Shown: positions 1-63,876 of the stretch, piece after piece | Layout of the letters: every line of letters begins with the position of its first letter | How positions within the stretch are numbered: position 1 is the first letter of the stretch | Assembly: GCA_029975645.1 (NCBI GenBank) | Contig: JARKOU010000086.1 | Span: 1 to 63,876 of the forward strand | Reading direction: 5' to 3' | Length of the DNA stretch: 63,876 nucleotides | Source of the DNA: Actinomycetales bacterium | GTDB taxonomy: Bacteria > Actinomycetota > Actinomycetes > Actinomycetales > JAHECE01 | The notes under the pieces: generated by a model | What the model saw: the letters and a program-made list of their open reading frames with translations, nothing else | What the model was told of the DNA's origin: nothing | The model's database searches: none | Made by a program: the position numbers and the translations under genes

Positions 1-62
1 TCGGGGCGTCGGCGGGAAGGTGGGGGTTCGGCGGGAGATGGGTGGGCTACGGTTTCCGGGGT

Positions 63-2543
63 CTAGATGAAGAACGTCCCGTTGGACTCGTTCGCGTCGC
101 CGAGCATCGTGGCCACGCCGCCGAACTCGACGCCGTCCACCAGGTCCGCCTCCTTGATCCCGAGCAGGTCCATGGTCATGGTGCAGGCAACGAGGCGGAC
201 GCCGGACGCCCGGGCGGAGCCGATGAGGTCGGCCAGGCTGGGGACGTTGTTGTCCTTCATGATCTTCTTCATCATCGCCGTGCCGCCGCCCAGCATGTTC
301 ATCTTGGACAGCTTCATCTGGTCGGGGCCGGCGGGCATCATCGCGCCGAAGAGGCGGTCGACGGCGGATTTGTCGCCCTTCGGGGCGTCCTCGCGGCGCA
401 GCGCGTTGAGACCCCAGAACGTGAAGAACATCGCGACTTCATCGCCCATGGCGACCGCGCCGTTGGCGATGATGAATGCGGCGAGCACCTTGTCCAGGTC
501 GCCGGAGAAGACGACGAAGGTCTTCTTCTCCTTCATCCAGGCCGCCGGGCCGGAGACGCCGGCCGGACCGCCCTTGCGGAAGAGCGCCGCGAAGCCCGGG
601 CCCTCGGGCTTGATCTCGAGGAGTTGATGCCCGTTCTTGGCCGCCCATGCGGGGGCGTCGAGCCGGAAGCCGGGGTCGGAGACGTGGGCGAGCACGTCGT
701 CGCCGGCGTTCAGGCCCTCGATCGTCTTCTGCAACTTCATGATCGGACCGGGGCAGGCCAGGCCGGTGCAGTCGAGGTCCACGAGCACGCCGGTGGCGGC
801 CGCCGGGCCGGCGGCGGGCGCCGCCGCCTCCGCGTAGGAGATCACCGGGAGCGTGGAGTCCACCTCGCTCGGCGCGACGTCGTGGAAGGCTCGGAACGTG
901 GTCATGCCGCCCGAGAGCGTTCGGACGTCGGAGAACCCCCGCTGGACCAGCACGCGGTACGCGAGGTAGGACCGGAAGCCGACGGCGCAGTACAGGCGGA
1001 TCGGCACGACCTTGTCCCAGGTCTCGCACGCGCGACGCAGGTCCTTGAGCGGGACGTTCTCGGCTCCGGGGAGGTGCCACATCGCGAACTCGTCCGGGCC
1101 GCGCACGTCGATGATCCGCGCCCCCTCGGTGGCCTCCGGGTAGTCCCGCGAGTACCAGAGCTTCAGGTCGCCGCGCAGCACGTTGGAGGCCATGAAGCCG
1201 GCCATGTTGACCGGGTCCTTCGCCGAGCCGAAGGGTGGGGCGTAGGCGAGTTCCAGGTGCTCGAGGTCGTAGACCGTGAGCCCGGCTCGGAGTGCGGTGG
1301 CGAGCACGTCGAGCCGCTTGTCCACGCCGTCGAACCCGGCGATCTGCGCGCCGAGGATCTTCCCGTCGTCGGGGGAGAAGAGCACCTTGACGTGCATCAT
1401 CGCGGTGCCGGGGTAGTAGCCGGCGTGGCCGTGCGGGTGGGTCTGGACCTTGAGGTGCGGGATCCCGGCGGCGATCAGCTGCTTCTCGGAGGCGCCGGTG
1501 CCGCCGGCAACCATGTCGAACACCTTGACGATGGACGTGCCCTGGGTCGAGGAGTAGACGGTGTCGCGACCGCACATGTTCTCCGCGGCCACGCGGCCCT
1601 GGCGGTTCGCCGGGCCGGCGAGCGGGATCAGCCAGGTGTCCGGGAGCACTGTGTGCTCCACCTCGACCGCATCGCCCGCGGCCCAGATGTTCGGGTCGGA
1701 GGTGCGCATGTGCGTGTCCACCGTGATGCCGCCGCGCGGGCCGAGTTCCAGACCCGCCTCCTTCGCCAGCGCCACGCTCGGGCGCACGCCGGCCGCGAGG
1801 ATCACCAGGTCCGTCTCGATGAACGTGTTGTTCTTGAGCTCCACCTGGGTGCGCCCGTTGGGCTTGCGCGAGAAGGCGGCTGCAGCGGTGTTGAGGTGCA
1901 GGACGATCCCGTGGGCGCGGAGGTAGTTCTCCATCGCCGTCGTCATCTCGCGGTCCAGCGGCGGCATGATCTGGTCCGCCATCTCGACGACCTCGACGCT
2001 GACGCCCCGCTCGTGGAGGTTCTCGGCCATCTCCAGGCCGATGTAGCCGGCGCCGATCACGACGGCGTGCCGGACGCCGCCCGTGCGGTCCTTGCCGCCG
2101 TCGCCGTCGACCTTCCTCTTGATGACGTCCATGTCCCCGATGCGGCGCAGTACGTGGATCGAGTCCAGGTCGATGCCGGGCAGCGGGGGACGCACGGGGT
2201 CGGCGCCGGGGGCGAGCGCCAGCTTGTCGTACGCCTCGTCGTACTCCTCGCCGGTGCGCACCACACGTACGCGCACGGTCCTGGCCGCGCGGTCGATCGC
2301 GACGGCTTCGACGCCGTTCCGGACGTCGATGTCGAGGGACTCCCGCAGACTCTCGGGGGTCTGGAGCATCAGCCGGCTGCGCTCCTTGATGGTCTCGCCG
2401 ATGTGATATGGCAGCCCGCAGTTCGCGAACGAGACGTGGTGCCCACGCTCGAACACGACGATCTCGGCGAACTCGTCCAGGCGGCGCGCCCGCGCCGCGA
2501 TGGACATCCCTGCTGCAACGCCGCCGACGACGACGATCTTCAT
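63..2543 (-). CDS. FAD-dependent CoA-disulfide reductase fused to rhodanese, TusA/SirA and DsrE-like domains (persulfide metabolism)
   Basis: Translation MKIVVVGGVAAGMSIAARARR...FANCGLPYHIGE; C-terminal rhodanese (IRLYCAVGFRSYLAYRVL), TusA (DLDCTGLACPGPIMKL) and DsrE-like region. ATG at 2543 chosen over the 972-aa ORF extension. Confidence 0.93.
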   Translation of the reverse strand: MKIVVVGGVAAGMSIAARARRLDEFAEIVVFERGHHVSFANCGLPYHIGETIKERSRLMLQTPESLRESLDIDVRNGVEAVAIDRAARTVRVRVVRTGEEYDEAYDKLALAPGADPVRPPLPGIDLDSIHVLRRIGDMDVIKRKVDGDGGKDRTGGVRHAVVIGAGYIGLEMAENLHERGVSVEVVEMADQIMPPLDREMTTAMENYLRAHGIVLHLNTAAAAFSRKPNGRTQVELKNNTFIETDLVILAAGVRPSVALAKEAGLELGPRGGITVDTHMRTSDPNIWAAGDAVEVEHTVLPDTWLIPLAGPANRQGRVAAENMCGRDTVYSSTQGTSIVKVFDMVAGGTGASEKQLIAAGIPHLKVQTHPHGHAGYYPGTAMMHVKVLFSPDDGKILGAQIAGFDGVDKRLDVLATALRAGLTVYDLEHLELAYAPPFGSAKDPVNMAGFMASNVLRGDLKLWYSRDYPEATEGARIIDVRGPDEFAMWHLPGAENVPLKDLRRACETWDKVVPIRLYCAVGFRSYLAYRVLVQRGFSDVRTLSGGMTTFRAFHDVAPSEVDSTLPVISYAEAAAPAAGPAAATGVLVDLDCTGLACPGPIMKLQKTIEGLNAGDDVLAHVSDPGFRLDAPAWAAKNGHQLLEIKPEGPGFAALFRKGGPAGVSGPAAWMKEKKTFVVFSGDLDKVLAAFIIANGAVAMGDEVAMFFTFWGLNALRREDAPKGDKSAVDRLFGAMMPAGPDQMKLSKMNMLGGGTAMMKKIMKDNNVPSLADLIGSARASGVRLVACTMTMDLLGIKEADLVDGVEFGGVATMLGDANESNGTFFI

Positions 2544-2620
2544 GGCGTCCCTCTTCCCGATCGGTGCCTTCCCGCTGACGCTACGCCGCAGGTAGCGGCC
2601 GGGTGAGGGACTTCGGACCG

Positions 2621-2636
2621 ATACCCCATGGGGTAT
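2621..2636. promoter_or_regulatory. 16-bp perfect palindrome ATACCCCATGGGGTAT, CsoR/CstR-family-like operator
   Basis: Read directly; lies about 78 bp upstream of the CDR fusion start and upstream of the divergent gene at 2731. Confidence 0.6.
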
Positions 2637-2730
2637 AGATGTGAGGTCGGTCACGCCGCCCGTACGCTCGTCCCGACGACGGGGGCACGACGCCGTCGCC
2701 GGACCCGCGCCCGTCACCGGAGGAGCCCCG

Positions 2731-3219
2731 ATGCCCGAACCCGACCCGCATCCGCCGTCGGCGCTCTGGACGTCGCGCGCGCTGGTCACGGCGCAGTTCG
2801 TACTCCTCATCGCGCTCGTGCTCGTTCCGCGCGGCGTCGGATGGCTCGCCCCGCTCTGGCTGCGAGTGATCGCCGGGGCGGCCGGCGTCGCCGGTGTGCT
2901 GATCATGCTGCTCGGGGGCACGGCGTTGGGGCGCGGGCTGACGGCCGCACCCTTGCCGAACGCACACGCGCAGCTGCGCACCGGCGGGCTCTACCGGTTC
3001 GTGCGGCACCCGATCTACAGCGGCCTCCTCCTGATGGCGGGGGCCATCGCGGTGGTGTCCGGGAGCGTGGCTCGGCTCGTGGTGTTCGCCGCCCTGGTCG
3101 GGTTGATCAACGTCAAGGCGCGGTGGGAGGAGCGGCAGCTCATGCGGCGCTTCCCCGGCTATGCGGCGTACGCCGCGCGCACGCCGAGGTTCGTGCCGGG
3201 CGGTCGGCCGGGGCGCTAG
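2731..3219 (+). CDS. Isoprenylcysteine carboxyl methyltransferase-like integral membrane methyltransferase
   Basis: Multiple TM segments; motif GGLYRFVRHPIYSGLLL...RWEERQLMRRFPGYAAYAART typical of the ICMT/PEMT family. Confidence 0.8.
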   Translation: MPEPDPHPPSALWTSRALVTAQFVLLIALVLVPRGVGWLAPLWLRVIAGAAGVAGVLIMLLGGTALGRGLTAAPLPNAHAQLRTGGLYRFVRHPIYSGLLLMAGAIAVVSGSVARLVVFAALVGLINVKARWEERQLMRRFPGYAAYAARTPRFVPGGRPGR

Positions 3220-3472
3220 CCCTGGGGGAGAGGGGCGACGACGGCGCCCCCGGCACGCGGTGAGCAGCGCGGCGACCGCGATGGCGGAGAGGGCGGCAGG
3301 CCACCGGGGGTGCATTCCGTGATCGCAACGACGTGGCCACGGCGCACGGCCGCCGCCGTCGGGGTGTCTCACGCCCGGCCTCCACCGGGGGGAGTTCCGG
3401 TCCCTCGCGCGACCGACCCGCGGGAGCCCGGGTCCCGCGCGCGACCGTCCGGCGGGAGAGGAGACTGGCGGG

Positions 3473-4165
3473 GTGGACGGCGGGCAGGGATCCGGCGGGC
3501 AGGGACCAGGCGACGCCCGTCGCGGCCGCGGTGCCGCGGCGACGGCAATCGTCCTGGGCATGATCCTGGCGTTCGTGGCCGGCGCAGGCCTGGCCTGGTG
3601 GTGGCAGTCGCGCGCGATCGACGACGTCCAGCACCGCCTCGAGTTCGCCGAGGCTCAGATCGAGCGGCTGGTCGCGGAGACGGCGACACCCGGGGAGTCG
3701 GCGATCACCCCGGAACCCTCTGTGCCGCCGACGCCGTCCGCGGCGGGGGAGGAGCCCCCGTCCGCGGAGCCGGTGGTCGAGACCCAGCCGGCCGTCGTCG
3801 TCGCCGTCGCCAGCGGCTCCGACGCCGGCGCGACGTGGCTCTCGGTCGACTACGTCCAGTTCCTCACCGGCCCCGAGGCCTCCGCCGCCGCGGCGGCCCA
3901 TGGCGACGAGGTGCCGCCGCCCAACGACTACTACATCGTCAACGACAACCCGCTGCTCCGGGAGTTCCCGATCGAGCCCGGAATCACGGTGCGTCCGGTG
4001 ATGCACACCGACGGCACGGTCACGCCCGAGGGCTATGACATGCCCCTCGACGACTGGCTCGCCGCCCTCGCCGGCCCGAGCGGGGACCTGATGCGCTCGA
4101 GCGTCTACTGGCTGACCATCACCGACGGCGTGATCACAGCCCTGGAGCAGCAGTACGTCCCGTAG
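3473..4165 (+). CDS. Hypothetical membrane-anchored protein
   Basis: N-terminal TM (AIVLGMILAFVAGAGLAWWW), coiled/linker region and globular C-terminus; GTG start. Confidence 0.75.
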   Translation: MDGGQGSGGQGPGDARRGRGAAATAIVLGMILAFVAGAGLAWWWQSRAIDDVQHRLEFAEAQIERLVAETATPGESAITPEPSVPPTPSAAGEEPPSAEPVVETQPAVVVAVASGSDAGATWLSVDYVQFLTGPEASAAAAAHGDEVPPPNDYYIVNDNPLLREFPIEPGITVRPVMHTDGTVTPEGYDMPLDDWLAALAGPSGDLMRSSVYWLTITDGVITALEQQYVP

Positions 4166-4186
4166 CGCGGGTCCATCCCGTCGAAT

Positions 4187-4212
4187 GCGCGCACCCCGCC
4201 CGGGGCGCGTAT
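4187..4212. terminator. Possible bidirectional terminator hairpin between convergent genes
   Basis: GCGCACCCCG-cc-CGGGGCGCG imperfect stem between stop codons at 4165 and 4221. Confidence 0.35.
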
Positions 4213-4220
4213 GCCGACGC

Positions 4221-5105
4221 CTACCCCGTCACCGCGTCGTAGATCCGCCGCGCGACCACGGGGTCGGCCAGGTACCCGGAGATCCCGTGGCGGTTGGGCG
4301 TGGGGTTGTGGACGTCCGTCTTGTTCTCGACGGGCGGCCGGACGTCGAAGCGTGGAGCGGCGAGCGGGTAGAGCGAGACGATGTCGGCGTCGTCCATGGC
4401 GTTGAACCAGGCCCCCACGCACCGGGGCCGGCTGATCGGCGCGAGGCTCTTCCGGATGACCGTGACGGCGAGCGGGGAGCCGAGGGTGACGAACAGGGGC
4501 ACCGTCCACCCGGCCGGGTCGCCGTCGCGGCGCAGCAGGTCGAAGGCCACCACCGTGCCGAGGGAGTGCGCCACCACCACGGTCTCCGCGCCCGGGTCGA
4601 CGGCGGCGCGCACGCCCGTCTCGATGGGGTCCCGGATGCCGGGGTTCTTGAGGTAGGCGTAGACGTCCTTGGTCGCGAGGGCCACGCTCGCCGCGCTCGC
4701 GCCGGGCACGTGGCTGTCGATGGCCGAGAGGATCGCCTGCACCCACGCCCAGTTCTGCGGTCCGCGCTCGAGGGCCTCCCGACCCGCGGCCGCCTGCACC
4801 TGCGCGTCGCTCACTCCGGTGGCAGCCTGCACCTCCGCCAGCACGGCCCGGACGAACTCCTGCTCGTCCTCGTCCGGCGTGCCCCGCACGATCACCTGGG
4901 CGACGTCGTCGCGCGCGTTCCCCGCGACGAGTTGCTCGAGCGTGTCGCCGTAGTAGGGGAAGCGGATGTCGGCGTCGGCGAGGGGCACCTCGAGCCCGGA
5001 GCGCTGCAGCCCCTCCGCCCAGGCGTCGACCCAGGACTTCTTGAGGGCCACGGCGTCCTTGCGCTGTTGCGCGCGGCCGTGGACGAACACCAGCTGGCGG
5101 GTCAT
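4221..5105 (-). CDS. Alpha/beta-hydrolase (lipase/esterase-like), partner of the caspase-like protein
   Basis: MTRQLVFVHGRAQQRKD...TVVVAHSLGTVVAFDLL (GHSLG-type nucleophile elbow)...LGSPLAV; ATG overlaps the upstream stop by 4 nt (ATGA at 5102-5105). Confidence 0.82.
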   Translation of the reverse strand: MTRQLVFVHGRAQQRKDAVALKKSWVDAWAEGLQRSGLEVPLADADIRFPYYGDTLEQLVAGNARDDVAQVIVRGTPDEDEQEFVRAVLAEVQAATGVSDAQVQAAAGREALERGPQNWAWVQAILSAIDSHVPGASAASVALATKDVYAYLKNPGIRDPIETGVRAAVDPGAETVVVAHSLGTVVAFDLLRRDGDPAGWTVPLFVTLGSPLAVTVIRKSLAPISRPRCVGAWFNAMDDADIVSLYPLAAPRFDVRPPVENKTDVHNPTPNRHGISGYLADPVVARRIYDAVTG

Positions 5106-6862
5106 CGGAACCTCCCGGAGTGGACGAGCGGGCGGAGCACGTCCGTGCCGAGCGGTGTGAACTGCGTCCACAGGGACGGCGCGACGTGGCGGTTCAGGTC
5201 GGCGATCTCCTCGTGCAGGGTCACTCGGAACGCCTGCAGGAACGCCCAGCCCTGGGCGAGGAGCGGAACCGCGGGGAGGACCTCGGGAGCCTCCGCGACC
5301 CGCCTGCCGTCGAGGCGTCGGCCGAGCAGCGCGATGTCGAAGAAGGTGAAGCCCAGGTCCGAACCGAGGTAGCCCTCCATCATGTGGATGAGGTTCGTGC
5401 GTCCGAGGTCGTGGTACGCGTAGGCGGCGTAGAGCGCGAGGGAGGGATCGACGCCCTTCGCGTACTGCATCCGGGCGGCGAGGGCGAGGGCATCCTCGCC
5501 CTCGAGCCGGAAGACGCCCAGGTCGGCCGCTGCCGAGATGACGTCCCGGAGCCCCAGCAGCGTCTCCCGGCGCTCGAGGTACATGTCCCAGCGCCAGGTG
5601 TGCTCCGACGGCTCGTACGCCAGGTCGGTGAACTCGCCCTCCTCGAACCGCAGCGCCCCGATGAACTCCGCGACCGCGGGGACGAGCACGCTGCTGCCGT
5701 CGTCGAGCACCAGCAGCACGCTGGTAGCCGGGGACTCGGGCGCGAATCGCACGGAGCTGCCGGCGCCGTCGGCCACCTCGGCGTGCCCGGTGCCCGAGAA
5801 GGCCTCGATCACCCGAGCCCCGTCGATCCGGAAGCCGCACCGCGTCTCGAAGGAGGTGCGCACGGGCCCGGAGCGGTCCCGCGTGAGGCCGCGCACCAGC
5901 GCGTCGACCTCGAGCGCGTCCGTCGCCGCCGGCACCGACGACGACGGCTCCCCGGGGCCCGTCGGCTGCACCTCGCGTAGCACGGCGCCCACCATCTCCT
6001 GCGAGATCGTCTGCAGGGTGGTCAGCGGCGGGGGAACATCCGGCGGCGGCGGCTCGGGTCCGCCTCCGGCGAGCACGGGCAGCCGGGCCAGCCAGGCGTC
6101 GTCGTCCGAGGTGATCCGCGCGTCCGGCACCTGGTTGACCCGGATCTGCAGGTTCGCGGCGGCGATCCGTCGCGTCATCTCGGCCTGCAGCCGCTTCTTG
6201 AGCGGACGGGGGCGCACCACCCGCGCGGACTCGCCGTCCACGGACGCGTCCTCGACCGTCTCGGCGAACGTGCCGCGCAAGCCGTCGAGGAGGGTGTCCG
6301 TGTAGACGGCGCGAAAGCCGGCCGCCGCGGCGTCGGGGTCGGGGATCTCGAACGAGGGCTTTCCGAGCGTGCAGGCGAAGAAGATGTCGACCGCGTCCTC
6401 GAGATCGCTGTCGATGTCGTTGGGGAAGAGGTCGCTGCCGGTGATGCCCTGCATCTGGATGCCCTGGGCGGCGGTTCGGCAGGCGTCCGAGACGAACACC
6501 ACGTGCGGGATCCCGGCCCGCCGGGCGAGCGCCGCGCTCCCCTCGACGTTCACCGATTCCTGGGCGTCTTCCGGGGCTTCGGAGAGCAACCAGTACTCGC
6601 CGCGTCGCAGGTTGACGCCGTGCCCCGCGAAGTAGACGAGCAACTGGCCGTAGACGGCCTTGTCCACGAGTCCCGCGATCGCCTTCTTGATGCGCTTCAC
6701 CTCGAGCGGGCCCGCCTCGTCCGTGAAGACGAGCACGTCGTCGCGCTCCAGGCCCTGATCCAGGGCCCACGCCTCCATGCGTCGGGCCCCGCGCGCGGCG
6801 TCGTGCAGTTGCGGCAGTCCGCCCGTCTTGTCGACGCCGATGAGTACCGCTGCTCGCCTCAC
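5102..6862 (-). CDS. Caspase-like (peptidase C14) domain protein with helical C-terminal region
   Basis: RRAAVLIGVDKTGGLPQLHDAARGA...LLVYFAGHGVN (catalytic His)...VVFVSDACRT (catalytic Cys). Confidence 0.87.
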   Translation of the reverse strand: MRRAAVLIGVDKTGGLPQLHDAARGARRMEAWALDQGLERDDVLVFTDEAGPLEVKRIKKAIAGLVDKAVYGQLLVYFAGHGVNLRRGEYWLLSEAPEDAQESVNVEGSAALARRAGIPHVVFVSDACRTAAQGIQMQGITGSDLFPNDIDSDLEDAVDIFFACTLGKPSFEIPDPDAAAAGFRAVYTDTLLDGLRGTFAETVEDASVDGESARVVRPRPLKKRLQAEMTRRIAAANLQIRVNQVPDARITSDDDAWLARLPVLAGGGPEPPPPDVPPPLTTLQTISQEMVGAVLREVQPTGPGEPSSSVPAATDALEVDALVRGLTRDRSGPVRTSFETRCGFRIDGARVIEAFSGTGHAEVADGAGSSVRFAPESPATSVLLVLDDGSSVLVPAVAEFIGALRFEEGEFTDLAYEPSEHTWRWDMYLERRETLLGLRDVISAAADLGVFRLEGEDALALAARMQYAKGVDPSLALYAAYAYHDLGRTNLIHMMEGYLGSDLGFTFFDIALLGRRLDGRRVAEAPEVLPAVPLLAQGWAFLQAFRVTLHEEIADLNRHVAPSLWTQFTPLGTDVLRPLVHSGRFR

Positions 6863-6938
6863 CCGTCTCTCCCCCCGAGAGCCCGACCGGGTCGTTTCCG
6901 GTATAGCACCCGGCGGTGTCGAGAGGGGGTCGAACCAC

Positions 6939-7973
6939 CTACCCGCCTGGTCGGAGCGAGTGGTGCTCCGGCGCCGAGGTCCAGGAGTGCAGCGTGTTGA
7001 TGTAGTTCGCGCGCTCGAACGCGCTCGGATCCGCCGACGACGCTCGGCTCGCGCTCCCGCGCAGTTGGTCGATCGAGGTGTACCCGTGGTCGTCGAGCCA
7101 CGTGCGCAGTTCCACCTCGACGTTGGCGAGGTGGGCCGTGCCGTAGCGCAGCAGGGCGGACGTCATCATCGCGACGTCGGCCCCCACCATGACCGCCTTG
7201 ACCACGTCCGCGCCCGTCGCGACCCCGGATGTGGCGGCGAGCGAGACACGGTTCCCGAGTTGCGGGCGCAGGATCGCGATCCACCGCATCGGCAGGCGCA
7301 GTTCCCACCGCTGGCTCAGCTCGAGGCGCGGCACCACCTCGAGCGTCTCGAGATCCAGGTCCGGGGTGTAGAAGCGGTTGAAGAGCACCAGCCCGTCCGC
7401 CCCGGCCGCCACGATCCGGGCGGCGACGTTCGCCGTCGCCGAGTAGAACGGGCTCAACTTCACCGCGAGGGGGATGTCCACTTCGGCGCGCACCGCGGCG
7501 ACGGTCTCGATGTCCGCCGCCTCGACGTCGGCCGCCGAGCGGGTGGGGTCCGCGGCCACGTGGTAGAGGTTCAGCTCCAGGGCGTCCGCCCCGGCGTCGA
7601 CCAGCCACCGCGCGTACCGCGCCCACGCGCCCGGGGCGCCGGCGTTGAGGCTGGCGATCACCGGGATCGAGGACTGCGTCTTGATCATCTCGAGGCGGTC
7701 GAGGTACCGGTTGCCGACGTCGGCGTACGTGGCGACGTGCGGGAAGTAGTCCTGGGCCTCGGCGAACACCTCGGAGCCCGTCTCCAGGGCCCGGGTGAGC
7801 TCCACCTCCTCGTGCAGGATCTCTTCCTCGAAGAGCGAGGGCAGCACCAGCGCGGACGCGCCGGCGTCCTCGACCCGGCGCGCGGTGTCCGGCTTCGCGT
7901 TGAGCGGGGACGCCGAGGCCACGATCGGCGAGCGCAGGCGCAGGCCAAGGTACGTGGTCGTCAGGTCGGCCAT
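6939..7973 (-). CDS. Dihydroorotate dehydrogenase-like flavoprotein
   Basis: MADLTTTYLGLRLRSPIVASASPLN...LELNLYHVAADP...GVATGADVVKAVMVGADVAMMTSALLRYG; adjacent to PFOR. Confidence 0.85.
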   Translation of the reverse strand: MADLTTTYLGLRLRSPIVASASPLNAKPDTARRVEDAGASALVLPSLFEEEILHEEVELTRALETGSEVFAEAQDYFPHVATYADVGNRYLDRLEMIKTQSSIPVIASLNAGAPGAWARYARWLVDAGADALELNLYHVAADPTRSAADVEAADIETVAAVRAEVDIPLAVKLSPFYSATANVAARIVAAGADGLVLFNRFYTPDLDLETLEVVPRLELSQRWELRLPMRWIAILRPQLGNRVSLAATSGVATGADVVKAVMVGADVAMMTSALLRYGTAHLANVEVELRTWLDDHGYTSIDQLRGSASRASSADPSAFERANYINTLHSWTSAPEHHSLRPGG

Positions 7974-7974
7974 C

Positions 7975-10900
7975 TCAGGTCCTCCTCGTCGGTCCCGGTG
8001 TGCCCTGCGTGCTCGGTGCGCTCTGTGTCCCCTGCGTGCCCTGCATGCCGATCGCCGTGCGCCGGATGCTCGCGAGTTGCTCGTAGTAGCGGAAGCGCTC
8101 GTCGGCGTCGGCCTGCAGCTGCCCGATGAGCTCCTTCGCCCGCTCCGGATCCGTGCGCTCCAGTATCGCGAAGCGCGCCTCGGCCGCGACGAAGTCGCGC
8201 ACCGGGATCTGGGGTTTGCGGTAGTCCAGCCGGAAGGGCTGCTCTTCCGCTTCCTCGCTGGGCTGGTAGCGGTACAGCGGCCAGTAGCCGCTGCGGACGG
8301 CATCCTTCTGGTGGGACATCGACGTGGTCATGTCGATCCCGTGGGCGATGCACGTGCTGTACGCGATCACGAGCGACGGCCCCGGCCAGGCGTCCGCCTC
8401 GGCGAGCGCCTTGGTGGCCTGCATATCGTTCGCGCCCAGGGCGATCTGCGCGACGTACACGTCGCCGTAGGCCCGGGCCATCGCCCCCAGATCCTTCTTC
8501 GCCGTGGCCTTCCCGCCCGCGGCGAACTTGGCGACGGCGGCCCGGGGGGTGGCCTTGGAGACCTGGCCGCCGGTGTTGGAGTAGACCTCCGTGTCCAGGA
8601 CCAGCACATTGACGTCCCGGCCGCTGGACAGGACGTGGTCCAGGCCGCCGAAACCGATGTCGTACGCCCAGCCGTCGCCGCCGATGATCCACACGCTCTG
8701 GCGCAGGAGCGCGCCGCTGAGGGCGAGCAGGTGCCGGACGTCCGCGCTGACCAGCGGACCGACGTCGGACGTCGCACCGTCCCCGAGCGGGAGGAGCGCC
8801 TCGCGCAGGCGGGCGACGGCGCGGCGCTGCTCGAGCACCTCCGCCTCCGTTCGCTGCGGGTTCCCGAGGATCGACGCGACGAGCCCGGGCCCGTCCGGCC
8901 CGAGCGCGCCGGCCAGCCGGGAGAGGAGGGCGCGGGCCTGGCGCTCCTGCGTGTCGATCGCGATGCGCATGCCGAGGCCGAACTCGGCGTTGTCCTCGAA
9001 GAGGGAGTTGTTCCACGCCGGGCCGAGGCCCTCGGCGGTGGTGGTCCACGGCGTCGTCGGGAGGTTGCCGCCGTAGATCGAGGAGCAGCCGGTCGCGTTC
9101 GCCACCACCATCCGGTCGCCGAACAACTGCGTGGCCAGCTTGATGTACGGCGTCTCGCCGCAGCCCGAGCACGCGCCCGAGAACTCGAACAGCGGCTCGA
9201 GCACCTGGGAGCCCTTGACCGTGTCGTGGGCCACGGCGGTGCGGTCGAGCGGCGGGATGGCGAGGAAGTGGTCCCACCGCTCCCGCTCGACGTCGCGGTG
9301 GGCCTCGGCCGGCTCGAGGTTGATGGCCTTGTGCTTCACCTCGGTCTTGGACCGGGCCGGGCAGACGTCCACGCAGACGCCGCACCCGGTGCAGTCGTCC
9401 GGGGCCACCTGAACGGTGAGCAGGTGCCCCGGCAGGTCGCGGGACTTGAAGGGCTTGCTGGGGAAGTCCTCGGGGGCGCCGTCGAGGGCCGCGGGCGGGA
9501 ACACCTTCATGCGGATCGCCGCGTGGGGGCAGACGATGGCGCACTTGCCGCAGTCGATGCAGATGGAGGGGTCCCAGATGGGGATCTCGGCGGCGATGGC
9601 GCGCTTCTCGTACCGGGCCGTGCCCGTGGGGAACGTGCCGTCCACGGGCAGGGCACTCACCGGTAGCAGGTCGCCCTCGCCGGCGAGCAGGCGGGCGGTG
9701 ACGCGGGAGACGAAGTCCGGGGCGTCGTCCGGGATGGCGAGGCCCTCGGCGACGCCGCCGGTCACCTCGGCCGGGACGACCACGCGATGGAGCGCGCCGA
9801 GCGCGGCGTCGACCGCCGCGAGGTTGCGCTCCACGATGCTCCGCCCGCGCCGCCCGTAAGTCCGCTCCACTGCGGCCTTGATGTGCGCGACGGCTTCCTC
9901 CGGCGGCAGCACGCCGGCCAGGGCGAAGAAGCACGGCTGCATCACCGTGTTGATCCGCCGCCCCATGCCCGCCTCGCGGGCCACGCGGTAGCCATCGATC
10001 ACCCAGACGTCCAGGCCCAGGTCCAGGATGCGGCGCTGGGCCGCGGCGGACAGGTGGTCCCAGACCTGCTCGGCCGGGTGGGTCGTGTTGAGCAGGAGCG
10101 TGGCGCCGGGGCGGGCGTGGTCGAGCACCTTCATCCGCTCGAGCAACGTGAACTGGTGGCAGGCCACGAGGTCGGCGCGGTCGATGAGGTAGGTGGAGCG
10201 GATGGGCTCGGGCCCGAACCGCAGGTGCGAGACGGTGACGGAGCCGGCCTTCTTGGAGTCGTAGACGAAGTAGCCCTGGGCGTAGAGGTCGGTGTGCTCG
10301 CCGATGATCTGCACGGAGGACTTGCTCGCCCCCACGGTCCCGTCCGAGCCGAGCCCGAAGAAGACGGCGTGCACCTCGCCGTCGGGCCGGGGGACCCGGA
10401 AGTCGGGGTCGAGCGGAAGGGAGAGGTGCGTGACGTCGTCGACGATGCCGATCGTGACATGGCGCCTGCCGTCCGGGTGGGCCAGGTGGTCGAAGACCGG
10501 CTTGATGGCCGACGGCGCCACCTCCTTGGAGGACAGGCCGTAGCGGCCGCCGATCACCTGGGGCAGCGGGACGCCGGCCTCCACGAGCGCGGCCAGGACG
10601 GCCAGGTAGAGCGGCTCGCCGACGGCGCCGGGCTCCTTGGTGCGGTCGAGGACGGCGATCGCGCGGACGGTGGGCGGCAGCGCGGCCACGAGTTCCCGGG
10701 CGGGGAACGGCTGGAAGAGGCGGACGCGGACCATGCCGACGCGCTCGCCGGCCGCGTTGAGGGCGTCGACCGTCTCCTCGACGGCGCCCGCCGCGGAGCC
10801 CATGACCACGACCACCCGCTCGGCGTCGGGCGCGCCGTGGTAGTCCACGAGGGAGTACCGGCGCCCGGTCCGCTGCGCCAACTCGTCCAGGACCTCGGCG

Positions 10901-11628
10901 ACGGCGCCCGGCACGGCGTCGTAGAAGGGGTTGGCCGCCTCCCGGGCCTGGAAGAAGACGTCCGGGTTCTGGGCCGTGCCGCGCAGCACGGGCGCCTCGG
11001 GGGTCATAGCGCGCGCGCGGAAGGCCGCGACGTCCTCCTCGCGGACGAGCGCGCGCATCGTCTCCTCGGACAGGACGTGGATCTTGTCGATCTCGTGCGA
11101 GGTGCGGAAGCCGTCGAAGAAGTGGAGGAACGGCACCCGGCTGCGCAGCGTGGCGGCGTGCGCGACGAGGGCGAAGTCGTGCGCCTCCTGGACCGAGCCG
11201 GCGGCGAGCATCGCCCAGCCGGTGGTGCGGGCGTGCATCACGTCGCTGTGGTCGCCGAAGATCGAGAGCGCGTGCGTGGCCACCGTGCGGGCCGCGACGT
11301 GCATGACGGCGGGCGTCAGCTCGCCCGCGACCTTGAACATGGTGGGGACCATGAGCAGCAGGCCCTGCGAGGCCGTGAAGGTGGTGGCCAGGGCGGCCTT
11401 CTGGAGGGCGCCGTGCATCGCGCCAGCGGCGCCGCCCTCCGACTGCATCTGGAACACCTCGGGGACCGTGCCCCAGAGGTTGGGACGGCCGGCCGCGGCC
11501 CAGTCGGCGCAGTGCTCGCCCATGGGCGAGGACGGCGTGATCGGGTAGAGCGCCACCACCTCGCTGAGGGCGTAGGCCACGCGGGCCGCGGCTTCGTTGC
11601 CGTCCAGGCAGGACCGATCGGGACTCAC
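7975..11628 (-). CDS. nifJ: Pyruvate:ferredoxin (flavodoxin) oxidoreductase
   Basis: Full-length 1217-aa PFOR: ALSEVVALYPITPSSPMGE, two 4Fe-4S motifs (CIDCGKCAIVCP, CTGCGVCVDVCP), TPP-binding IGGDGWAYDIGFGGLDHVL. Confidence 0.95.
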   Translation of the reverse strand: MSPDRSCLDGNEAAARVAYALSEVVALYPITPSSPMGEHCADWAAAGRPNLWGTVPEVFQMQSEGGAAGAMHGALQKAALATTFTASQGLLLMVPTMFKVAGELTPAVMHVAARTVATHALSIFGDHSDVMHARTTGWAMLAAGSVQEAHDFALVAHAATLRSRVPFLHFFDGFRTSHEIDKIHVLSEETMRALVREEDVAAFRARAMTPEAPVLRGTAQNPDVFFQAREAANPFYDAVPGAVAEVLDELAQRTGRRYSLVDYHGAPDAERVVVVMGSAAGAVEETVDALNAAGERVGMVRVRLFQPFPARELVAALPPTVRAIAVLDRTKEPGAVGEPLYLAVLAALVEAGVPLPQVIGGRYGLSSKEVAPSAIKPVFDHLAHPDGRRHVTIGIVDDVTHLSLPLDPDFRVPRPDGEVHAVFFGLGSDGTVGASKSSVQIIGEHTDLYAQGYFVYDSKKAGSVTVSHLRFGPEPIRSTYLIDRADLVACHQFTLLERMKVLDHARPGATLLLNTTHPAEQVWDHLSAAAQRRILDLGLDVWVIDGYRVAREAGMGRRINTVMQPCFFALAGVLPPEEAVAHIKAAVERTYGRRGRSIVERNLAAVDAALGALHRVVVPAEVTGGVAEGLAIPDDAPDFVSRVTARLLAGEGDLLPVSALPVDGTFPTGTARYEKRAIAAEIPIWDPSICIDCGKCAIVCPHAAIRMKVFPPAALDGAPEDFPSKPFKSRDLPGHLLTVQVAPDDCTGCGVCVDVCPARSKTEVKHKAINLEPAEAHRDVERERWDHFLAIPPLDRTAVAHDTVKGSQVLEPLFEFSGACSGCGETPYIKLATQLFGDRMVVANATGCSSIYGGNLPTTPWTTTAEGLGPAWNNSLFEDNAEFGLGMRIAIDTQERQARALLSRLAGALGPDGPGLVASILGNPQRTEAEVLEQRRAVARLREALLPLGDGATSDVGPLVSADVRHLLALSGALLRQSVWIIGGDGWAYDIGFGGLDHVLSSGRDVNVLVLDTEVYSNTGGQVSKATPRAAVAKFAAGGKATAKKDLGAMARAYGDVYVAQIALGANDMQATKALAEADAWPGPSLVIAYSTCIAHGIDMTTSMSHQKDAVRSGYWPLYRYQPSEEAEEQPFRLDYRKPQIPVRDFVAAEARFAILERTDPERAKELIGQLQADADERFRYYEQLASIRRTAIGMQGTQGTQSAPSTQGTPGPTRRT

Positions 11629-11690
11629 CCGGCGAGCGTATCCACGGCAATGCCGTGGAAACCGGGACCCAGGGCGGGCAGGATCGTCGC

Positions 11691-12935
11691 GTGAGCCGCC
11701 GGCCGTTGGTCCTCCTCGAGGCCGCGAACCTGATCGGCGGCGTCTCGAACGCCCTCGTCATGATCGTCATCCCGTGGCTGGTCCTCGACCGGACGGGTTC
11801 CGCCGCGGCCGCCGGCCTCGCCGGTGCCCTGGCCGGGCTCCCGGGGATCGTCGTCGCCCCGCTGGTGGGGGCCGCCGTCGACCGCCTCGGGCGCAAGACC
11901 GTCTCCGTGGCCTCGGACCTGCTCAGTGCGGTCTCGGTGCTGCTCTTCCCGCTGCTCGACGGCGTCGGCCGCCTCGACCTCGGCGCCATCCTCGCGCTCA
12001 CGGTGCTCGGGGCGGCGTTCGACCCGGCCGGCTACACCGCGCGCAAGGCGCTCATCCCGGACGTCGCGCGGGCGTCCGGCGCCTCGGTGGACCAGGTGAA
12101 CGGGCTCCACGAGGGGATCTTCGCGGCAGGCTGGGTCATCGGGCCCATGCTCGGGGCGTTCGCCATCGCGAGCGTCGGGGCGGCGGATGCGATGTGGTTC
12201 GCGTTCGGCGCCTTCCCGCTGGCCGCCGCGGCCGTCGCGCTGCTGCGGGTGCCGGACCGGGCGCGGGCCGGCGGTGGCGGCGGGGGTGGCGAGGGCGAGG
12301 GCGAAGGCGCCCCGGCGCCGCACGAGTCCCTGGGCGCGAGCGTGGCCGGGGGAGTGAAGGCCCTGGTCGCCGACCGTCCGGTGTGGATCCTCACCGTCGC
12401 GGTCGCCGTCGTCACCCTCATCTACCTGCCGACGGAATCGGTCCTGCTCCCCGTCCACTTCGAGGCCCTCGACGCGCCGGAGGCCTTCGGCCTGACGCTC
12501 TCCGCGCTGGCGGCCGGCGGCATGCTCGGCGCGTTCGGCTACGGCTGGATCGCCGCCCGGCTCAGCCGGTACCGCATCGCCACGGTCTTCCTGACACTCG
12601 CCTGCGTGGCGTACGTGCCGCTCGCCTTCCTGCCCCCACCGGCTCTCATGCTGGTCCCGGCGTTCCTGCTGGGGCTCGGCTGGGGTCCGATGGAACCCCT
12701 GCTCAACAGCCTGGTCCAGGACCGGTTCCCGCCTCACCTGCACGGGCGGGTGTACGGGGTCCAGCTCGCGCTGTACTACGCGGCGCCGCCGCTGGGGCAG
12801 CTGCTCGTGGGCGTGGCGGTGGAGCGGTTCGGCGTGGCGCCCGCGTTCGTGGGCGTCGCCGTTGCCCTGGTGGTCACCGCGGTCGTGGTGGACTTCCTGC
12901 CCGTTCTGCGCGGCCTGGACGATCGAGTCCCCTGA
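11691..12935 (+). CDS. MFS transporter
   Basis: Twelve-TM-like pattern; MSRRPLVLLEAANLIGGVSNALVMIVIPWLVLDRTG...AAVDRLGRKTV; GTG at 11691. Confidence 0.85.
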   Translation: MSRRPLVLLEAANLIGGVSNALVMIVIPWLVLDRTGSAAAAGLAGALAGLPGIVVAPLVGAAVDRLGRKTVSVASDLLSAVSVLLFPLLDGVGRLDLGAILALTVLGAAFDPAGYTARKALIPDVARASGASVDQVNGLHEGIFAAGWVIGPMLGAFAIASVGAADAMWFAFGAFPLAAAAVALLRVPDRARAGGGGGGGEGEGEGAPAPHESLGASVAGGVKALVADRPVWILTVAVAVVTLIYLPTESVLLPVHFEALDAPEAFGLTLSALAAGGMLGAFGYGWIAARLSRYRIATVFLTLACVAYVPLAFLPPPALMLVPAFLLGLGWGPMEPLLNSLVQDRFPPHLHGRVYGVQLALYYAAPPLGQLLVGVAVERFGVAPAFVGVAVALVVTAVVVDFLPVLRGLDDRVP

Positions 12936-12970
12936 GCCGGAGGGTCGGGTACGCCGCGGCGTCGTCGCTT

Positions 12971-13080
12971 CGGCGCGAGGCAGTCGCCTGGAAGCGACTA
13001 CCTCACGCCCGGCCGACTACCTCGGTCCGGGGCGACTATCTCGCGCCCGCCCGACCACGTCGGCGCCCGCCCGACTTGCC
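12971..13080. repeat. Intergenic repeat, family of GACTACCTC hairpins (copy A)
   Basis: Core 12971-13009 cggcgcgaggcagtcgcctggaagcgactacctcacgcc matches 34323-34361 at 35/39 positions; further degenerate CGACTAYCTCG units to about 13075. Confidence 0.75.
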
Positions 13081-13099
13081 GCTGCGCGAGAATCCCTCC

Positions 13100-14233
13100 G
13101 TGGGCACCACCGTGGGCACCCTCACGCTCGCGTTGTGCGGGGACGTGATGCTCGGTCGCGGCGTGGACCAGGTCCTGGCCCATCCGGGGGATCCCGCGCT
13201 GCGCGAGGAGTGGGTCACGGACGCGCGCGAGTACGTCGCGCTCGCGGAGGCGCGCAGCGGAGCGATCCCGCACCCGGTGGCAGACACGTGGCCGTGGGGC
13301 GAGGCGCTGGAGGTGCTGGCCGAGGCCGGGCCTGACGTGCGCGTGGTCAACCTCGAGACCGCGATCACCCGCAGCGACGACTTCGCGCCCGGCAAGGCCG
13401 TCTGCTACCGGATGAGTCCGCGGAACGTGGGGGCGCTCGCCGTCGCAGGTGCGGACGTGTGCGTCCTCGCGAACAACCACGTGCTCGACTTCGGCGCCCG
13501 CGGGCTCGTGGAGACGCTCGACGTGCTCGAGCGGGCGGGGCTCCGGGTGGCGGGCGCTGGCCGGGGCGACGACGCCGCGGCGCGCCCCGCCGTCGTCGAC
13601 CTCCCCGCCGTACCCAGGACCGCGGGACGGGTGGTGGTCCTGGCGTTCGGCATGCTGTCCAGCGGAGTCCCGGCGTCGTGGGCGGCGGGTCCGGACCGTC
13701 CCGGGGTGAACCTGGTCCCGCATGCCTCGCCGGCCACCGCGCGCGCCGTGGTGGAGCGCGTGGGGGCGGTGACGCGCGCGGGCGACATCGTGGTCGCCTC
13801 CGTCCACTGGGGCTCGAACTGGGGCTGGGGGGTCGGGGACGACGACGTCCGGTTCGCCCATGCGCTGATCGACGGGGGAGTGGACGTGGTGCACGGCCAC
13901 TCCTCCCACCACCCGCGCCCGATCGAGGTCTATCGCGGGCGCCTGATCCTCTACGGCTGCGGTGACCTGATCAACGACTACGAGGGCATCAGTGGGTTCG
14001 AGCAGTTCCGGGGCGACCTGAGGCTGGTGTACGTCGTCGAGCTCGAGGCCGGGACAGGGGAACTCGTGCGGCTGCGGATGGTGCCGCTCCGGGCGCATCG
14101 ACTGCGGCTCGAGCGCGCGGTGGCGAGCGATGCGGCCTGGCTCGCGGCGCGGCTCACCCGGGCGAGCCGCCCGTTCGGCACCCGCATCGAGGCGCTCCCG
14201 GACGGGGCCCTCGCAGTTTCGCGGTCCCCATGA
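13100..14233 (+). CDS. CapA-family (poly-gamma-glutamate/capsule synthesis) metallophosphatase-like protein
   Basis: LTLALCGDVMLGRGVD...VVNLETAIT...LANNHVLDFG...VASVHWGSNWGW...VHGHSSHHPRPIEVYRGRLILYGCGD. Confidence 0.9.
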   Translation: MGTTVGTLTLALCGDVMLGRGVDQVLAHPGDPALREEWVTDAREYVALAEARSGAIPHPVADTWPWGEALEVLAEAGPDVRVVNLETAITRSDDFAPGKAVCYRMSPRNVGALAVAGADVCVLANNHVLDFGARGLVETLDVLERAGLRVAGAGRGDDAAARPAVVDLPAVPRTAGRVVVLAFGMLSSGVPASWAAGPDRPGVNLVPHASPATARAVVERVGAVTRAGDIVVASVHWGSNWGWGVGDDDVRFAHALIDGGVDVVHGHSSHHPRPIEVYRGRLILYGCGDLINDYEGISGFEQFRGDLRLVYVVELEAGTGELVRLRMVPLRAHRLRLERAVASDAAWLAARLTRASRPFGTRIEALPDGALAVSRSP

Positions 14234-14272
14234 GAGCCGTGATCGGGAGCGCGGAGAGGCTCCGCGTGGCCG

Positions 14273-15226
14273 TCACGACCTCCGCCGGACGAGTTCCGCC
14301 TCGATCAGGGCGGCCACGACCTCCTCGAACGTCTTCGTGGGCCGCCAGCCGAGCCGGGTGCGAATCCGGGTGGAGTCCCCGACCTGGACGGCCACGTCGT
14401 GGCGGCGAACGAGGGTGGGGTCCACGCGAATCACGGCGGCCGGATCCGAGACCCCGACGTAGCGCAACGCCGCGTGGGCGAACTCCTCGACCGTGTGGGA
14501 CAACCCGGTGGACACGACGAAGTCGTCCGGGTCAGGGTGATGGAGCACTCTGACCATGGCGTCGACGTGGTCGGGCGCCCAGCCCCAGTCCCGGGCCGCG
14601 CCGAGGTTCCCGAGGACGAGGTGGTCGGTCTCCCCATGGGCGATCGCCACCGCACCGGCGGTGATCTTCCTCGAGACGAACTGTTCCCGTCGGCGGGGCG
14701 ACTCGTGGTTGTAGAGGATGACCGTGCTCGCGTGGGCGCCGCGCTCGCGCGCCCGGACAGTCGCGACGTGGGCGAACGCCTTCGCCTGGCCGTAGGGCGA
14801 GCGTGGCCGCAGTGGCGTGTGCTCGTCCTGAGGCGACGTCGGCGCGTCGCCGAACATCTCGGCGCTGCCGGCCTGGAGGAAGCGCGCGTCGTGACCGGCT
14901 CGGCGGAGGTCCTCCACGGCGTCGAGCAGCGCGACCGCGGCCCGTCCGCAGACCGCGTGCGTCAGGTCGGGCGCCATCCACGACTGCGCCACCGAGGTGA
15001 CCCCGCCGAGGTTGACCACCAGGTCGGGGCGTAGGTCTCGCACCAGACCCGTCAGTGCCGCGGTGTCCGCGAGGTCCGCCCGGTGCGCGACGACGCGGGT
15101 ATCCGTGACCCCGCGTGACCCGGGTCGCACCACTCCGTGGACGGCGTGGCCGGAGGCGAGCAGGCGCTCGGCGAGGTAGGAGCCGTCCTGGCCGGTGATG
15201 CCGGTGACGAGGGCGAGGGGGCTCAT
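14273..15226 (-). CDS. GDP-mannose 4,6-dehydratase family NAD-dependent epimerase/dehydratase (paralog 2)
   Basis: ALVTGITGQDGSYLAERLL...AGSAEMFGDAP...RSPYGQAKAFAH...NHESPRRREQFVSRKIT...GNLGAARDWGWAPDHVDAM. Confidence 0.88.
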   Translation of the reverse strand: MSPLALVTGITGQDGSYLAERLLASGHAVHGVVRPGSRGVTDTRVVAHRADLADTAALTGLVRDLRPDLVVNLGGVTSVAQSWMAPDLTHAVCGRAAVALLDAVEDLRRAGHDARFLQAGSAEMFGDAPTSPQDEHTPLRPRSPYGQAKAFAHVATVRARERGAHASTVILYNHESPRRREQFVSRKITAGAVAIAHGETDHLVLGNLGAARDWGWAPDHVDAMVRVLHHPDPDDFVVSTGLSHTVEEFAHAALRYVGVSDPAAVIRVDPTLVRRHDVAVQVGDSTRIRTRLGWRPTKTFEEVVAALIEAELVRRRS

Positions 15227-15236
15227 CGACGGGGAC

Positions 15237-16226
15237 TCAGCGGACGTGGAGTGTCCACTGCTCCTTGAGGTCGTGCTCCACCATCATCCGAACCAGGTCC
15301 TCGAAGGGGACCCGAGGGCGCCACCCGAGGTGCGTGCGGGCCTTGGTCGCGTCGCCGAGGAGACGGTCGACGTCGGCGGGCCGCATGAGGTGCGGTGACG
15401 TGCGGACGTACCGGCTCCAGTCCGCGATACCCACATGCGCGAAGGCCGCGTCGAGGAAGTCGCGAACCGAATGGGACACACCTGTGGCGATCACGTAGTC
15501 ATCGGCCTCGGGCTGCTGCAGCATCAGCCACATCGCCTCGACGTAGTCGCCGGCGTAGCCCCAGTCCCGTTGTGCGTCGAGGTTGCCGAGGGTGAGTTCC
15601 GACTGGACGCCCAGCGAGATCCGCGCCACCGCGCGCGTGATCTTGCGCGTCACGAACTCCGGGCCGCGGCGCGGCGACTCGTGGTTGAAGAGGATCCCCG
15701 ACGAGGCATGCATGCCGTAGGACTCGCGGTAGTTGATGGTCATGTAGTGGCCGAAGACCTTCGACACGCCGTAGGGCGAGCGAGGCCACAGGAGCGTCGA
15801 CTCCCGTTGGGGGATCTCCTGCGCCTTCCCGAACATCTCCGAACTCGATGCCTGGTAGAAGCGCACCCGGGAGTGGTCGCCCCCGGTGTACGTCAGGCAG
15901 GCGGCGAGCATGTTGAGGACGCCCTTTCCGGTGACGTCGGCCGTGACGTGCGGGTTCTCCCAGGAGTAGGCGACGTAGGAGATCGCGCCCAAGTTGTAGA
16001 CCTCGTCTGGCTCGGCGAGAGCAAGGGCCCGCTGGAGGCTCGAGGGATCCATCAGGTCGCCGGCGATCTGCCGCACGTCGGGCACCTCCTCCGCCAGGAG
16101 GGTGGCCTTCGGATTGTTCTGCCCTCTGACCAGGCCGAACACGTCATAGCCCTGCGCCAGCAGGAACTCCGAGAGGTACATCCCGTCCTGCCCGGTCACC
16201 CCGGTGATCAACGCGCGGCGCGCCAT
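15237..16226 (-). CDS. gmd: GDP-mannose 4,6-dehydratase
   Basis: ALITGVTGQDGMYLSEFLL...SSSEMFGKAQEIPQRE...SPYGVSKVFGHYMTINYRESYGM...NHESPRRGPEFVTRKIT...GNLDAQRDWGYAGDYVEAM. Confidence 0.93.
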   Translation of the reverse strand: MARRALITGVTGQDGMYLSEFLLAQGYDVFGLVRGQNNPKATLLAEEVPDVRQIAGDLMDPSSLQRALALAEPDEVYNLGAISYVAYSWENPHVTADVTGKGVLNMLAACLTYTGGDHSRVRFYQASSSEMFGKAQEIPQRESTLLWPRSPYGVSKVFGHYMTINYRESYGMHASSGILFNHESPRRGPEFVTRKITRAVARISLGVQSELTLGNLDAQRDWGYAGDYVEAMWLMLQQPEADDYVIATGVSHSVRDFLDAAFAHVGIADWSRYVRTSPHLMRPADVDRLLGDATKARTHLGWRPRVPFEDLVRMMVEHDLKEQWTLHVR

Positions 16227-16311
16227 AGAACTACCTCTCCGATGCCGATCTGCGAACCGACGTCGCGGCGCCCGTCCGTTCCTGGAATGCGCCCCGCCCG
16301 GGGCCCTCGCG

Positions 16312-16380
16312 TTACTTCCGCCTGACGAGCGCCAGGGTAACTAGCACGATGACGAATAGGCAGACTAGGACAAAAGGCAT
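16312..16380 (-). CDS. Possible 22-aa single-TM microprotein MPFVLVCLFVIVLVTLALVRRK
   Basis: Short hydrophobic ORF in a locally AT-rich gap between gmd and the sugar transferase; no clear Shine-Dalgarno. Confidence 0.25.
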   Translation of the reverse strand: MPFVLVCLFVIVLVTLALVRRK

Positions 16381-16530
16381 GGAACCAGTGTGCAGTAGAT
16401 CACAAGTCGTGGCAGCATGGGCGCCTCGCCGATGATCTCGGTCGGCGGGTGACGAGCCAACGGCGGCCCCAACCTTCGGTTGCGCTGTCGCGTGCCGTCG
16501 GGCGGGGCCCCTCATCCTCGTGGGGGCACG

Positions 16531-17511
16531 ATGGGGGATCAGGCCTCGAGCCCAGGCATGCCGATTCCCGGCACCTGGATCAAGGGTTTTCACGGCGCGC
16601 TCCAGCGCTCCGGCCTGGGTAGCGAGGGCAGCGTGTCGCTGCGCGCCCTGGCCCTGGAGCACCGCTCGCTCGGCACTCAGTCGATGTCGGTGCTCACCGA
16701 GTTGCCCGGGAGGGAGCGGACCCGGGATGCCCCGCGGGGAGCGGACGGCTATCGCCCGGTGGGTGCCGCCGAGGGATCTGCGGTCGAGCCAGCGCTCACG
16801 GGTGGGGCTGTCGAGTTGTGGGACGAGGTCGAGCCTCTCGCGGCATACGTCGACCGGCGTCTTCTCCAAGCCGAGGTGCTCTACCTCCCGAACCGCGGTC
16901 GCCTCTACCACGTGGCGAAGCGGACGATCGACATCGTCGGGGCGTCACTCCTCCTCCTCCTCGCCTCACCGGTCATGGCTGTCCTGGCCTTGATGATCCG
17001 TCTCGATTCCCCCGGACCCGCGGTCTTCCGGCAGCAGCGCGTCACCCTGGGGGGCCGGGTCTTCACGTTCTACAAGTTCCGCACGATGTGGGTGGACGCC
17101 CGCGAGCGGTATCCGGAGCTCTACGACTACCGCCGCACCGGCACCCTGGGTGACATCTACTACAAGCTCGAGGACGACCCGAGGAACACTCGGGTCGGCA
17201 GGTGGCTGAGGCGGACCACGCTCGACGAGCTCCCCAACCTGATCAATGTGCTCACGGGGGACATGACCCTGGTGGGTCCCCGCCCCGAGCTCCCGCAGCT
17301 CATCTCGCACTACCGGCCCGAGGACCTCGCCCTGTTCTTCACGAAGGCGGGTCTGACCGGCCTGGCCCAGGTGGCCGGCCGGAGTCTCCTCACGGTACGC
17401 GAGCGCATCACCCTGGACGTCCGCTACGTCGCCCAGCAAACCCTCCTGCTCGACCTCCGGATCCTGGCCCGCACCGTCCTGGTGGTGCTGGTGGGACGGG
17501 GTGCCTTCTGA
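16531..17511 (+). CDS. Bacterial sugar transferase (undecaprenyl-phosphate glycosylphosphotransferase)
   Basis: KRTIDIVGASLLLLLASPVMAVLALMIRLDSPGPAVFRQQRVTLGGRVFTFYKFRTM...TTLDELPNLINVLTGDMTLVGPRPELP. Confidence 0.92.
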   Translation: MGDQASSPGMPIPGTWIKGFHGALQRSGLGSEGSVSLRALALEHRSLGTQSMSVLTELPGRERTRDAPRGADGYRPVGAAEGSAVEPALTGGAVELWDEVEPLAAYVDRRLLQAEVLYLPNRGRLYHVAKRTIDIVGASLLLLLASPVMAVLALMIRLDSPGPAVFRQQRVTLGGRVFTFYKFRTMWVDARERYPELYDYRRTGTLGDIYYKLEDDPRNTRVGRWLRRTTLDELPNLINVLTGDMTLVGPRPELPQLISHYRPEDLALFFTKAGLTGLAQVAGRSLLTVRERITLDVRYVAQQTLLLDLRILARTVLVVLVGRGAF

Positions 17512-18461
17512 TGGCGGTCTCCGTCGGGTCGGCCCGTGGGGGGGAGCCGGGACCAGGGACGCGGCAGGCCGACGTGGACGTCGTCGTGGTCGGTTACCAC
17601 AGCCGCGATCTCGTCCTCAGCTGCCTCGACAGCCTCGGTCCTGCGGCTCCCGGACTCGCCGTCACGGTCACCGTCGCGGACAACCATTCGGGGGACGGCA
17701 CGGTCGCCGCGGTCCGCGCCAGGGGGGACGGTGCCCAGGCATTCGACATGGGCGAGAACGCCGGGTTCGGGCGGGCAAACAACCGGGCCATTGCCGGGGG
17801 GTCGGGCCGTTACGTCTTCGTGCTGAACCCTGACACGCGGGTGGCCCCGGATGCTCTTCGCCGACTCGTCGACTTCGCCGACGCCCATCCCGAGGCGGGA
17901 GTGGTCGCACCCCGGCTCCTGAACGCCGACGGAACCCCCCAGCGGACGGCGCGCGCCTTTCCCACGCCGACGGCCGCGCTCTTCGGCCGGCGCTCGCCCC
18001 TCACGCGCCGGTTCCCGCGCAACCGGTGGTCCCGCGCCTTTCTGGTCGAGGACCGACACACCGGCGAGGAGCCGTTCCGCGTCGACTGGGTCTCCGGTGC
18101 CGCGATGCTGCTCCCCCGTGCGGTCATGGAGGCCGTCGGTGGCTTCGACGAGCGCTTCTTCCTGTTCTGGGAGGACGCGGACCTCTGCAAGAGGATCGCG
18201 CGAACCGGCCGCACCACCTGGTGCGTGCCGGCGGCGGTCGTGGTCCACGACGAGGGCGGCACCCGGGGCCACGGCTGGAGCACGCGCACGATCGTTCTCT
18301 TCCACCGTGGCGCCTACCGCTACTGGGCCACTCATCATGCCCGCCACCCCTGGAACCCCGTGAGGTGGCTCGGCGGCCTGGCCCTTGCGGGCCGCGCCAC
18401 GCTGCTGATCCTCACCCAGTCGGTCAGGACCACCTACCGAGAGCAAAGGCCTTCCACATGA
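17511..18461 (+). CDS. GT2 family glycosyltransferase
   Basis: VDVVVVGYHSRDLVLSCLDSL...NAGFGRANNRAI...VFVLNPDTRV...GGFDERFFLFWEDADLCKRI. Confidence 0.9.
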   Translation: MAVSVGSARGGEPGPGTRQADVDVVVVGYHSRDLVLSCLDSLGPAAPGLAVTVTVADNHSGDGTVAAVRARGDGAQAFDMGENAGFGRANNRAIAGGSGRYVFVLNPDTRVAPDALRRLVDFADAHPEAGVVAPRLLNADGTPQRTARAFPTPTAALFGRRSPLTRRFPRNRWSRAFLVEDRHTGEEPFRVDWVSGAAMLLPRAVMEAVGGFDERFFLFWEDADLCKRIARTGRTTWCVPAAVVVHDEGGTRGHGWSTRTIVLFHRGAYRYWATHHARHPWNPVRWLGGLALAGRATLLILTQSVRTTYREQRPST

Positions 18462-19984
18462 CATCTGCAGCGACGCTCTGGAACCGGCACTGGCGGATCG
18501 TCACGGTGGCGGCTGTCGGCGCGCTCCTCGCGTTCGTCGGCTCATTCCTCGTCGACCCGACGTACACGTCCTCCACCCGTCTCCTCATCCACGGACGGGA
18601 TGCGACCTTCCTGTCCAGCACGGGGCAGGACCTCGCGAACCAGCCCGGCGTGATCGACTCCTCGCTCTCCCAGTCCCTGGCGTCCACCTACGCCGGCATC
18701 GCCACGAGCCGAGCAGTCGCGGAGACCGTGGTCGAGGATCTCGCGCTCGACGAACGCCCGGCCAAGTCCGGGCCGATCGCGATGATCGCGGGGGCTGCCG
18801 CCTGGGTCTACCGGTGCGGGCGGGCCTTCATCACCGCGGGCTACTGCGCCGCCGTGGATCCGTACGAGAAGGCGGTCGCCGAGGTCCAGGAGGGCACGTC
18901 GGCGCAGCCGCTCGGCACCAACGCAGGTTCTTCAGCCGGCACCACAGGGTCGTACGTGCTCGAGGTGACCTCGTCGGGGCGCAGCCCCGAGGAGGCCAAG
19001 GCCGTGACCGATGCGGTCGCGGACCAACTGGTCCTGACGAGCGCCTCGCGCTTCCAGACCGACTCGACGGACGTCATCGCGCGGCTGGAGACGCTGAGCG
19101 AGCAGGCTCAGCAGGAGGTGACGCAGCGCTCCCTGGAACTCGCGAACTTCCAGACAGCCAACGGGATCACCGCAGCCGACGGGGACCAAGTCCTCTCCGC
19201 GACGTCCCACGAGAACCTGAGCACCGAACTCGTCCAGGCCCAGGCCGAGGCCGCTGACCTGCAGGCGCAGCTGGCGTCGATTTCCACGAGCCTGCGCTCG
19301 ACTCCGCAGAACACGGACTCGTCGCAGACCATCGTGACGGGCCGCTCGACCACCGAGATGAACAGCCAGGCCACCAATCCGGTCTACAACGACCTGCTCG
19401 TCCAGCAGCGATCGCTCCAGGCGCAACTCGACGGCCAGCTCGCGCGGGTCGACGAGCTGCAGCGTGCGCTCGACGGCGCCGCGGCGCTCGCGGACAACGC
19501 GACTGCCGCGGAACTCGCGTCCCTCGCGGCAGCCGTCACGCGGGCGCAGCAGAACCTCGCCGACGTCGAACGGACGCTTCACGCGAGCCAGTTGACCGCG
19601 GCGCAGGGGCCGACCGATCTCACGCGGCTGGACGAGGCAGCCGCGCCCCCGTACCCAGCGGAGCCGAAGCGCTACATGTACCTCGCGCTCGGCCTTCTCA
19701 TCGGCGCGGTGGCGGGCGCCGTGCTCGCTGCTGAGGCGCGTCGGCGCGAGGTCTCGCCGATCGCTCCGCCGGACGAGGGCAGCCCGGTCGGAACAGCCAA
19801 TGCGGAGAACGAGCCGCTCGCCAACGTCCCGGATCCCGAGTGGGAGCCGGTCGGTGCGGCGAGGTCCACCGCTGCGCCGCAAGAACGGACGGACGCGCCG
19901 GCCAAAGCCGGTGGGAGGTCGGGCAACGGCTACACAACCCGACGCCCGAGCCTCTCCGACAGGTTGTTCGTCGATGACGTCTGA
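18458..19984 (+). CDS. Wzz/chain-length-determinant-type polysaccharide co-polymerase without kinase domain
   Basis: N- and C-terminal TM segments flanking coiled coil; YTSSTRLLIHGRD...AKAVTDAVADQLV...PAEPKRYMYLALGLLIGAVAGAVLAAEA. Confidence 0.85.
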   Translation: MTSAATLWNRHWRIVTVAAVGALLAFVGSFLVDPTYTSSTRLLIHGRDATFLSSTGQDLANQPGVIDSSLSQSLASTYAGIATSRAVAETVVEDLALDERPAKSGPIAMIAGAAAWVYRCGRAFITAGYCAAVDPYEKAVAEVQEGTSAQPLGTNAGSSAGTTGSYVLEVTSSGRSPEEAKAVTDAVADQLVLTSASRFQTDSTDVIARLETLSEQAQQEVTQRSLELANFQTANGITAADGDQVLSATSHENLSTELVQAQAEAADLQAQLASISTSLRSTPQNTDSSQTIVTGRSTTEMNSQATNPVYNDLLVQQRSLQAQLDGQLARVDELQRALDGAAALADNATAAELASLAAAVTRAQQNLADVERTLHASQLTAAQGPTDLTRLDEAAAPPYPAEPKRYMYLALGLLIGAVAGAVLAAEARRREVSPIAPPDEGSPVGTANAENEPLANVPDPEWEPVGAARSTAAPQERTDAPAKAGGRSGNGYTTRRPSLSDRLFVDDV

Positions 19985-21401
19985 CGTCCGCGGCCGGGTA
20001 GGCGCAGCCTCCCTCAGTGCGTCGTCCCAGCTCGGGGCGAAGGTTGTCCACCTCGTCCTCAACGTCGTGTCCAGCCTCGCCATCGTTCGGTACCTGGCCC
20101 CGGACGCCTATGGGACGTACGTTCTGGTGCTCACGATCGTCACGATGGCCGGGGTGGTGGCCGACTTCGGACTGCCCAAGCTCGCGGTCCGGGAGATGGT
20201 GCGGCCGGGGGAGGACGCCGACGCCGTCGCCGGGACGATCATCGGCATCCGGATAGCGCTGGCGGTGCTGGCGGTGCTCGCGTGCCAGGTGGCCGTGGCG
20301 CTCTTCGACCAGCCCCCGAGCGCACACCTCGCTGCGGGTGTGGCGTCGTTGGTGATCGTGGCCGACGCCGTGCTCGGGATCGTCGTGGTCCCCTTCCAGG
20401 TGAGCCTCGCCCAGCACTACGAGGCGGTGATCCGGGTGGTGGGCGAGGCCCTCGAGACCGGCCTGATCCTCGTCCTCGTGGCGCTGGGCGCCACCCTGCC
20501 GTGGCTGTTCGCACCCCCGGTGGTCGGGGTCGCCGTGGCGCTCGTTCTCGCCGTCTTCCTCAGCCGACGACGGTTCGCGCTCCATCCACGGTGGGTGCGC
20601 GCCAAGGTGCGTCCCATCCTGGTCGAGGCGCTGCCCCTCGGGCCTGCCCTGCTGGTCGGGGTGCTCTACCTCAAGCTCGACTCGTTCGTGGTGGCCGCCC
20701 TCCGACCGCCCGAGGACCTCGGCCTCTACGGCGCCGCGTACCAGCCGATCGAGTACCTGTTCCTGGGCACCGCCGTCATCATCAACGTGCTCTACCCGCT
20801 CGCGGCGCGGGCGTGGAGCGGGAACGAGGCCGAACGGTTCCGCGCGCTCTACCGTCGGGGCACGGAGGTCCTCGTCATCGCGACGCTCGTGGTCCCCGCG
20901 GTATTGGCCGTCCTGGCCCAGCCGATCGTCGAGGCTGCCTTCGGCACCGCGTACGACGGTGCGGTCCGACCGCTTCAGGTCCTCTCGATCGCGCTCGTGG
21001 TGATGGCGGTCAACGCCTGGCAGTCGCTCGTGCTGCTCTCCGGCGGCTACCAACGGCTGATCCTGCGGTACAACCTCGCCGCCCTGGCCTTCGCACTCGT
21101 GCTGTGTGGCGTGCTCGTCAGCATCATCGGCGTGGTCGGCGCGGCCATCTCCGCCCTCGCCACCGCCCTCTTCGTGCTGGTCGCCTCGACGGTGGCGGTC
21201 CACGGCCGGATGGCCGTGAGCCTCGACCCGGCCTGGATCGCTCGCGCGCTGCTCGTTGCGCTCGTCACGCTCGCCGTGGTGGCGGTCCTGACGTCGCTCG
21301 GTGTGCCGTGGATCCTCGCCGGGCTCCTCGCCGTGGCCGCGCACCTGCTCGCCGCCGTCGGGTTCGGCTTCCACCGCACCATCAGGGAGGCCATCGCATG
21401 A
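19974..21401 (+). CDS. Oligosaccharide flippase (Wzx-like)
   Basis: Polytopic; SQLGAKVVHLVLNVVSSLAIVRYLAPDAYGTYVLVLTIVTMAGVVADFGLPKLAVREM. Confidence 0.88.
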   Translation: MTSDVRGRVGAASLSASSQLGAKVVHLVLNVVSSLAIVRYLAPDAYGTYVLVLTIVTMAGVVADFGLPKLAVREMVRPGEDADAVAGTIIGIRIALAVLAVLACQVAVALFDQPPSAHLAAGVASLVIVADAVLGIVVVPFQVSLAQHYEAVIRVVGEALETGLILVLVALGATLPWLFAPPVVGVAVALVLAVFLSRRRFALHPRWVRAKVRPILVEALPLGPALLVGVLYLKLDSFVVAALRPPEDLGLYGAAYQPIEYLFLGTAVIINVLYPLAARAWSGNEAERFRALYRRGTEVLVIATLVVPAVLAVLAQPIVEAAFGTAYDGAVRPLQVLSIALVVMAVNAWQSLVLLSGGYQRLILRYNLAALAFALVLCGVLVSIIGVVGAAISALATALFVLVASTVAVHGRMAVSLDPAWIARALLVALVTLAVVAVLTSLGVPWILAGLLAVAAHLLAAVGFGFHRTIREAIA

Positions 21402-22408
21402 CGACCCCACAGGCAACACCCGCGTCGCCGTCGGTCTCCGTGATCTTCCCGACCTACAACCGGGCGGACGTGGTGCGGACCACGATCGAGCGCTTCCTCG
21501 CGCAGGAGTACCCGCGGGACCGCCTCGAGATCCTGGTCGCGGACAACTCGACGGATGAGACGCCGGACATGGTCCGGCGCATGTCGGCCGAATCGGACGT
21601 CGACGTCCGTCTGCTCGCCAGTGGCGAACGCCTGCCTGCGGTCAAGCGCAACCAGGCGCTCCGCGCGGCCGACGGCGACCTCGTTATCTTCATGAACGAC
21701 GACGTCTGGGTGCGGCCCGACTTCGTCCGAACCCACGTCGCGGCCCATGCGCGGTACCAGGACCCGGTGGCGGTGGTCGGCCTCGTGGAGCAGTCGTCGG
21801 CGATGCCACGCACGCCCTTCATCGAGTGGTACCAGCCGTTTGCCTACCACGAGATCACCGACAGGGCCGGACTGCCGGTGTCCTACCGCTACCACTGGTC
21901 GATGAACCTCAGCATGCCGCGGCGCGTGCTGCTGGAACGGAACCTCGTGTTCCACGAGGACTGGGCCGAGATCGGGCACGAGGACGTCGAGCTCGGGTAT
22001 CGGTGGACGCGCGCCGGCTACCAGGTGATCTACGAGCCGCGGGCTTGGGGTGAGCACTACCACCCGCACGACCTCGCGAGCGCATGCCGGTTGCAGGCCT
22101 CGATCGGTCGTGGGCTGCGGGACCTCGAGGTGCTCATTCCCGAGCGAGACCTGCTCGAGCGGTACGGGGTGCTGTCCCGGGCGGCGTCGCCACGGGCGAT
22201 GGCACGTATGGCAGTGCGCACCGCGCTCTTCAACCGCTTCACGGTTCCCGTGCTCCAACCGCGGCTGGAGTCCGTGGACCGGCGCAGCCGGCTCGCCGAG
22301 TGGAGCTACTGGAAGGTCATGCTCCACCACACCCAACGTGCCTACCGGACCACGCCGCCGCGGCGTCCGGCTCCGACGCCGACTGCTCCCGTGGGAGGTC
22401 ACGGGTGA
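21398..22408 (+). CDS. GT2 family glycosyltransferase
   Basis: SVSVIFPTYNRADVVRTTIERFLAQEYP...VKRNQALRAADGDLVIFMNDDVWV...GHEDVELGYRW. Confidence 0.9.
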   Translation: MTTPQATPASPSVSVIFPTYNRADVVRTTIERFLAQEYPRDRLEILVADNSTDETPDMVRRMSAESDVDVRLLASGERLPAVKRNQALRAADGDLVIFMNDDVWVRPDFVRTHVAAHARYQDPVAVVGLVEQSSAMPRTPFIEWYQPFAYHEITDRAGLPVSYRYHWSMNLSMPRRVLLERNLVFHEDWAEIGHEDVELGYRWTRAGYQVIYEPRAWGEHYHPHDLASACRLQASIGRGLRDLEVLIPERDLLERYGVLSRAASPRAMARMAVRTALFNRFTVPVLQPRLESVDRRSRLAEWSYWKVMLHHTQRAYRTTPPRRPAPTPTAPVGGHG

Positions 22409-25400
22409 GCGCGCCCGCGGGCACGGCCCGCCGCGCCGGCGCGGGCTGGGGCGCCGTGGTGATCTGGGCCTTCGTCGCTGCGGTTGCGGCCTTCGGCCTG
22501 GCCCGGCTGGGGACGTCGGCTCTCTACGTGGTGGGCGGGCTCATCGCGGCCGCCGCGCTCGCTTACGCACTGCGTGCGGAACTGCGCCCGCCTGTGATCG
22601 CGGCGCTCGCGCGGATCTTCCCGCCGGAGACGGCGCCGAACCCCGGCGCGGGGCAGCGTCCACGCGCTGCGCGCCCGGGAGCGGCCGGGGTCGCGATGGT
22701 TGCGGTGCTCGGAGTGCTTTCTGCCGGTCTGGCCTTCGTGGTCGCCGGACGCGGCACGATGGCAATCGCGGGTGTCGTGGCACTGCTCGTCCTCGGCGTC
22801 ACCGCGGTGCTGGTGTGGCCGCTCGTGCTCGAGGTGGTCTCCGGCCCCGGAGGTCGCGCGCCCGACGGCGTTCGTGCCCCCGACGGCGTTCGTGCCCTTG
22901 ACGGCGTTCGTGGGCCGCGCGCACGGGTCGCCGGCACGGTCACCCAAGGGGCCGCCGGGCCTGGGACAGGAGGGACCTCCGGGCCGCGGCAGGTGACCGG
23001 GGCGCTCCTCGTGGGCGCCGTCGGGGCCGCGATCGCCTGGATGGCGGCCACTCTGGGCATGAAGGGTCTCGTGGCGGTCGTCGGGGCGATCGCGCTGGTC
23101 GGGCTGCTGACCTACGTGCGCGACCGGGCTGTCTTCTTCACGTTCGCTGCCGTCGCGTCGCTGACGATCGTGCTGCACAAGTCGATCGGCCCGCAGGACA
23201 CGCAGTTGTCGGGCGGGGCGATCGCGGTGTACGTGACCACCTTCGACCTGATGATCGTGCTGCTCTACGCCCTCTGGTGGCGCGAGGGCACGCTCGTCTC
23301 CGACGTCCGGCGTGCGATCCGCCAACCGGCGGTCTGGATCCCGCTCGCCGGGGTCGCGCTCTTCCTCCCGAGCCTCCTCGTGGCGCCGAGCCTCAGCCAC
23401 TCCGCGGCGGAACTGGTCCGGATGGGCTGGATGTACCTGCTCTTCCTCTATGTGGCCGTGCGCGTCCGAACTCGTCGGCACATCGGGGCGCTTCTCGCCG
23501 GGCTCGTGGTCTTCGTCGCGGTCGAACTCGTCGTCGTGGTCCTGCAATGGCGCACCGGCGGCGTGCTCGGGCTCTCGTTCCTCGGCGTGCCCACCCAACT
23601 CGGCGACCGGGTCACGGACTCCGGCGCGATCGGGCGGCCCTTCGGCACGATCATCCATCCCGTCTTCATGGCCGCGGCGCTCGGGACCGTCGCGATGGTG
23701 GCGCTCGCGTTCGCGCTGGCCCTGCGGCGGTCCCTGACGAAGGTCGTCGCCACCGGCGTCGTCGGTGCCTGCCTCGCGTGCATGTGGTTCGCGCACACGA
23801 GAGCCTCGCTGGTCGCCGCTCTGATGGTCGGCGCTGTCGTGGTCGCGGTGGCCCTGCGGCGGGGCTGGATCCAGTTGTCGACCATCGGCCGGATCGCCCT
23901 GATCGGAGCGGGGTTCGCGGCGGTCTTCTGGAGTCGGATCAGCGAGAAGTTCGTCGAGAACTTCCGTACGGGTCACTTCCTCGAGGAGGTGGACTCGCGT
24001 CTGGAACTCAACGAGATCGCGGCCCGGATGATCCACGACCACCTCCTGCTCGGCGTCGGCCTGAACAACCACGAAGTGGTGCTCCCGCGGTACGAGGCGA
24101 ATCCAGTGATCTTCTTCGGTCACCCCGTCCACAACCTCTACCTCCTGGTCCTCTCGGAGACGGGGATCGTGGGCTTCGCCGGCCTGGTTCTGGTGGGTGT
24201 CGCGATGTACGACGTCGCGCTGCGGCTGGCCCGAAGCCGGGACTTGCTGTACGGAACCCTCGGCGTCGGCATCGCCGCGGCCATGGCGTTCCTCATGATC
24301 GAGGAGATCCTCGGATTCTCCCTCCGGCAGGACATCCCGCTCGCCCTGTACTGGCTGCTCGCCGGACTCGCCGTCGCGGCCGCGCGGCAGTCCGGGATGC
24401 CGTGGCCGGCGTGGGGAGGTCGCCGCTCGGAGATCGCCCCGCGGTCGGGACCGGTTCGGTCGGGACCGGTTCGGTCGGAGCCGGTCCACCTCGGGGCCGG
24501 CGGCACGGCACGGGATTCGGCCCGGCCCGGTGCGACGGCCGGCCGTCGGTTGCGGACGGCTCGCGCGTCCGGGGCGATCGCGATCCTCGCCGTCGGCGGG
24601 CTCCTCATCGCGCCGGGCGCGAGCACGGGCGCGGCGGCCGCCGGAGCACGGCTCGTAGCGGCCGTCCGGGGGGCGGCGTCGGCTGCGCTCGTCTTCACTG
24701 CGGTGGAGCGCGCGACCGGCGCCCACGGGATCTACACGGCGGCCGCGGACGGGAGCGGTGTGCGCCGCATCACCCCCGACGACGGCAGGTTGTACAGCTG
24801 GCCGCGCTGGGCATTCGGCAACACCAAGATCGTCTACACGGTGCGGTCCGGCCCTCCCGGCTCACCGGAGTCCATCGCTCTGATGAACCCCGACGGGTCG
24901 GACCCGCAGGTGCTCCAGGAGTTCGACTTCCGGATCGGCCAGCCGTCGGTTGACCCGAGCGGCCGTTGGGTGGTCTTCACCGGGACGGCGCCGTGGTTCC
25001 CGCAGGTCGCGCTCTTCCAGATGGACCTGGCGACGGGAGAGAGCACCAACCTGACCGCTGAGACGGTGCCCGTGGGCGGGTTCGACTCAGACCCCTTCGT
25101 GACCGCCGAGGGCGACGGGATCGTCTTTGTCTGGACCCAGGGGGCCAGCGGTGCGGCGATCGCCGAGATGGACCCCGACGGGTCCGTGCGGCGAACCGTC
25201 ACCGACGACGCCTGGTTCAACACCGACCCCGGCGTGTCTCCCGACGGTTCGCAGATCGTCATCGCCTCCTACCGTGGGTCCGGCACGCCGTCGTCGCAGG
25301 AGAACGGGGACATCTCCACGGTCAAGCCCGGCGACTGGAACATTGTCGTCCGGCCTCGCCATGGCGGCGAGGAGACGGTGCTCACCGAGGGTGCCGACTG

Positions 25401-26655
25401 CACGGTCCGATCCGTCGAGGACCCGTGCGAGGTCCAGGAGATGTCCGGATTCGTGCCGAGGTTCACGCCCGACGGTCACTCGGTCACCTTCACCGGCGCC
25501 ATCGACGACCGGCACACGGTCATCGCGGCGATCGACGTCGACGGCGGGAATCCGCGCCTGATCCTCAGCCGGGACGACCTCGCGATCGACTGGTTCGACT
25601 GGACTCAGACCGGGGGCGCCTCGACGTCGACCGGTCACATCGGTACCGAGACGCGCGATTCCCGGCTCCTCGTCGTCACAGCCCGTCCGGACGGCACCCG
25701 CTACCTGATGTCGGCGTCGTCGGACCTCATGCACCGCACAGAGATCCCGCTCGAGCACGACCTCCAGCCGTTGGAGGCGTCCTGGGGTCCGGACGGCAGG
25801 ACGATCGTCTTCACCGCCGAGGTGCCGGAGGGGCCGACCCAGGACCCGCACCCGGCCGCTCCGGCCGGGCAGACCCGACGAGAGCACGTCTCGCTGGATG
25901 CGCTCGACCCGGTGGCGACGGCGTTGCGCGCCGACCGGGTGGCAGATCTCGACCCCAACTTCTCGAGGCGGCAGGTCTTCGTCCGGTCGCCGGACGGATC
26001 GGTCCGGCAAGTGACCGACCCGTGGATCGAGGACTGGCGGGACGGCCTGGTGGCCGGGGACGCGCGGGGCAACACCAACCCGGTGCTCACGCCGGACGGC
26101 CGGTCCGTGATCGTGACGAATACGTCCACGCTGACGGGTGAGTCCTTCCTGCTGCGCATCGACCTCGGAACCGGGGCGGTGGTCAACCTCACGAATGCGA
26201 CTGCGGGTGCGGTGTCCACCGACGACGGCCAGCCGAGCCTGTCTCCGGACGGCTCACGGCTTGCCTTCGCGTGGACGGAAGGTGGGCTCCGGTCGATCTA
26301 CTCGATGGATGCCGAGACGGGACTCGACGTGAAGGCCCTGAGTTCCGCCGACGACGCGGCGAGCATGCCCGCATGGTCCCCGGACGGCGAATCGCTCGTC
26401 TACGTGAGCGAACGGGCGGAGGGCGGCAGCGTCGTGCGGATCCCGCTCGACGGTGGCGGGGACGGCGAGACGGTCCTGAGCGCACAGGTGCCCGCCTGGG
26501 GTCCGGTCGTGACGCCGGAGGCCGACCGGGTCCTCTACCTCGCGGCGGCGGGGAACGTCATCGGCCTCTACCGCGCGCCCGCCGACGGCGACGGCGCCCC
26601 GCGGCTGATCCAGCCCGATCCCGTGCACAACTACTTCGACGTCGATGTGAGGTGA
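22405..26655 (+). CDS. O-antigen ligase/Wzy-like polytopic domain fused to C-terminal PD40/TolB-like beta-propeller
   Basis: Single uninterrupted ORF (about 1416 aa from GTG 22405). N-half polytopic with O-antigen-ligase-like region (RPFGTIIHPVFMAAAL...HTRASLVAAL...LGVGLNNHEVVLPRY...HPVHNLYLLVLSETGIVG); C-half repeated PDGxxxVF propeller blades. Confidence 0.85.
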   Translation: MSAPAGTARRAGAGWGAVVIWAFVAAVAAFGLARLGTSALYVVGGLIAAAALAYALRAELRPPVIAALARIFPPETAPNPGAGQRPRAARPGAAGVAMVAVLGVLSAGLAFVVAGRGTMAIAGVVALLVLGVTAVLVWPLVLEVVSGPGGRAPDGVRAPDGVRALDGVRGPRARVAGTVTQGAAGPGTGGTSGPRQVTGALLVGAVGAAIAWMAATLGMKGLVAVVGAIALVGLLTYVRDRAVFFTFAAVASLTIVLHKSIGPQDTQLSGGAIAVYVTTFDLMIVLLYALWWREGTLVSDVRRAIRQPAVWIPLAGVALFLPSLLVAPSLSHSAAELVRMGWMYLLFLYVAVRVRTRRHIGALLAGLVVFVAVELVVVVLQWRTGGVLGLSFLGVPTQLGDRVTDSGAIGRPFGTIIHPVFMAAALGTVAMVALAFALALRRSLTKVVATGVVGACLACMWFAHTRASLVAALMVGAVVVAVALRRGWIQLSTIGRIALIGAGFAAVFWSRISEKFVENFRTGHFLEEVDSRLELNEIAARMIHDHLLLGVGLNNHEVVLPRYEANPVIFFGHPVHNLYLLVLSETGIVGFAGLVLVGVAMYDVALRLARSRDLLYGTLGVGIAAAMAFLMIEEILGFSLRQDIPLALYWLLAGLAVAAARQSGMPWPAWGGRRSEIAPRSGPVRSGPVRSEPVHLGAGGTARDSARPGATAGRRLRTARASGAIAILAVGGLLIAPGASTGAAAAGARLVAAVRGAASAALVFTAVERATGAHGIYTAAADGSGVRRITPDDGRLYSWPRWAFGNTKIVYTVRSGPPGSPESIALMNPDGSDPQVLQEFDFRIGQPSVDPSGRWVVFTGTAPWFPQVALFQMDLATGESTNLTAETVPVGGFDSDPFVTAEGDGIVFVWTQGASGAAIAEMDPDGSVRRTVTDDAWFNTDPGVSPDGSQIVIASYRGSGTPSSQENGDISTVKPGDWNIVVRPRHGGEETVLTEGADCTVRSVEDPCEVQEMSGFVPRFTPDGHSVTFTGAIDDRHTVIAAIDVDGGNPRLILSRDDLAIDWFDWTQTGGASTSTGHIGTETRDSRLLVVTARPDGTRYLMSASSDLMHRTEIPLEHDLQPLEASWGPDGRTIVFTAEVPEGPTQDPHPAAPAGQTRREHVSLDALDPVATALRADRVADLDPNFSRRQVFVRSPDGSVRQVTDPWIEDWRDGLVAGDARGNTNPVLTPDGRSVIVTNTSTLTGESFLLRIDLGTGAVVNLTNATAGAVSTDDGQPSLSPDGSRLAFAWTEGGLRSIYSMDAETGLDVKALSSADDAASMPAWSPDGESLVYVSERAEGGSVVRIPLDGGGDGETVLSAQVPAWGPVVTPEADRVLYLAAAGNVIGLYRAPADGDGAPRLIQPDPVHNYFDVDVR

Positions 26656-26659
26656 CGGG

Positions 26660-27604
26660 TTGACAGCCCTCGACTGCGATCTGACGACCGTGATCGTGAA
26701 CTGGAACACGGTCGGCCTCCTCGACGACTGCCTGGCCAGTGTCCGCGCGGCGACGCCGCCCGGCCTCCGGAACGAGATCGTCGTCGTCGACAACGGCTCG
26801 GTGGACGGGTCGGTCGAGCACCTGAGCGACGCGTGGCCGGACGTGCGGGTGATCGCGAACGCGGAGAACGTCGGGTTCTGCCGCGCCAACAACCAGGCGA
26901 TCCGGGAGAGCGCAGCACCCGTCGTCCTGCTCGTGAACACGGACGCGCGGCTGCGCGACGACACCATCACCACACTGCTGCGGTACTTCCGGCAGGACGA
27001 GAGGGCGGCCGTGGTCGGACCACGGCTCGTCTACGGCGACGGCACCTTCCAGCGGTGGACCGCGGGACGTCTGCCCGGCCCGCTCGCCATGGGGGTGTTC
27101 CTCCTCGGCCTCGATCGCGTCGGCCCAGATCGCCTGCGGCGCCGGGGTGTCTACCTCGCGGAGGACACCGGCTCCCCGTTCCGGCCGGACTGGGTCTCGA
27201 GTGCCGTCATGGCCGTCCGGCGCTCAGCGCTCGACGAGATCGGCCTCCTCGACGAGCGGATCTTCGTCTACATGGACGACGTCGACCTCTGTGCACGTGC
27301 AGGTGACGCCGGTTGGCACGTCTGGTACGCGGCCGACGCGACCGCGACCCACTTCATGGGCGCCTCGTCCAAGCGCGCCACCGGGCGGGTCTCGCCGGAA
27401 GCGCTCCGCGCACTCAACCGGTGGTACGTCCGCAGGCACGGACGCCTCGCCGGCGTCGGGCTCCGGGCGGTCGAGGTCGCCGGTTTCGGGGCCCGCACTG
27501 TGCTCAACGGCCTCCTGGCCGTCGGACGGCGCCCGGACGCCCGCGGCCGTCTCACCGTCCATGCCACCCACCTCCGACTCGCCCTGGAGCCCATCGATGC
27601 CTGA
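26660..27604 (+). CDS. GT2 family glycosyltransferase (rhamnosyltransferase-like)
   Basis: LTTVIVNWNTVGLLDDCLASV...NVGFCRANNQAI...LLVNTDARL...DERIFVYMDDVDLCARA; TTG start. Confidence 0.88.
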   Translation: MTALDCDLTTVIVNWNTVGLLDDCLASVRAATPPGLRNEIVVVDNGSVDGSVEHLSDAWPDVRVIANAENVGFCRANNQAIRESAAPVVLLVNTDARLRDDTITTLLRYFRQDERAAVVGPRLVYGDGTFQRWTAGRLPGPLAMGVFLLGLDRVGPDRLRRRGVYLAEDTGSPFRPDWVSSAVMAVRRSALDEIGLLDERIFVYMDDVDLCARAGDAGWHVWYAADATATHFMGASSKRATGRVSPEALRALNRWYVRRHGRLAGVGLRAVEVAGFGARTVLNGLLAVGRRPDARGRLTVHATHLRLALEPIDA

Positions 27605-28547
27605 GCGACACCCGGCCCACGATCACGAGCACGCTCATTCCGGTCCGTTGACCCTCGCCGAACGTCACGCGCACGAGGCGGAGACGTACGACCGGATGTC
27701 GACAGACCTGCTCGCGACCTGGGACGACGCCGACTACCTGGTGGATCCGGCGCGGATCCCCTTCGCCAACCGGGAGCACGTCGACTTCCTGACCGATGCG
27801 GTGACCCGCCTCGGGCCCCTGAACGGCCGGCGTGTGCTCGAAGTGGGCGCCGGGAGCGGCTCGCTCGCCGTCTGGCTCGCGCTCCAGGGCGCTGAGGTCG
27901 TGGGGATCGACGTCTCAGCCGGAATCCTCGACGTCGCCCGGAGGCGGGCGTCGGTCAACGGCGTCGCCGACCGCACCACCTTCGTCCACGTGCCGATCGA
28001 GGAGTTCGACCCGCGCGCCGCCGGTCTCGACCACCATCGCTACGACGCGATCATCGGCAACAACGTGGTCCACCACTTCGACCGCGACCTGGCGATGGCC
28101 AACCTCGGCCGGCTCCTCGCGCCGGGCGCGATCGCCGTCTTCTGCGAGCCCGTGCTGTTCCTCCCGGAGTGGACGCGGACCGTCCGCAACTCGCGACCGG
28201 TCACCCGCTTCTTCCCGCCGCACACCCACACGCCGGACGAGCGTTCACTCGACGAGCGGGACTTCGCGGTCATGAGGCGCTGGTTCGCGACGGTCGACTG
28301 GACCCCCTACCAGGTGTTCGGTCGGCTCCAGAACTTCGTGGAGCTGTCCGACCCGGCGTGGAATCGCCTGGAGTCCTTCGACCGGTCGCTCCTTCGCCGA
28401 GTCCCGGCGTCGCGGCGCATCTGCCGCATGGCCGTCATCACCCTCGGGCAACCGATCACCGTCGCCCAACCCGCTTCATTCTCCGAACCCGCTGCACTCG
28501 CCGAACCCGCTGCACTCGCCCAGCCCACGGAAGGGACCTCCGAATGA
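27597..28547 (+). CDS. Class I SAM-dependent methyltransferase
   Basis: RRVLEVGAGSGSLAVWLALQGAEVVGIDVSAGILDVARRRA; 18-bp tandem duplication near the C-terminus (EPAALAEPAALA). Confidence 0.88.
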   Translation: MPERHPAHDHEHAHSGPLTLAERHAHEAETYDRMSTDLLATWDDADYLVDPARIPFANREHVDFLTDAVTRLGPLNGRRVLEVGAGSGSLAVWLALQGAEVVGIDVSAGILDVARRRASVNGVADRTTFVHVPIEEFDPRAAGLDHHRYDAIIGNNVVHHFDRDLAMANLGRLLAPGAIAVFCEPVLFLPEWTRTVRNSRPVTRFFPPHTHTPDERSLDERDFAVMRRWFATVDWTPYQVFGRLQNFVELSDPAWNRLESFDRSLLRRVPASRRICRMAVITLGQPITVAQPASFSEPAALAEPAALAQPTEGTSE

Positions 28548-29482
28548 GAATCCTCGTCACCGGCAGCGCCGGGATGTTGGGAAGCGCGCTCGTGCCCACG
28601 CTCGTTCGAGCGGGCCACGACGTGCGTGCTACCGACATCGATCTCACCGATCCGCTTCCGTGGGGCCCCGGGCTCCCGTCCTTGAGCCACCTGGACGTCC
28701 GCGACGCCCAGCAGGTCCGCCACGCGGTCGGCGCCACGGATCCTGACCTCGTGCTGCACCTCGCGGCGGAGACGTCGTTGGAGATCAGCGATGCCGATCA
28801 GGATCACGCGTACCTCACGAACGCCATCGGGACCAAGTACGTCGCCCTTGCGGCGCGCTCGGCGGCGGTCCCGATGGTCTACATCAGCACGGCGGGCGTC
28901 TTCGACGGTTCGAAGGATGGCGCGTACACCGAGTTCGACGCCCCGAACCCGATCAACACGTACGGGGCCTCGAAGTACGAAGGCGAGCGGATCGTCGCCC
29001 GGACGGTCGAGCAGCACTACATCATCCGTGCCGGGTGGATGGTCGGCGGCGGTGCGAGGAAGGACCACAAGTTCGTCTCGCGCATCGCCGACCAGGTCCG
29101 CGACGGCGCCACGACGGTGTACGCGGTCACCGACAAACTCGGCACGCCGACCTACGCCCCCGACTTCTCCCGGTGCCTCCTCGGCCTGGTCGACTCGGGT
29201 CTCTTCGGGCTGTATCACATGGCCTGCGGAGGCGAGGGGAGCCGGTTCGACGTCGCCGCACGGATCCTCGAGGTGCTCGGCCGGGACGACGTCGAACTCG
29301 TCCCCGTGGGCTCGGAGCACTTCGCTGCGGAGTTCCCGTCGCCGCGGCCGCGCTCCGAGATCATGCGGAATATGGTCCTGGACCTCCAGGGCATGAACAC
29401 GATGCGTCCGTGGCGCGTCGCGCTCGAGGAGTACCTGCTCGCCGAGTTCCCCGACCTCGTCACCAGCGTGCGCGTGGCGTGA
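28544..29482 (+). CDS. dTDP-4-dehydrorhamnose reductase-like SDR
   Basis: MRILVTGSAGMLGSALVPTL...VLHLAAETSLEISDADQDHAYLTNAIGTKYVA...YGASKYEGERIV. Confidence 0.85.
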   Translation: MRILVTGSAGMLGSALVPTLVRAGHDVRATDIDLTDPLPWGPGLPSLSHLDVRDAQQVRHAVGATDPDLVLHLAAETSLEISDADQDHAYLTNAIGTKYVALAARSAAVPMVYISTAGVFDGSKDGAYTEFDAPNPINTYGASKYEGERIVARTVEQHYIIRAGWMVGGGARKDHKFVSRIADQVRDGATTVYAVTDKLGTPTYAPDFSRCLLGLVDSGLFGLYHMACGGEGSRFDVAARILEVLGRDDVELVPVGSEHFAAEFPSPRPRSEIMRNMVLDLQGMNTMRPWRVALEEYLLAEFPDLVTSVRVA

Positions 29483-29510
29483 CGAGCCCCCGAGACCCCG
29501 AGGAGTCTTC

Positions 29511-30620
29511 GTGACCACTCTTACCGTTCCCAGCCCGGCCGATCAGACCCTGCGAGCCGGGGACGAGCGCTCCGTGTGCGTCGTCGTCCCCATCCCCAAC
29601 GACCCCCCGTGGGAGCTGTTCGACGCCATCCCGACGGATGTCCCGATCATCGTGAGCGATGACAGCGACGGACGCCTGGCCCCGCCCGGTCGACCCAACG
29701 TCTACTACTTCGACTATGCGGCTCAGGCAGCGTATGCGGGGGAGCACTACGCGGCGATGCCGCACAAGAGCGCGGCGAGCCGGAACATCGGGCACTACAT
29801 CGCCTGGAAGGAGGGCTTCGACGTCGTTATCGCGCTGGACTACGACTGCCAGACCCGGCCTGGCTGGCTCGAGGCCCACCTCGGAGCACTCGGACGGGTG
29901 GAGAACGCCCCCGGCGTGAGGCCGGTCGCGCCGAACGGGTGGGTCAACCCCGTCACGAACTCCTTCGCGAACGGCGACGCGGTCTACGCCCGCGGGTACC
30001 CCTACGAGTGGCGTGCCCCGGATCTGGCCCGGGTGACCGAGGTTCCCACGACGGGGGACGTGGTGCTCAACCTGGGCGTCTGGGACGGGATCCTGGACCT
30101 CAACGGCATCGACAAGTTGTACGGCGGGGAGCCCGGTGACCCGGGGGTGCCGGACGGGCCGCCGCGTATCGCGGTCGGCAACATCCCGATCTGCGGGATG
30201 AACACCGCCTTCGTCCGCGACCTGATTCCCGCGTACTTCTTCCTCCCGGACCTCTGGGTCAACGGATGGCAGCTCAGTCGGCACGACGACATCTGGGGCG
30301 GCTACGTGGTCAAACGGCTGATGGACCGACGGGGTGACCTGATGTCCTTCGGTGGACCGGTGGTCGGTCACACGAAGCAGACCCGGCTCGAACGCGTCGT
30401 GGTCCTCGAGCAGTGGATGCACCTGATGTCGATGCCGTTCTACGACCTGGTCGACGAGGCCGCCTCCAGAGTCCCGACCGGCACCTACGTCGAGATGTTC
30501 GGGCACTTCGTGGAGGAGTACCGGAGCCTCGTCGAGACCAGCACGACGCCGACGCACTACCGGGAGGTGTACCGGCAGCTCGGCGACTGGATGTCGCGGT
30601 GGGCGCGGGCGTTCCGGTGA
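29511..30620 (+). CDS. RGP (reversibly glycosylated polypeptide)/UDP-arabinopyranose-mutase-like family protein
   Basis: SVCVVVPIPND...IIVSDDSDG...VIALDYDCQTRPGWL...RIAVGNIPICGMNTAFVRDLIPAYFFLPDLWVNGWQLSRHDDIWGGYVVKRLMDRRGDLMSFGGPVVGHTKQTR, which parallels plant RGP motifs (PMCGMNLAFDR..., RYDDMWAGW...). Confidence 0.75.
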   Translation: MTTLTVPSPADQTLRAGDERSVCVVVPIPNDPPWELFDAIPTDVPIIVSDDSDGRLAPPGRPNVYYFDYAAQAAYAGEHYAAMPHKSAASRNIGHYIAWKEGFDVVIALDYDCQTRPGWLEAHLGALGRVENAPGVRPVAPNGWVNPVTNSFANGDAVYARGYPYEWRAPDLARVTEVPTTGDVVLNLGVWDGILDLNGIDKLYGGEPGDPGVPDGPPRIAVGNIPICGMNTAFVRDLIPAYFFLPDLWVNGWQLSRHDDIWGGYVVKRLMDRRGDLMSFGGPVVGHTKQTRLERVVVLEQWMHLMSMPFYDLVDEAASRVPTGTYVEMFGHFVEEYRSLVETSTTPTHYREVYRQLGDWMSRWARAFR

Positions 30621-31237
30621 CGGCCTCGACACAGCGCCGCCCCGCGAATCCGCCGGTGCTCGAGGCGCTGCGTGCCGACGCCGCGGAACTGGCCAAGGTC
30701 AAGGGATCGGTGTTCCGCGGGCCGGCGGCGGTGCTCGACGTCCTGACGCTCCCCGGATTCTGGGCCGGCGCCCTGTGGCGGCTCGGGAACGCTCTCCACG
30801 AGCGGGGACTGCGGCCGTTCTCCCGGCTCACCTACGTCCTCAACATGGTCCTGTTCTCGGCGGACCTGCCGGCCGGCGCCGTCGTCGGGCCGGGACTCGT
30901 GATGCCGCATCCGGTCGGGGTCGCCATGGCGAGCGACGTGGTCATCGGAAGCCGCTGCCGCATCATGCGCGGTGTCGGGATCGGGGGCAGCGGAAAGGCC
31001 GATGAGGTAGGTCACCCCGTGATCGGCGACGACGTCTGGCTCCTCGACCGGGCGAGCGTGTTCGGGCCGGTGACGATCGGCGACCGGAGCGTCCTCGGGA
31101 CGTCCGTGATCGTGAACCAGGACATCGCCCCGGGAATGCTCGTGCTTCTCTCGAAGGCCGCCGTGGACCTGCGGATCAGGCCTCGGTCCGACCTCGCCGC
31201 CCCCGAAGTGGCGGATCCCGCGGGTCCGCGACCGTGA
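30617..31237 (+). CDS. Serine O-acetyltransferase-like hexapeptide-repeat transferase
   Basis: VVGPGLVMPHPVGVAMASDVVIGSRCRIMRGVGIGG...IGDDVWLLDRASVFGPVTIGDRSVLGTSVIVNQDI (left-handed beta-helix). Confidence 0.85.
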   Translation: MTASTQRRPANPPVLEALRADAAELAKVKGSVFRGPAAVLDVLTLPGFWAGALWRLGNALHERGLRPFSRLTYVLNMVLFSADLPAGAVVGPGLVMPHPVGVAMASDVVIGSRCRIMRGVGIGGSGKADEVGHPVIGDDVWLLDRASVFGPVTIGDRSVLGTSVIVNQDIAPGMLVLLSKAAVDLRIRPRSDLAAPEVADPAGPRP

Positions 31238-32361
31238 TCATCGCCTTCGACGCGACGGCGATCGGGTCCGGTCTCGGCGGGGACGAGACGCTGGTCCGCG
31301 CCGAGCTGCGCGGACTGGCGGCCGTCCTGAGCCAGGAGGACCGGGTGCTCGTCCTCGCCGCGACCGGGGCGGTACTGCCCACGGAGGTCACCGCGAACCC
31401 GGTGTTCGTCGTGGAGTGGGTGACCCGCCGGGGTGGTCCGCTCCACTTCGGCCTGGTCCTGCCCCTGTGGTTGAACCGGCTCCTCGACCGCCACATGCGA
31501 CCCGACGTGGTCGTGACGAACACCCACGCGCCGCTCCGATCTCCGGTGCCGGTGGCACTCACGGTGACCGACCTGTCATTCCTCCACGTCCCGGCGGCCT
31601 ATCCGAGGGCGACGCGCGCCAGGCTCGAGGTGCTCGTCCGCCGACAGGTCCGCACGGCTGCCGCTGTTCTGACGATCAGTGAGTTCTGCCGCGGTGACCT
31701 CATCGAGACCTATGGCCTGCCCCCGGGGAAGGTCTCCGTGGTGCCGTTGACGATCGATCGGCCGCAGCCGGCCAGTCCCGCGGCCCGACTGCGCCTGGCC
31801 GAACGCGGGGTGGAGCCGCCCTTCCTCCTCTACCTCGGGAATCTCCATCCCCGGAAGAACGTGCCCCGGGCGATCGCTGCGTTCCTGCGGCTGCGAGCCT
31901 CGACTCCGGCGCTGGGCGACCACCGGTTCGTGGTTGCGGGTGGACGGTGGTTCGGAGGGGTCGCCGAGAGGGAGGCCGCCGAGGGGGCGCCGGAGGGCGC
32001 CGTCGTCTTCCTCGATCGGGTGGACGACGACGAACGCGAAGTCCTGCTGCGGGAAGCCTCGGCGCTCGTGTACCTCTCGACGTTCGAGGGCTTCGGGCTG
32101 CCACCTCTCGAGGCCATGGCGCGCGACACTCCGGTGCTCGCGTCGACGTCCACCGCGATCCCCGAGGTGTGCGGCGACGCGGCTGTCCTGGTGGATCCCC
32201 TCGACGACGACGCGATCGAAGTGGGGATGAGGCGCGTGCTGACCCGGGATGATGTTCGTGTTCGCCTCGTCGAGGCTGGGCGCGAACGCGTTGCTGCCTA
32301 TGACGTGACGGCTACGGGAATCGCGTTGTCCGACGCCCTGCACACCGTTGTGGCCGGATGA
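31234..32361 (+). CDS. GT4-type glycosyltransferase
   Basis: SVVPLTID...PFLLYLGNLHPRKNVPRAIAAF...YLSTFEGFGLPPLEAMARDTPVLASTSTAIPEVCGDAAVLVDP. Confidence 0.93.
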   Translation: MIIAFDATAIGSGLGGDETLVRAELRGLAAVLSQEDRVLVLAATGAVLPTEVTANPVFVVEWVTRRGGPLHFGLVLPLWLNRLLDRHMRPDVVVTNTHAPLRSPVPVALTVTDLSFLHVPAAYPRATRARLEVLVRRQVRTAAAVLTISEFCRGDLIETYGLPPGKVSVVPLTIDRPQPASPAARLRLAERGVEPPFLLYLGNLHPRKNVPRAIAAFLRLRASTPALGDHRFVVAGGRWFGGVAEREAAEGAPEGAVVFLDRVDDDEREVLLREASALVYLSTFEGFGLPPLEAMARDTPVLASTSTAIPEVCGDAAVLVDPLDDDAIEVGMRRVLTRDDVRVRLVEAGRERVAAYDVTATGIALSDALHTVVAG

Positions 32362-33404
32362 CTCACGAAGGAGGAACCGGCGTGACCAGGACACGACGAT
32401 CGGCGATCCTCCTCGGTGTCCTCGGGGCATTGGGTGTGCTTTCCGTGGCGGGTGCGCTGTTCGCCGCAGGGCTGGGTTCTCGGCCTGCCGCGCTCCCGTC
32501 GGGATGGAGCGCGCCGACGGTGCTGCCGGCCTCGCAGGCGCTGCCCCAGGACATGGTCGTCTTCGACTCCGACCGTTCCGGCAACTTCGAGCTCTTCACC
32601 ATCGCAGGGCCGGGCGGCCAGGTCGTCCAGATCACCGACGATCCGGCGTATGACTCCTGGTCTCCTCGCCTTTCTCCAGATCGACGCACGATCCTGTTTC
32701 ATCGAGCGCCAGCCGGTATCCATGACCTGGACCACTCGAAGGTCAGCATCTGGGCTGTGTCCGCGGACGGCGGGCAGTCGGTGCAGCTGCGCCCGCCGGG
32801 TCTCGACGGCTGGGCTCTCCAAGGGCACGCCGAGTGGTCCCCGGACGGCCGTTCGCTCGTGATGTTCGGAGGCAGCCGGATCAGCCCCCAGATCCACGTG
32901 ACCGACAACCTTGGACAGAAGCCCCGGGCGGTGACGGCACGCGGCGGGGTGAATCTCGACCCGTCCTTCTCTCCGGACGGGCGACAGATCGCCTTCGTCG
33001 GGTGCCCTCGGGCGGTCTGCGTCGAATCCAACTACGAGATCTACACAATCCCGGTGTCGGGCGGGAAAGTGACCCGTGTCACGAATGATTCCGTCCGGGA
33101 CCACGATCCCTACTGGTCGCCCGACGGCACCAGACTGGCGTGGCTGACGGCATTCGGCGGGCCGGGGGTCGGCGTCTGGGACGTCCGGATCGGCGATGGG
33201 CAGGGACGCAATCCAACGCGGCTCTTCGGCGATTCCGGGGTGACGAGTCGCCCGGCCTTCTCACCCGATAGCCGGTACGTGTACGTCCACCGCATCCCAC
33301 CGGGCGGCGCCAAGTTCGACGTCTTCCGCGTCGCGCTGAACGGCTCCGGGGTGGTGGGTGTGACGGTCGGCCAACCCGGGAACAACGAGTACCCCTCGCC
33401 GTGA
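32358..33404 (+). CDS. Membrane-anchored TolB/PD40-like beta-propeller protein
   Basis: N-terminal TM (AILLGVLGALGVLSVAGALFAAG); repeated SPDGRxxxF/W blades. Confidence 0.87.
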   Translation: MTHEGGTGVTRTRRSAILLGVLGALGVLSVAGALFAAGLGSRPAALPSGWSAPTVLPASQALPQDMVVFDSDRSGNFELFTIAGPGGQVVQITDDPAYDSWSPRLSPDRRTILFHRAPAGIHDLDHSKVSIWAVSADGGQSVQLRPPGLDGWALQGHAEWSPDGRSLVMFGGSRISPQIHVTDNLGQKPRAVTARGGVNLDPSFSPDGRQIAFVGCPRAVCVESNYEIYTIPVSGGKVTRVTNDSVRDHDPYWSPDGTRLAWLTAFGGPGVGVWDVRIGDGQGRNPTRLFGDSGVTSRPAFSPDSRYVYVHRIPPGGAKFDVFRVALNGSGVVGVTVGQPGNNEYPSP

Positions 33405-33492
33405 GGGGTCTCGCGGAGGTCGAAGGCGACCTGGTCGGCGAGGTCTCGCCCTCTCCGGCGTCGATCGACCCGGAGTGCCGGGGCCTTCGGAC

Positions 33493-34281
33493 ATGAGCCC
33501 GGCACCCGCGTTCGCCGTCGGCCAGGCGTCCCGGACGGTGACCTGGGGCGGTCGGCGGGTTCCGCTCGTGGTCCGGTACCCCGCGCAGAGCGCCGGCCCG
33601 GGCGCGCCGTTCGCCGCCGACGCCGCACCCGCCCCCGCGATCGCCTTCGGCCACGGGTTCCTGGCCCCGGCCGGGTCGTATGCGAGCACGCTGGGCCGCC
33701 TGGCGGCGGCCGGGTTCGTGGTCGTGGCGCCGGACTCCGAACGGGGCTATCTCCCGAGTCACCTGCGTCTCGCCGACGACCTGCGCCGGGCCCTGGCGTG
33801 GGCCACCGCCGACGAGGGTGGGGTCTTCGGCGGGCCGGGCGCCGTCGACCGCGGGCGCCTGGGACTCGCCGGCCACTCGATGGGAGGCGGGTGCGCGATC
33901 CTGGCCGCGGCCGGGACCACGGGGGACGTGGGTCCGGGCCTGCGCGCGGTGGCTACCCTCGCGGCGGCGCGGACCCGACCCTCCGCCGTTCGCGCGGCGT
34001 CGCGGCTGACCGTCCCCGTTCTGTTCGTCGCCGCCGAGCGCGATGCGATCGCCCCCGTCGAGGTGCACCAGCGGCCGCTGTTCGAGGCCGTGCGGGAGGG
34101 GACTCCCACCGAGTTGCGGGTCATCCCGGGCGGTTCGCACATCGGTTTCTGCGACCCGGTGGGCCGGTTCGCCCCGAGGTGGGTGAACCGGCCGGTCCTG
34201 CCCCGTGAGGTGCAGCGACGCATCGCCGGAGACCTCCTCGTCGGGTGGTTCCAGCGCGCGTTCGGGGCGGGGTCGGGGTGA
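33493..34281 (+). CDS. Alpha/beta-hydrolase (dienelactone hydrolase/chlorophyllase-like)
   Basis: AIAFGHGFLAPAGSYAS...RLGLAGHSMGGGCAILAA...VLFVAAERDAIAP...GGSHIGFCD. Confidence 0.87.
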   Translation: MSPAPAFAVGQASRTVTWGGRRVPLVVRYPAQSAGPGAPFAADAAPAPAIAFGHGFLAPAGSYASTLGRLAAAGFVVVAPDSERGYLPSHLRLADDLRRALAWATADEGGVFGGPGAVDRGRLGLAGHSMGGGCAILAAAGTTGDVGPGLRAVATLAAARTRPSAVRAASRLTVPVLFVAAERDAIAPVEVHQRPLFEAVREGTPTELRVIPGGSHIGFCDPVGRFAPRWVNRPVLPREVQRRIAGDLLVGWFQRAFGAGSG

Positions 34282-34376
34282 GGTAGTCGGTTCGGCCTGA
34301 GGTCGGCGCGAGGTAGTCGGTTCGGCGCGAGGTAGTCGCCTACAACCGACTACCTCACGCCGAACCGACTACCTCA
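34281..34376. repeat. Intergenic repeat, family of GACTACCTC hairpins (copy B)
   Basis: AGGTAGTCGGTTCGGC at 34281-34296 and 34311-34326, perfect reverse complement GCCGAACCGACTACCT at 34359-34374; inner perfect 10-bp stem GAGGTAGTCG/CGACTACCTC (34329-34338/34347-34356). Confidence 0.85.
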
Positions 34377-35194
34377 CTGCTCTGAGCGCCGGACGACCTC
34401 TCCGGAAGTGGCTCGTTCGGGCAGGTCGAGAGGATCCTCACCATCGCGTCGCGCTCCGGGGGCTTCACCCAGAGGCCGTACGCCGTCTTCACTGCGACCT
34501 GCCGGGCGATGTAGGAACAGCGGAACGCGCGGTTCGGCGGCAGCCAGGTGGCGGCGTCGCCGTCGCCCTTCTGCTGGTTCAGCGGCCCGGAGACGGCGAG
34601 GAGGTTCAGCGGGTCGTTCGCGAAGGCGACCCGGGTAGCCGCGGACCAGCCCTGCGCGCCCGTCTGCCAGGCGTCGGCCAGGGCGACCACGTGGTCGATC
34701 TGGACGTCGTCGCTCGTGTCGTTCCCGCGGAGGAAGTCGATGGTGCGGCCGCTGTAGGGGTCGGCGAGGGTGCCGCGGAGCACCACGCAGTCGTGCGTGC
34801 CGGGTCGATACGTCACGTCCGTGAGGTCGCGGGCGAGGATGTCGTTGCGGGTGTCGCACCCGTTCCGGTCGGTGTCCACCCAACCCTCGCCGAAGAGGTC
34901 GCGCTCGTAGCCGGTGCGTGGCGCGCGACCCCGCACCGCCAGGTCCAGCGCCGCCGCGAGGGCGGACCCGGGCCCCGCCGTGATCGTTGGGCCCGCGGTG
35001 GCGGTGGGCGGCGACGTCCCGGCTGACGCAGAGGGCGACGACGGCGCGCTGCAGCCCGCGAGCGCGAGGGTGATCGCGACCAGGGCCGCGAGGACTGCGA
35101 AGGCGGCGTGTACGACGCTGGGGCTCCGCGGCGAGGTGGGGCACGTCCCGACCGGACGGCGCGGTGCGCGACGTCGAACACCTGTGCCATCCAC
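34355..35194 (-). CDS. Secreted/lipoprotein HNH nuclease-like protein (DUF1524/GmrSD C-terminal type)
   Basis: Lipobox-like LALAGC; GYERDLFGEGWVDTDRNGCDTRNDILARDL...DVQIDHVVALADAWQTGAQGW...NDPLNLLAV...KGDGDAATWLPPN. Confidence 0.88.
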   Translation of the reverse strand: MDGTGVRRRAPRRPVGTCPTSPRSPSVVHAAFAVLAALVAITLALAGCSAPSSPSASAGTSPPTATAGPTITAGPGSALAAALDLAVRGRAPRTGYERDLFGEGWVDTDRNGCDTRNDILARDLTDVTYRPGTHDCVVLRGTLADPYSGRTIDFLRGNDTSDDVQIDHVVALADAWQTGAQGWSAATRVAFANDPLNLLAVSGPLNQQKGDGDAATWLPPNRAFRCSYIARQVAVKTAYGLWVKPPERDAMVRILSTCPNEPLPERSSGAQSSEVVGSA

Positions 35195-35293
35195 GGGACC
35201 AATCTACGCGACACCTCGGACATCGCAACCCGAGGTCCCGCGTTCCCGGTGGTCGACCAGCGGCACCGGAGCCCACCGGCGTAGGTTGACCGG

Positions 35294-36151
35294 GTGAGTG
35301 ACTGGCACCTCCACGACCTCGCCGAGATCTCCACGCTCTCGCCACGACCGGACATCCGGCTCGTGGTGACGGACCTCGACGGCACCCTCCTCGACGACGC
35401 CCGCGAGATCCACGACGAGTTCTGGCCCCTCGCGGACGAGCTCTTCCGCCGCGGGATCGTCTTCGCCCCGGCGAGCGGCCGCTACTACCCGAGCCTGCGC
35501 CAGAAGTTCGATGCCATCGCGGACGAGGTGGTCTTCATCGCCTCGAACGGCGCGCACGTGGTGGTCCGCGGCACCACATACCTCGCAGACACCCTCCCGC
35601 GGGAGACGGCGGCGGAGGTGGTCCGCCGCGTCCGGGGCGTCGTCGGCGCCTGGACCGTGCTCTGCGGCACGCGTTCGGCGTACATCGAGGACGACGACGC
35701 CGCGTTCGTCGACTGGATCAGCCCGCATTACCCGGCCCTCGCCCTGGTCGACGACCTCACGAGTGTGGACGACGACGTCCTCAGCGTCGGGATCTTCGAC
35801 AGCCGTGGCGCCGAGGCGAACTCCCTCCCGGCTCTGGCCGATCTGGGCTCGAGCCTGAGACTCATGGCCACGGACCCCCGCTGGGTGGACGTGGTGAGCC
35901 CGACGGCGGACAAGGGCTCGGCGGTCCGCCGCCTGCAGGAGCGGCTCGGCATCACGCCGGACCAGACCGCGGTGTTCGGGGACTACCTCAACGACCTCGA
36001 GATGATGTCCACCGCCACCTACTCCTTCGCGATGGCGAACGCGCACCCCCTCGTCGCCGAACTCGCGGCCTGGACGGCGCCGACCAACACGGCGAACGGC
36101 GTCGTCCGCACCATCCGCGTACTCCTCGGGCTTCCGGACCCGGACGACTGA
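35294..36151 (+). CDS. HAD-superfamily (Cof-type) hydrolase
   Basis: LVVTDLDGTLLDDAREI...FIASNGAHVV...DVVSPTADKGSAVRRLQERLGITPDQTAVFGDYLNDLEMM. Confidence 0.93.
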   Translation: MSDWHLHDLAEISTLSPRPDIRLVVTDLDGTLLDDAREIHDEFWPLADELFRRGIVFAPASGRYYPSLRQKFDAIADEVVFIASNGAHVVVRGTTYLADTLPRETAAEVVRRVRGVVGAWTVLCGTRSAYIEDDDAAFVDWISPHYPALALVDDLTSVDDDVLSVGIFDSRGAEANSLPALADLGSSLRLMATDPRWVDVVSPTADKGSAVRRLQERLGITPDQTAVFGDYLNDLEMMSTATYSFAMANAHPLVAELAAWTAPTNTANGVVRTIRVLLGLPDPDD

Positions 36152-36197
36152 TGGGAGTCATGCGTGACCGGGACGGGCTCGACGAGGGACGCGCCTG

Positions 36198-37115
36198 ATG
36201 GATGACTGGGGCGACACCGACTTCTATGCGGCCCTCGGCGTTTCTCGGACGGCGAGCCAGGAGGAGATCAAGCGCGCCTTCCGGATCCTCGCGCGCGAGC
36301 TGCACCCCGACATGCACCCTGCGGACTGGACCGAGGACCAGCGTGCCCAGGCCACCGAGCACCTCCAGGTGGTGCTGCGCGCGTGGGACGCGCTGAAGGA
36401 CCCGGAACGTCGGGCGCGTTACGACGCGCACCTGCGCGCCGTCGAGATCCGCAAGGCCGACGCCGAACGGCTCGAGCGCGAGCGCCAGGAACGCGAGCGG
36501 GCGCGCGCGTCCGCGGAGTACGAGCGCGCCCGGCGCGAGCAGCAGGTGCGCTGGGACGCGGCGTCCCGCGAGGGAGCGTGGCGTGAAGCGGCCCGTTCCG
36601 ACGCCGAGGCACGGGCGGCGTGGGAACGCAACGCCGCGTACTGGGCGGCGCTCCTCGCGGCGCTCACCGAGCCGCGCCGCGGCGCGGACGTGTACGCCGC
36701 GGTCGAGCTCGACGACGCCGCGTGGCTGCGCGGCCAGACTGTCTTCCTGCCGTTCGGGGGCGAAACCATCAGCCTCGAGCCGATGACCGACCCCGGGTGG
36801 TACGTGTTCCGCGGTCGCGGCGGGCCGGGGGAGTTCGGCGGTCCACGCGGCGACCTGTACGTGTTCGTGCAGCACCGTTTCGCCCGGGCGGACGCGCGCC
36901 CTGTCACCCCGCCGCCCGTCCGGCGGGACGGCCGAACGGTTCCGGTCCGGACCGTGCCGGGTGCGCCGTCGACCGCTCCGCCGTCGACAGCCCCGCCATC
37001 GCGACGACGACGGCGCGGCGTGCGTTCGGCCGTCACCGCGGGTGCGGTGCTGGGCGCAGTGGTGGTGGTCGCGACGATCCTGGTGGTGCTTGCCCTCCTG
37101 CGCCTGCTCCCGTGA
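36198..37115 (+). CDS. J-domain (DnaJ-like) protein with C-terminal TM
   Basis: DFYAALGVSRTASQEEIKRAFRILARELHPDMHP...ARYDAHL (HPD); C-terminal TM AGAVLGAVVVVATILVVLALLRLL. Confidence 0.9.
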   Translation: MDDWGDTDFYAALGVSRTASQEEIKRAFRILARELHPDMHPADWTEDQRAQATEHLQVVLRAWDALKDPERRARYDAHLRAVEIRKADAERLERERQERERARASAEYERARREQQVRWDAASREGAWREAARSDAEARAAWERNAAYWAALLAALTEPRRGADVYAAVELDDAAWLRGQTVFLPFGGETISLEPMTDPGWYVFRGRGGPGEFGGPRGDLYVFVQHRFARADARPVTPPPVRRDGRTVPVRTVPGAPSTAPPSTAPPSRRRRRGVRSAVTAGAVLGAVVVVATILVVLALLRLLP

Positions 37116-37190
37116 GCCTTCCGCCCGCGGACCGATCGCTCCTACGCTCGGTTCGCCGGACGGGCCGGCACGGTTACAGGGGGGCGAACC

Positions 37191-37568
37191 ATGGCATTCG
37201 AGGCGGCCACTCACTACGACGTCGTCGGGGCGGGTATCCGAGCGGTGGTCGACACGAGCGGGATCGCCGGCCTGCCCGTCGTCAGCATGAACGTCGACGG
37301 GCGCACGATCGACGGGGCCACAGTGGCGTCCGGTCCGGAAGGACTGACGGTCGACGGTGTGGTCGGCGAGATCCTCGACAAGGAGACGGTGCTCGTCCGA
37401 CTTGTGCTCCCGCGTGTGAACGTGGCGGGGGAGGAGGAGCTGTTCGCGGGGCTTGCCCTGCTCACCACGGCGCGCACGTCGATCGGCGGGCCGGGTCTGG
37501 TGCAGGGAGCGATCCATCTCTACGACGTCCGTCCGCTCGCGGGCGTCGCGTCTGTCGTGGAGTCGTAA
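37191..37568 (+). CDS. Hypothetical protein
   Basis: 125-aa ORF with coding-like composition and ATG start. Confidence 0.65.
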   Translation: MAFEAATHYDVVGAGIRAVVDTSGIAGLPVVSMNVDGRTIDGATVASGPEGLTVDGVVGEILDKETVLVRLVLPRVNVAGEEELFAGLALLTTARTSIGGPGLVQGAIHLYDVRPLAGVASVVES

Positions 37569-37603
37569 TCGTCCGAACGAACCGGGCGAGAGCGCCCCAG
37601 ACG

Positions 37604-37634
37604 GAGGGGGCGCCGCGACCTGCGGCGCCCCCTC
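37604..37634. terminator. Bidirectional intrinsic-terminator-like hairpin
   Basis: Perfect 13-bp stem GAGGGGGCGCCGC-gacct-GCGGCGCCCCCTC between convergent stop codons (37568, 37681). Confidence 0.65.
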
Positions 37635-37680
37635 GGTGGGTGGGTCCTGTGACGTTGTCAGGCTATGCGCTCGGCCGGAT

Positions 37681-38271
37681 TCAGCCGAGCAACGCGGCCG
37701 GGTCCACGTCCGGCGGCACGATGACGGCGTCGATGACGTGGATGACGCCGTTCGAGGCCATGACGTCCGTGGCGATGACGTTCGCGCCGTTGACCTTGAC
37801 GCCGCCGTCGGTGGTGATCGTGATGTTCTGACCCTCGACGGTCGCCACGTCACCGGCGGTCACCATGTCCGAGGTGACCTCGCCTTCGAGCACGTGGTAG
37901 GTCAGGATCTTGACGAGCGCGTCCTTGTTCTCCGGCAGGAGCAGGGCGTCGAGCAGGCCCGCCGGGAGCGCCGCGAAGGCGTCGTTGGTCGGCGCGAAGA
38001 CCGTGAACGGTCCGTCGCCGCTCAGGGTCTCGGCGAGCCCGGCCGCCTGGACGGCCGCGACGAGGGTGGAGAAGTCCTCGTTCCCGACGGCGACGTCGAC
38101 GATCGTGCCGGGCGCCTCGGCCTCCGCCGGAGCCTCGGTGGTCTCGGCCGCCATCGTCTCCTCGGCCGCGGCGGTGGTCTCCGTGCTCTCGGATTCGTCC
38201 GTACCGCTCGCGCAGCCGGCCAGGATCAGAACGGCGGCCACTGCGGCGGTTCCTGCGAGCTTGAGCCTCAT
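37681..38271 (-). CDS. Fasciclin-domain lipoprotein
   Basis: Lipobox [30 protein letters not shown]...[10 protein letters not shown]...[30 protein letters not shown]-like pattern. Confidence 0.92.
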
Positions 38272-38476
38272 GGTGTTTCCCTCCCAACTAGTGGACTGCG
38301 TCCCTCGCAGCTATCCGGTATTCGGGGGGAGGTCCGCTCCTGGATGCAGCGGGATTCACGAACTCGGGATCGTTACTCAACCGTGACCTTCCTGGTGAAC
38401 TGGTCTCTCGGGCGGGGCGGCGCCGTCGTCGTCCCATCCGGGCCCGGCGCGCAAGGGGCGATGGAAAGATCGCCGC

Positions 38477-39871
38477 ATGGCTGCCGACACCCCGATCGAG
38501 ACCCGTTCGCTCGTGATCTACCAGGTCTTCCCGCGCAACTACGGCCCCACGGGGACGCTCGCGGACGTCACGGCGGACCTCGACCGCATCGCGGCGCTCG
38601 GTGTCGACGTGCTGTACCTCCTCCCGATCCATCCGATCGGGGTGGCGGGCCGGAAGGGTTCCGCGGGGAGCCCGTACGCGATCCGGGACTACCGCGCGCT
38701 CAACTCGGACCTGGGGTCGGAGGAGGACTTCGACGCGTTGGTGGAGGCGGCGCACGCCGCCGGGCTGAAGGTGATGCTCGACGTCGTCTTCAACCACACG
38801 TCGCAGGACAGCGTGCTGGTGGACGAGCACCCGGAGTTCTTCCACCGCGACGCGGACGGCGTCCCGTACACCACGGTGCCGGCGTGGACCGACATCATCG
38901 ACCTCGCCCACCCGAACCCGGACCTGACGCGATACCTCATCGACTCGCTCGCGATCTGGGTGCGCCGCGGCGTCGACGGTTTCCGCTGCGACGTCGCCTC
39001 GCTGGTGCCGGTGGACTTCTGGGTGCAGGCGCGCGCGGAACTCGCGCAGATCAAGCCGGGGCTGGTGTGGATGGCGGAGACCGTCCACCCGATGATGGTC
39101 GAGAACCGTCGCGCCACCGGCCTGCCCACCGCCGGCGACGGCGAGATGTTCGCGGCCTTCGACATCGAGTACCAGTACGACCTCTGGTCCATCTGGCAGG
39201 CGGCGGTGGCCGGGCAGGTGCCGGTGGGGCGCTTCCTGGAGATGCTGCGGTGGCAGGACGCGACGCTGCCCGGCAACTACGCGAAGTTGCGGTTCGTGGA
39301 GAACCACGACCAGTACCGGATCGCGTACTTCGCGCCGTCGCGGGCGCAGGCGCTGGCGTGGACGGCGTTCATGGCGTGCGCGCGGGGCCCGTTCATGATC
39401 TACGCGGGGCAGGAGTCCGGGGCTCGGAAGTGGCCCTCGCTCTTCGAACCCGACCCCGTCGAGTGGGGCACCTACGAGTTGACGGGTGTCCTGGCGGCGC
39501 TTGCCGGGCTCAAGAAGCACCCGGCGATGCGGACGGGGGAGTTCTGGGTCCTGGCCGACGAGCCCTGCATCCAGACCGCGTGGGCCCGCCTCGACGGCGA
39601 GGCGCTCGTGCCCGTGTCCGACGGCGGGGCCGGGCTGTACGGGATCTTCAACGTGGCCGCGGTGCCGCCCGGGGGCGCGGTCGCGGTCCAGTTGCCCGAC
39701 GGGGAGTACGTGGACCTGCTCACGGGTTCGGTGGTGCCCGTGTCCGACGGCGCCGCGCCGGTTCCGGAGTCTGCGGTGGTGCTCGCGTTCGCCGAGGGAT
39801 TCGACGCCGCGCTGTGGAAGTCGCCGCTGCTGGACGTGTTCCTGCACGTGGAGACGCTCGGGGACGAGTGA
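38477..39871 (+). CDS. GH13 alpha-amylase-family glycosidase
   Basis: LVIYQVFPRNYGPTGTLADV...MLDVVFNHTSQDS...GFRCDVASLVP...WMAETVHP...VENHDQYRIA. Confidence 0.92.
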   Translation: MAADTPIETRSLVIYQVFPRNYGPTGTLADVTADLDRIAALGVDVLYLLPIHPIGVAGRKGSAGSPYAIRDYRALNSDLGSEEDFDALVEAAHAAGLKVMLDVVFNHTSQDSVLVDEHPEFFHRDADGVPYTTVPAWTDIIDLAHPNPDLTRYLIDSLAIWVRRGVDGFRCDVASLVPVDFWVQARAELAQIKPGLVWMAETVHPMMVENRRATGLPTAGDGEMFAAFDIEYQYDLWSIWQAAVAGQVPVGRFLEMLRWQDATLPGNYAKLRFVENHDQYRIAYFAPSRAQALAWTAFMACARGPFMIYAGQESGARKWPSLFEPDPVEWGTYELTGVLAALAGLKKHPAMRTGEFWVLADEPCIQTAWARLDGEALVPVSDGGAGLYGIFNVAAVPPGGAVAVQLPDGEYVDLLTGSVVPVSDGAAPVPESAVVLAFAEGFDAALWKSPLLDVFLHVETLGDE

Positions 39872-39896
39872 GCCCGGTCTGTTGTCCGCTGGTCCG

Positions 39897-40406
39897 CTAG
39901 TCCGCCGCGCTGATGACGAACGCGTGGCGGACGGTGGCCTCGGAGCCCGCGGCGTCGTACGCCGTCACTACCAGCAGGAACTCATCCCCGACGCGTTCTG
40001 GGTCGGTCGGCTCCACGTAGACCTGGTCGGTCTGAACGAAGTCGTCGAAGGTGCCCGTGCCGAAACCGGCGATCGACCACTCAACCGTGCGGGCTGACGG
40101 GCTGATGATCGTGAAGTAGGTCCGGGTCCCGAGCGCTGCTGCGCTGGGGCCGTCGATCTCCAGGGCGACGGTGGGAGTTGGCGCGGCTGCGGGGGTTGGG
40201 TCTGCGGGGGTTTGACCTGCGGGGGTTTGGCTCGACGTCGGCGTCGTGACCCCCGCGACCGGGGCCCCGTCGTCCGAACCGAAGGGGAGGAGCCCGAGCA
40301 CTCCGGCGATCACTGCGGCGAGAACCGTGGCGACACCACCGATGATGGCGACCACGACCTGCGTGTCGAGGCTCCCGTCGCTGTTCCGACGCAGGAAAGC
40401 GCTCAT
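39897..40406 (-). CDS. Hypothetical membrane-anchored protein with Ig-like C-terminal domain
   Basis: TM VVVAIIGGVATVLAAVIAGVLGLL, Pro/Thr linker, beta-rich C-terminus; ATG at 40406 preferred. Confidence 0.65.
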   Translation of the reverse strand: MSAFLRRNSDGSLDTQVVVAIIGGVATVLAAVIAGVLGLLPFGSDDGAPVAGVTTPTSSQTPAGQTPADPTPAAAPTPTVALEIDGPSAAALGTRTYFTIISPSARTVEWSIAGFGTGTFDDFVQTDQVYVEPTDPERVGDEFLLVVTAYDAAGSEATVRHAFVISAAD

Positions 40407-40508
40407 CGCACCCCCCTCCCGCCGTAGACGTCTCATGGTCGCATCGAGCCGTCAGCCCCTCGTGCTTGTCGAGGCCCGTGGCCATATGACGGAACGGGAT
40501 TGACGGAG

Positions 40509-40543
40509 GTTCGAACAGGTGTAGTATAGACACATGTTCGAAC
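40509..40543. promoter_or_regulatory. 35-bp inverted repeat GTTCGAACAGGTGT-N7-ACACATGTTCGAAC overlapping the ATG, with -10-like TAGTAT
   Basis: Arms match at 13/14 positions; right arm spans the start codon at 40534; possible leaderless promoter. Confidence 0.55.
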
Positions 40544-42714
40544 GCGAGGGGGTGCGCCCCGCAGATGCGCCGGGATGCCCTCCGTGGTGGGGTCGGCATG
40601 ATGAAGAAGTCGCCTTCATCGCGGCGCTGAACGCCGAGTTGGTGGCCGAAGGCTACGGCGAGGGCGAGAGCTGGAGCGAGGGCGAAAGCGAGGATTGGGA
40701 GGAAGGCTGGGATGGGGGCGAGGACGAGGCCGCTGAGGGAGGGCCGTCGGGCCACGATCTGCTGGATGCCCACCGACGCGATCACGATCTGCTCGATCCC
40801 CGACGACTCGATGCCGGACGACTCGATGCCGGACGGCTCGAATCCCGACGGGTCGATCCCCGACGACTCGACCCTGAACCTCTCGACGGGGACCCGCTCG
40901 ACCCGCTCCGGCGCCTCGACGCGGAGGCGATCGCAGGAATGACGCCGGGGGCCGGCCTCGCGTTCACGCTCGAGCAGGCGGACGTCACCTCGGTCGACAC
41001 CTACGGCGTGGTGGAGGTCGTCGCGGCGTGGTTCCGCGTGATCGGGTGGGCGCAGGCGGGCATGGCACGCGCCGCGGCCGAACTGCACCGTCGCGTCCTT
41101 CCGTACGAGGTCTCGCCCGCCGTGACGCATCGTGTGGTTCGCGGGCGTCGATCCGCGGGTCGCACCGGTGCCGCAGCTCATGAGATCGCGGTGCGGTTAG
41201 GGCTCACGAGGCAGGCGGCGCAGGCCGTGATCGACGACGGCCTGGCCTTCGAGGAGGCGCTCGCGCCGGTCGGCGAGTTCCTGGCGAGCGGCCGGATCGA
41301 TCTCGCGCGGGCGCGCGCCTTCGTGGACGCCCTTGGCGACTCACCGGCCCCGACGGCGGTCGACGTGCAGCAGGTCGTCCTCCCGCGCGCTCCGAGCCGT
41401 ACGGCGCCCGAGGTGCGGCGTGATCTCGCCGCCGCGCTCATCGCCGTCGACCCCGCCGAAGCCACGGCGCGCCATGCCCGGGCTCGCGACGGCCGCAGGG
41501 TCAACCACCCCTCCGTGCTGCCCGACGGCATGGCGGCGCTCTACGCGGTCATGCCGGCCGTGGACCTGGCGGCGCTCGACATCGCCCTGGACGCGGCGGC
41601 CCGGACGGCCAAGGCCGGAGGTGACCCGCGCACCATGGACCAGCTCCGGGCCGATGCGCTCGCTGCGGTCGGTCACAACGCCCTGGCCACGGGCTGGATC
41701 GGTCGGGCGCCGGCGCCTGCGCCCGCGTCGGTGCCGCTCGTGGCGGTTCCCGTAGGGCCGGTTCCCGCGAAGCCCGTGCCCGCCGGGTTGGTGCCTGGCG
41801 AGCCGGTGCCCGCCGAGCGTGTAGTCGCCGACGCAGTTCCCCTGGAGCCAGTGCCTGCCGAGCCAGTGCACGCGGAGCCGTTGCCTGCCGAGGTGGTGCC
41901 TTCCGACTCGTTGCCGGCAGCGGTGCCTCCCGCGGAGCCGTTGCCTGCCGGGCCGGTTTCTGCCGACTCAGTGCGAGAAGCGCCGGTTCCCGCGGGGCCG
42001 GTTCCCGCGGGGCCGGCGGTCACGACGGGCGGTCAGTGCTTCCGCCTCGGCTCGATCGGCGGGCGACCGGCGCGAATCGCCGTCACCGTTCCGTTGAGCG
42101 TGCTCATGGGCGCTGACGAGGAGGCCGAGGAAGCCCCGCTCAGGCGTTGGGATCCGGGCGCTTCCGCTCCGCTCCAGCCGGTGAGGCCCGGCGAGGTCGC
42201 CGTGCTCGAGGGGTATGGCCCGGTCACGCCGGATGTGGCCCGCGCGCTCGCCATGGGCGGGGTATGGCAGCGCCTCGTGACGGACCCGACCAGCGGCACC
42301 GTGCTCGACGTCGGCCGCACCCGGTACACGCCCCCACCCGAGATGGCCGACCTCGTGCGCGCCCGCGACCGCTACTGCGTCCGTCCAGGCTGCGGCACGC
42401 GTGCACAGGGCTGCGACCTCGACCACACCACGCCGTTCCACCTCGGCGGACGCACGGCCGTGGACAATCTCGGGGCGCTGTGCGCGAGCGACCACGCACT
42501 CAAGACCGACGGCGTCTACCGGGTCGAGCAGCCGGAGGCGGGGGTGTTCGTGTTCCACCTGCCGTCCGGGCACTCCTACCGCAGGGCGAGAGACGGATCA
42601 ACGACGATGCTCGGGCGTGGCACGGAAGATCCTCGGCAGGACGGCGACCTGGATCACAACGTGGACGGCCCGCCGAGCGTGGACAGGGGCGATGTCGGAC
42701 CGCCGCCGTTCTGA
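40534..42714 (+). CDS. DUF222 (13E12-type) HNH endonuclease-domain protein with two pentapeptide-repeat insertions
   Basis: C-terminal RDRYCVRPGCGTRAQGCDLDHTTPFHLGGRTAVDNLGALCASDHALK (HNH); DUF222-like helical region; repeats at about 40800-40904 and 41740-42020. Confidence 0.88.
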   Translation: MFEREGVRPADAPGCPPWWGRHDEEVAFIAALNAELVAEGYGEGESWSEGESEDWEEGWDGGEDEAAEGGPSGHDLLDAHRRDHDLLDPRRLDAGRLDAGRLESRRVDPRRLDPEPLDGDPLDPLRRLDAEAIAGMTPGAGLAFTLEQADVTSVDTYGVVEVVAAWFRVIGWAQAGMARAAAELHRRVLPYEVSPAVTHRVVRGRRSAGRTGAAAHEIAVRLGLTRQAAQAVIDDGLAFEEALAPVGEFLASGRIDLARARAFVDALGDSPAPTAVDVQQVVLPRAPSRTAPEVRRDLAAALIAVDPAEATARHARARDGRRVNHPSVLPDGMAALYAVMPAVDLAALDIALDAAARTAKAGGDPRTMDQLRADALAAVGHNALATGWIGRAPAPAPASVPLVAVPVGPVPAKPVPAGLVPGEPVPAERVVADAVPLEPVPAEPVHAEPLPAEVVPSDSLPAAVPPAEPLPAGPVSADSVREAPVPAGPVPAGPAVTTGGQCFRLGSIGGRPARIAVTVPLSVLMGADEEAEEAPLRRWDPGASAPLQPVRPGEVAVLEGYGPVTPDVARALAMGGVWQRLVTDPTSGTVLDVGRTRYTPPPEMADLVRARDRYCVRPGCGTRAQGCDLDHTTPFHLGGRTAVDNLGALCASDHALKTDGVYRVEQPEAGVFVFHLPSGHSYRRARDGSTTMLGRGTEDPRQDGDLDHNVDGPPSVDRGDVGPPPF
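40800..40904 (+). repeat. 15-bp in-frame minisatellite (about 7 units) encoding RLDxx pentapeptides
   Basis: Units ccgacgactcgatgc, cggacgactcgatgc, cggacggctcgaatc, ccgacgggtcgatcc, ccgacgactcgaccc and two degenerate units. Confidence 0.75.
41740..42020 (+). repeat. Degenerate 15-bp in-frame repeat encoding PVPAx/EPLPAx pentapeptides
   Basis: Translation VPVGPVPAKPVPAGLVPGEPVPAERVVADAVPLEPVPAEPVHAEPLPAE...PVPAGPVPAGPA. Confidence 0.75.
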
Positions 42715-42725
42715 TCGGCCGGGTC

Positions 42726-42851
42726 TCGCGGGCTTTCGGTGGCGGACCGGCGCTGGCGGACCTGCCCTGGCGGACTTTCCGTGGGGGATCTGTGGTGGCC
42801 GGCGGGCGATGGCGGACCGGCGATGGCCAACCGGCGCTGACGGAGCTGCGC
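42726..42851 (+). repeat. 14-bp tandem repeat array (about 9 degenerate units, consensus TGGCGGACCGGCGC)
   Basis: Phased reading: tcgcgggctttcgg|tggcggaccggcgc|tggcggacctgccc|tggcggactttccg|tgggggatctgtgg|tggccggcgggcga|tggcggaccggcga|tggccaaccggcgc|tgacggagctgcgc. Confidence 0.75.
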
Positions 42852-42999
42852 CGACGCGTGGCGGCATGATGCGTTCGGTCCGATCGGCGGGCAGGATCCG
42901 GCTCGCCAGCAGCGGATTCCCGGCGGAACGCGTATGTTGGCGGCACGTCGCTGCCACCGACGATCAGCACCGCCGGTGCCACCCAAGGAGGGCGTGTCC

Positions 43000-44259
43000 G
43001 TGTCCGAGATGACTCCGTCGCAACCAGGTGCCGAGCAGATGGCGGCACTCGCGCCGCCGGAGCCCGAGCCGGCCCTGACGCTCACCGCGCCTGCGCCGGT
43101 GGCCACGGTGGCGGCGACCTCGGCGCCGAAGATGGCGCCCGCCGTCGACCCGGCAGTGCTTCCGGCGCTCGACGCCAAGGTGACCGGATTCGTCACGTCA
43201 CTCCTGTCCACGGCACCCCACTCACCGGAGTTCGCAGCCAAGGCCGGCGACGTCCGGGCGATGGGTGACGCCGACATCCGGAACGCCGCCGAGAGCTCCA
43301 ACCGCCTCCTGAAGTCGCCGGTCCGGGCGATCACCGAGGGCGGGCTTGCCTCGGGATCCAAGGTGGGCACCACGCTCGTGGAACTGCGCCGGACGATCGA
43401 GGACCTCGACCCCTCGCAGGCCGCGTCGCCGCGCAAGATCCTCGGCATGATCCCGTTCGGGGACAAGATCACCGACTACTTCCGCAAGTACCAGAGCGCG
43501 CAGAGCCACCTCGACGCGATCCTCCACGCCCTGCGGGACGGGCAGGACGAACTGCGCAAGGACAACGCGGCCCTCAACCTCGAGAAGCGCGAGTTGTGGG
43601 ACGCGATGGGCCGGCTCAACCAGTACGTGTACATCGCGGAACGCCTCGACGCGACGCTGAGCGCGCACATCTCCGACCTGCAGGCAACTGACCTCGAGCG
43701 TGCCAAGTCGCTTCGCGAGGACGTCCTCTTCTACGTCCGACAGAAGCACCAGGACCTGCTCACGCAACTCGCGGTCTCGATCCAGAACTACCTGGCGATC
43801 GACGTCGTCATCAAGAACAACCTGGAACTGGTCAAGGGCGTGGACCGCGCGTCGACCACCACGATCTCCGCGCTGCGTACGGCGGTGATCGTCGCCCAGG
43901 CGCTCGGCAACCAGAAGCTAGTCCTGGACCAGATCACCGCGCTGAACACGACGACGTCGGACATGATCGAGCGGACGTCCCGGCTCCTCAAGGACAACTC
44001 CGTGCGCATCCAGGAGCAGGCCGCGTCCGCGACGATCGGCCTGCCGCAGCTCCAGGCCGCGTTCGCGAACATCTACGCCACCATGGACGCGATCGACCAG
44101 TTCAAGGTCCAGGCCCTCGACAACATGGCCGCGACAATCGGCACGCTCGAGACCGAGGTCGAGAAGTCGCGGTCCTACCTCAAGCGGGTCCAGCAGCAAG
44201 ACGAGCGGGTGGCCGCCGGCTCGCTCGAACTCGACCTCGGCCGGGGTCAGCGGCGCTGA
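43000..44259 (+). CDS. TelA-like toxic anion resistance protein
   Basis: ILGMIPFGDKITDYFRKYQSAQSHLDAILHALRDGQDELRKDNAAL...VVIKNNLELVKGVDRASTTTISALRTAVIVAQALGNQKLVLDQI; AAGGAGG ribosome-binding site upstream of GTG. Confidence 0.9.
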   Translation: MSEMTPSQPGAEQMAALAPPEPEPALTLTAPAPVATVAATSAPKMAPAVDPAVLPALDAKVTGFVTSLLSTAPHSPEFAAKAGDVRAMGDADIRNAAESSNRLLKSPVRAITEGGLASGSKVGTTLVELRRTIEDLDPSQAASPRKILGMIPFGDKITDYFRKYQSAQSHLDAILHALRDGQDELRKDNAALNLEKRELWDAMGRLNQYVYIAERLDATLSAHISDLQATDLERAKSLREDVLFYVRQKHQDLLTQLAVSIQNYLAIDVVIKNNLELVKGVDRASTTTISALRTAVIVAQALGNQKLVLDQITALNTTTSDMIERTSRLLKDNSVRIQEQAASATIGLPQLQAAFANIYATMDAIDQFKVQALDNMAATIGTLETEVEKSRSYLKRVQQQDERVAAGSLELDLGRGQRR

Positions 44260-44304
44260 GCGGCGACGGAACGAGGGACGTGACGGCAGCAGGGGACGGG
44301 CAGG

Positions 44305-44883
44305 ATGGCCTGGCTGGGCGATCTCATCGCGAAGGTCACCGGGCGTGAGCGTGCCGCGGACCCGGGGGAGCGCCTCGTCCTGCCGCCGCCACCCACCAGC
44401 GCCGACCTCCTCGCGTCTCTCGACCGCGTGGAGGCCATGGTCGCCGACGCCGCCGTGCCGGCTCCCGTACGGTCCCGGGTTTCCCGGGTGAGCCGAACGG
44501 TCCGCGACACGATCCCGAGGCTCGACCGCCTCGGCTCGGGCAGCCCGCAGGCGTACTCGGTCATGGCGACCGCCACGGACTACCTCCCCGAGGCCATCGG
44601 CGGCTACCTGCGCCTGCCGCGGGACTGGGCGAACAGCCGCCCCGTCGACGGCGGTCGCACGTCGCTCATGGTTCTCATCGACCAACTCGATCTCCTCGCC
44701 CGCACCATGGACCAGGTGCTCGACGCCGTGAACCGGTCCGACGCCGCCGCTCTCGTGGCCCACGGCCGGTTCCTGGCGGAGAAGTTCGGGACGGGTTCGA
44801 CGGGCGGCATCCTGAACGCGGGTGACCTGAGCACGGGTAACCATGGCGTGGGCCGCCTCGCCCCGCCGGAGGCGGGACCGTGA
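44305..44883 (+). CDS. Hypothetical protein in TelA/PknG operon
   Basis: ATG start; stop overlaps the next GTG (44880); helical composition. Confidence 0.75.
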   Translation: MAWLGDLIAKVTGRERAADPGERLVLPPPPTSADLLASLDRVEAMVADAAVPAPVRSRVSRVSRTVRDTIPRLDRLGSGSPQAYSVMATATDYLPEAIGGYLRLPRDWANSRPVDGGRTSLMVLIDQLDLLARTMDQVLDAVNRSDAAALVAHGRFLAEKFGTGSTGGILNAGDLSTGNHGVGRLAPPEAGP

Positions 44884-46304
44884 GCGGCGCGGGACGCGGC
44901 GCGGGAGGCAGCGACACCATCCCCCTCTCCCAGGCGCTGGACCGCCTCGAGGCGGTCGGCACGTCGGCAGGGCTCGACGGTCCGGACGTCCGAGCGGAGG
45001 GCGCCGTGTTCGCCGCGGCGATCGCGGAGTCCGCGCCGGGTGCGGCCGCGGACTGGGGCGCCCAGACCGCGCGCGACGGCGCGGTGAGCAGCACCCAGGA
45101 CTTCTTCGACGCCGCGGTGCGCGGTCGCCGCTGGCGCGCGGCCCCCACCCGCCTTCTCGGCGACCTGGTGGCCTCCGGATCCCCTCACGCCACCGACTAC
45201 GCGCGTGCTCTGACGGACGTCGCCTCGGCCGCCTGCTCGCTGGGTGAACCCACCCTGCGCGTCATCGGCAACGCCTCCGTCGCCGCCGCGGCGCAACTGG
45301 GTGCGCTCCCGCAGCCGGAGATGCCGTCCGGCCAGCACGTGGAATTCCAGCACGTGGTAGCCAAGCACGTGGCAGGACCGACGACGGCGCCCACAGACCA
45401 GGACCCGGACGCCGTCGACCGCCGCCGCGCCGCAGAGGCCGCGCCCGAGGAACCGGCGCCGCCCACCACCCCGCCACCGAAGAAGTCGGTCGAGGAACTG
45501 CTCGCCGAGCTGGACGGCCTGGTCGGCCTGACGACGGTCAAGCGCGAGGTCCACCGGCAGGCGGCCGTGCTCCGCATCGAGAAACTGCGCTCCGAGCAGG
45601 GGCTCAAGGGCGTGACCATCACGCGGCACCTCGTCTTCACCGGCAACCCGGGCACGGGCAAGACCACGGTCGCCCGGTTGGTCGCCGGCATCTACGCCGC
45701 GCTGGGCCTGCTGTCCAAGGGCCACCTGGTGGAGGTGGACCGTTCGGAACTCGTGGCGGGCTACCTCGGCCAGACGGCGGCGAAGACCGCCGCCGTGGTC
45801 ACGGGCGCGCTCGGCGGAGTCCTCTTCATCGACGAGGCCTACGGCCTCACCGGTGACCAGTACGGCGACGAGGCGATCACCACCCTGGTCAAGGAGATGG
45901 AGGACCACCGCAGCGACCTCGTGGTGATCGTCGCCGGCTACCCGGGCCCGATGGCGCTGTTCATCGACGCCAACCCCGGCCTGGCGAGCCGTTTCCGCAC
46001 CACGATCCATTTCGACGACTACACCGACGACGAACTGGTCGCCATCTTCCAGCGCCTCGCGGCGGCGTCGGACTTCGAGCCCACGCCCGAGTGCCTGGAC
46101 CGCCTTCGCCAGATCCTGACCCTCACGCCGCGCGACGAGGGCTTCGGCAACGGCCGCTTCGTCCGCAACACGCTCGAGGGCGCGATCGGCCGCCTCGCGT
46201 GGCGGCTGCGCGACATCGAGGCACCCACCCTCGAGCAACTTCGCCTCCTCCTACCCGACGACCTCGACGACGGTTCCCTCGACCTCCCGGGAGGCCCGGC
46301 ATGA
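44880..46304 (+). CDS. CbxX/CfxQ (EccA-like) AAA+ ATPase
   Basis: LDGLVGLTTVKREVHRQAAVLRIEKLRSEQGLK...HLVFTGNPGTGKTTVARLVAGIYAALG...GVLFIDEAYGLTGDQYGDEAITTLVKEMEDHR. Confidence 0.92.
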   Translation: MSGAGRGAGGSDTIPLSQALDRLEAVGTSAGLDGPDVRAEGAVFAAAIAESAPGAAADWGAQTARDGAVSSTQDFFDAAVRGRRWRAAPTRLLGDLVASGSPHATDYARALTDVASAACSLGEPTLRVIGNASVAAAAQLGALPQPEMPSGQHVEFQHVVAKHVAGPTTAPTDQDPDAVDRRRAAEAAPEEPAPPTTPPPKKSVEELLAELDGLVGLTTVKREVHRQAAVLRIEKLRSEQGLKGVTITRHLVFTGNPGTGKTTVARLVAGIYAALGLLSKGHLVEVDRSELVAGYLGQTAAKTAAVVTGALGGVLFIDEAYGLTGDQYGDEAITTLVKEMEDHRSDLVVIVAGYPGPMALFIDANPGLASRFRTTIHFDDYTDDELVAIFQRLAAASDFEPTPECLDRLRQILTLTPRDEGFGNGRFVRNTLEGAIGRLAWRLRDIEAPTLEQLRLLLPDDLDDGSLDLPGGPA

Positions 46305-47680
46305 CCCGGACCGCGCCCCAGCCGCCCCCACCTGCCCAGGCCCGCCCGCCGGCACCTCCGCCGCCCTCGCCGGACTCGGCGGCCGTGGCGCCGCCCCCGC
46401 CGCCGCCCGCCTCAGGCGGCGCGGCGGGACGTGTGGGCGCCGGCATGAGTCGTGTGCGCAGCGGGGTGCGGGGGACACCGGGCCGGATGCGGCTGGTCTC
46501 GGCGGGCCTCATGGTGCTGGGCCTGGTCCTCGGGCTGGCGGTCGGCCAGTCGTTCTGGGCGGCCGACGGCGCCCTGGGCCGGGCCGCCGACAACACGGCC
46601 CAGATCGTCCGGCTCCAGGAGATCCAGACCAGCCTGGTCCGTGCCGACGCCCTCGCCACGAACGCGTTCCTGGTGGGCGGGCTGGAACCGCCCGAGCAGC
46701 GCGCCGAGTACGAGGAGTCCATCGCCCAGGCAGCCGGCCTGCTGCCGGAGGCCGCAGGCGCCCAACCGGCCGACGTCGCGGTGCTCGCCGACCTCAACCT
46801 CGCGGTCGTCGGTTACGTCGACGGGGTCTCGGCCGCCCGGGCGAACAACCGCCAGGGCTTCCCGGTGGGCGCGCAGTACCTGCGCCTGGCGAGCGCGGAC
46901 CTGCGGGCGGACGCCCTCCCGGCGCTCGACGCGCTGGGCGCGGCCAACCAGGAGCGCGCGGCGGCGGAGTTCTCGGCGGCGCGGTCGGCCATCTACCTGG
47001 CCGTCGCCGTCGGCGTCTTCGGACTCGGCGCGATCGTCATCGCCCTCATCTGGCTGGCCCGGCGCACGCACCGGTACGTCAACGTCCCCCTGGCCGGTGC
47101 GGAACTCCTGGTGCTCGTGCTCCTGGTGATCAGCGCCGTCGTCCTCGGCTCGGTGGCCTCCCGCGTGGCGGCGGTGCGGGACGGGCCGTACGCGCACGCC
47201 CTGGCCGTGTCCGACGCCCGGATCGCCGCCTACGACGCCAAGGCGAACGAGAGCCTCACGCTCATCTCCCGCGGCTCGGGTGCGGCGTTCGAGACGGCGT
47301 GGACGGATTCGGCCGGGGTGGTCGAGCAGCGGCTCTCGGACGCGCTCGCCATCGCCGGCGACGACGGCGACCTGGACGGCCTGTGGACCACCTACGCCGC
47401 GGCGCACCGCGCCATCCGCGACCTCGACGACGGCGGGAACTGGGACGAGGCGGTCGCGGCCGCTACGAGCCGCGAGGACGGCAGCGCGAACGCCGCCTTC
47501 GACGCCTTCGCCTCCTCCTCCGCGGACGTTCTGGTGGCCGCAAGCGATGAGGCGACGACGGCGCTCACCCAGGCCTCGTCCGGCCTCGCCGTGTGGGGCT
47601 GGCTGGGCGTCCTGGCCGGCGTGGTGGTCTCCGGCCTGGCCTGGTGGGGTCTGGCCCAGCGGATCGAGGAGTACCGATGA
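46301..47680 (+). CDS. glnX: GlnX-like four-TM membrane sensor with proline-rich N-terminus
   Basis: Pro-rich N-terminus and four predicted TMs with two extracytoplasmic helical segments; directly upstream of a GlnH-like lipoprotein and pknG. Confidence 0.65.
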   Translation: MTRTAPQPPPPAQARPPAPPPPSPDSAAVAPPPPPPASGGAAGRVGAGMSRVRSGVRGTPGRMRLVSAGLMVLGLVLGLAVGQSFWAADGALGRAADNTAQIVRLQEIQTSLVRADALATNAFLVGGLEPPEQRAEYEESIAQAAGLLPEAAGAQPADVAVLADLNLAVVGYVDGVSAARANNRQGFPVGAQYLRLASADLRADALPALDALGAANQERAAAEFSAARSAIYLAVAVGVFGLGAIVIALIWLARRTHRYVNVPLAGAELLVLVLLVISAVVLGSVASRVAAVRDGPYAHALAVSDARIAAYDAKANESLTLISRGSGAAFETAWTDSAGVVEQRLSDALAIAGDDGDLDGLWTTYAAAHRAIRDLDDGGNWDEAVAAATSREDGSANAAFDAFASSSADVLVAASDEATTALTQASSGLAVWGWLGVLAGVVVSGLAWWGLAQRIEEYR

Positions 47681-48684
47681 CCGCGCACACCCGCACCCGC
47701 AGCACCCAGCAGCTCCGACTCGTTGCCACCGCGGTCGTGCTCGGCGGCCTCCTCGCCGCCTGCGCGCCGTCGGTCTACGCCCCCACGGTGCTGCCGACCC
47801 CGACGCCGACGGCCACGGCCGAGCCCAGCAGCCCGGCGAGCCCGGGCGCCCCGACGACGGCGCCCGTCGAGTGTGCGGACCCGCTCGCCTCCTACGCGCC
47901 GCTCAGCCCGCTGCCGGGGCCGAACGCCCTCCCGGCGGGCTCGACCATGGCCCAGATCCGCGACCGCGGCCGGCTCGTGGTCGGCGTGTCCGCGGACTCG
48001 CTGCTGCTCGGGTCCCGCAACCCGACCAGCGGCGTGATCGAGGGCTTCGACATCGACATGGCCCGCCTGGTGTCCGAGGCGATCTTCGGTGACCCGAACC
48101 GCATCGAGTACCGCGTCATCACGGCCGCCGAGCGGATCCCGCTGCTCCAGGAGGGCGCCGTCGACCTCGTGGCCCGCAACATGACGATCACGTGCGCGCG
48201 GTGGGAGCAGATCGCCTTCTCGGCGGAGTACTACCGCTCGGGCCAGAAGGTGCTGGTCCCGCTCGGCTCGTCGGCGACGTCGCTCGCGGACCTCGGCGGC
48301 CAGCGGGTCTGCGCTCCGGCGGGGTCGACGAGCATCGACAACCTCGCCGACTACCCGGACGTGATCGCCGTGCCGGGCACCACGCACACGGACTGCCTGG
48401 TGAAGTTCCAGCGCGGCGAGGTGGACGCCATCACGGGCGACGACACGGTCCTGGCCGGGCTCGCCGCCCAGGACCCGTACGCCCAGGTGGTGGGCGACGC
48501 CTTCACGGCCGAGCCGTACGGGCTCGGCATGAATGCCGAGGACGTCGATTTCGTGCGGTTCGTCAATGCGGTTCTCGCCCAGGCGGTGGCCGACGGCCGA
48601 TGGACCGCGTCATACGACCAGTGGCTCGCCGAGGCCCTGGGACCGGCACCCGCGGCGCCGGTGCCGGACTACAGGCGCGGCTGA
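47677..48684 (+). CDS. glnH: GlnH-like solute-binding lipoprotein (SBP_bac_3)
   Basis: Lipobox GGLLAACAPS; MAQIRDRGRLVVGVSADSLLLGSRNPTSGVIEGFDIDMARLVSEAIFGDP...GEVDAITGDDTVLAGLA. Confidence 0.88.
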   Translation: MTAHTRTRSTQQLRLVATAVVLGGLLAACAPSVYAPTVLPTPTPTATAEPSSPASPGAPTTAPVECADPLASYAPLSPLPGPNALPAGSTMAQIRDRGRLVVGVSADSLLLGSRNPTSGVIEGFDIDMARLVSEAIFGDPNRIEYRVITAAERIPLLQEGAVDLVARNMTITCARWEQIAFSAEYYRSGQKVLVPLGSSATSLADLGGQRVCAPAGSTSIDNLADYPDVIAVPGTTHTDCLVKFQRGEVDAITGDDTVLAGLAAQDPYAQVVGDAFTAEPYGLGMNAEDVDFVRFVNAVLAQAVADGRWTASYDQWLAEALGPAPAAPVPDYRRG

Positions 48685-49814
48685 TGCCTGTGACCAGCGT
48701 GATCGCCCCGGACGCACCGGCCCGGATGGGGGAACCGGTCGAGCCGACGGCGATGCTCCGATACCTCGAGGCGCTCGGCGCCTGGCGTGACGCGCGGCGC
48801 ACGGAACTCGACGAACTGGACCGCCTCGCGTTGGCCTCGCCCGACGCGGCCGCGCTCGCGCCGGACGTCACCCTCGCGATGGCGCTGTGGCAGGCGGTGG
48901 CCGTGCGGTACGGCGAACTCGAGAAGGTGTGGGACAGCGGGCGGGTGGGGCTCGTCGAGCGGCAGCGGCTCTCCGCCCTCGTGTGGGGGAGGCTCGACGC
49001 CGCGGGGACGGGCGCGTCGCTGGCCGTCTCGCTCCCGGAGGCGTGCCGTCTCTCCGACGCCCTGGCGGCGCAGCTGCGCCTGCGGCTCTCGCTCGACCCG
49101 GTGGGCCTGGACCTCGCGGCGCACCTGCGCGCCATGCGGGCCACGCTCGAGCGGATCCGCGACCTGGTCTCGGCGGAACCCGCGGGTCCCGTCCGAGACG
49201 GAGGCGCAGCGCGCCTGGGCCGCCTGGAGCGGCGGTTGACGGAGCTGACCGGTAAGGCGCAACGCGGGGCCGACGTCGGTGGCTTGGTCGGCCCGTGGGA
49301 GACCGACGCCGCCGTGGCGGAGCGGGATCTCATCGTCGCCGCGGCCACGCGCCGCGACGCCGAGCGCGACCGTGCGCGGGCGGAGGCCCGGCGAGCCGAC
49401 CTCATCGCTCGGGCCGAGGCGGTGGCCCGGACGGCGGACGCCTGCGCCTCCCGCGTCCGGCCCGCCCCGACGCTCGGCATCCCGCGCGTCGAGGCGCTCG
49501 GGCCGGTGCCGTCCGACCCGGGCGCCGTGGTCGCCTACCTGACGCGGCTGGACGCCGTCGGGCGTGCCCTCGCCCAGGCGGAGGAGGCCTACAGCGCGCC
49601 GCTCGCCGAGGTGGACCGTCTCCGCGCGCTGCTCGACCTGTACCGCGCGAAGGCCGAGGCCACGGGCCTGACCACCCGGCTCGAGGTGCGTGAGATGTAC
49701 CGGCTCGCGGGCGCCGTCGTCCACGACACCCCGACGGACCTGCCGCGGGCGCGGGCGGTGCTCGCGGCCTACCAAGCCCTGCTCGGCGATGCCTCGATCG
49801 GAGGGACCAGGTGA
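48684..49814 (+). CDS. Hypothetical alpha-helical/coiled-coil protein between GlnH and PknG
   Basis: Coding ORF with overlapping junction; Ala/Arg/Leu-rich heptad-like C-terminal half. Confidence 0.78.
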   Translation: MPVTSVIAPDAPARMGEPVEPTAMLRYLEALGAWRDARRTELDELDRLALASPDAAALAPDVTLAMALWQAVAVRYGELEKVWDSGRVGLVERQRLSALVWGRLDAAGTGASLAVSLPEACRLSDALAAQLRLRLSLDPVGLDLAAHLRAMRATLERIRDLVSAEPAGPVRDGGAARLGRLERRLTELTGKAQRGADVGGLVGPWETDAAVAERDLIVAAATRRDAERDRARAEARRADLIARAEAVARTADACASRVRPAPTLGIPRVEALGPVPSDPGAVVAYLTRLDAVGRALAQAEEAYSAPLAEVDRLRALLDLYRAKAEATGLTTRLEVREMYRLAGAVVHDTPTDLPRARAVLAAYQALLGDASIGGTR

Positions 49815-52150
49815 GTACTCACCCGACCAGCACCGGCCCGACCAGCACCGGCCCGACCAGCGCACTCCGCTGCGCGGAGCCCGGCTGCACGGGGACGATC
49901 GTCGACGGCTACTGCGACGTGTGCGGCACGCCGGGGCCGCCGGCCGCCCCGTCGGGGCCGCCCGTCGCGTCGGCGGCGGGTGCCGCAGCCGCGGGTGCCG
50001 CTGCTTCCGGCGCCGCCCCAGCGGGTGCGACCCCCGCCGGAGTCGACGCCGCGCCGTCGGCGGTCTCGCGGGCGTCGCGGGCATCGGCCCGGCTGGCGTC
50101 GACGGCGATGGGGTCCGCGCGCACGGGGAGCGGCACCGCGGTGACCCGGCGGGTGGGGACGTCCTCCACCCGGCTGCGGGCCTCCCGTCTCGGGGCGGGG
50201 CTCACCAGCGTCCCGCCGCAGCCCGCGATCGACGCGTCCAAAGCGATCATGGCCAACCCCGAGGTGGCGGAGGAGAAGCGGTTCTGCCCCACGTGCGGCT
50301 CCCCGGTGGGCCGGTCGATCGACGGCCGGCCGGGGCGCACGGAGGGCTTCTGCCCGCAGTGCGGCTCGCAGTTCTCCTTCACGCCCAAGTTGCGCCCCGG
50401 CGACCTGGTCGGCGGCCAGTACGAGGTGGCCGGCTGCCTGGCCCACGGCGGCCTCGGCTGGATCTACCTCGCCCGGGACCGCAACGTCTCGGACCGCTGG
50501 GTGGTCCTCAAGGGCCTCCTGAACACCGGCGATGCCGACGCGCTCGCCGCCGCCATCGCCGAGCGGCAGTTCCTCGCGCAGGTGGAGCACCCGGCGATCG
50601 TCGAGATCTACAACTTCGTCACGCACGAAGGTGCCGGCTACACGGTCATGGAGTACGTGGGCGGGACGTCGCTCAAGCAGCTCCTCAAGGACCGGATGAA
50701 GGCCGCCGGGCGGTACGACCCGCTGCCGCTCGACCAGGCCATCGCCTACGTGCTGGGCATCCTGCCCGCCTTCGAGTACCTGCACGACCTCGGGCTGATC
50801 TACTGCGACTTCAAGCCGGACAACGTGATCCAGGTGGGCGACGACGTCAAGTTGATCGACCTCGGCGGCGTGCGCCGCGTGAGCGACCAGGACTCCGCGA
50901 TCTACGGCACGGTCGGGTACCAGGCCCCGGAGGTGCCCGAGGTGGGCGCGTCCGTAGCCTCGGACATCTACACGATCGGACGCTCGCTCCTGGTGCTGGC
51001 CATGGAGTTCCGCGGGTACCAGTCCACGTACGTCGACTCGCTCCCACCGGTGGCGGACACGCCCCTCTTCCAGCGGTACGACTCCTTCTACCGTCTGGTC
51101 GCCAAGGCGTGTGCGCCCCAACCGGCCGACCGGTTCGGCACCGTCGCCGAGATGCGGGTGCAGCTGCTCGGCGTGCTCCGCGAGGTGGTGGCCTCGAACC
51201 GGCCGGGCGAGGAGGCCGCGCAGTACGCCGCGCCGTCGCTGCACTTCCACACGCCCGACATCGCCGAGCCCGCCCTCGACTGGCGGGACCTGCCCGGGCT
51301 CGTGGTGGACACCGCGGACCCGCAGGTGGGCTGGCTCGCGGGGGTCAGCGTCCAGGATCCCGTCCAGCGCCTGGACCACCTCATGCGCGCGCCCGAGCGC
51401 TCGCCGGAGGTCCTCCTCGCGACGGGGCGCACGGCGCTCCTCGCCGGACGCCTGGACGTGGCGGACCACGTGGCCGAGGAACTCCTGCAGAACGACCCGT
51501 GGGAGTGGCGGGCGGTGTGGCTCCAGGGCCTACGCACCCTCGCCGTCGGCAACGGCGCCGGAGCCCGAGCGGCCTTCAACGCCGTGTACGGCCAGGTCCC
51601 GGGCGAACTGGCGCCCAAACTCGCCCTCGCGCTTTCGTGCGAGACGAGCGGCGAGCCGGACATCGCCGAGGCGCTCTACCTCACCTGTGCCAGGACGGAC
51701 GCCGCGTACGCCGCCCCGGCGGCATTCGCCCTGGCCAGGATCCGCAGCGGGCGCATCGATGTGCGCGGCGCCGTCGGCGCCCTGGATCTGGTCCCCGCGA
51801 CCAGCCGGGCGTTCCCCGAGGCGCGGCGGCAGCGAGCGCGCCTGCTCACGGTGTCCGACGGCGGGCTGCCGACTCTCGCGGAGGCCATGGCGAGCCTCGA
51901 CGGCGTCGCGGTGGACCCGTACGACCGGACGCGCCTGCTCGCCGACGCCCTGGAGAAGGCGCTGGCCGAGGTCCTGAGCAAGGGTCCGCAGCCGACCATC
52001 CGCATCGCCGGCTACTCCGCCGTGGAGCACTCCCTGCGGGACGGGCTCGAGATGGCCTACCGGGGTCTCGCCTCCATGGCGCCCACCCGGGAGGACAAGA
52101 TCGAGCTGGTCGACGCCGCGAACGCCGTACGCCGGTGGACGTTCCGGTGA
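49811..52150 (+). CDS. pknG: PknG-like serine/threonine protein kinase (zinc-ribbon N-terminus, kinase, TPR C-terminus)
   Basis: CxxC motifs (CTGTIVDGYCDVCG, FCPTCG...FCPQCG); VGGQYEVAGCLAHGGLGWIYLARDRNVSDRWVVLKGLLN...LGLIYCDFKPDNVIQVGDDVKLIDLGGVRR. Confidence 0.95.
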   Translation: MSTHPTSTGPTSTGPTSALRCAEPGCTGTIVDGYCDVCGTPGPPAAPSGPPVASAAGAAAAGAAASGAAPAGATPAGVDAAPSAVSRASRASARLASTAMGSARTGSGTAVTRRVGTSSTRLRASRLGAGLTSVPPQPAIDASKAIMANPEVAEEKRFCPTCGSPVGRSIDGRPGRTEGFCPQCGSQFSFTPKLRPGDLVGGQYEVAGCLAHGGLGWIYLARDRNVSDRWVVLKGLLNTGDADALAAAIAERQFLAQVEHPAIVEIYNFVTHEGAGYTVMEYVGGTSLKQLLKDRMKAAGRYDPLPLDQAIAYVLGILPAFEYLHDLGLIYCDFKPDNVIQVGDDVKLIDLGGVRRVSDQDSAIYGTVGYQAPEVPEVGASVASDIYTIGRSLLVLAMEFRGYQSTYVDSLPPVADTPLFQRYDSFYRLVAKACAPQPADRFGTVAEMRVQLLGVLREVVASNRPGEEAAQYAAPSLHFHTPDIAEPALDWRDLPGLVVDTADPQVGWLAGVSVQDPVQRLDHLMRAPERSPEVLLATGRTALLAGRLDVADHVAEELLQNDPWEWRAVWLQGLRTLAVGNGAGARAAFNAVYGQVPGELAPKLALALSCETSGEPDIAEALYLTCARTDAAYAAPAAFALARIRSGRIDVRGAVGALDLVPATSRAFPEARRQRARLLTVSDGGLPTLAEAMASLDGVAVDPYDRTRLLADALEKALAEVLSKGPQPTIRIAGYSAVEHSLRDGLEMAYRGLASMAPTREDKIELVDAANAVRRWTFR

Positions 52151-53247
52151 GCGAGCCGCGCCCCACCTGCCCGGCGTGCGGCGCCGTCGTCTCGCCGGAC
52201 GCCCGCTTCTGCGAGGCGTGCGGGACGGCGCTCGGGACGGCCGTGGCGGCGGGACCTCCGCCGCCGGCGGCGCCGTTCGATGCGGTACCCCCGCCGCCAC
52301 CGACAGGGCCGGCGGCCCAGCCGCCGGCCGCCCCGGCGTGCGCCGTGTGCGGCGGCGTGATCGACGCGGACGGCTACTGCACGGCGTGCGGGGCGAAGGC
52401 CCCCGATCCGCGCGCCCACCTCGAGGAGCGCCCGCAGCGATGGGTCGGCGCCGTGTGCGACGTCGGGGCCCGCCGCGCGCGCAACGAGGACGGCGTGGCC
52501 GTCGCCGCCGGCGTGACCCCGGGGGAGTTCGCGGTCCTCGTGGTGTGCGACGGCGTCTCGGCCGCCGAGGCCTCGGACGTCGCCAGCCTCGCCGCCGCGC
52601 GCGCGGCGCGGGACGTGCTCGTGCGCACCCGGACGGGCGCCTCCGGGGAGGAGGTCGCCGAGGACGCGGCGGAGCGGCAGGTTGCCGCCGCCGACGCCGC
52701 CCAGCGCGCCGTCGTCCAGGCGACGCCGCACGACCACGGCGAGAGCCCGGCGTCGTGCACCTACGTGGCGGTGCTCCTGGAGGCCGGCCACGTCTCGGCC
52801 GGGGTGGTGGGGGACAGCCGCGCGTACTGGCTCCCCGACGCCGGCGAAGCCCGTCACCTCACCACGGACGACTCGATGGCCGCGGAGATGATGGCGGCGG
52901 GCCAGACCCGGGCGGAGGCCGAGGCGGGACCGTTCGCTCACACGATCACCCGCTGGCTCGGGATCGACTCCCCAGGCCACACGCCCCGCGTCACCACGAC
53001 GGTGATCGACGGCCCGGGCTGGGTCCTGGCGTGCTCGGACGGGCTCTGGAACTACTGCTCGCCGGCGGCGGACCTGGGCGTCGTGGTGCGCGAGGTGGCA
53101 TCGGCTGCGGGCGGCGACTCCCTCGCCACGGCGTCCGGCCTCGTGGACTGGGCCAACGCGCGCGGCGGGCATGACAACATCACCGTGGCACTCGCGCGGA
53201 TCGACGCCGCCGCGGTGCCGGCCAACGATCCCGGATCGAAGGGGTAG
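52147..53247 (+). CDS. PP2C-family Ser/Thr phosphatase with two N-terminal zinc ribbons
   Basis: CPACGAVVSPDARFCEACG; CAVCGGVIDADGYCTACG; DVGARRARNEDGVAVAA...VLVVCDGVSAAEASDVAS...VGDSRAYWL...GHDNITVALARID. Confidence 0.93.
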   Translation: MSEPRPTCPACGAVVSPDARFCEACGTALGTAVAAGPPPPAAPFDAVPPPPPTGPAAQPPAAPACAVCGGVIDADGYCTACGAKAPDPRAHLEERPQRWVGAVCDVGARRARNEDGVAVAAGVTPGEFAVLVVCDGVSAAEASDVASLAAARAARDVLVRTRTGASGEEVAEDAAERQVAAADAAQRAVVQATPHDHGESPASCTYVAVLLEAGHVSAGVVGDSRAYWLPDAGEARHLTTDDSMAAEMMAAGQTRAEAEAGPFAHTITRWLGIDSPGHTPRVTTTVIDGPGWVLACSDGLWNYCSPAADLGVVVREVASAAGGDSLATASGLVDWANARGGHDNITVALARIDAAAVPANDPGSKG

Positions 53248-53251
53248 GGCG

Positions 53252-54532
53252 ATGGCGGAGTTCTCCGCGCAGGTGTACCAGAACGAGTTCCTGGCCGACG
53301 GCGCCACGGACGTCCACGCGATCGTCACCGTGGCATGCCGCGGCGCCGGGCTCGCGGGCCAGGCGGGCGGGGCCGCCGGGGAGATCGTGGTGGTGGACAC
53401 CTCCGGCTCCATGTCCGGCTCGCGCATCGCCGCGGCGCAGACCGCGGCGGCCGCCGCAATCGACCAGATCCTCGACGGCACGTGGTTCGCCGTGATCGCG
53501 GGTAACCACCAGGCGCACCTGGCGTACCCGTGGCTGGGCGGCAGGCTCGGCATGGTGCAGATGAACGCCGCGACGCGGGCCGGCGCGCGGGCCGCCGTCG
53601 CCCAGTTCCGGGCCGACGGTGGCACGGCCATGGGCACGTGGCTCGAACTGACCGCAGCGGTCTTCGACACGGTGCCCGGACTCGCCCAGCGCCACGCGAT
53701 CCTGCTCACGGACGGCAAGAACCAGCACGAGAGCTCCGAGGAGCTCTCCCGGCGCATCGCCGTGGCGAGCGGGCGGTTCCAGGCGGACTGCCGGGGCGTG
53801 GGGTCCGACTGGGAGGTCGGGGAACTGCGCCGGATCGCCTCGGCCCTGCTCGGGACCGTGGACCTGATCCCGACGCCGCAGGAGATGGCCGAGGAGTTCG
53901 CCCTGCTCATGCGGGCGGCGATGAGCCGCGGCGTCGCCTCGGCGGACCTGCGCGTGTGGACGCCCCAGGGCGCGAAGGTGCTGTTCGTGCGCCAGGTCGC
54001 CCCGGCGGTGGAGGACCTCACGGCCCGACGGCGCGACGTCACGCCGCTCGTCGGTGCCTACCCCACGGGCTCCTGGGGAGACGAGTCCCGCGACTTCCAC
54101 GTGGCGGTGCGCCTGAGCGCGCCGCGCGCCGTCGGCCAGGAGCAGCTCGCCGCGCGCGTGCAGCTCGCGCTCGGCGAGGACGTCAAGGCGCAGGCCCTGG
54201 TCAAGGCGGTCTGGACGGACGATGACGCCCTGAGCGCCAAGATCAGCCCGGAGGTGGCCCACTACACCGGCCAGACGGAACTCGCGCAGGCGATCCAGGA
54301 CGGCCTCGCCGCGAAGGCGGCGGGGGACGAGGCGACGGCGACGGCGAAACTCGGCCGCGCCGTGCAACTCGCCCAGGAGACGGGCAACGAGGAGGCGACC
54401 TCGAAGTTGCGCAAGGTCGTGGAGATCGAGGAGGCGGGGACCGGCAAGGTGCGCCTGAAGCGAGGCGTGGACCGGCTCGATGAGATGGCACTCGACACGT
54501 CCTCCACCAAGACCACCCGGGTGCGCAAGTGA
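53252..54532 (+). CDS. VWA-domain protein
   Basis: EIVVVDTSGSMSGSRIAAAQTAAAAAIDQI...ADGGTAMGTWLELT...HAILLTDGKNQ (MIDAS). Confidence 0.92.
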   Translation: MAEFSAQVYQNEFLADGATDVHAIVTVACRGAGLAGQAGGAAGEIVVVDTSGSMSGSRIAAAQTAAAAAIDQILDGTWFAVIAGNHQAHLAYPWLGGRLGMVQMNAATRAGARAAVAQFRADGGTAMGTWLELTAAVFDTVPGLAQRHAILLTDGKNQHESSEELSRRIAVASGRFQADCRGVGSDWEVGELRRIASALLGTVDLIPTPQEMAEEFALLMRAAMSRGVASADLRVWTPQGAKVLFVRQVAPAVEDLTARRRDVTPLVGAYPTGSWGDESRDFHVAVRLSAPRAVGQEQLAARVQLALGEDVKAQALVKAVWTDDDALSAKISPEVAHYTGQTELAQAIQDGLAAKAAGDEATATAKLGRAVQLAQETGNEEATSKLRKVVEIEEAGTGKVRLKRGVDRLDEMALDTSSTKTTRVRK

Positions 54533-55362
54533 GCACGGTGACCTGCCCGAACGGGCACCAGAGCGTCTCGACCGACTACTGCGACACGTGCGGCGCGCCC
54601 ATCGGCGACGCCGGGGCGGATAGCGGCGCGGCCGCCACCCCAGCGGCGGGTGCCACCACCACGCTGCCGGCAGGTCCCTCGCCCGACGCGGTGCCGCAGA
54701 CATGCCCCAACTGCGGCACCGAGAACCGCCCCAGCGCGTTGTTCTGCGAGGGCTGCGGGTACGACTTCACCACCGGGGCCCTGCCGCGCGGCGCGGCGCC
54801 GGACGCAGGGTTGGCCGGTGCAGGGTCTGCCGGTGCGGGGTCCTCGGGCGCTGGGCCTACCGGCGGCGGGGCTTCGGGCGGTTCCGGACAGCCCGCCCCG
54901 GCCGTGGGGACGGGCGCGACACCCGCACCCCTGGCCCCGGCCGTGCCGCTGGAGTGGGTGGTGGAGGTCTGGGTGGACCCGGAGTGGTACGCCCAGCAGG
55001 AGAGCACCGAGCCCTGCCCCTCGCCCGGGCTGCCCGTGATCGTGCCGCTGACCGTGCGCAGCGTGCTGGTGGGCCGCACCTCGCGTAGCCGGAACATCCA
55101 CCCCGAGATCGCGTGCGAGGCGGACATCGCCGTGAGCCGCCGCCACGCGCAGCTGTCCACCGACGGCACCCGGTGGTGGGTGGAGGACCTGGGCTCCTCG
55201 AACGGGACGTTCGTGGGCCCGGCGAGCGGGCCGTTGCCGACCGATCCGCTGGTCCCGGGACAGCGCCGCGAACTAGTCGAGGACGACCGCGTCTACGTGG
55301 GTGCGTGGACCCGCCTGGTGGTCCGGCGGGCAACCGAGGAGGAGCAGGCCGGCGGGGTCTGA
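54529..55362 (+). CDS. FHA-domain protein with zinc ribbons
   Basis: VTCPNGHQSVSTDYCDTCGAP, CPNCGTENRPSALFCEGCGYD; SVLVGRTSRSRNIHPEIACEADIAVSRRHAQLSTDGTRWWVEDLGSSNGTFV. Confidence 0.92.
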   Translation: MSTVTCPNGHQSVSTDYCDTCGAPIGDAGADSGAAATPAAGATTTLPAGPSPDAVPQTCPNCGTENRPSALFCEGCGYDFTTGALPRGAAPDAGLAGAGSAGAGSSGAGPTGGGASGGSGQPAPAVGTGATPAPLAPAVPLEWVVEVWVDPEWYAQQESTEPCPSPGLPVIVPLTVRSVLVGRTSRSRNIHPEIACEADIAVSRRHAQLSTDGTRWWVEDLGSSNGTFVGPASGPLPTDPLVPGQRRELVEDDRVYVGAWTRLVVRRATEEEQAGGV

Positions 55363-55388
55363 GCGTGTGAGGGTGGGTGCTGCGGCGC

Positions 55389-56279
55389 TCAGGTCAGTGG
55401 GTCCAGAGCGGCGAAGAACGCCCACATCACCTCGGTGGCGCCGACCTCGTCCGTGACGTGGCCCAGGTCCGCCGGGAACGGGTAGGCCGAGCCCGGCCAC
55501 GTGTGCCCGCCGCCCTCGACCACGTAGAGCACGGCGGTCGCGCGCCCGGCGCCGCGACCGCCCGCACCCGCCGGGGCGTACGCCAGGCTCGAGACGTGCT
55601 CGGTGAGGTGCTCCTCCACCGGCTCCGGAGCGCACCCGTTCGCCTGGGCCCAGCGCTCGAGCGCCGTGAGGACCGGGTACCCCCAGTACGGCGCGCCGCC
55701 GCCGTCGAACGGGTTCACGGGGTCCTGCGTGCCGTGGAACGAGATGACGGGGACCGGCCGGTGCCGCGACCGGCCCACGGGGAAGGTCGCCGGGTCGGGC
55801 ACCCGAGGATCCGACGCGAGCGGCGCCCCGGCGCGCAGGCCGGCGACCGGCGCGATCCCGGCGAGACGGTCCGGGTGGTCCGCGGCGAGTTGGGAGACCA
55901 TCCGCCCGCCGCCGGACAGCCCGGTCGCGTACACCCGCCCAGGGTCGGCGACGCCCGCCGCGACGACGGCGTCGATCACGTCGAGCAGGAACCGCTCGTC
56001 GTCGGGCGCGCCCGCGACGTCGGTCACGTGCGGCACATTCCAGGCGAAGCCTCCCGCCACCCGGATCGCGCCCTCCGGCGCGACGACGGCGACGCCGTGA
56101 CGGTCCGCGAGGTCCTCGAGCCCGCTGAGCGTCATCTGCTCGGCCGCGCCGCTGCCGCTGCCGTGCAGCGTGAGGACCAGGGGGAGGGGGCCGCCCGGAG
56201 CGGCGGCGGGCGCGTAGAGGACCGCCGATCGGCGCCGGCCGCCCGAGAGGAGCGTGATCCGATTCCTCTCGAGCTTCAT
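55389..56279 (-). CDS. PHB-depolymerase/feruloyl-esterase-type hydrolase
   Basis: PLVLTLHGSGSGAAEQMTLSGLEDLADRHGVAVVAPEG...VYATGLSGGGRMVSQLAAD...PVISFHGTQDPVNPF...GGGHTWPGS. Confidence 0.88.
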   Translation of the reverse strand: MKLERNRITLLSGGRRRSAVLYAPAAAPGGPLPLVLTLHGSGSGAAEQMTLSGLEDLADRHGVAVVAPEGAIRVAGGFAWNVPHVTDVAGAPDDERFLLDVIDAVVAAGVADPGRVYATGLSGGGRMVSQLAADHPDRLAGIAPVAGLRAGAPLASDPRVPDPATFPVGRSRHRPVPVISFHGTQDPVNPFDGGGAPYWGYPVLTALERWAQANGCAPEPVEEHLTEHVSSLAYAPAGAGGRGAGRATAVLYVVEGGGHTWPGSAYPFPADLGHVTDEVGATEVMWAFFAALDPLT

Positions 56280-56428
56280 GCCGTCACTCCGTCGGGCGAG
56301 TCGTACAGGCGGCTGGTGCGGTTGGTCCGGTGGTGGTCGGGCGTCGCGGTATTCCCGGAGCGATCGCGGGCGCTCGATCCTCCCATGGCCTCCGGTCCCG
56401 CGGGCCTTCCCGTCGCTACGATGAGCCG

Positions 56429-57334
56429 ATGGGGGACGGGGGCGCGCAGACTGCGGCTCCTCGTTCGATCTTCGTCCAGGTGCCCGCGTATCGGGACCGA
56501 GAACTTCCGAAGACCCTGCTCAGCCTGTATCGGAGGGCCCGCGAGCCGGAGGCCCTGCGTGTCGTCGTCCTGTGGCAGGCGTCGCCTGAGGAGAGGCTGC
56601 CCGACCACGTGCGCAGCCTTCCCCGGCTCACGGTGATCCGACACCCCTACACGGAGAGCCGCGGGCCCAACTGGGCGCGAGCGCGGATCCAGGACCACCT
56701 CGCGGACGAGCCGTACACGCTCTACCTCGACTCCCACCATCGGTTCGTGCCCGGGTGGGACGGGCAAGCACGGGCGATGCTCGAGCACCTCGAGGCACGC
56801 GGCGTGTCCAAACCCGTGCTCACCGCCTACCTGCCCGGCTACGTGCCTGGCCGCGGGAGCCGCGGGCGGCTTCGCGAGCCATACAAGATCTACCCGATGC
56901 AGCGGGCCGGCGGCCTGCTCACCCGGCTGACGAGCTACCCGATCCCGGACTGGCGTCGCCTTACCGCCCCCGTCACCGCCGAGTTCCTCTCGCTGCACTT
57001 CGTCTTCGCCCGCTCCGCCTTCACCCGCGAGGTTCCGACGGACCCCGGCGTCTACTTCTTCGGTGACGAGGTGGCGCTCGGGCTGCGCGCCTACACGCAC
57101 GGCTGGGATCTCTTCCACCCCCACCGGGTGCTGGGCTGGCATGCGTACGACCGGGCCAGTCGACAGCCGCACTGGGACCACCACTCCGACTGGGCTGTCC
57201 GGAACGAGGCGTCGATCCGCCGGCTGCGCCAGCTCTATACGGCGGCCCCGGAAATGGCCCATCTGCTCGGCAGAGAGCGGTCGGTCGGGGACTACGAGAG
57301 GCACATCATGCATCGTCTGGTGGTGGATGGGTGA
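56429..57334 (+). CDS. GlcNAc-transferase of the Gnt1/PF11397 (GT60-like) family
   Basis: SIFVQVPAYRDRELPKTLLSLYRRAREPEALRVVVLWQ...YTESRGPNWARARIQDHLADEPYTLYLDSHHRFVPGWD...FFGDEVALGLRAYTHGWDLFHPH. Confidence 0.87.
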   Translation: MGDGGAQTAAPRSIFVQVPAYRDRELPKTLLSLYRRAREPEALRVVVLWQASPEERLPDHVRSLPRLTVIRHPYTESRGPNWARARIQDHLADEPYTLYLDSHHRFVPGWDGQARAMLEHLEARGVSKPVLTAYLPGYVPGRGSRGRLREPYKIYPMQRAGGLLTRLTSYPIPDWRRLTAPVTAEFLSLHFVFARSAFTREVPTDPGVYFFGDEVALGLRAYTHGWDLFHPHRVLGWHAYDRASRQPHWDHHSDWAVRNEASIRRLRQLYTAAPEMAHLLGRERSVGDYERHIMHRLVVDG

Positions 57335-57960
57335 ACCTTGCCGAGAAGGTGCAGGCGGAGGGGATCTGCTGGGTCGACGACTTCGTCGACCAGGCGCTCT
57401 GCCGCGAGATCGTGGACGAGCTCGAGTTTGCGCTCTGGCGCGACAGCCAAGTGGTCACACGCGACCAGGCGACCATGAGGCTGATCGGGGTGACGGACGT
57501 ACGTCGTCGGAGCCTCAGCACGCAGGAGCGCTGGTTCAGCGACGAGTTGATCGCCATCGTGCGTCGGATCGAGCAGCGGCTCTGCGAGGAGTTCGGCGTT
57601 GCGCCGGACCACCTCGAGAGCTGGCAGGGCCTGCGCTACGGACGCGGCGGGAAGTTCGAGTTGCACCACGACGCCGGGGCCTTCGCCGACGAACCCGCCG
57701 GCGAACGTGTGTTCACCTTCCTCCTCTACGTCCGCAGCCCGAAGCAGGGTGGACAGACGTACTTCCCGGAGTTCGATCGCCTGGTCCCGGCCACGGCGGG
57801 GCGTCTTCTCGCCTGGCAGAACCTCCTTCCGGACGGGAGCCCGGACCCGCGCATGCGTCACGCGGCGACGCCGGTGCACAAGGGCACGAAGGTGGCCCTG
57901 ACAACCTGGAGCCGCCAGGGGGCGATCAGGCTGTTGCCCCCGGAGGGGCGGCAGCCGTAG
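57331..57960 (+). CDS. Prolyl-4-hydroxylase-like 2OG-Fe(II) dioxygenase
   Basis: WQGLRYGRGGKFELHHDAGAF (HxD)...FTFLLYVRSPKQGGQTYFPEFDRLVPATAGRLLAWQN...MRHAATPVHKGTKVALTTW (distal H...K); 4-nt overlap with upstream gene. Confidence 0.9.
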   Translation: MNLAEKVQAEGICWVDDFVDQALCREIVDELEFALWRDSQVVTRDQATMRLIGVTDVRRRSLSTQERWFSDELIAIVRRIEQRLCEEFGVAPDHLESWQGLRYGRGGKFELHHDAGAFADEPAGERVFTFLLYVRSPKQGGQTYFPEFDRLVPATAGRLLAWQNLLPDGSPDPRMRHAATPVHKGTKVALTTWSRQGAIRLLPPEGRQP

Positions 57961-58037
57961 CGTGCGGTCAACGCGGACGACGCAGTCAACGCGGGTGACC
58001 CGGATGACGGGGATGACGCAGGACACGAGGGGGGCCG

Positions 58038-58355
58038 ATGTCCGAGCAGGATTTCGTCAAGCGAGTGATCGCCAAGTACGGGCCGACCCTGGACCTCGAG
58101 GCGCGACCCGACGAACTCATCGACATCATCCGATCCGCTCGGCTGGATGAGCCCGGCGACGGCGGAGCCCCCCCGGGCGGGGCACCCACGCCACCGCCAC
58201 CGCCGCCGCCCCCGCCTCCCGGCCCGACCAGCGTCCAGCCGGATGTCCTGCGACTCGAGGACGTCATGGCCGAGGTGTTGAGGCTCTCGCGTCAGGTGAC
58301 CAAGAGCGCGAGGGACATCAAGGCCATCAAGGGACAACTCGGCGTCGACGGCTGA
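58038..58355 (+). CDS. Small protein with central deca-proline tract; candidate substrate of the upstream hydroxylase/GT
   Basis: MSEQDFVKRVIAKYGPTLDLEARPDELIDIIRSARLDEPGDGGAPPGGAPTPPPPPPPPPPGPTSVQPDVLRLEDVMAEVLRLSRQVTKSARDIKAIKGQLGVDG; ten Pro codons at 58191-58220; G-rich ribosome-binding site. Confidence 0.7.
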   Translation: MSEQDFVKRVIAKYGPTLDLEARPDELIDIIRSARLDEPGDGGAPPGGAPTPPPPPPPPPPGPTSVQPDVLRLEDVMAEVLRLSRQVTKSARDIKAIKGQLGVDG

Positions 58356-58360
58356 GCCTC

Positions 58361-58432
58361 GCCGGGGCACGGCTGTCAGCATCGCCGCGGCACGGCAGTC
58401 AGCGGAGATCTGCTGAGCGGAGACCTGCTGAA
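58361..58432 (+). repeat. Two short adjacent tandem duplications in an intergenic gap
   Basis: gccggggcacggctgtcagc/gccgcggcacggcagtcagc and cggagatctgctgag/cggagacctgctgaa. Confidence 0.55.
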
Positions 58433-58439
58433 CGGCAGG

Positions 58440-59378
58440 ATGTCGAGGGTGGTCTTCCCAGGTCCCCCGTCTCGCCTTCCGCGCTCGCCCGGACCGCCCG
58501 TGGCCCCTCGTCCGTGGCTGGACGCCGTCGTCGTCGAACCGCCCGCCCCCGGTCCCGGCTCCTGGGCGGGCGCACCGTCCGCCGTCGTCGTCGATCGCAC
58601 CATCTACCTCGCCTACCGCCTCCGCCACCCGGTCGGCGAGGGACGGGGCGTCGCGAACGTCGTCGCCCGCTCCGACGACGGCGTCCACCTCGAGACCCTG
58701 GCCGTGGTCCCCAAGGACCCCTTCGACACGGACTCGCTCGAGCGCCCCGCCCTCCTGCGCACGCCCGAGGGCCGCTGGCGCCTCTACGTCAGCGTCGCCA
58801 CGCCGGGCACCAAGCACTGGCGCGTGGACCTCCTCGAGGCCGCCACTGCCGAGGGCCTCGCCACCGCCACACCGCGCACCGTCCTGCCGGGCAGCGACGC
58901 CGAGGGCGTCAAGGATCCGGTGATCGTGCGCCACGGCGGCCGGTGGCACCTCTGGGCGTCCGTGCACCCCCTCGACGACCCCGACGCGACCGACCGGATG
59001 ACCACCTGGTACGCCACCAGCGACGACGGCGTCACGTGGCACGGCGAGGGGACCGCCTTGCGGGGAGGGGCGGGGTCGTGGGACGCGCGCGGGGCCCGGA
59101 TCACCGCCGTCGTCCCCGGTCCGCGGCCGTGGGCCTTCTACGACGGGCGGGCGAACGCGCAGGAGAACTGGGAAGAGCGCACGGGGGTGGCGCTCGGCGC
59201 GGGGCGCTTCGGCTTCTTCGAGCCCGCGCCGTCGCCGTGGGCCCGCTCGCCCGAGGGCGGGGGCGCGTTCCGGTACGTCACCGTGGTCGACCTACCCGAC
59301 GGCGCCCGGCGGCTGTACTACGAGGTCGCCCGGGCCGACGGCGCCCACGACCTGCGCACGCACCTGATCAGCCGCTAG
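58440..59378 (+). CDS. Five-bladed beta-propeller glycoside hydrolase-like protein (GH43/GH32/GH130-type fold)
   Basis: [39 protein letters not shown]...[22 protein letters not shown]...[12 protein letters not shown]...[20 protein letters not shown]. Confidence 0.75.
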
Positions 59379-59402
59379 CGCCGCCGCACGCGTCGCGACC
59401 GG

Positions 59403-61130
59403 CTACCGCTGCCGCTTCTGGATGTTGGCCCACTCGTCGCGCAGGCCCACGGTCCGGTGGAAGTGCAGCGGGTCGCGAGTGTCGTGAGCGAAGTAGCCGA
59501 GGCGCTCGAACTGGACGACGGCGCCCGCCGGGGTGTCCGCCAGCGCGGGCTCCACCCGGCACCCGGTGAGCACCTCCCGGGAGGTGAAGTTGAGCTCGTC
59601 CATCGGGTTGCCGGTCGCCTCGCCCGGCGCGGCCACGGTGAAGAGGCGCTCGTACAGGGCCACCGTGGCCTCGACCGCGTGGGTCGCGGAGACCCAGTGC
59701 ATCGTGGACTTCACGCGTCGGCCGTCGGGGGCGCTGCCGCCCTTGGTCGCGGGGTCGTAGGTGGCGTGCACCTCGACCACCGCGCCGTCGTCGTCCTTCA
59801 CCACGCCGGTGCAGGTCACCAGGTAGGCGCCGCGCAGGCGAACCTCGCGGCCGGGGGAGAGGCGGAAGTAGCGCGGCGGCGGGACCTCGGCGAAGTCCTC
59901 CTGCTCGATGAACACCTCGCCCGTGAAGGGCACCAGGCGCGTGCCGTCGTCGGGATTCTCAGGGTTGTTGCCCACCTCGAACCACTCGACCACGGGAGCA
60001 CCATCGGCGTCGGTGGGCCAGTTGGTCAGCACGAGCCGCAGCGGTCGCAGCACGGCCATGCGGCGCTGGGCCGTGCGGTTCAACTCGGTCCGCACGAACG
60101 ACTCGAGCAACTCGATCTCGTGACGGCTGTTGGTGCGGGAGACGCCGATGAACGCGCAGAACTCCCGGATGGCCGCGGGCGGGTAGCCGCGGCGGCGCAG
60201 CCCTCGCAGGGTGGGCAGGCGCGGGTCGTCCCAGCCGTCCACCGTGCCGTCCGCCACGAGGGCGGCCAGGCGCCTCTTGGACATCACGGTGTGCGTGAGC
60301 TCCAGCCGCGCGAACTCGGTCTGGCGGGGCCGGTCGTAGGGGAGCGGGAGGTGCTCGAGGAACCAGTCGTAGAGCGGCCGGTGGCTGTCGAACTCCAGCG
60401 TGCAGAAGGAGTGGGTGACGCCCTCGATCGCGTCGCTCTGCCCGTGCGCCCAGTCGTAGGTGGGGTAGAGGCACCAGGCGTCGCCGGTGCGGTGGTGGTG
60501 CTCCCGGCGGATCCGGTACATCACCGGGTCGCGCAGCTGCATGTTCTCGTGCTGCATGTCGATGCGGGCCCGCAGCACCCGGGAGCCGTCGGCGAACTCG
60601 CCGGCGCGCATGCGCCGGAACAGGTCGAGGTTCTCCTCGGGTGTGCGGTCGCGGAACGGGCTCTCGATGCCGGGCTTGCCGAAGCCACCACGCTGGGCGG
60701 AGATCGTCTCGCCGTCCTGGTCGTCCACGAAGGCGAGGCCCTGCTGAATGAGGTGCTCCGCCCAGGCGTACAGCTGCTCGAAGTAGTCCGAGGCGAACAG
60801 TACGTCCGCGGGGGTGTACCCGAGCCAGGCGAGGTCCTCGACGATCCCCTCGACGAACGCCGCCTCCTCGGTCTCCGGGTTGGTGTCGTCGAAGCGCAGG
60901 TTGCAGACGCCGTCGAACTCCGCGGCGATCCCGAAGTCCAGCGTGATGGCCTTCGCGTGGCCGATGTGGAGGTAGCCGTTGGGCTCGGGAGGGAAGCGGG
61001 TCTGCACCCGTCCGCCGAACGTGCCCTGCTCGGCGTCGCGGCGCACGAGGTCGCGGACGAAGTCGCTCGTGGTCGGCCCGCTCGTCGTCGGCCCGCTCGT
61101 CGTAGGCAGAGGGCCCTCGGGCACGGTCAT
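59403..61130 (-). CDS. glnS: Glutaminyl-tRNA synthetase
   Basis: VQTRFPPEPNGYLHIGHAKAITLDFGIAAEFDGVCNLRFDDTNPETEEAAFVEGIVEDLAWLGY...YPTYDWAHGQSDAIEGVTHSFCTLEFDSHRPLYDWFL...VMSKRRLAALV. Confidence 0.96.
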   Translation of the reverse strand: MTVPEGPLPTTSGPTTSGPTTSDFVRDLVRRDAEQGTFGGRVQTRFPPEPNGYLHIGHAKAITLDFGIAAEFDGVCNLRFDDTNPETEEAAFVEGIVEDLAWLGYTPADVLFASDYFEQLYAWAEHLIQQGLAFVDDQDGETISAQRGGFGKPGIESPFRDRTPEENLDLFRRMRAGEFADGSRVLRARIDMQHENMQLRDPVMYRIRREHHHRTGDAWCLYPTYDWAHGQSDAIEGVTHSFCTLEFDSHRPLYDWFLEHLPLPYDRPRQTEFARLELTHTVMSKRRLAALVADGTVDGWDDPRLPTLRGLRRRGYPPAAIREFCAFIGVSRTNSRHEIELLESFVRTELNRTAQRRMAVLRPLRLVLTNWPTDADGAPVVEWFEVGNNPENPDDGTRLVPFTGEVFIEQEDFAEVPPPRYFRLSPGREVRLRGAYLVTCTGVVKDDDGAVVEVHATYDPATKGGSAPDGRRVKSTMHWVSATHAVEATVALYERLFTVAAPGEATGNPMDELNFTSREVLTGCRVEPALADTPAGAVVQFERLGYFAHDTRDPLHFHRTVGLRDEWANIQKRQR

Positions 61131-61265
61131 GGTCGCCTCTCGGGGAGCCGGGTGGGGATGCGACACGGTACCAATCCCGCCCGGCCCCCTGCTCTGCCCC
61201 CGCCCGACCTCCCGATCGGACGCCGAGGGCTCGGGCCGGCGCGGTGGGCGTGGCAGGCTGGCCCG

Positions 61266-62045
61266 ATGGACCGATCCGGCTACCGCCTGACCCTCGACGA
61301 GTCCTTCGCCGGACCGGCCCTCGACCCCCGGATCTGGCTGCCGTTCCACCTCCCGCACTGGAGCAGCCGGCGGGAGGCGGCCGCCCGGTACACCGTGGGC
61401 GACGGCGGGCTCCGGCTGCGCATCGACGCCGACCAGGGGCCGTGGTGCCGGGAGTTCGACGGCGAGTTGCGCGTCTCCTCGTTGCAGACGGCCGTCTACT
61501 CCGGCCCGGTGGGCTCGACGATCGGCCAGCACGGCGTCATGCCTGGCGCGCGGGTGCGCGAGGAGCAGCCGCTGACCACCCTGTTCACACCCCGCTACGG
61601 CCTGATCGAGGTGCAGGCCGGCGCCCTGGCGGACCCCGACTGCATGGTCGCGTTCTGGCTGATCGGCGTCGAGGACGCCCCCGAGCGGTCCGGCGAGATC
61701 TGTGTGTTCGAGATCTTCGGGCGCGAGGTAGCGGCCGACCACGCCCTGGTGGGGATGGGGGTGCACCCGTTCGGGGACCCGGCCCTCACCGACGACTTCG
61801 CGAAGGTGCGCCTCGACGTCGACGTCCGCGACCCGCACACGTACGCGGTGGAGTGGGAGCCGGGGCGCGTGCGCTTCTTCGTGGACACCAGGCTCGTGCG
61901 GACCGTCGATCAGGCGCCGGACTACCCCATGCAGTTCATGCTGGGGCTCTACGAGTTCCGTTCGGGCGACGGTTCGCCGGGCGTCGGGCGCTACCCCAAG
62001 GAGGTAGCCATCCAGCGGGTGCGGGTGTGGGAGAGGCCGGACTGA
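61266..62045 (+). CDS. GH16-like concanavalin-fold glycoside hydrolase/lectin-like protein
   Basis: YRLTLDESFAGPALDPRIWLPFHLPHW...RYGLIEVQAGALADPDCMVAFWLIGVED...GEICVFEIFGRE...HTYAVEWEPGRVRFFVDTRLVRT. Confidence 0.82.
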   Translation: MDRSGYRLTLDESFAGPALDPRIWLPFHLPHWSSRREAAARYTVGDGGLRLRIDADQGPWCREFDGELRVSSLQTAVYSGPVGSTIGQHGVMPGARVREEQPLTTLFTPRYGLIEVQAGALADPDCMVAFWLIGVEDAPERSGEICVFEIFGREVAADHALVGMGVHPFGDPALTDDFAKVRLDVDVRDPHTYAVEWEPGRVRFFVDTRLVRTVDQAPDYPMQFMLGLYEFRSGDGSPGVGRYPKEVAIQRVRVWERPD

Positions 62046-62153
62046 CGCCCGTTCATCCGGCTGACGCGGGCCGGAAGCACCTTTCGCGCTGGGGCTTGCG
62101 GGGGCAGGCTCATGCTGTCGGGGGAGCGCAGGAAGAGAGCACGGGGGTTCGTC

Positions 62154-62864
62154 ATGCGGATCGCACGCACACCGCTCGCAGCGGTGATTGCCGTGGTGCT
62201 GCTGGCCGCAGTGGCCGGGTGCGGCGTCGGCGACCCCGGCGCGCCCACCTCGCAGACCCGGACGGTCGACGGCGCCACGGCGGTGGACCTGCGCTCCTCC
62301 GGCACCGTGACGGTGACGATCGGCGACAAGCCGGAACTCGTGATCACCGCGGGTGAGAACGTGATCGACCGTCTCACCAGCGACGTCGTCGACGGCGAGC
62401 TCATCCTGGGCGCGACCGGCCCGTGGTTCGGCACGCTCGGGCCCGTCACCTACGACCTGGTCCTGCCCTCCCTCGACGCGGTGCAGGTCAGCGGCTCCGG
62501 GGACGTCACCGTGGGACCGGCCGAGGGGCGCCGGCTGACGCTCGGGATCAGCGGCTCGGGCACGGTCAGCGGGGACGCGGTCAACCTGGCCGCCGTGGAC
62601 GCCGAGATCTCCGGTTCGGGCCGGATCGAGCTGACGGGCAAGGCCGAGCGCCAGGTGGTCGTCATCTCCGGCTCCGGCCGATACGCGGCCGCTGACCTCG
62701 TGGGCGGGCAGGTCGAGGTGACCGTGACGGGGTCCGGTCGTGCCGACGTCACGGCCATCGACACCCTGGACGTGACGATCTCGGGCAGCGGCTCGGTCAC
62801 CTACGGCGGCGACCCGTCCGTCACCAGCAGGATCTCGGGCTCCGGGAGCGTCGCGCCGCGCTGA
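62154..62864 (+). CDS. GIN-domain (DUF2807) lipoprotein
   Basis: Lipobox AAVAGCGVG; repeated ISGSGxV motifs typical of head-GIN domain. Confidence 0.92.
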   Translation: MRIARTPLAAVIAVVLLAAVAGCGVGDPGAPTSQTRTVDGATAVDLRSSGTVTVTIGDKPELVITAGENVIDRLTSDVVDGELILGATGPWFGTLGPVTYDLVLPSLDAVQVSGSGDVTVGPAEGRRLTLGISGSGTVSGDAVNLAAVDAEISGSGRIELTGKAERQVVVISGSGRYAAADLVGGQVEVTVTGSGRADVTAIDTLDVTISGSGSVTYGGDPSVTSRISGSGSVAPR

Positions 62865-62903
62865 GCCCGCGGGGCGATGTGGGGCGAATCCGAGTGGTTG
62901 GGA

Positions 62904-63704
62904 CTACTCCCAGCGGAACGCCCGCACGGCGATGACCGCGAACAGGGTGGTGAAACCCGCCAGCAGCAGGAGGGGGCGCGCGGCGGGGAAGTCGCCCGCC
63001 ATGGTCGCGTTCAGGGCGTCCACCGCCGCACCCGTGGGCGTGAGGCGCGCGATGGTCGCGAGCGCTGTGGGCATGACCTGCTGGGGGAACCACAGGCCGG
63101 CAAAGAACGCGAGCGGGAAGAACAGCGCGTTGCCGATCGCGGCCGCGGCCCGGCCGGTCCGGGCGACTGCGGCCGCGCACAGCCCGATCGAGAACAGGCA
63201 CGCGGTCGCCAGGACCAGCGTCAGCACGAACCCGGCCACATGCCGAGGCAGAGGGAGGCCGAAGGCGCTCGCCCCGATCGCGGCGATGAGCACGAGGGCC
63301 ACGGCCGCCGACGCCAGGTTCACCACGAGTTGGGCCGCCAGGAGCGCGGAGGGCGGAACCGGGGTCGTGGACATGCGCCGCAGCACCCCGAGTTCGCGGT
63401 AGGAGGCCATCGGGACGGGGAGGCCCACCAGGCCGAGCATCGCGAGGACCATCAGCACGAGGATCGGGGCGTAGGCGTCGAAGAGCGTCATGCCTCCCTG
63501 GCCGGGGAGAGGCTGCTGGAACGCGGGGATGCTGCCGAAGACCACCACGAGGACCACGGGCATACCGACTCCCCAGACCAGGGCGATCGGCTCACGAAGG
63601 GTGAGGCGCGCCTCGGTCAGCACCAGGCGCCGGAACGCGCCGCGTGGGACGCCGCGCGGGGACGGTGGGCGGGACGGTGTGCGGCGCGCCGTGGTCTCGC
63701 TCAC
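62904..63704 (-). CDS. ABC-2 type transporter permease
   Basis: Polytopic; LVLTEARLTLREPIALVWGVGMPVVLVVVFGSIP...VARTGRAAAAIGNALFFPLAFFAGLWFPQQVMP. Confidence 0.9.
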   Translation of the reverse strand: MSETTARRTPSRPPSPRGVPRGAFRRLVLTEARLTLREPIALVWGVGMPVVLVVVFGSIPAFQQPLPGQGGMTLFDAYAPILVLMVLAMLGLVGLPVPMASYRELGVLRRMSTTPVPPSALLAAQLVVNLASAAVALVLIAAIGASAFGLPLPRHVAGFVLTLVLATACLFSIGLCAAAVARTGRAAAAIGNALFFPLAFFAGLWFPQQVMPTALATIARLTPTGAAVDALNATMAGDFPAARPLLLLAGFTTLFAVIAVRAFRWE

Positions 63705-63876
63705 CGTGCCTCACGCTCCTCGTCGTGCTCGCGGACCCGGTGCCCGGTGAGCGCGAGGAACGCGTCCTCGAGCGTGCTGGCGTCCACGCGGACGTCCCGG
63801 GCGCGCAGGCCGGCGGCGTCGAGGGCGAGCACGACGTCGGTCACCACGTCCCCGGTCCCGCTCACCATGATGTGCT
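63701..63876 (-). CDS. ABC transporter ATP-binding protein, C-terminal fragment (truncated by window edge)
   Basis: Reverse translation ends ...DASTLEDAFLALTGHRVREHDEEREAR*, TGA overlapping the permease GTG (63701-63704). Confidence 0.75.
   Translation of the reverse strand, partial: HIMVSGTGDVVTDVVLALDAAGLRARDVRVDASTLEDAFLALTGHRVREHDEEREAR

Follow-up and report, generated by a model that had tools for sequence, protein, structure and literature searches.

Plants, algae and protists are known to O-glycosylate hydroxyproline. The plant systems operate in the secretory pathway and rely upon arabinosyl- and galactosyltransferases of families other than GT60. In the protist Skp1 pathway, the prolyl 4-hydroxylase (P4H) PhyA and the GT60 transferase Gnt1 act in the cytoplasm upon a single target proline of Skp1. 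We know of no GT60 coupling of the P4H of Bacillus anthracis. This bacterial enzyme hydroxylates PPG peptides, with a preference for proline before glycine (PMC8968730). In the Chlamydomonas enzyme, Cr-P4H, Tyr140 contacts the substrate proline (PMC9676403), while the peptide is positioned by E127 and R161, and calculations predict the R161D and R161Q mutants to be inactive (PMC5684110). On the side of the transferases, GT60 and GT27 have been placed in one clade in which a DxH motif replaces DxD; GT60 has been reported from prokaryotes and protists only, and Ser/Thr polypeptide transfer is also ascribed to its enzymes (PMC7185993).

Here we describe a three-gene cassette in a 63,876-nucleotide stretch of DNA from an Actinomycetales bacterium (hereafter the window, meaning the whole stretch analyzed), whose genome is 88.7% complete and 6.5% contaminated. 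All three genes lie on the plus strand. The first encodes a PF11397 (GT60/Gnt1-type) glycosyltransferase of 301 aa (56429..57334), the second a P4H-like 2OG-Fe(II) dioxygenase of 209 aa with a GTG start (57331..57960), and the third a small proline-linker protein of 105 aa (58038..58355), which is the proposed acceptor. The start of the hydroxylase gene is located within the end of the transferase gene in a 4-nt GTGA overlap (57331..57334), and a gap of 77 bp separates the hydroxylase gene from the small-protein gene, which is preceded by a purine-rich stretch. All three frames are backed by coding-like GC content per codon position. Reading the sequences by eye revealed no evident signal peptide at the start of any of the three proteins, and a promoter and terminator scan found nothing. 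The first-pass annotation had described a Gnt1-type transferase overlapping a P4H-like gene by GTGA, an intact HxD...H...K motif and a polyproline protein downstream, all of which was confirmed by Pfam matches, coordinates and residues. The flanks of the cassette consist of ordinary chromosomal genes, including a PknG/PP2C/VWA/FHA cluster, an esterase and a class I E/Q-type tRNA synthetase, among others. The cluster (49811-55362, one strand) is signalling-operon-like and encodes a PknG-type kinase with rubredoxin and TPR domains, a PP2C phosphatase, a VWA protein and a zinc-ribbon-FHA protein. On the other side, a gene for a GH32/GH43-like protein (58440-59378; sub-threshold match) is found on the same strand 84 bp 3' of the small-protein gene; no counterpart of it was recognized at the two other cassettes described below.

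The transferase matched PF11397 with an E-value of 1.9e-55 and 189 bits against a curated cut-off of 21, and its two orthologues scored 183 and 169 bits. An AlphaFold2 model built from 15 sequences reached a mean pLDDT of 90.1, and 49 of the best 50 solved structures listed for it were polypeptide GalNAc-transferases (GT27), the remaining one being GlfT2. The DxH metal/donor motif of GT27/GT60 is present as D101-S102-H103 (56729..56737, plus strand), in which D101 and H103 are invariant in 23 relatives. While it shares this motif and its nearest solved folds with GT27, the cassette transferase is only 12-17% identical to those enzymes in structural alignments and has no lectin domain, and the targets of GT27 are Ser/Thr. 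The Gnt1/PF11397-type assignment of the first-pass annotation is supported, together with a resemblance to polypeptide transferases, and a grouping with unrelated GT2 enzymes was not seen. Phylogenetic analysis of 23 transferases placed those of the three cassettes in one clade with 100/100 support. A viral origin was considered and rejected: phage and viral PF11397 genes are 31-37% identical and have no P4H neighbour, and the tree sets the cassette transferases apart in a clade of their own with full support. The PDB matches that the transferase sequence gave to pentatricopeptide designs were likewise dismissed as repeat artefacts, none of them being obtained with a three-sequence profile.

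The hydroxylase matched PF13640 with an E-value of 8e-12, and its nearest solved relatives are the human C-P4H alpha-2 catalytic domain, the algal Cr-P4H and the Bacillus P4H. The metal ligands H112 and D114 of the HxD motif (57664..57672, plus strand) align to H143 and D145 of Cr-P4H, and the distal metal ligand H177 and the 2OG-binding K187 (57859..57891, plus strand) align to H227 and K237. Together with E96, R126 and W193, which correspond to E127, R161 and W243 of Cr-P4H, these residues are invariant in the three orthologues. The alignment therefore supports a putative P4H with a complete catalytic residue set and conserved peptide-binding residues, apart from one change: the substrate-contacting Tyr140 of Cr-P4H is Phe109 in all three orthologues. 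This substitution, as read from the alignment, is the main caution regarding the exact reaction that the enzyme would catalyze. A three-sequence hydroxylase profile searched against the PDB matched C-P4H, Cr-P4H, Bacillus P4H and P4H-TM chains, and no PHD2-type chain at E<=10, while PHD2 structures do exist (e.g., 3HQR; PMC9676403). Judging from these profile matches, the hydroxylase belongs with the collagen/algal/Bacillus P4Hs and not with the PhyA/PHD type, which was represented in this comparison by PHD2-type PDB chains; descent from PhyA is not supported.

The small protein has no Pfam match above cut-off, and thus the linked protein encoded by the cassette is not Skp1. Its center is TPPPPPPPPPPGPTS (T-P10-GPTS), the sole run of more than six prolines among the coding-like ORFs of the window. 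The proline tract is not a simple DNA repeat, since four different codons (CCA, CCC, CCG and CCT) are used. In an alignment of the three orthologous copies, a proline linker separates an N-terminal from a C-terminal segment. The linker, residues 39-65 (PGDGGAPPGGAPTPPPPPPPPPPGPTS; 58152..58232, plus strand), is the best-kept part of the protein, as 17 of 21 ungapped columns (39-67) are identical in the three orthologues versus 19/38 and 10/36 columns in the flanks. Low-complexity linkers are as a rule the fastest-diverging parts of proteins, so this pattern points to selection on the linker itself. Two PPG sites are invariant in the alignment, namely P45-P46-G47 (58170..58178, plus strand) and P60-P61-G62, which continues into P63-T64-S65 (58215..58232, plus strand) and includes the Thr/Ser residues that could serve as alternative acceptors. 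The length of the proline run varies, with ten prolines in the window and three in the copy on contig L003, while PPGG and PPPGPTS are invariant; hence only the PPG/GPTS core can be essential. A low-confidence structural model (mean pLDDT 65.8) placed helices at residues 3-14, 24-36 and 73-101 and left the linker unstructured. On these sequence features, the conserved PPG-containing linker is a plausible acceptor.

Two further copies of the cassette were found, all three bacteria belonging to a single order. A transferase search identified a Propioniciclava-type MAG contig (L003) carrying a transferase 59% identical to that of the window, and the next two genes, in the order of the window, encode a hydroxylase (~52% identity) and a small protein (51%). 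The third cassette came to light when 396 genomes of the order were surveyed; it lies in a genome of another family (G476, contig L036), where the gene order is small protein, transferase, hydroxylase. The trio is thus ~51-63% identical between the three genomes with one rearrangement, and the GTGA overlap of transferase and hydroxylase is the same in all three (4754-4757 in L003 and 6655-6658 in L036). Within the survey, PF11397 and a convincing small-protein match occurred in the same two of the 396 genomes and in no other. Homologues of the small protein were seen only beside the transferase and hydroxylase; none without the enzymes was found in class-wide, plasmid, phage and viral searches, and the class-wide search (~390 genomes) yielded no more transferases of the cassette clade and no more small proteins. 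Weaker small-protein matches in genomes of the order and class, plasmids, phages and viral contigs proved upon inspection to be proline/glycine-rich chance alignments. The first-pass annotation had allowed that the neighbourhood might be confined to this genome, which was not the case. Given the presence of the trio in two additional genomes and the protein-level conservation of the small protein, the arrangement is more than chance, and a functional link between the three genes is supported, as far as gene content can tell, by their presence in three genomes, their rearranged order and their co-occurrence. Three orthologous cassettes are known in total, two of them in MAGs, and their distribution is rare and sporadic: within the family of G476, one genome of 12 carries the cassette, and within the genus of the window one of two does. 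It follows from this sporadic distribution that the cassette has probably been exchanged horizontally. In the sister genome of the window's genus, the synteny comparison was cut off by the end of the contig, and no match to the downstream gene turned up. Two repeat-protein genes lie directly upstream of the G476 cassette (L036 3183-5452): one encodes an FG-GAP-repeat protein in which no signal peptide is evident, the other a HEAT-repeat protein. The HEAT gene had no close match in the 11 other genomes of the family that were searched.

We propose that the three genes constitute a self-contained cytoplasmic cassette for two-step, O2-dependent hydroxyproline glycosylation of the small protein, to which we assign a probability of about one half. 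In the first step, suggested by the family and the conserved residues, the dioxygenase would use O2, 2-oxoglutarate and Fe(II) to hydroxylate prolines of the linker, and this chemistry implies a dependence upon O2 and 2OG. In each of the two invariant PPG sites, the likeliest target would be the proline that precedes glycine; given the preference of the B. anthracis P4H for this position, P46 and P61 are predicted to be the first sites. In the second step, the GT60-type transferase, by family a retaining polypeptide HexNAc-transferase, would place a sugar, probably alpha-GlcNAc from UDP-GlcNAc, on the new hydroxyl. The modified linker would be flanked by a two-helix segment on the N-terminal side and a helix on the C-terminal side, and modification may stiffen or mark an adaptor-like protein. 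The more specific formulation, in which this is a prokaryotic hydroxyproline O-glycosylation with a dedicated acceptor, gated by O2/2OG, that attaches HexNAc to a PPG linker and was put together in bacteria, independently of the protist Skp1 pathway, from a collagen-type P4H and a GT60 enzyme, is more tentative, and we hold it at slightly less than even odds.

The first-pass annotation had called the locus a bacterial counterpart of the Skp1 system. The gene linkage, the Gnt1-type transferase and the P4H residues uphold the resemblance, but with a collagen/algal/Bacillus-type hydroxylase the cassette is not a direct counterpart. A role in O2 sensing and a specificity for GlcNAc are not supported. 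Like the Skp1 pathway, it pairs a 2OG prolyl hydroxylase with a PF11397/GT60-type transferase in an apparently cytoplasmic setting; unlike that pathway, it does so with a hydroxylase outside the PhyA/PHD type and a small proline-linker protein as the proposed acceptor in place of Skp1, and no further glycosyltransferases lie beside it. With the Chlamydomonas Cr-P4H and plant hydroxyproline-rich glycoprotein systems it shares a P4H of one sequence group, the E127/R161/W243-type residues and a proline-rich acceptor, whereas the cassette has a GT60-type transferase and its proteins appear cytosolic. The P4H of B. anthracis belongs to the closest characterized bacterial group, and PPG, its peptide substrate (PMC8968730), is invariant in the small protein, although the latter lacks the collagen repeat of the B. 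anthracis collagen-like proteins and has two PPG sites only.

The strongest rival explanation is that both enzymes act upon the one linker in parallel and not in sequence, the transferase glycosylating the invariant Thr/Ser of GPTS, in the way that GT60 and GT27 enzymes act on mucin-like peptides, and the hydroxylase independently modifying nearby prolines. T64 and S65 are indeed invariant in the three orthologues, Ser/Thr polypeptide GalNAc-transferases are the nearest solved folds among the best 50 listed, and O-glycosylation of polypeptides at Ser/Thr is reportedly common to both GT60 and GT27 (PMC7185993). Nonetheless, the 4-nt gene coupling in three genomes and a separate GT60-2OG fusion, described below, suggest that one enzyme works on what the other has made, as in the protist PhyA-Gnt1 fusions (PMC6437050), and we consider parallel marks unlikely. 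It is somewhat less probable still that the small protein serves the two enzymes as partner, adaptor or regulator and that the true acceptor is another proline-rich protein, cytosolic or exported. Conservation is also good in its N-terminal segment, and helices are predicted at both of its ends, as expected of a docking protein, and PF11397 genes elsewhere adjoin secretion apparatus without any such small protein; yet the best conservation lies in the linker and not in the helices, and it is the linker that carries the PPG motif.

A further possibility, which we regard as improbable, is that the cassette is an accessory, mobile or conflict island, devoted to defence or small-peptide biosynthesis, with the modified small protein as its effector. 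This would fit its presence in only one of 12 genomes of the G476 family and one of two in the window's genus, as well as the surroundings of the G476 cassette, which follows the FG-GAP- and HEAT-repeat genes and has a type I restriction-modification-like methylase ORF (identified by eye) ~2 kb downstream. However, PADLOC models match the cassette only through the generic 2OG domain, the window's cassette is flanked by ordinary chromosomal genes, and the window contains nothing that matches the HEAT and FG-GAP genes. That the three genes are chance neighbours, with the transferase acting on a surface glycan, the hydroxylase elsewhere and the proline run being an ordinary high-GC linker, is already disfavoured and appears very improbable. 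Proline-rich linkers are common in high-GC Actinomycetota, and most PF11397 genes have no P4H neighbour, but the trio occurs in three genomes with a changed order and its presence and absence match across the 396 genomes.

The preferred reading, two-step hydroxyproline glycosylation of the small protein, combines elements that are already known, since both enzyme families and the two-step logic have been described from protists and plants. Our literature search, which was incomplete in coverage, found no bacterial hydroxyproline O-glycosylation and no bacterial cassette with a dedicated acceptor. If the proposal is correct, the acceptor encoded beside its enzymes makes for a compact bacterial reaction that is testable in E. 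coli and could furnish a small, genetically encodable tag for proline hydroxylation and glycosylation. It would also bear on the origin of the eukaryotic Gnt1-P4H partnership.

Most of the bacterial PF11397 genes found have no hydroxylase nearby. An exception is contig L005 (3973-7856) from the MAG of a distant bacterium, on which a 963-aa protein comprises PF11397, an AhpC/TSA-like stretch (below the Pfam cut-off) and two PF13640 domains, and a second PF11397 gene overlaps the start of this fusion gene. An ATP-grasp-looking ORF (by eye) follows the two. PhyA-Gnt1 fusions are known from protists (PMC6437050). With the L005 fusion existing besides the cassette, it would seem that the P4H and transferase activities became paired, or stayed paired, on more than one occasion. 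Other bacterial PF11397 genes are found in T6SS clusters, beside an eCIS-type cluster, with a type I secretion system nearby and in large phages, with no P4H near them. On plasmids of Cupriavidus (L038), Burkholderia (L040) and Paraburkholderia (L041), the PF11397 gene comes after a gene for a 'fimbrial' protein in T6SS clusters; in L040 and L041 the annotation lists tssE, tssF, tssG and tagJ, and Rhs and PAAR genes follow; in L038 a TssF-like ORF was recognized by eye. A glycosylation step for a T6SS-linked protein is possible in these clusters. On a plasmid of Azospirillum thermophilum (L039, 5998-12840), the PF11397 gene is directly upstream of a phage-tail-like/eCIS-type cluster (DUF4255, sheath, DUF5908). 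Large Xanthomonas and Stenotrophomonas phages (AP018399.1, OP883945.1 and OP752703.1) carry a PF11397 transferase of ~34% identity, and in phage XacN1 the PF11397 gene adjoins a carbamoyl transferase gene.
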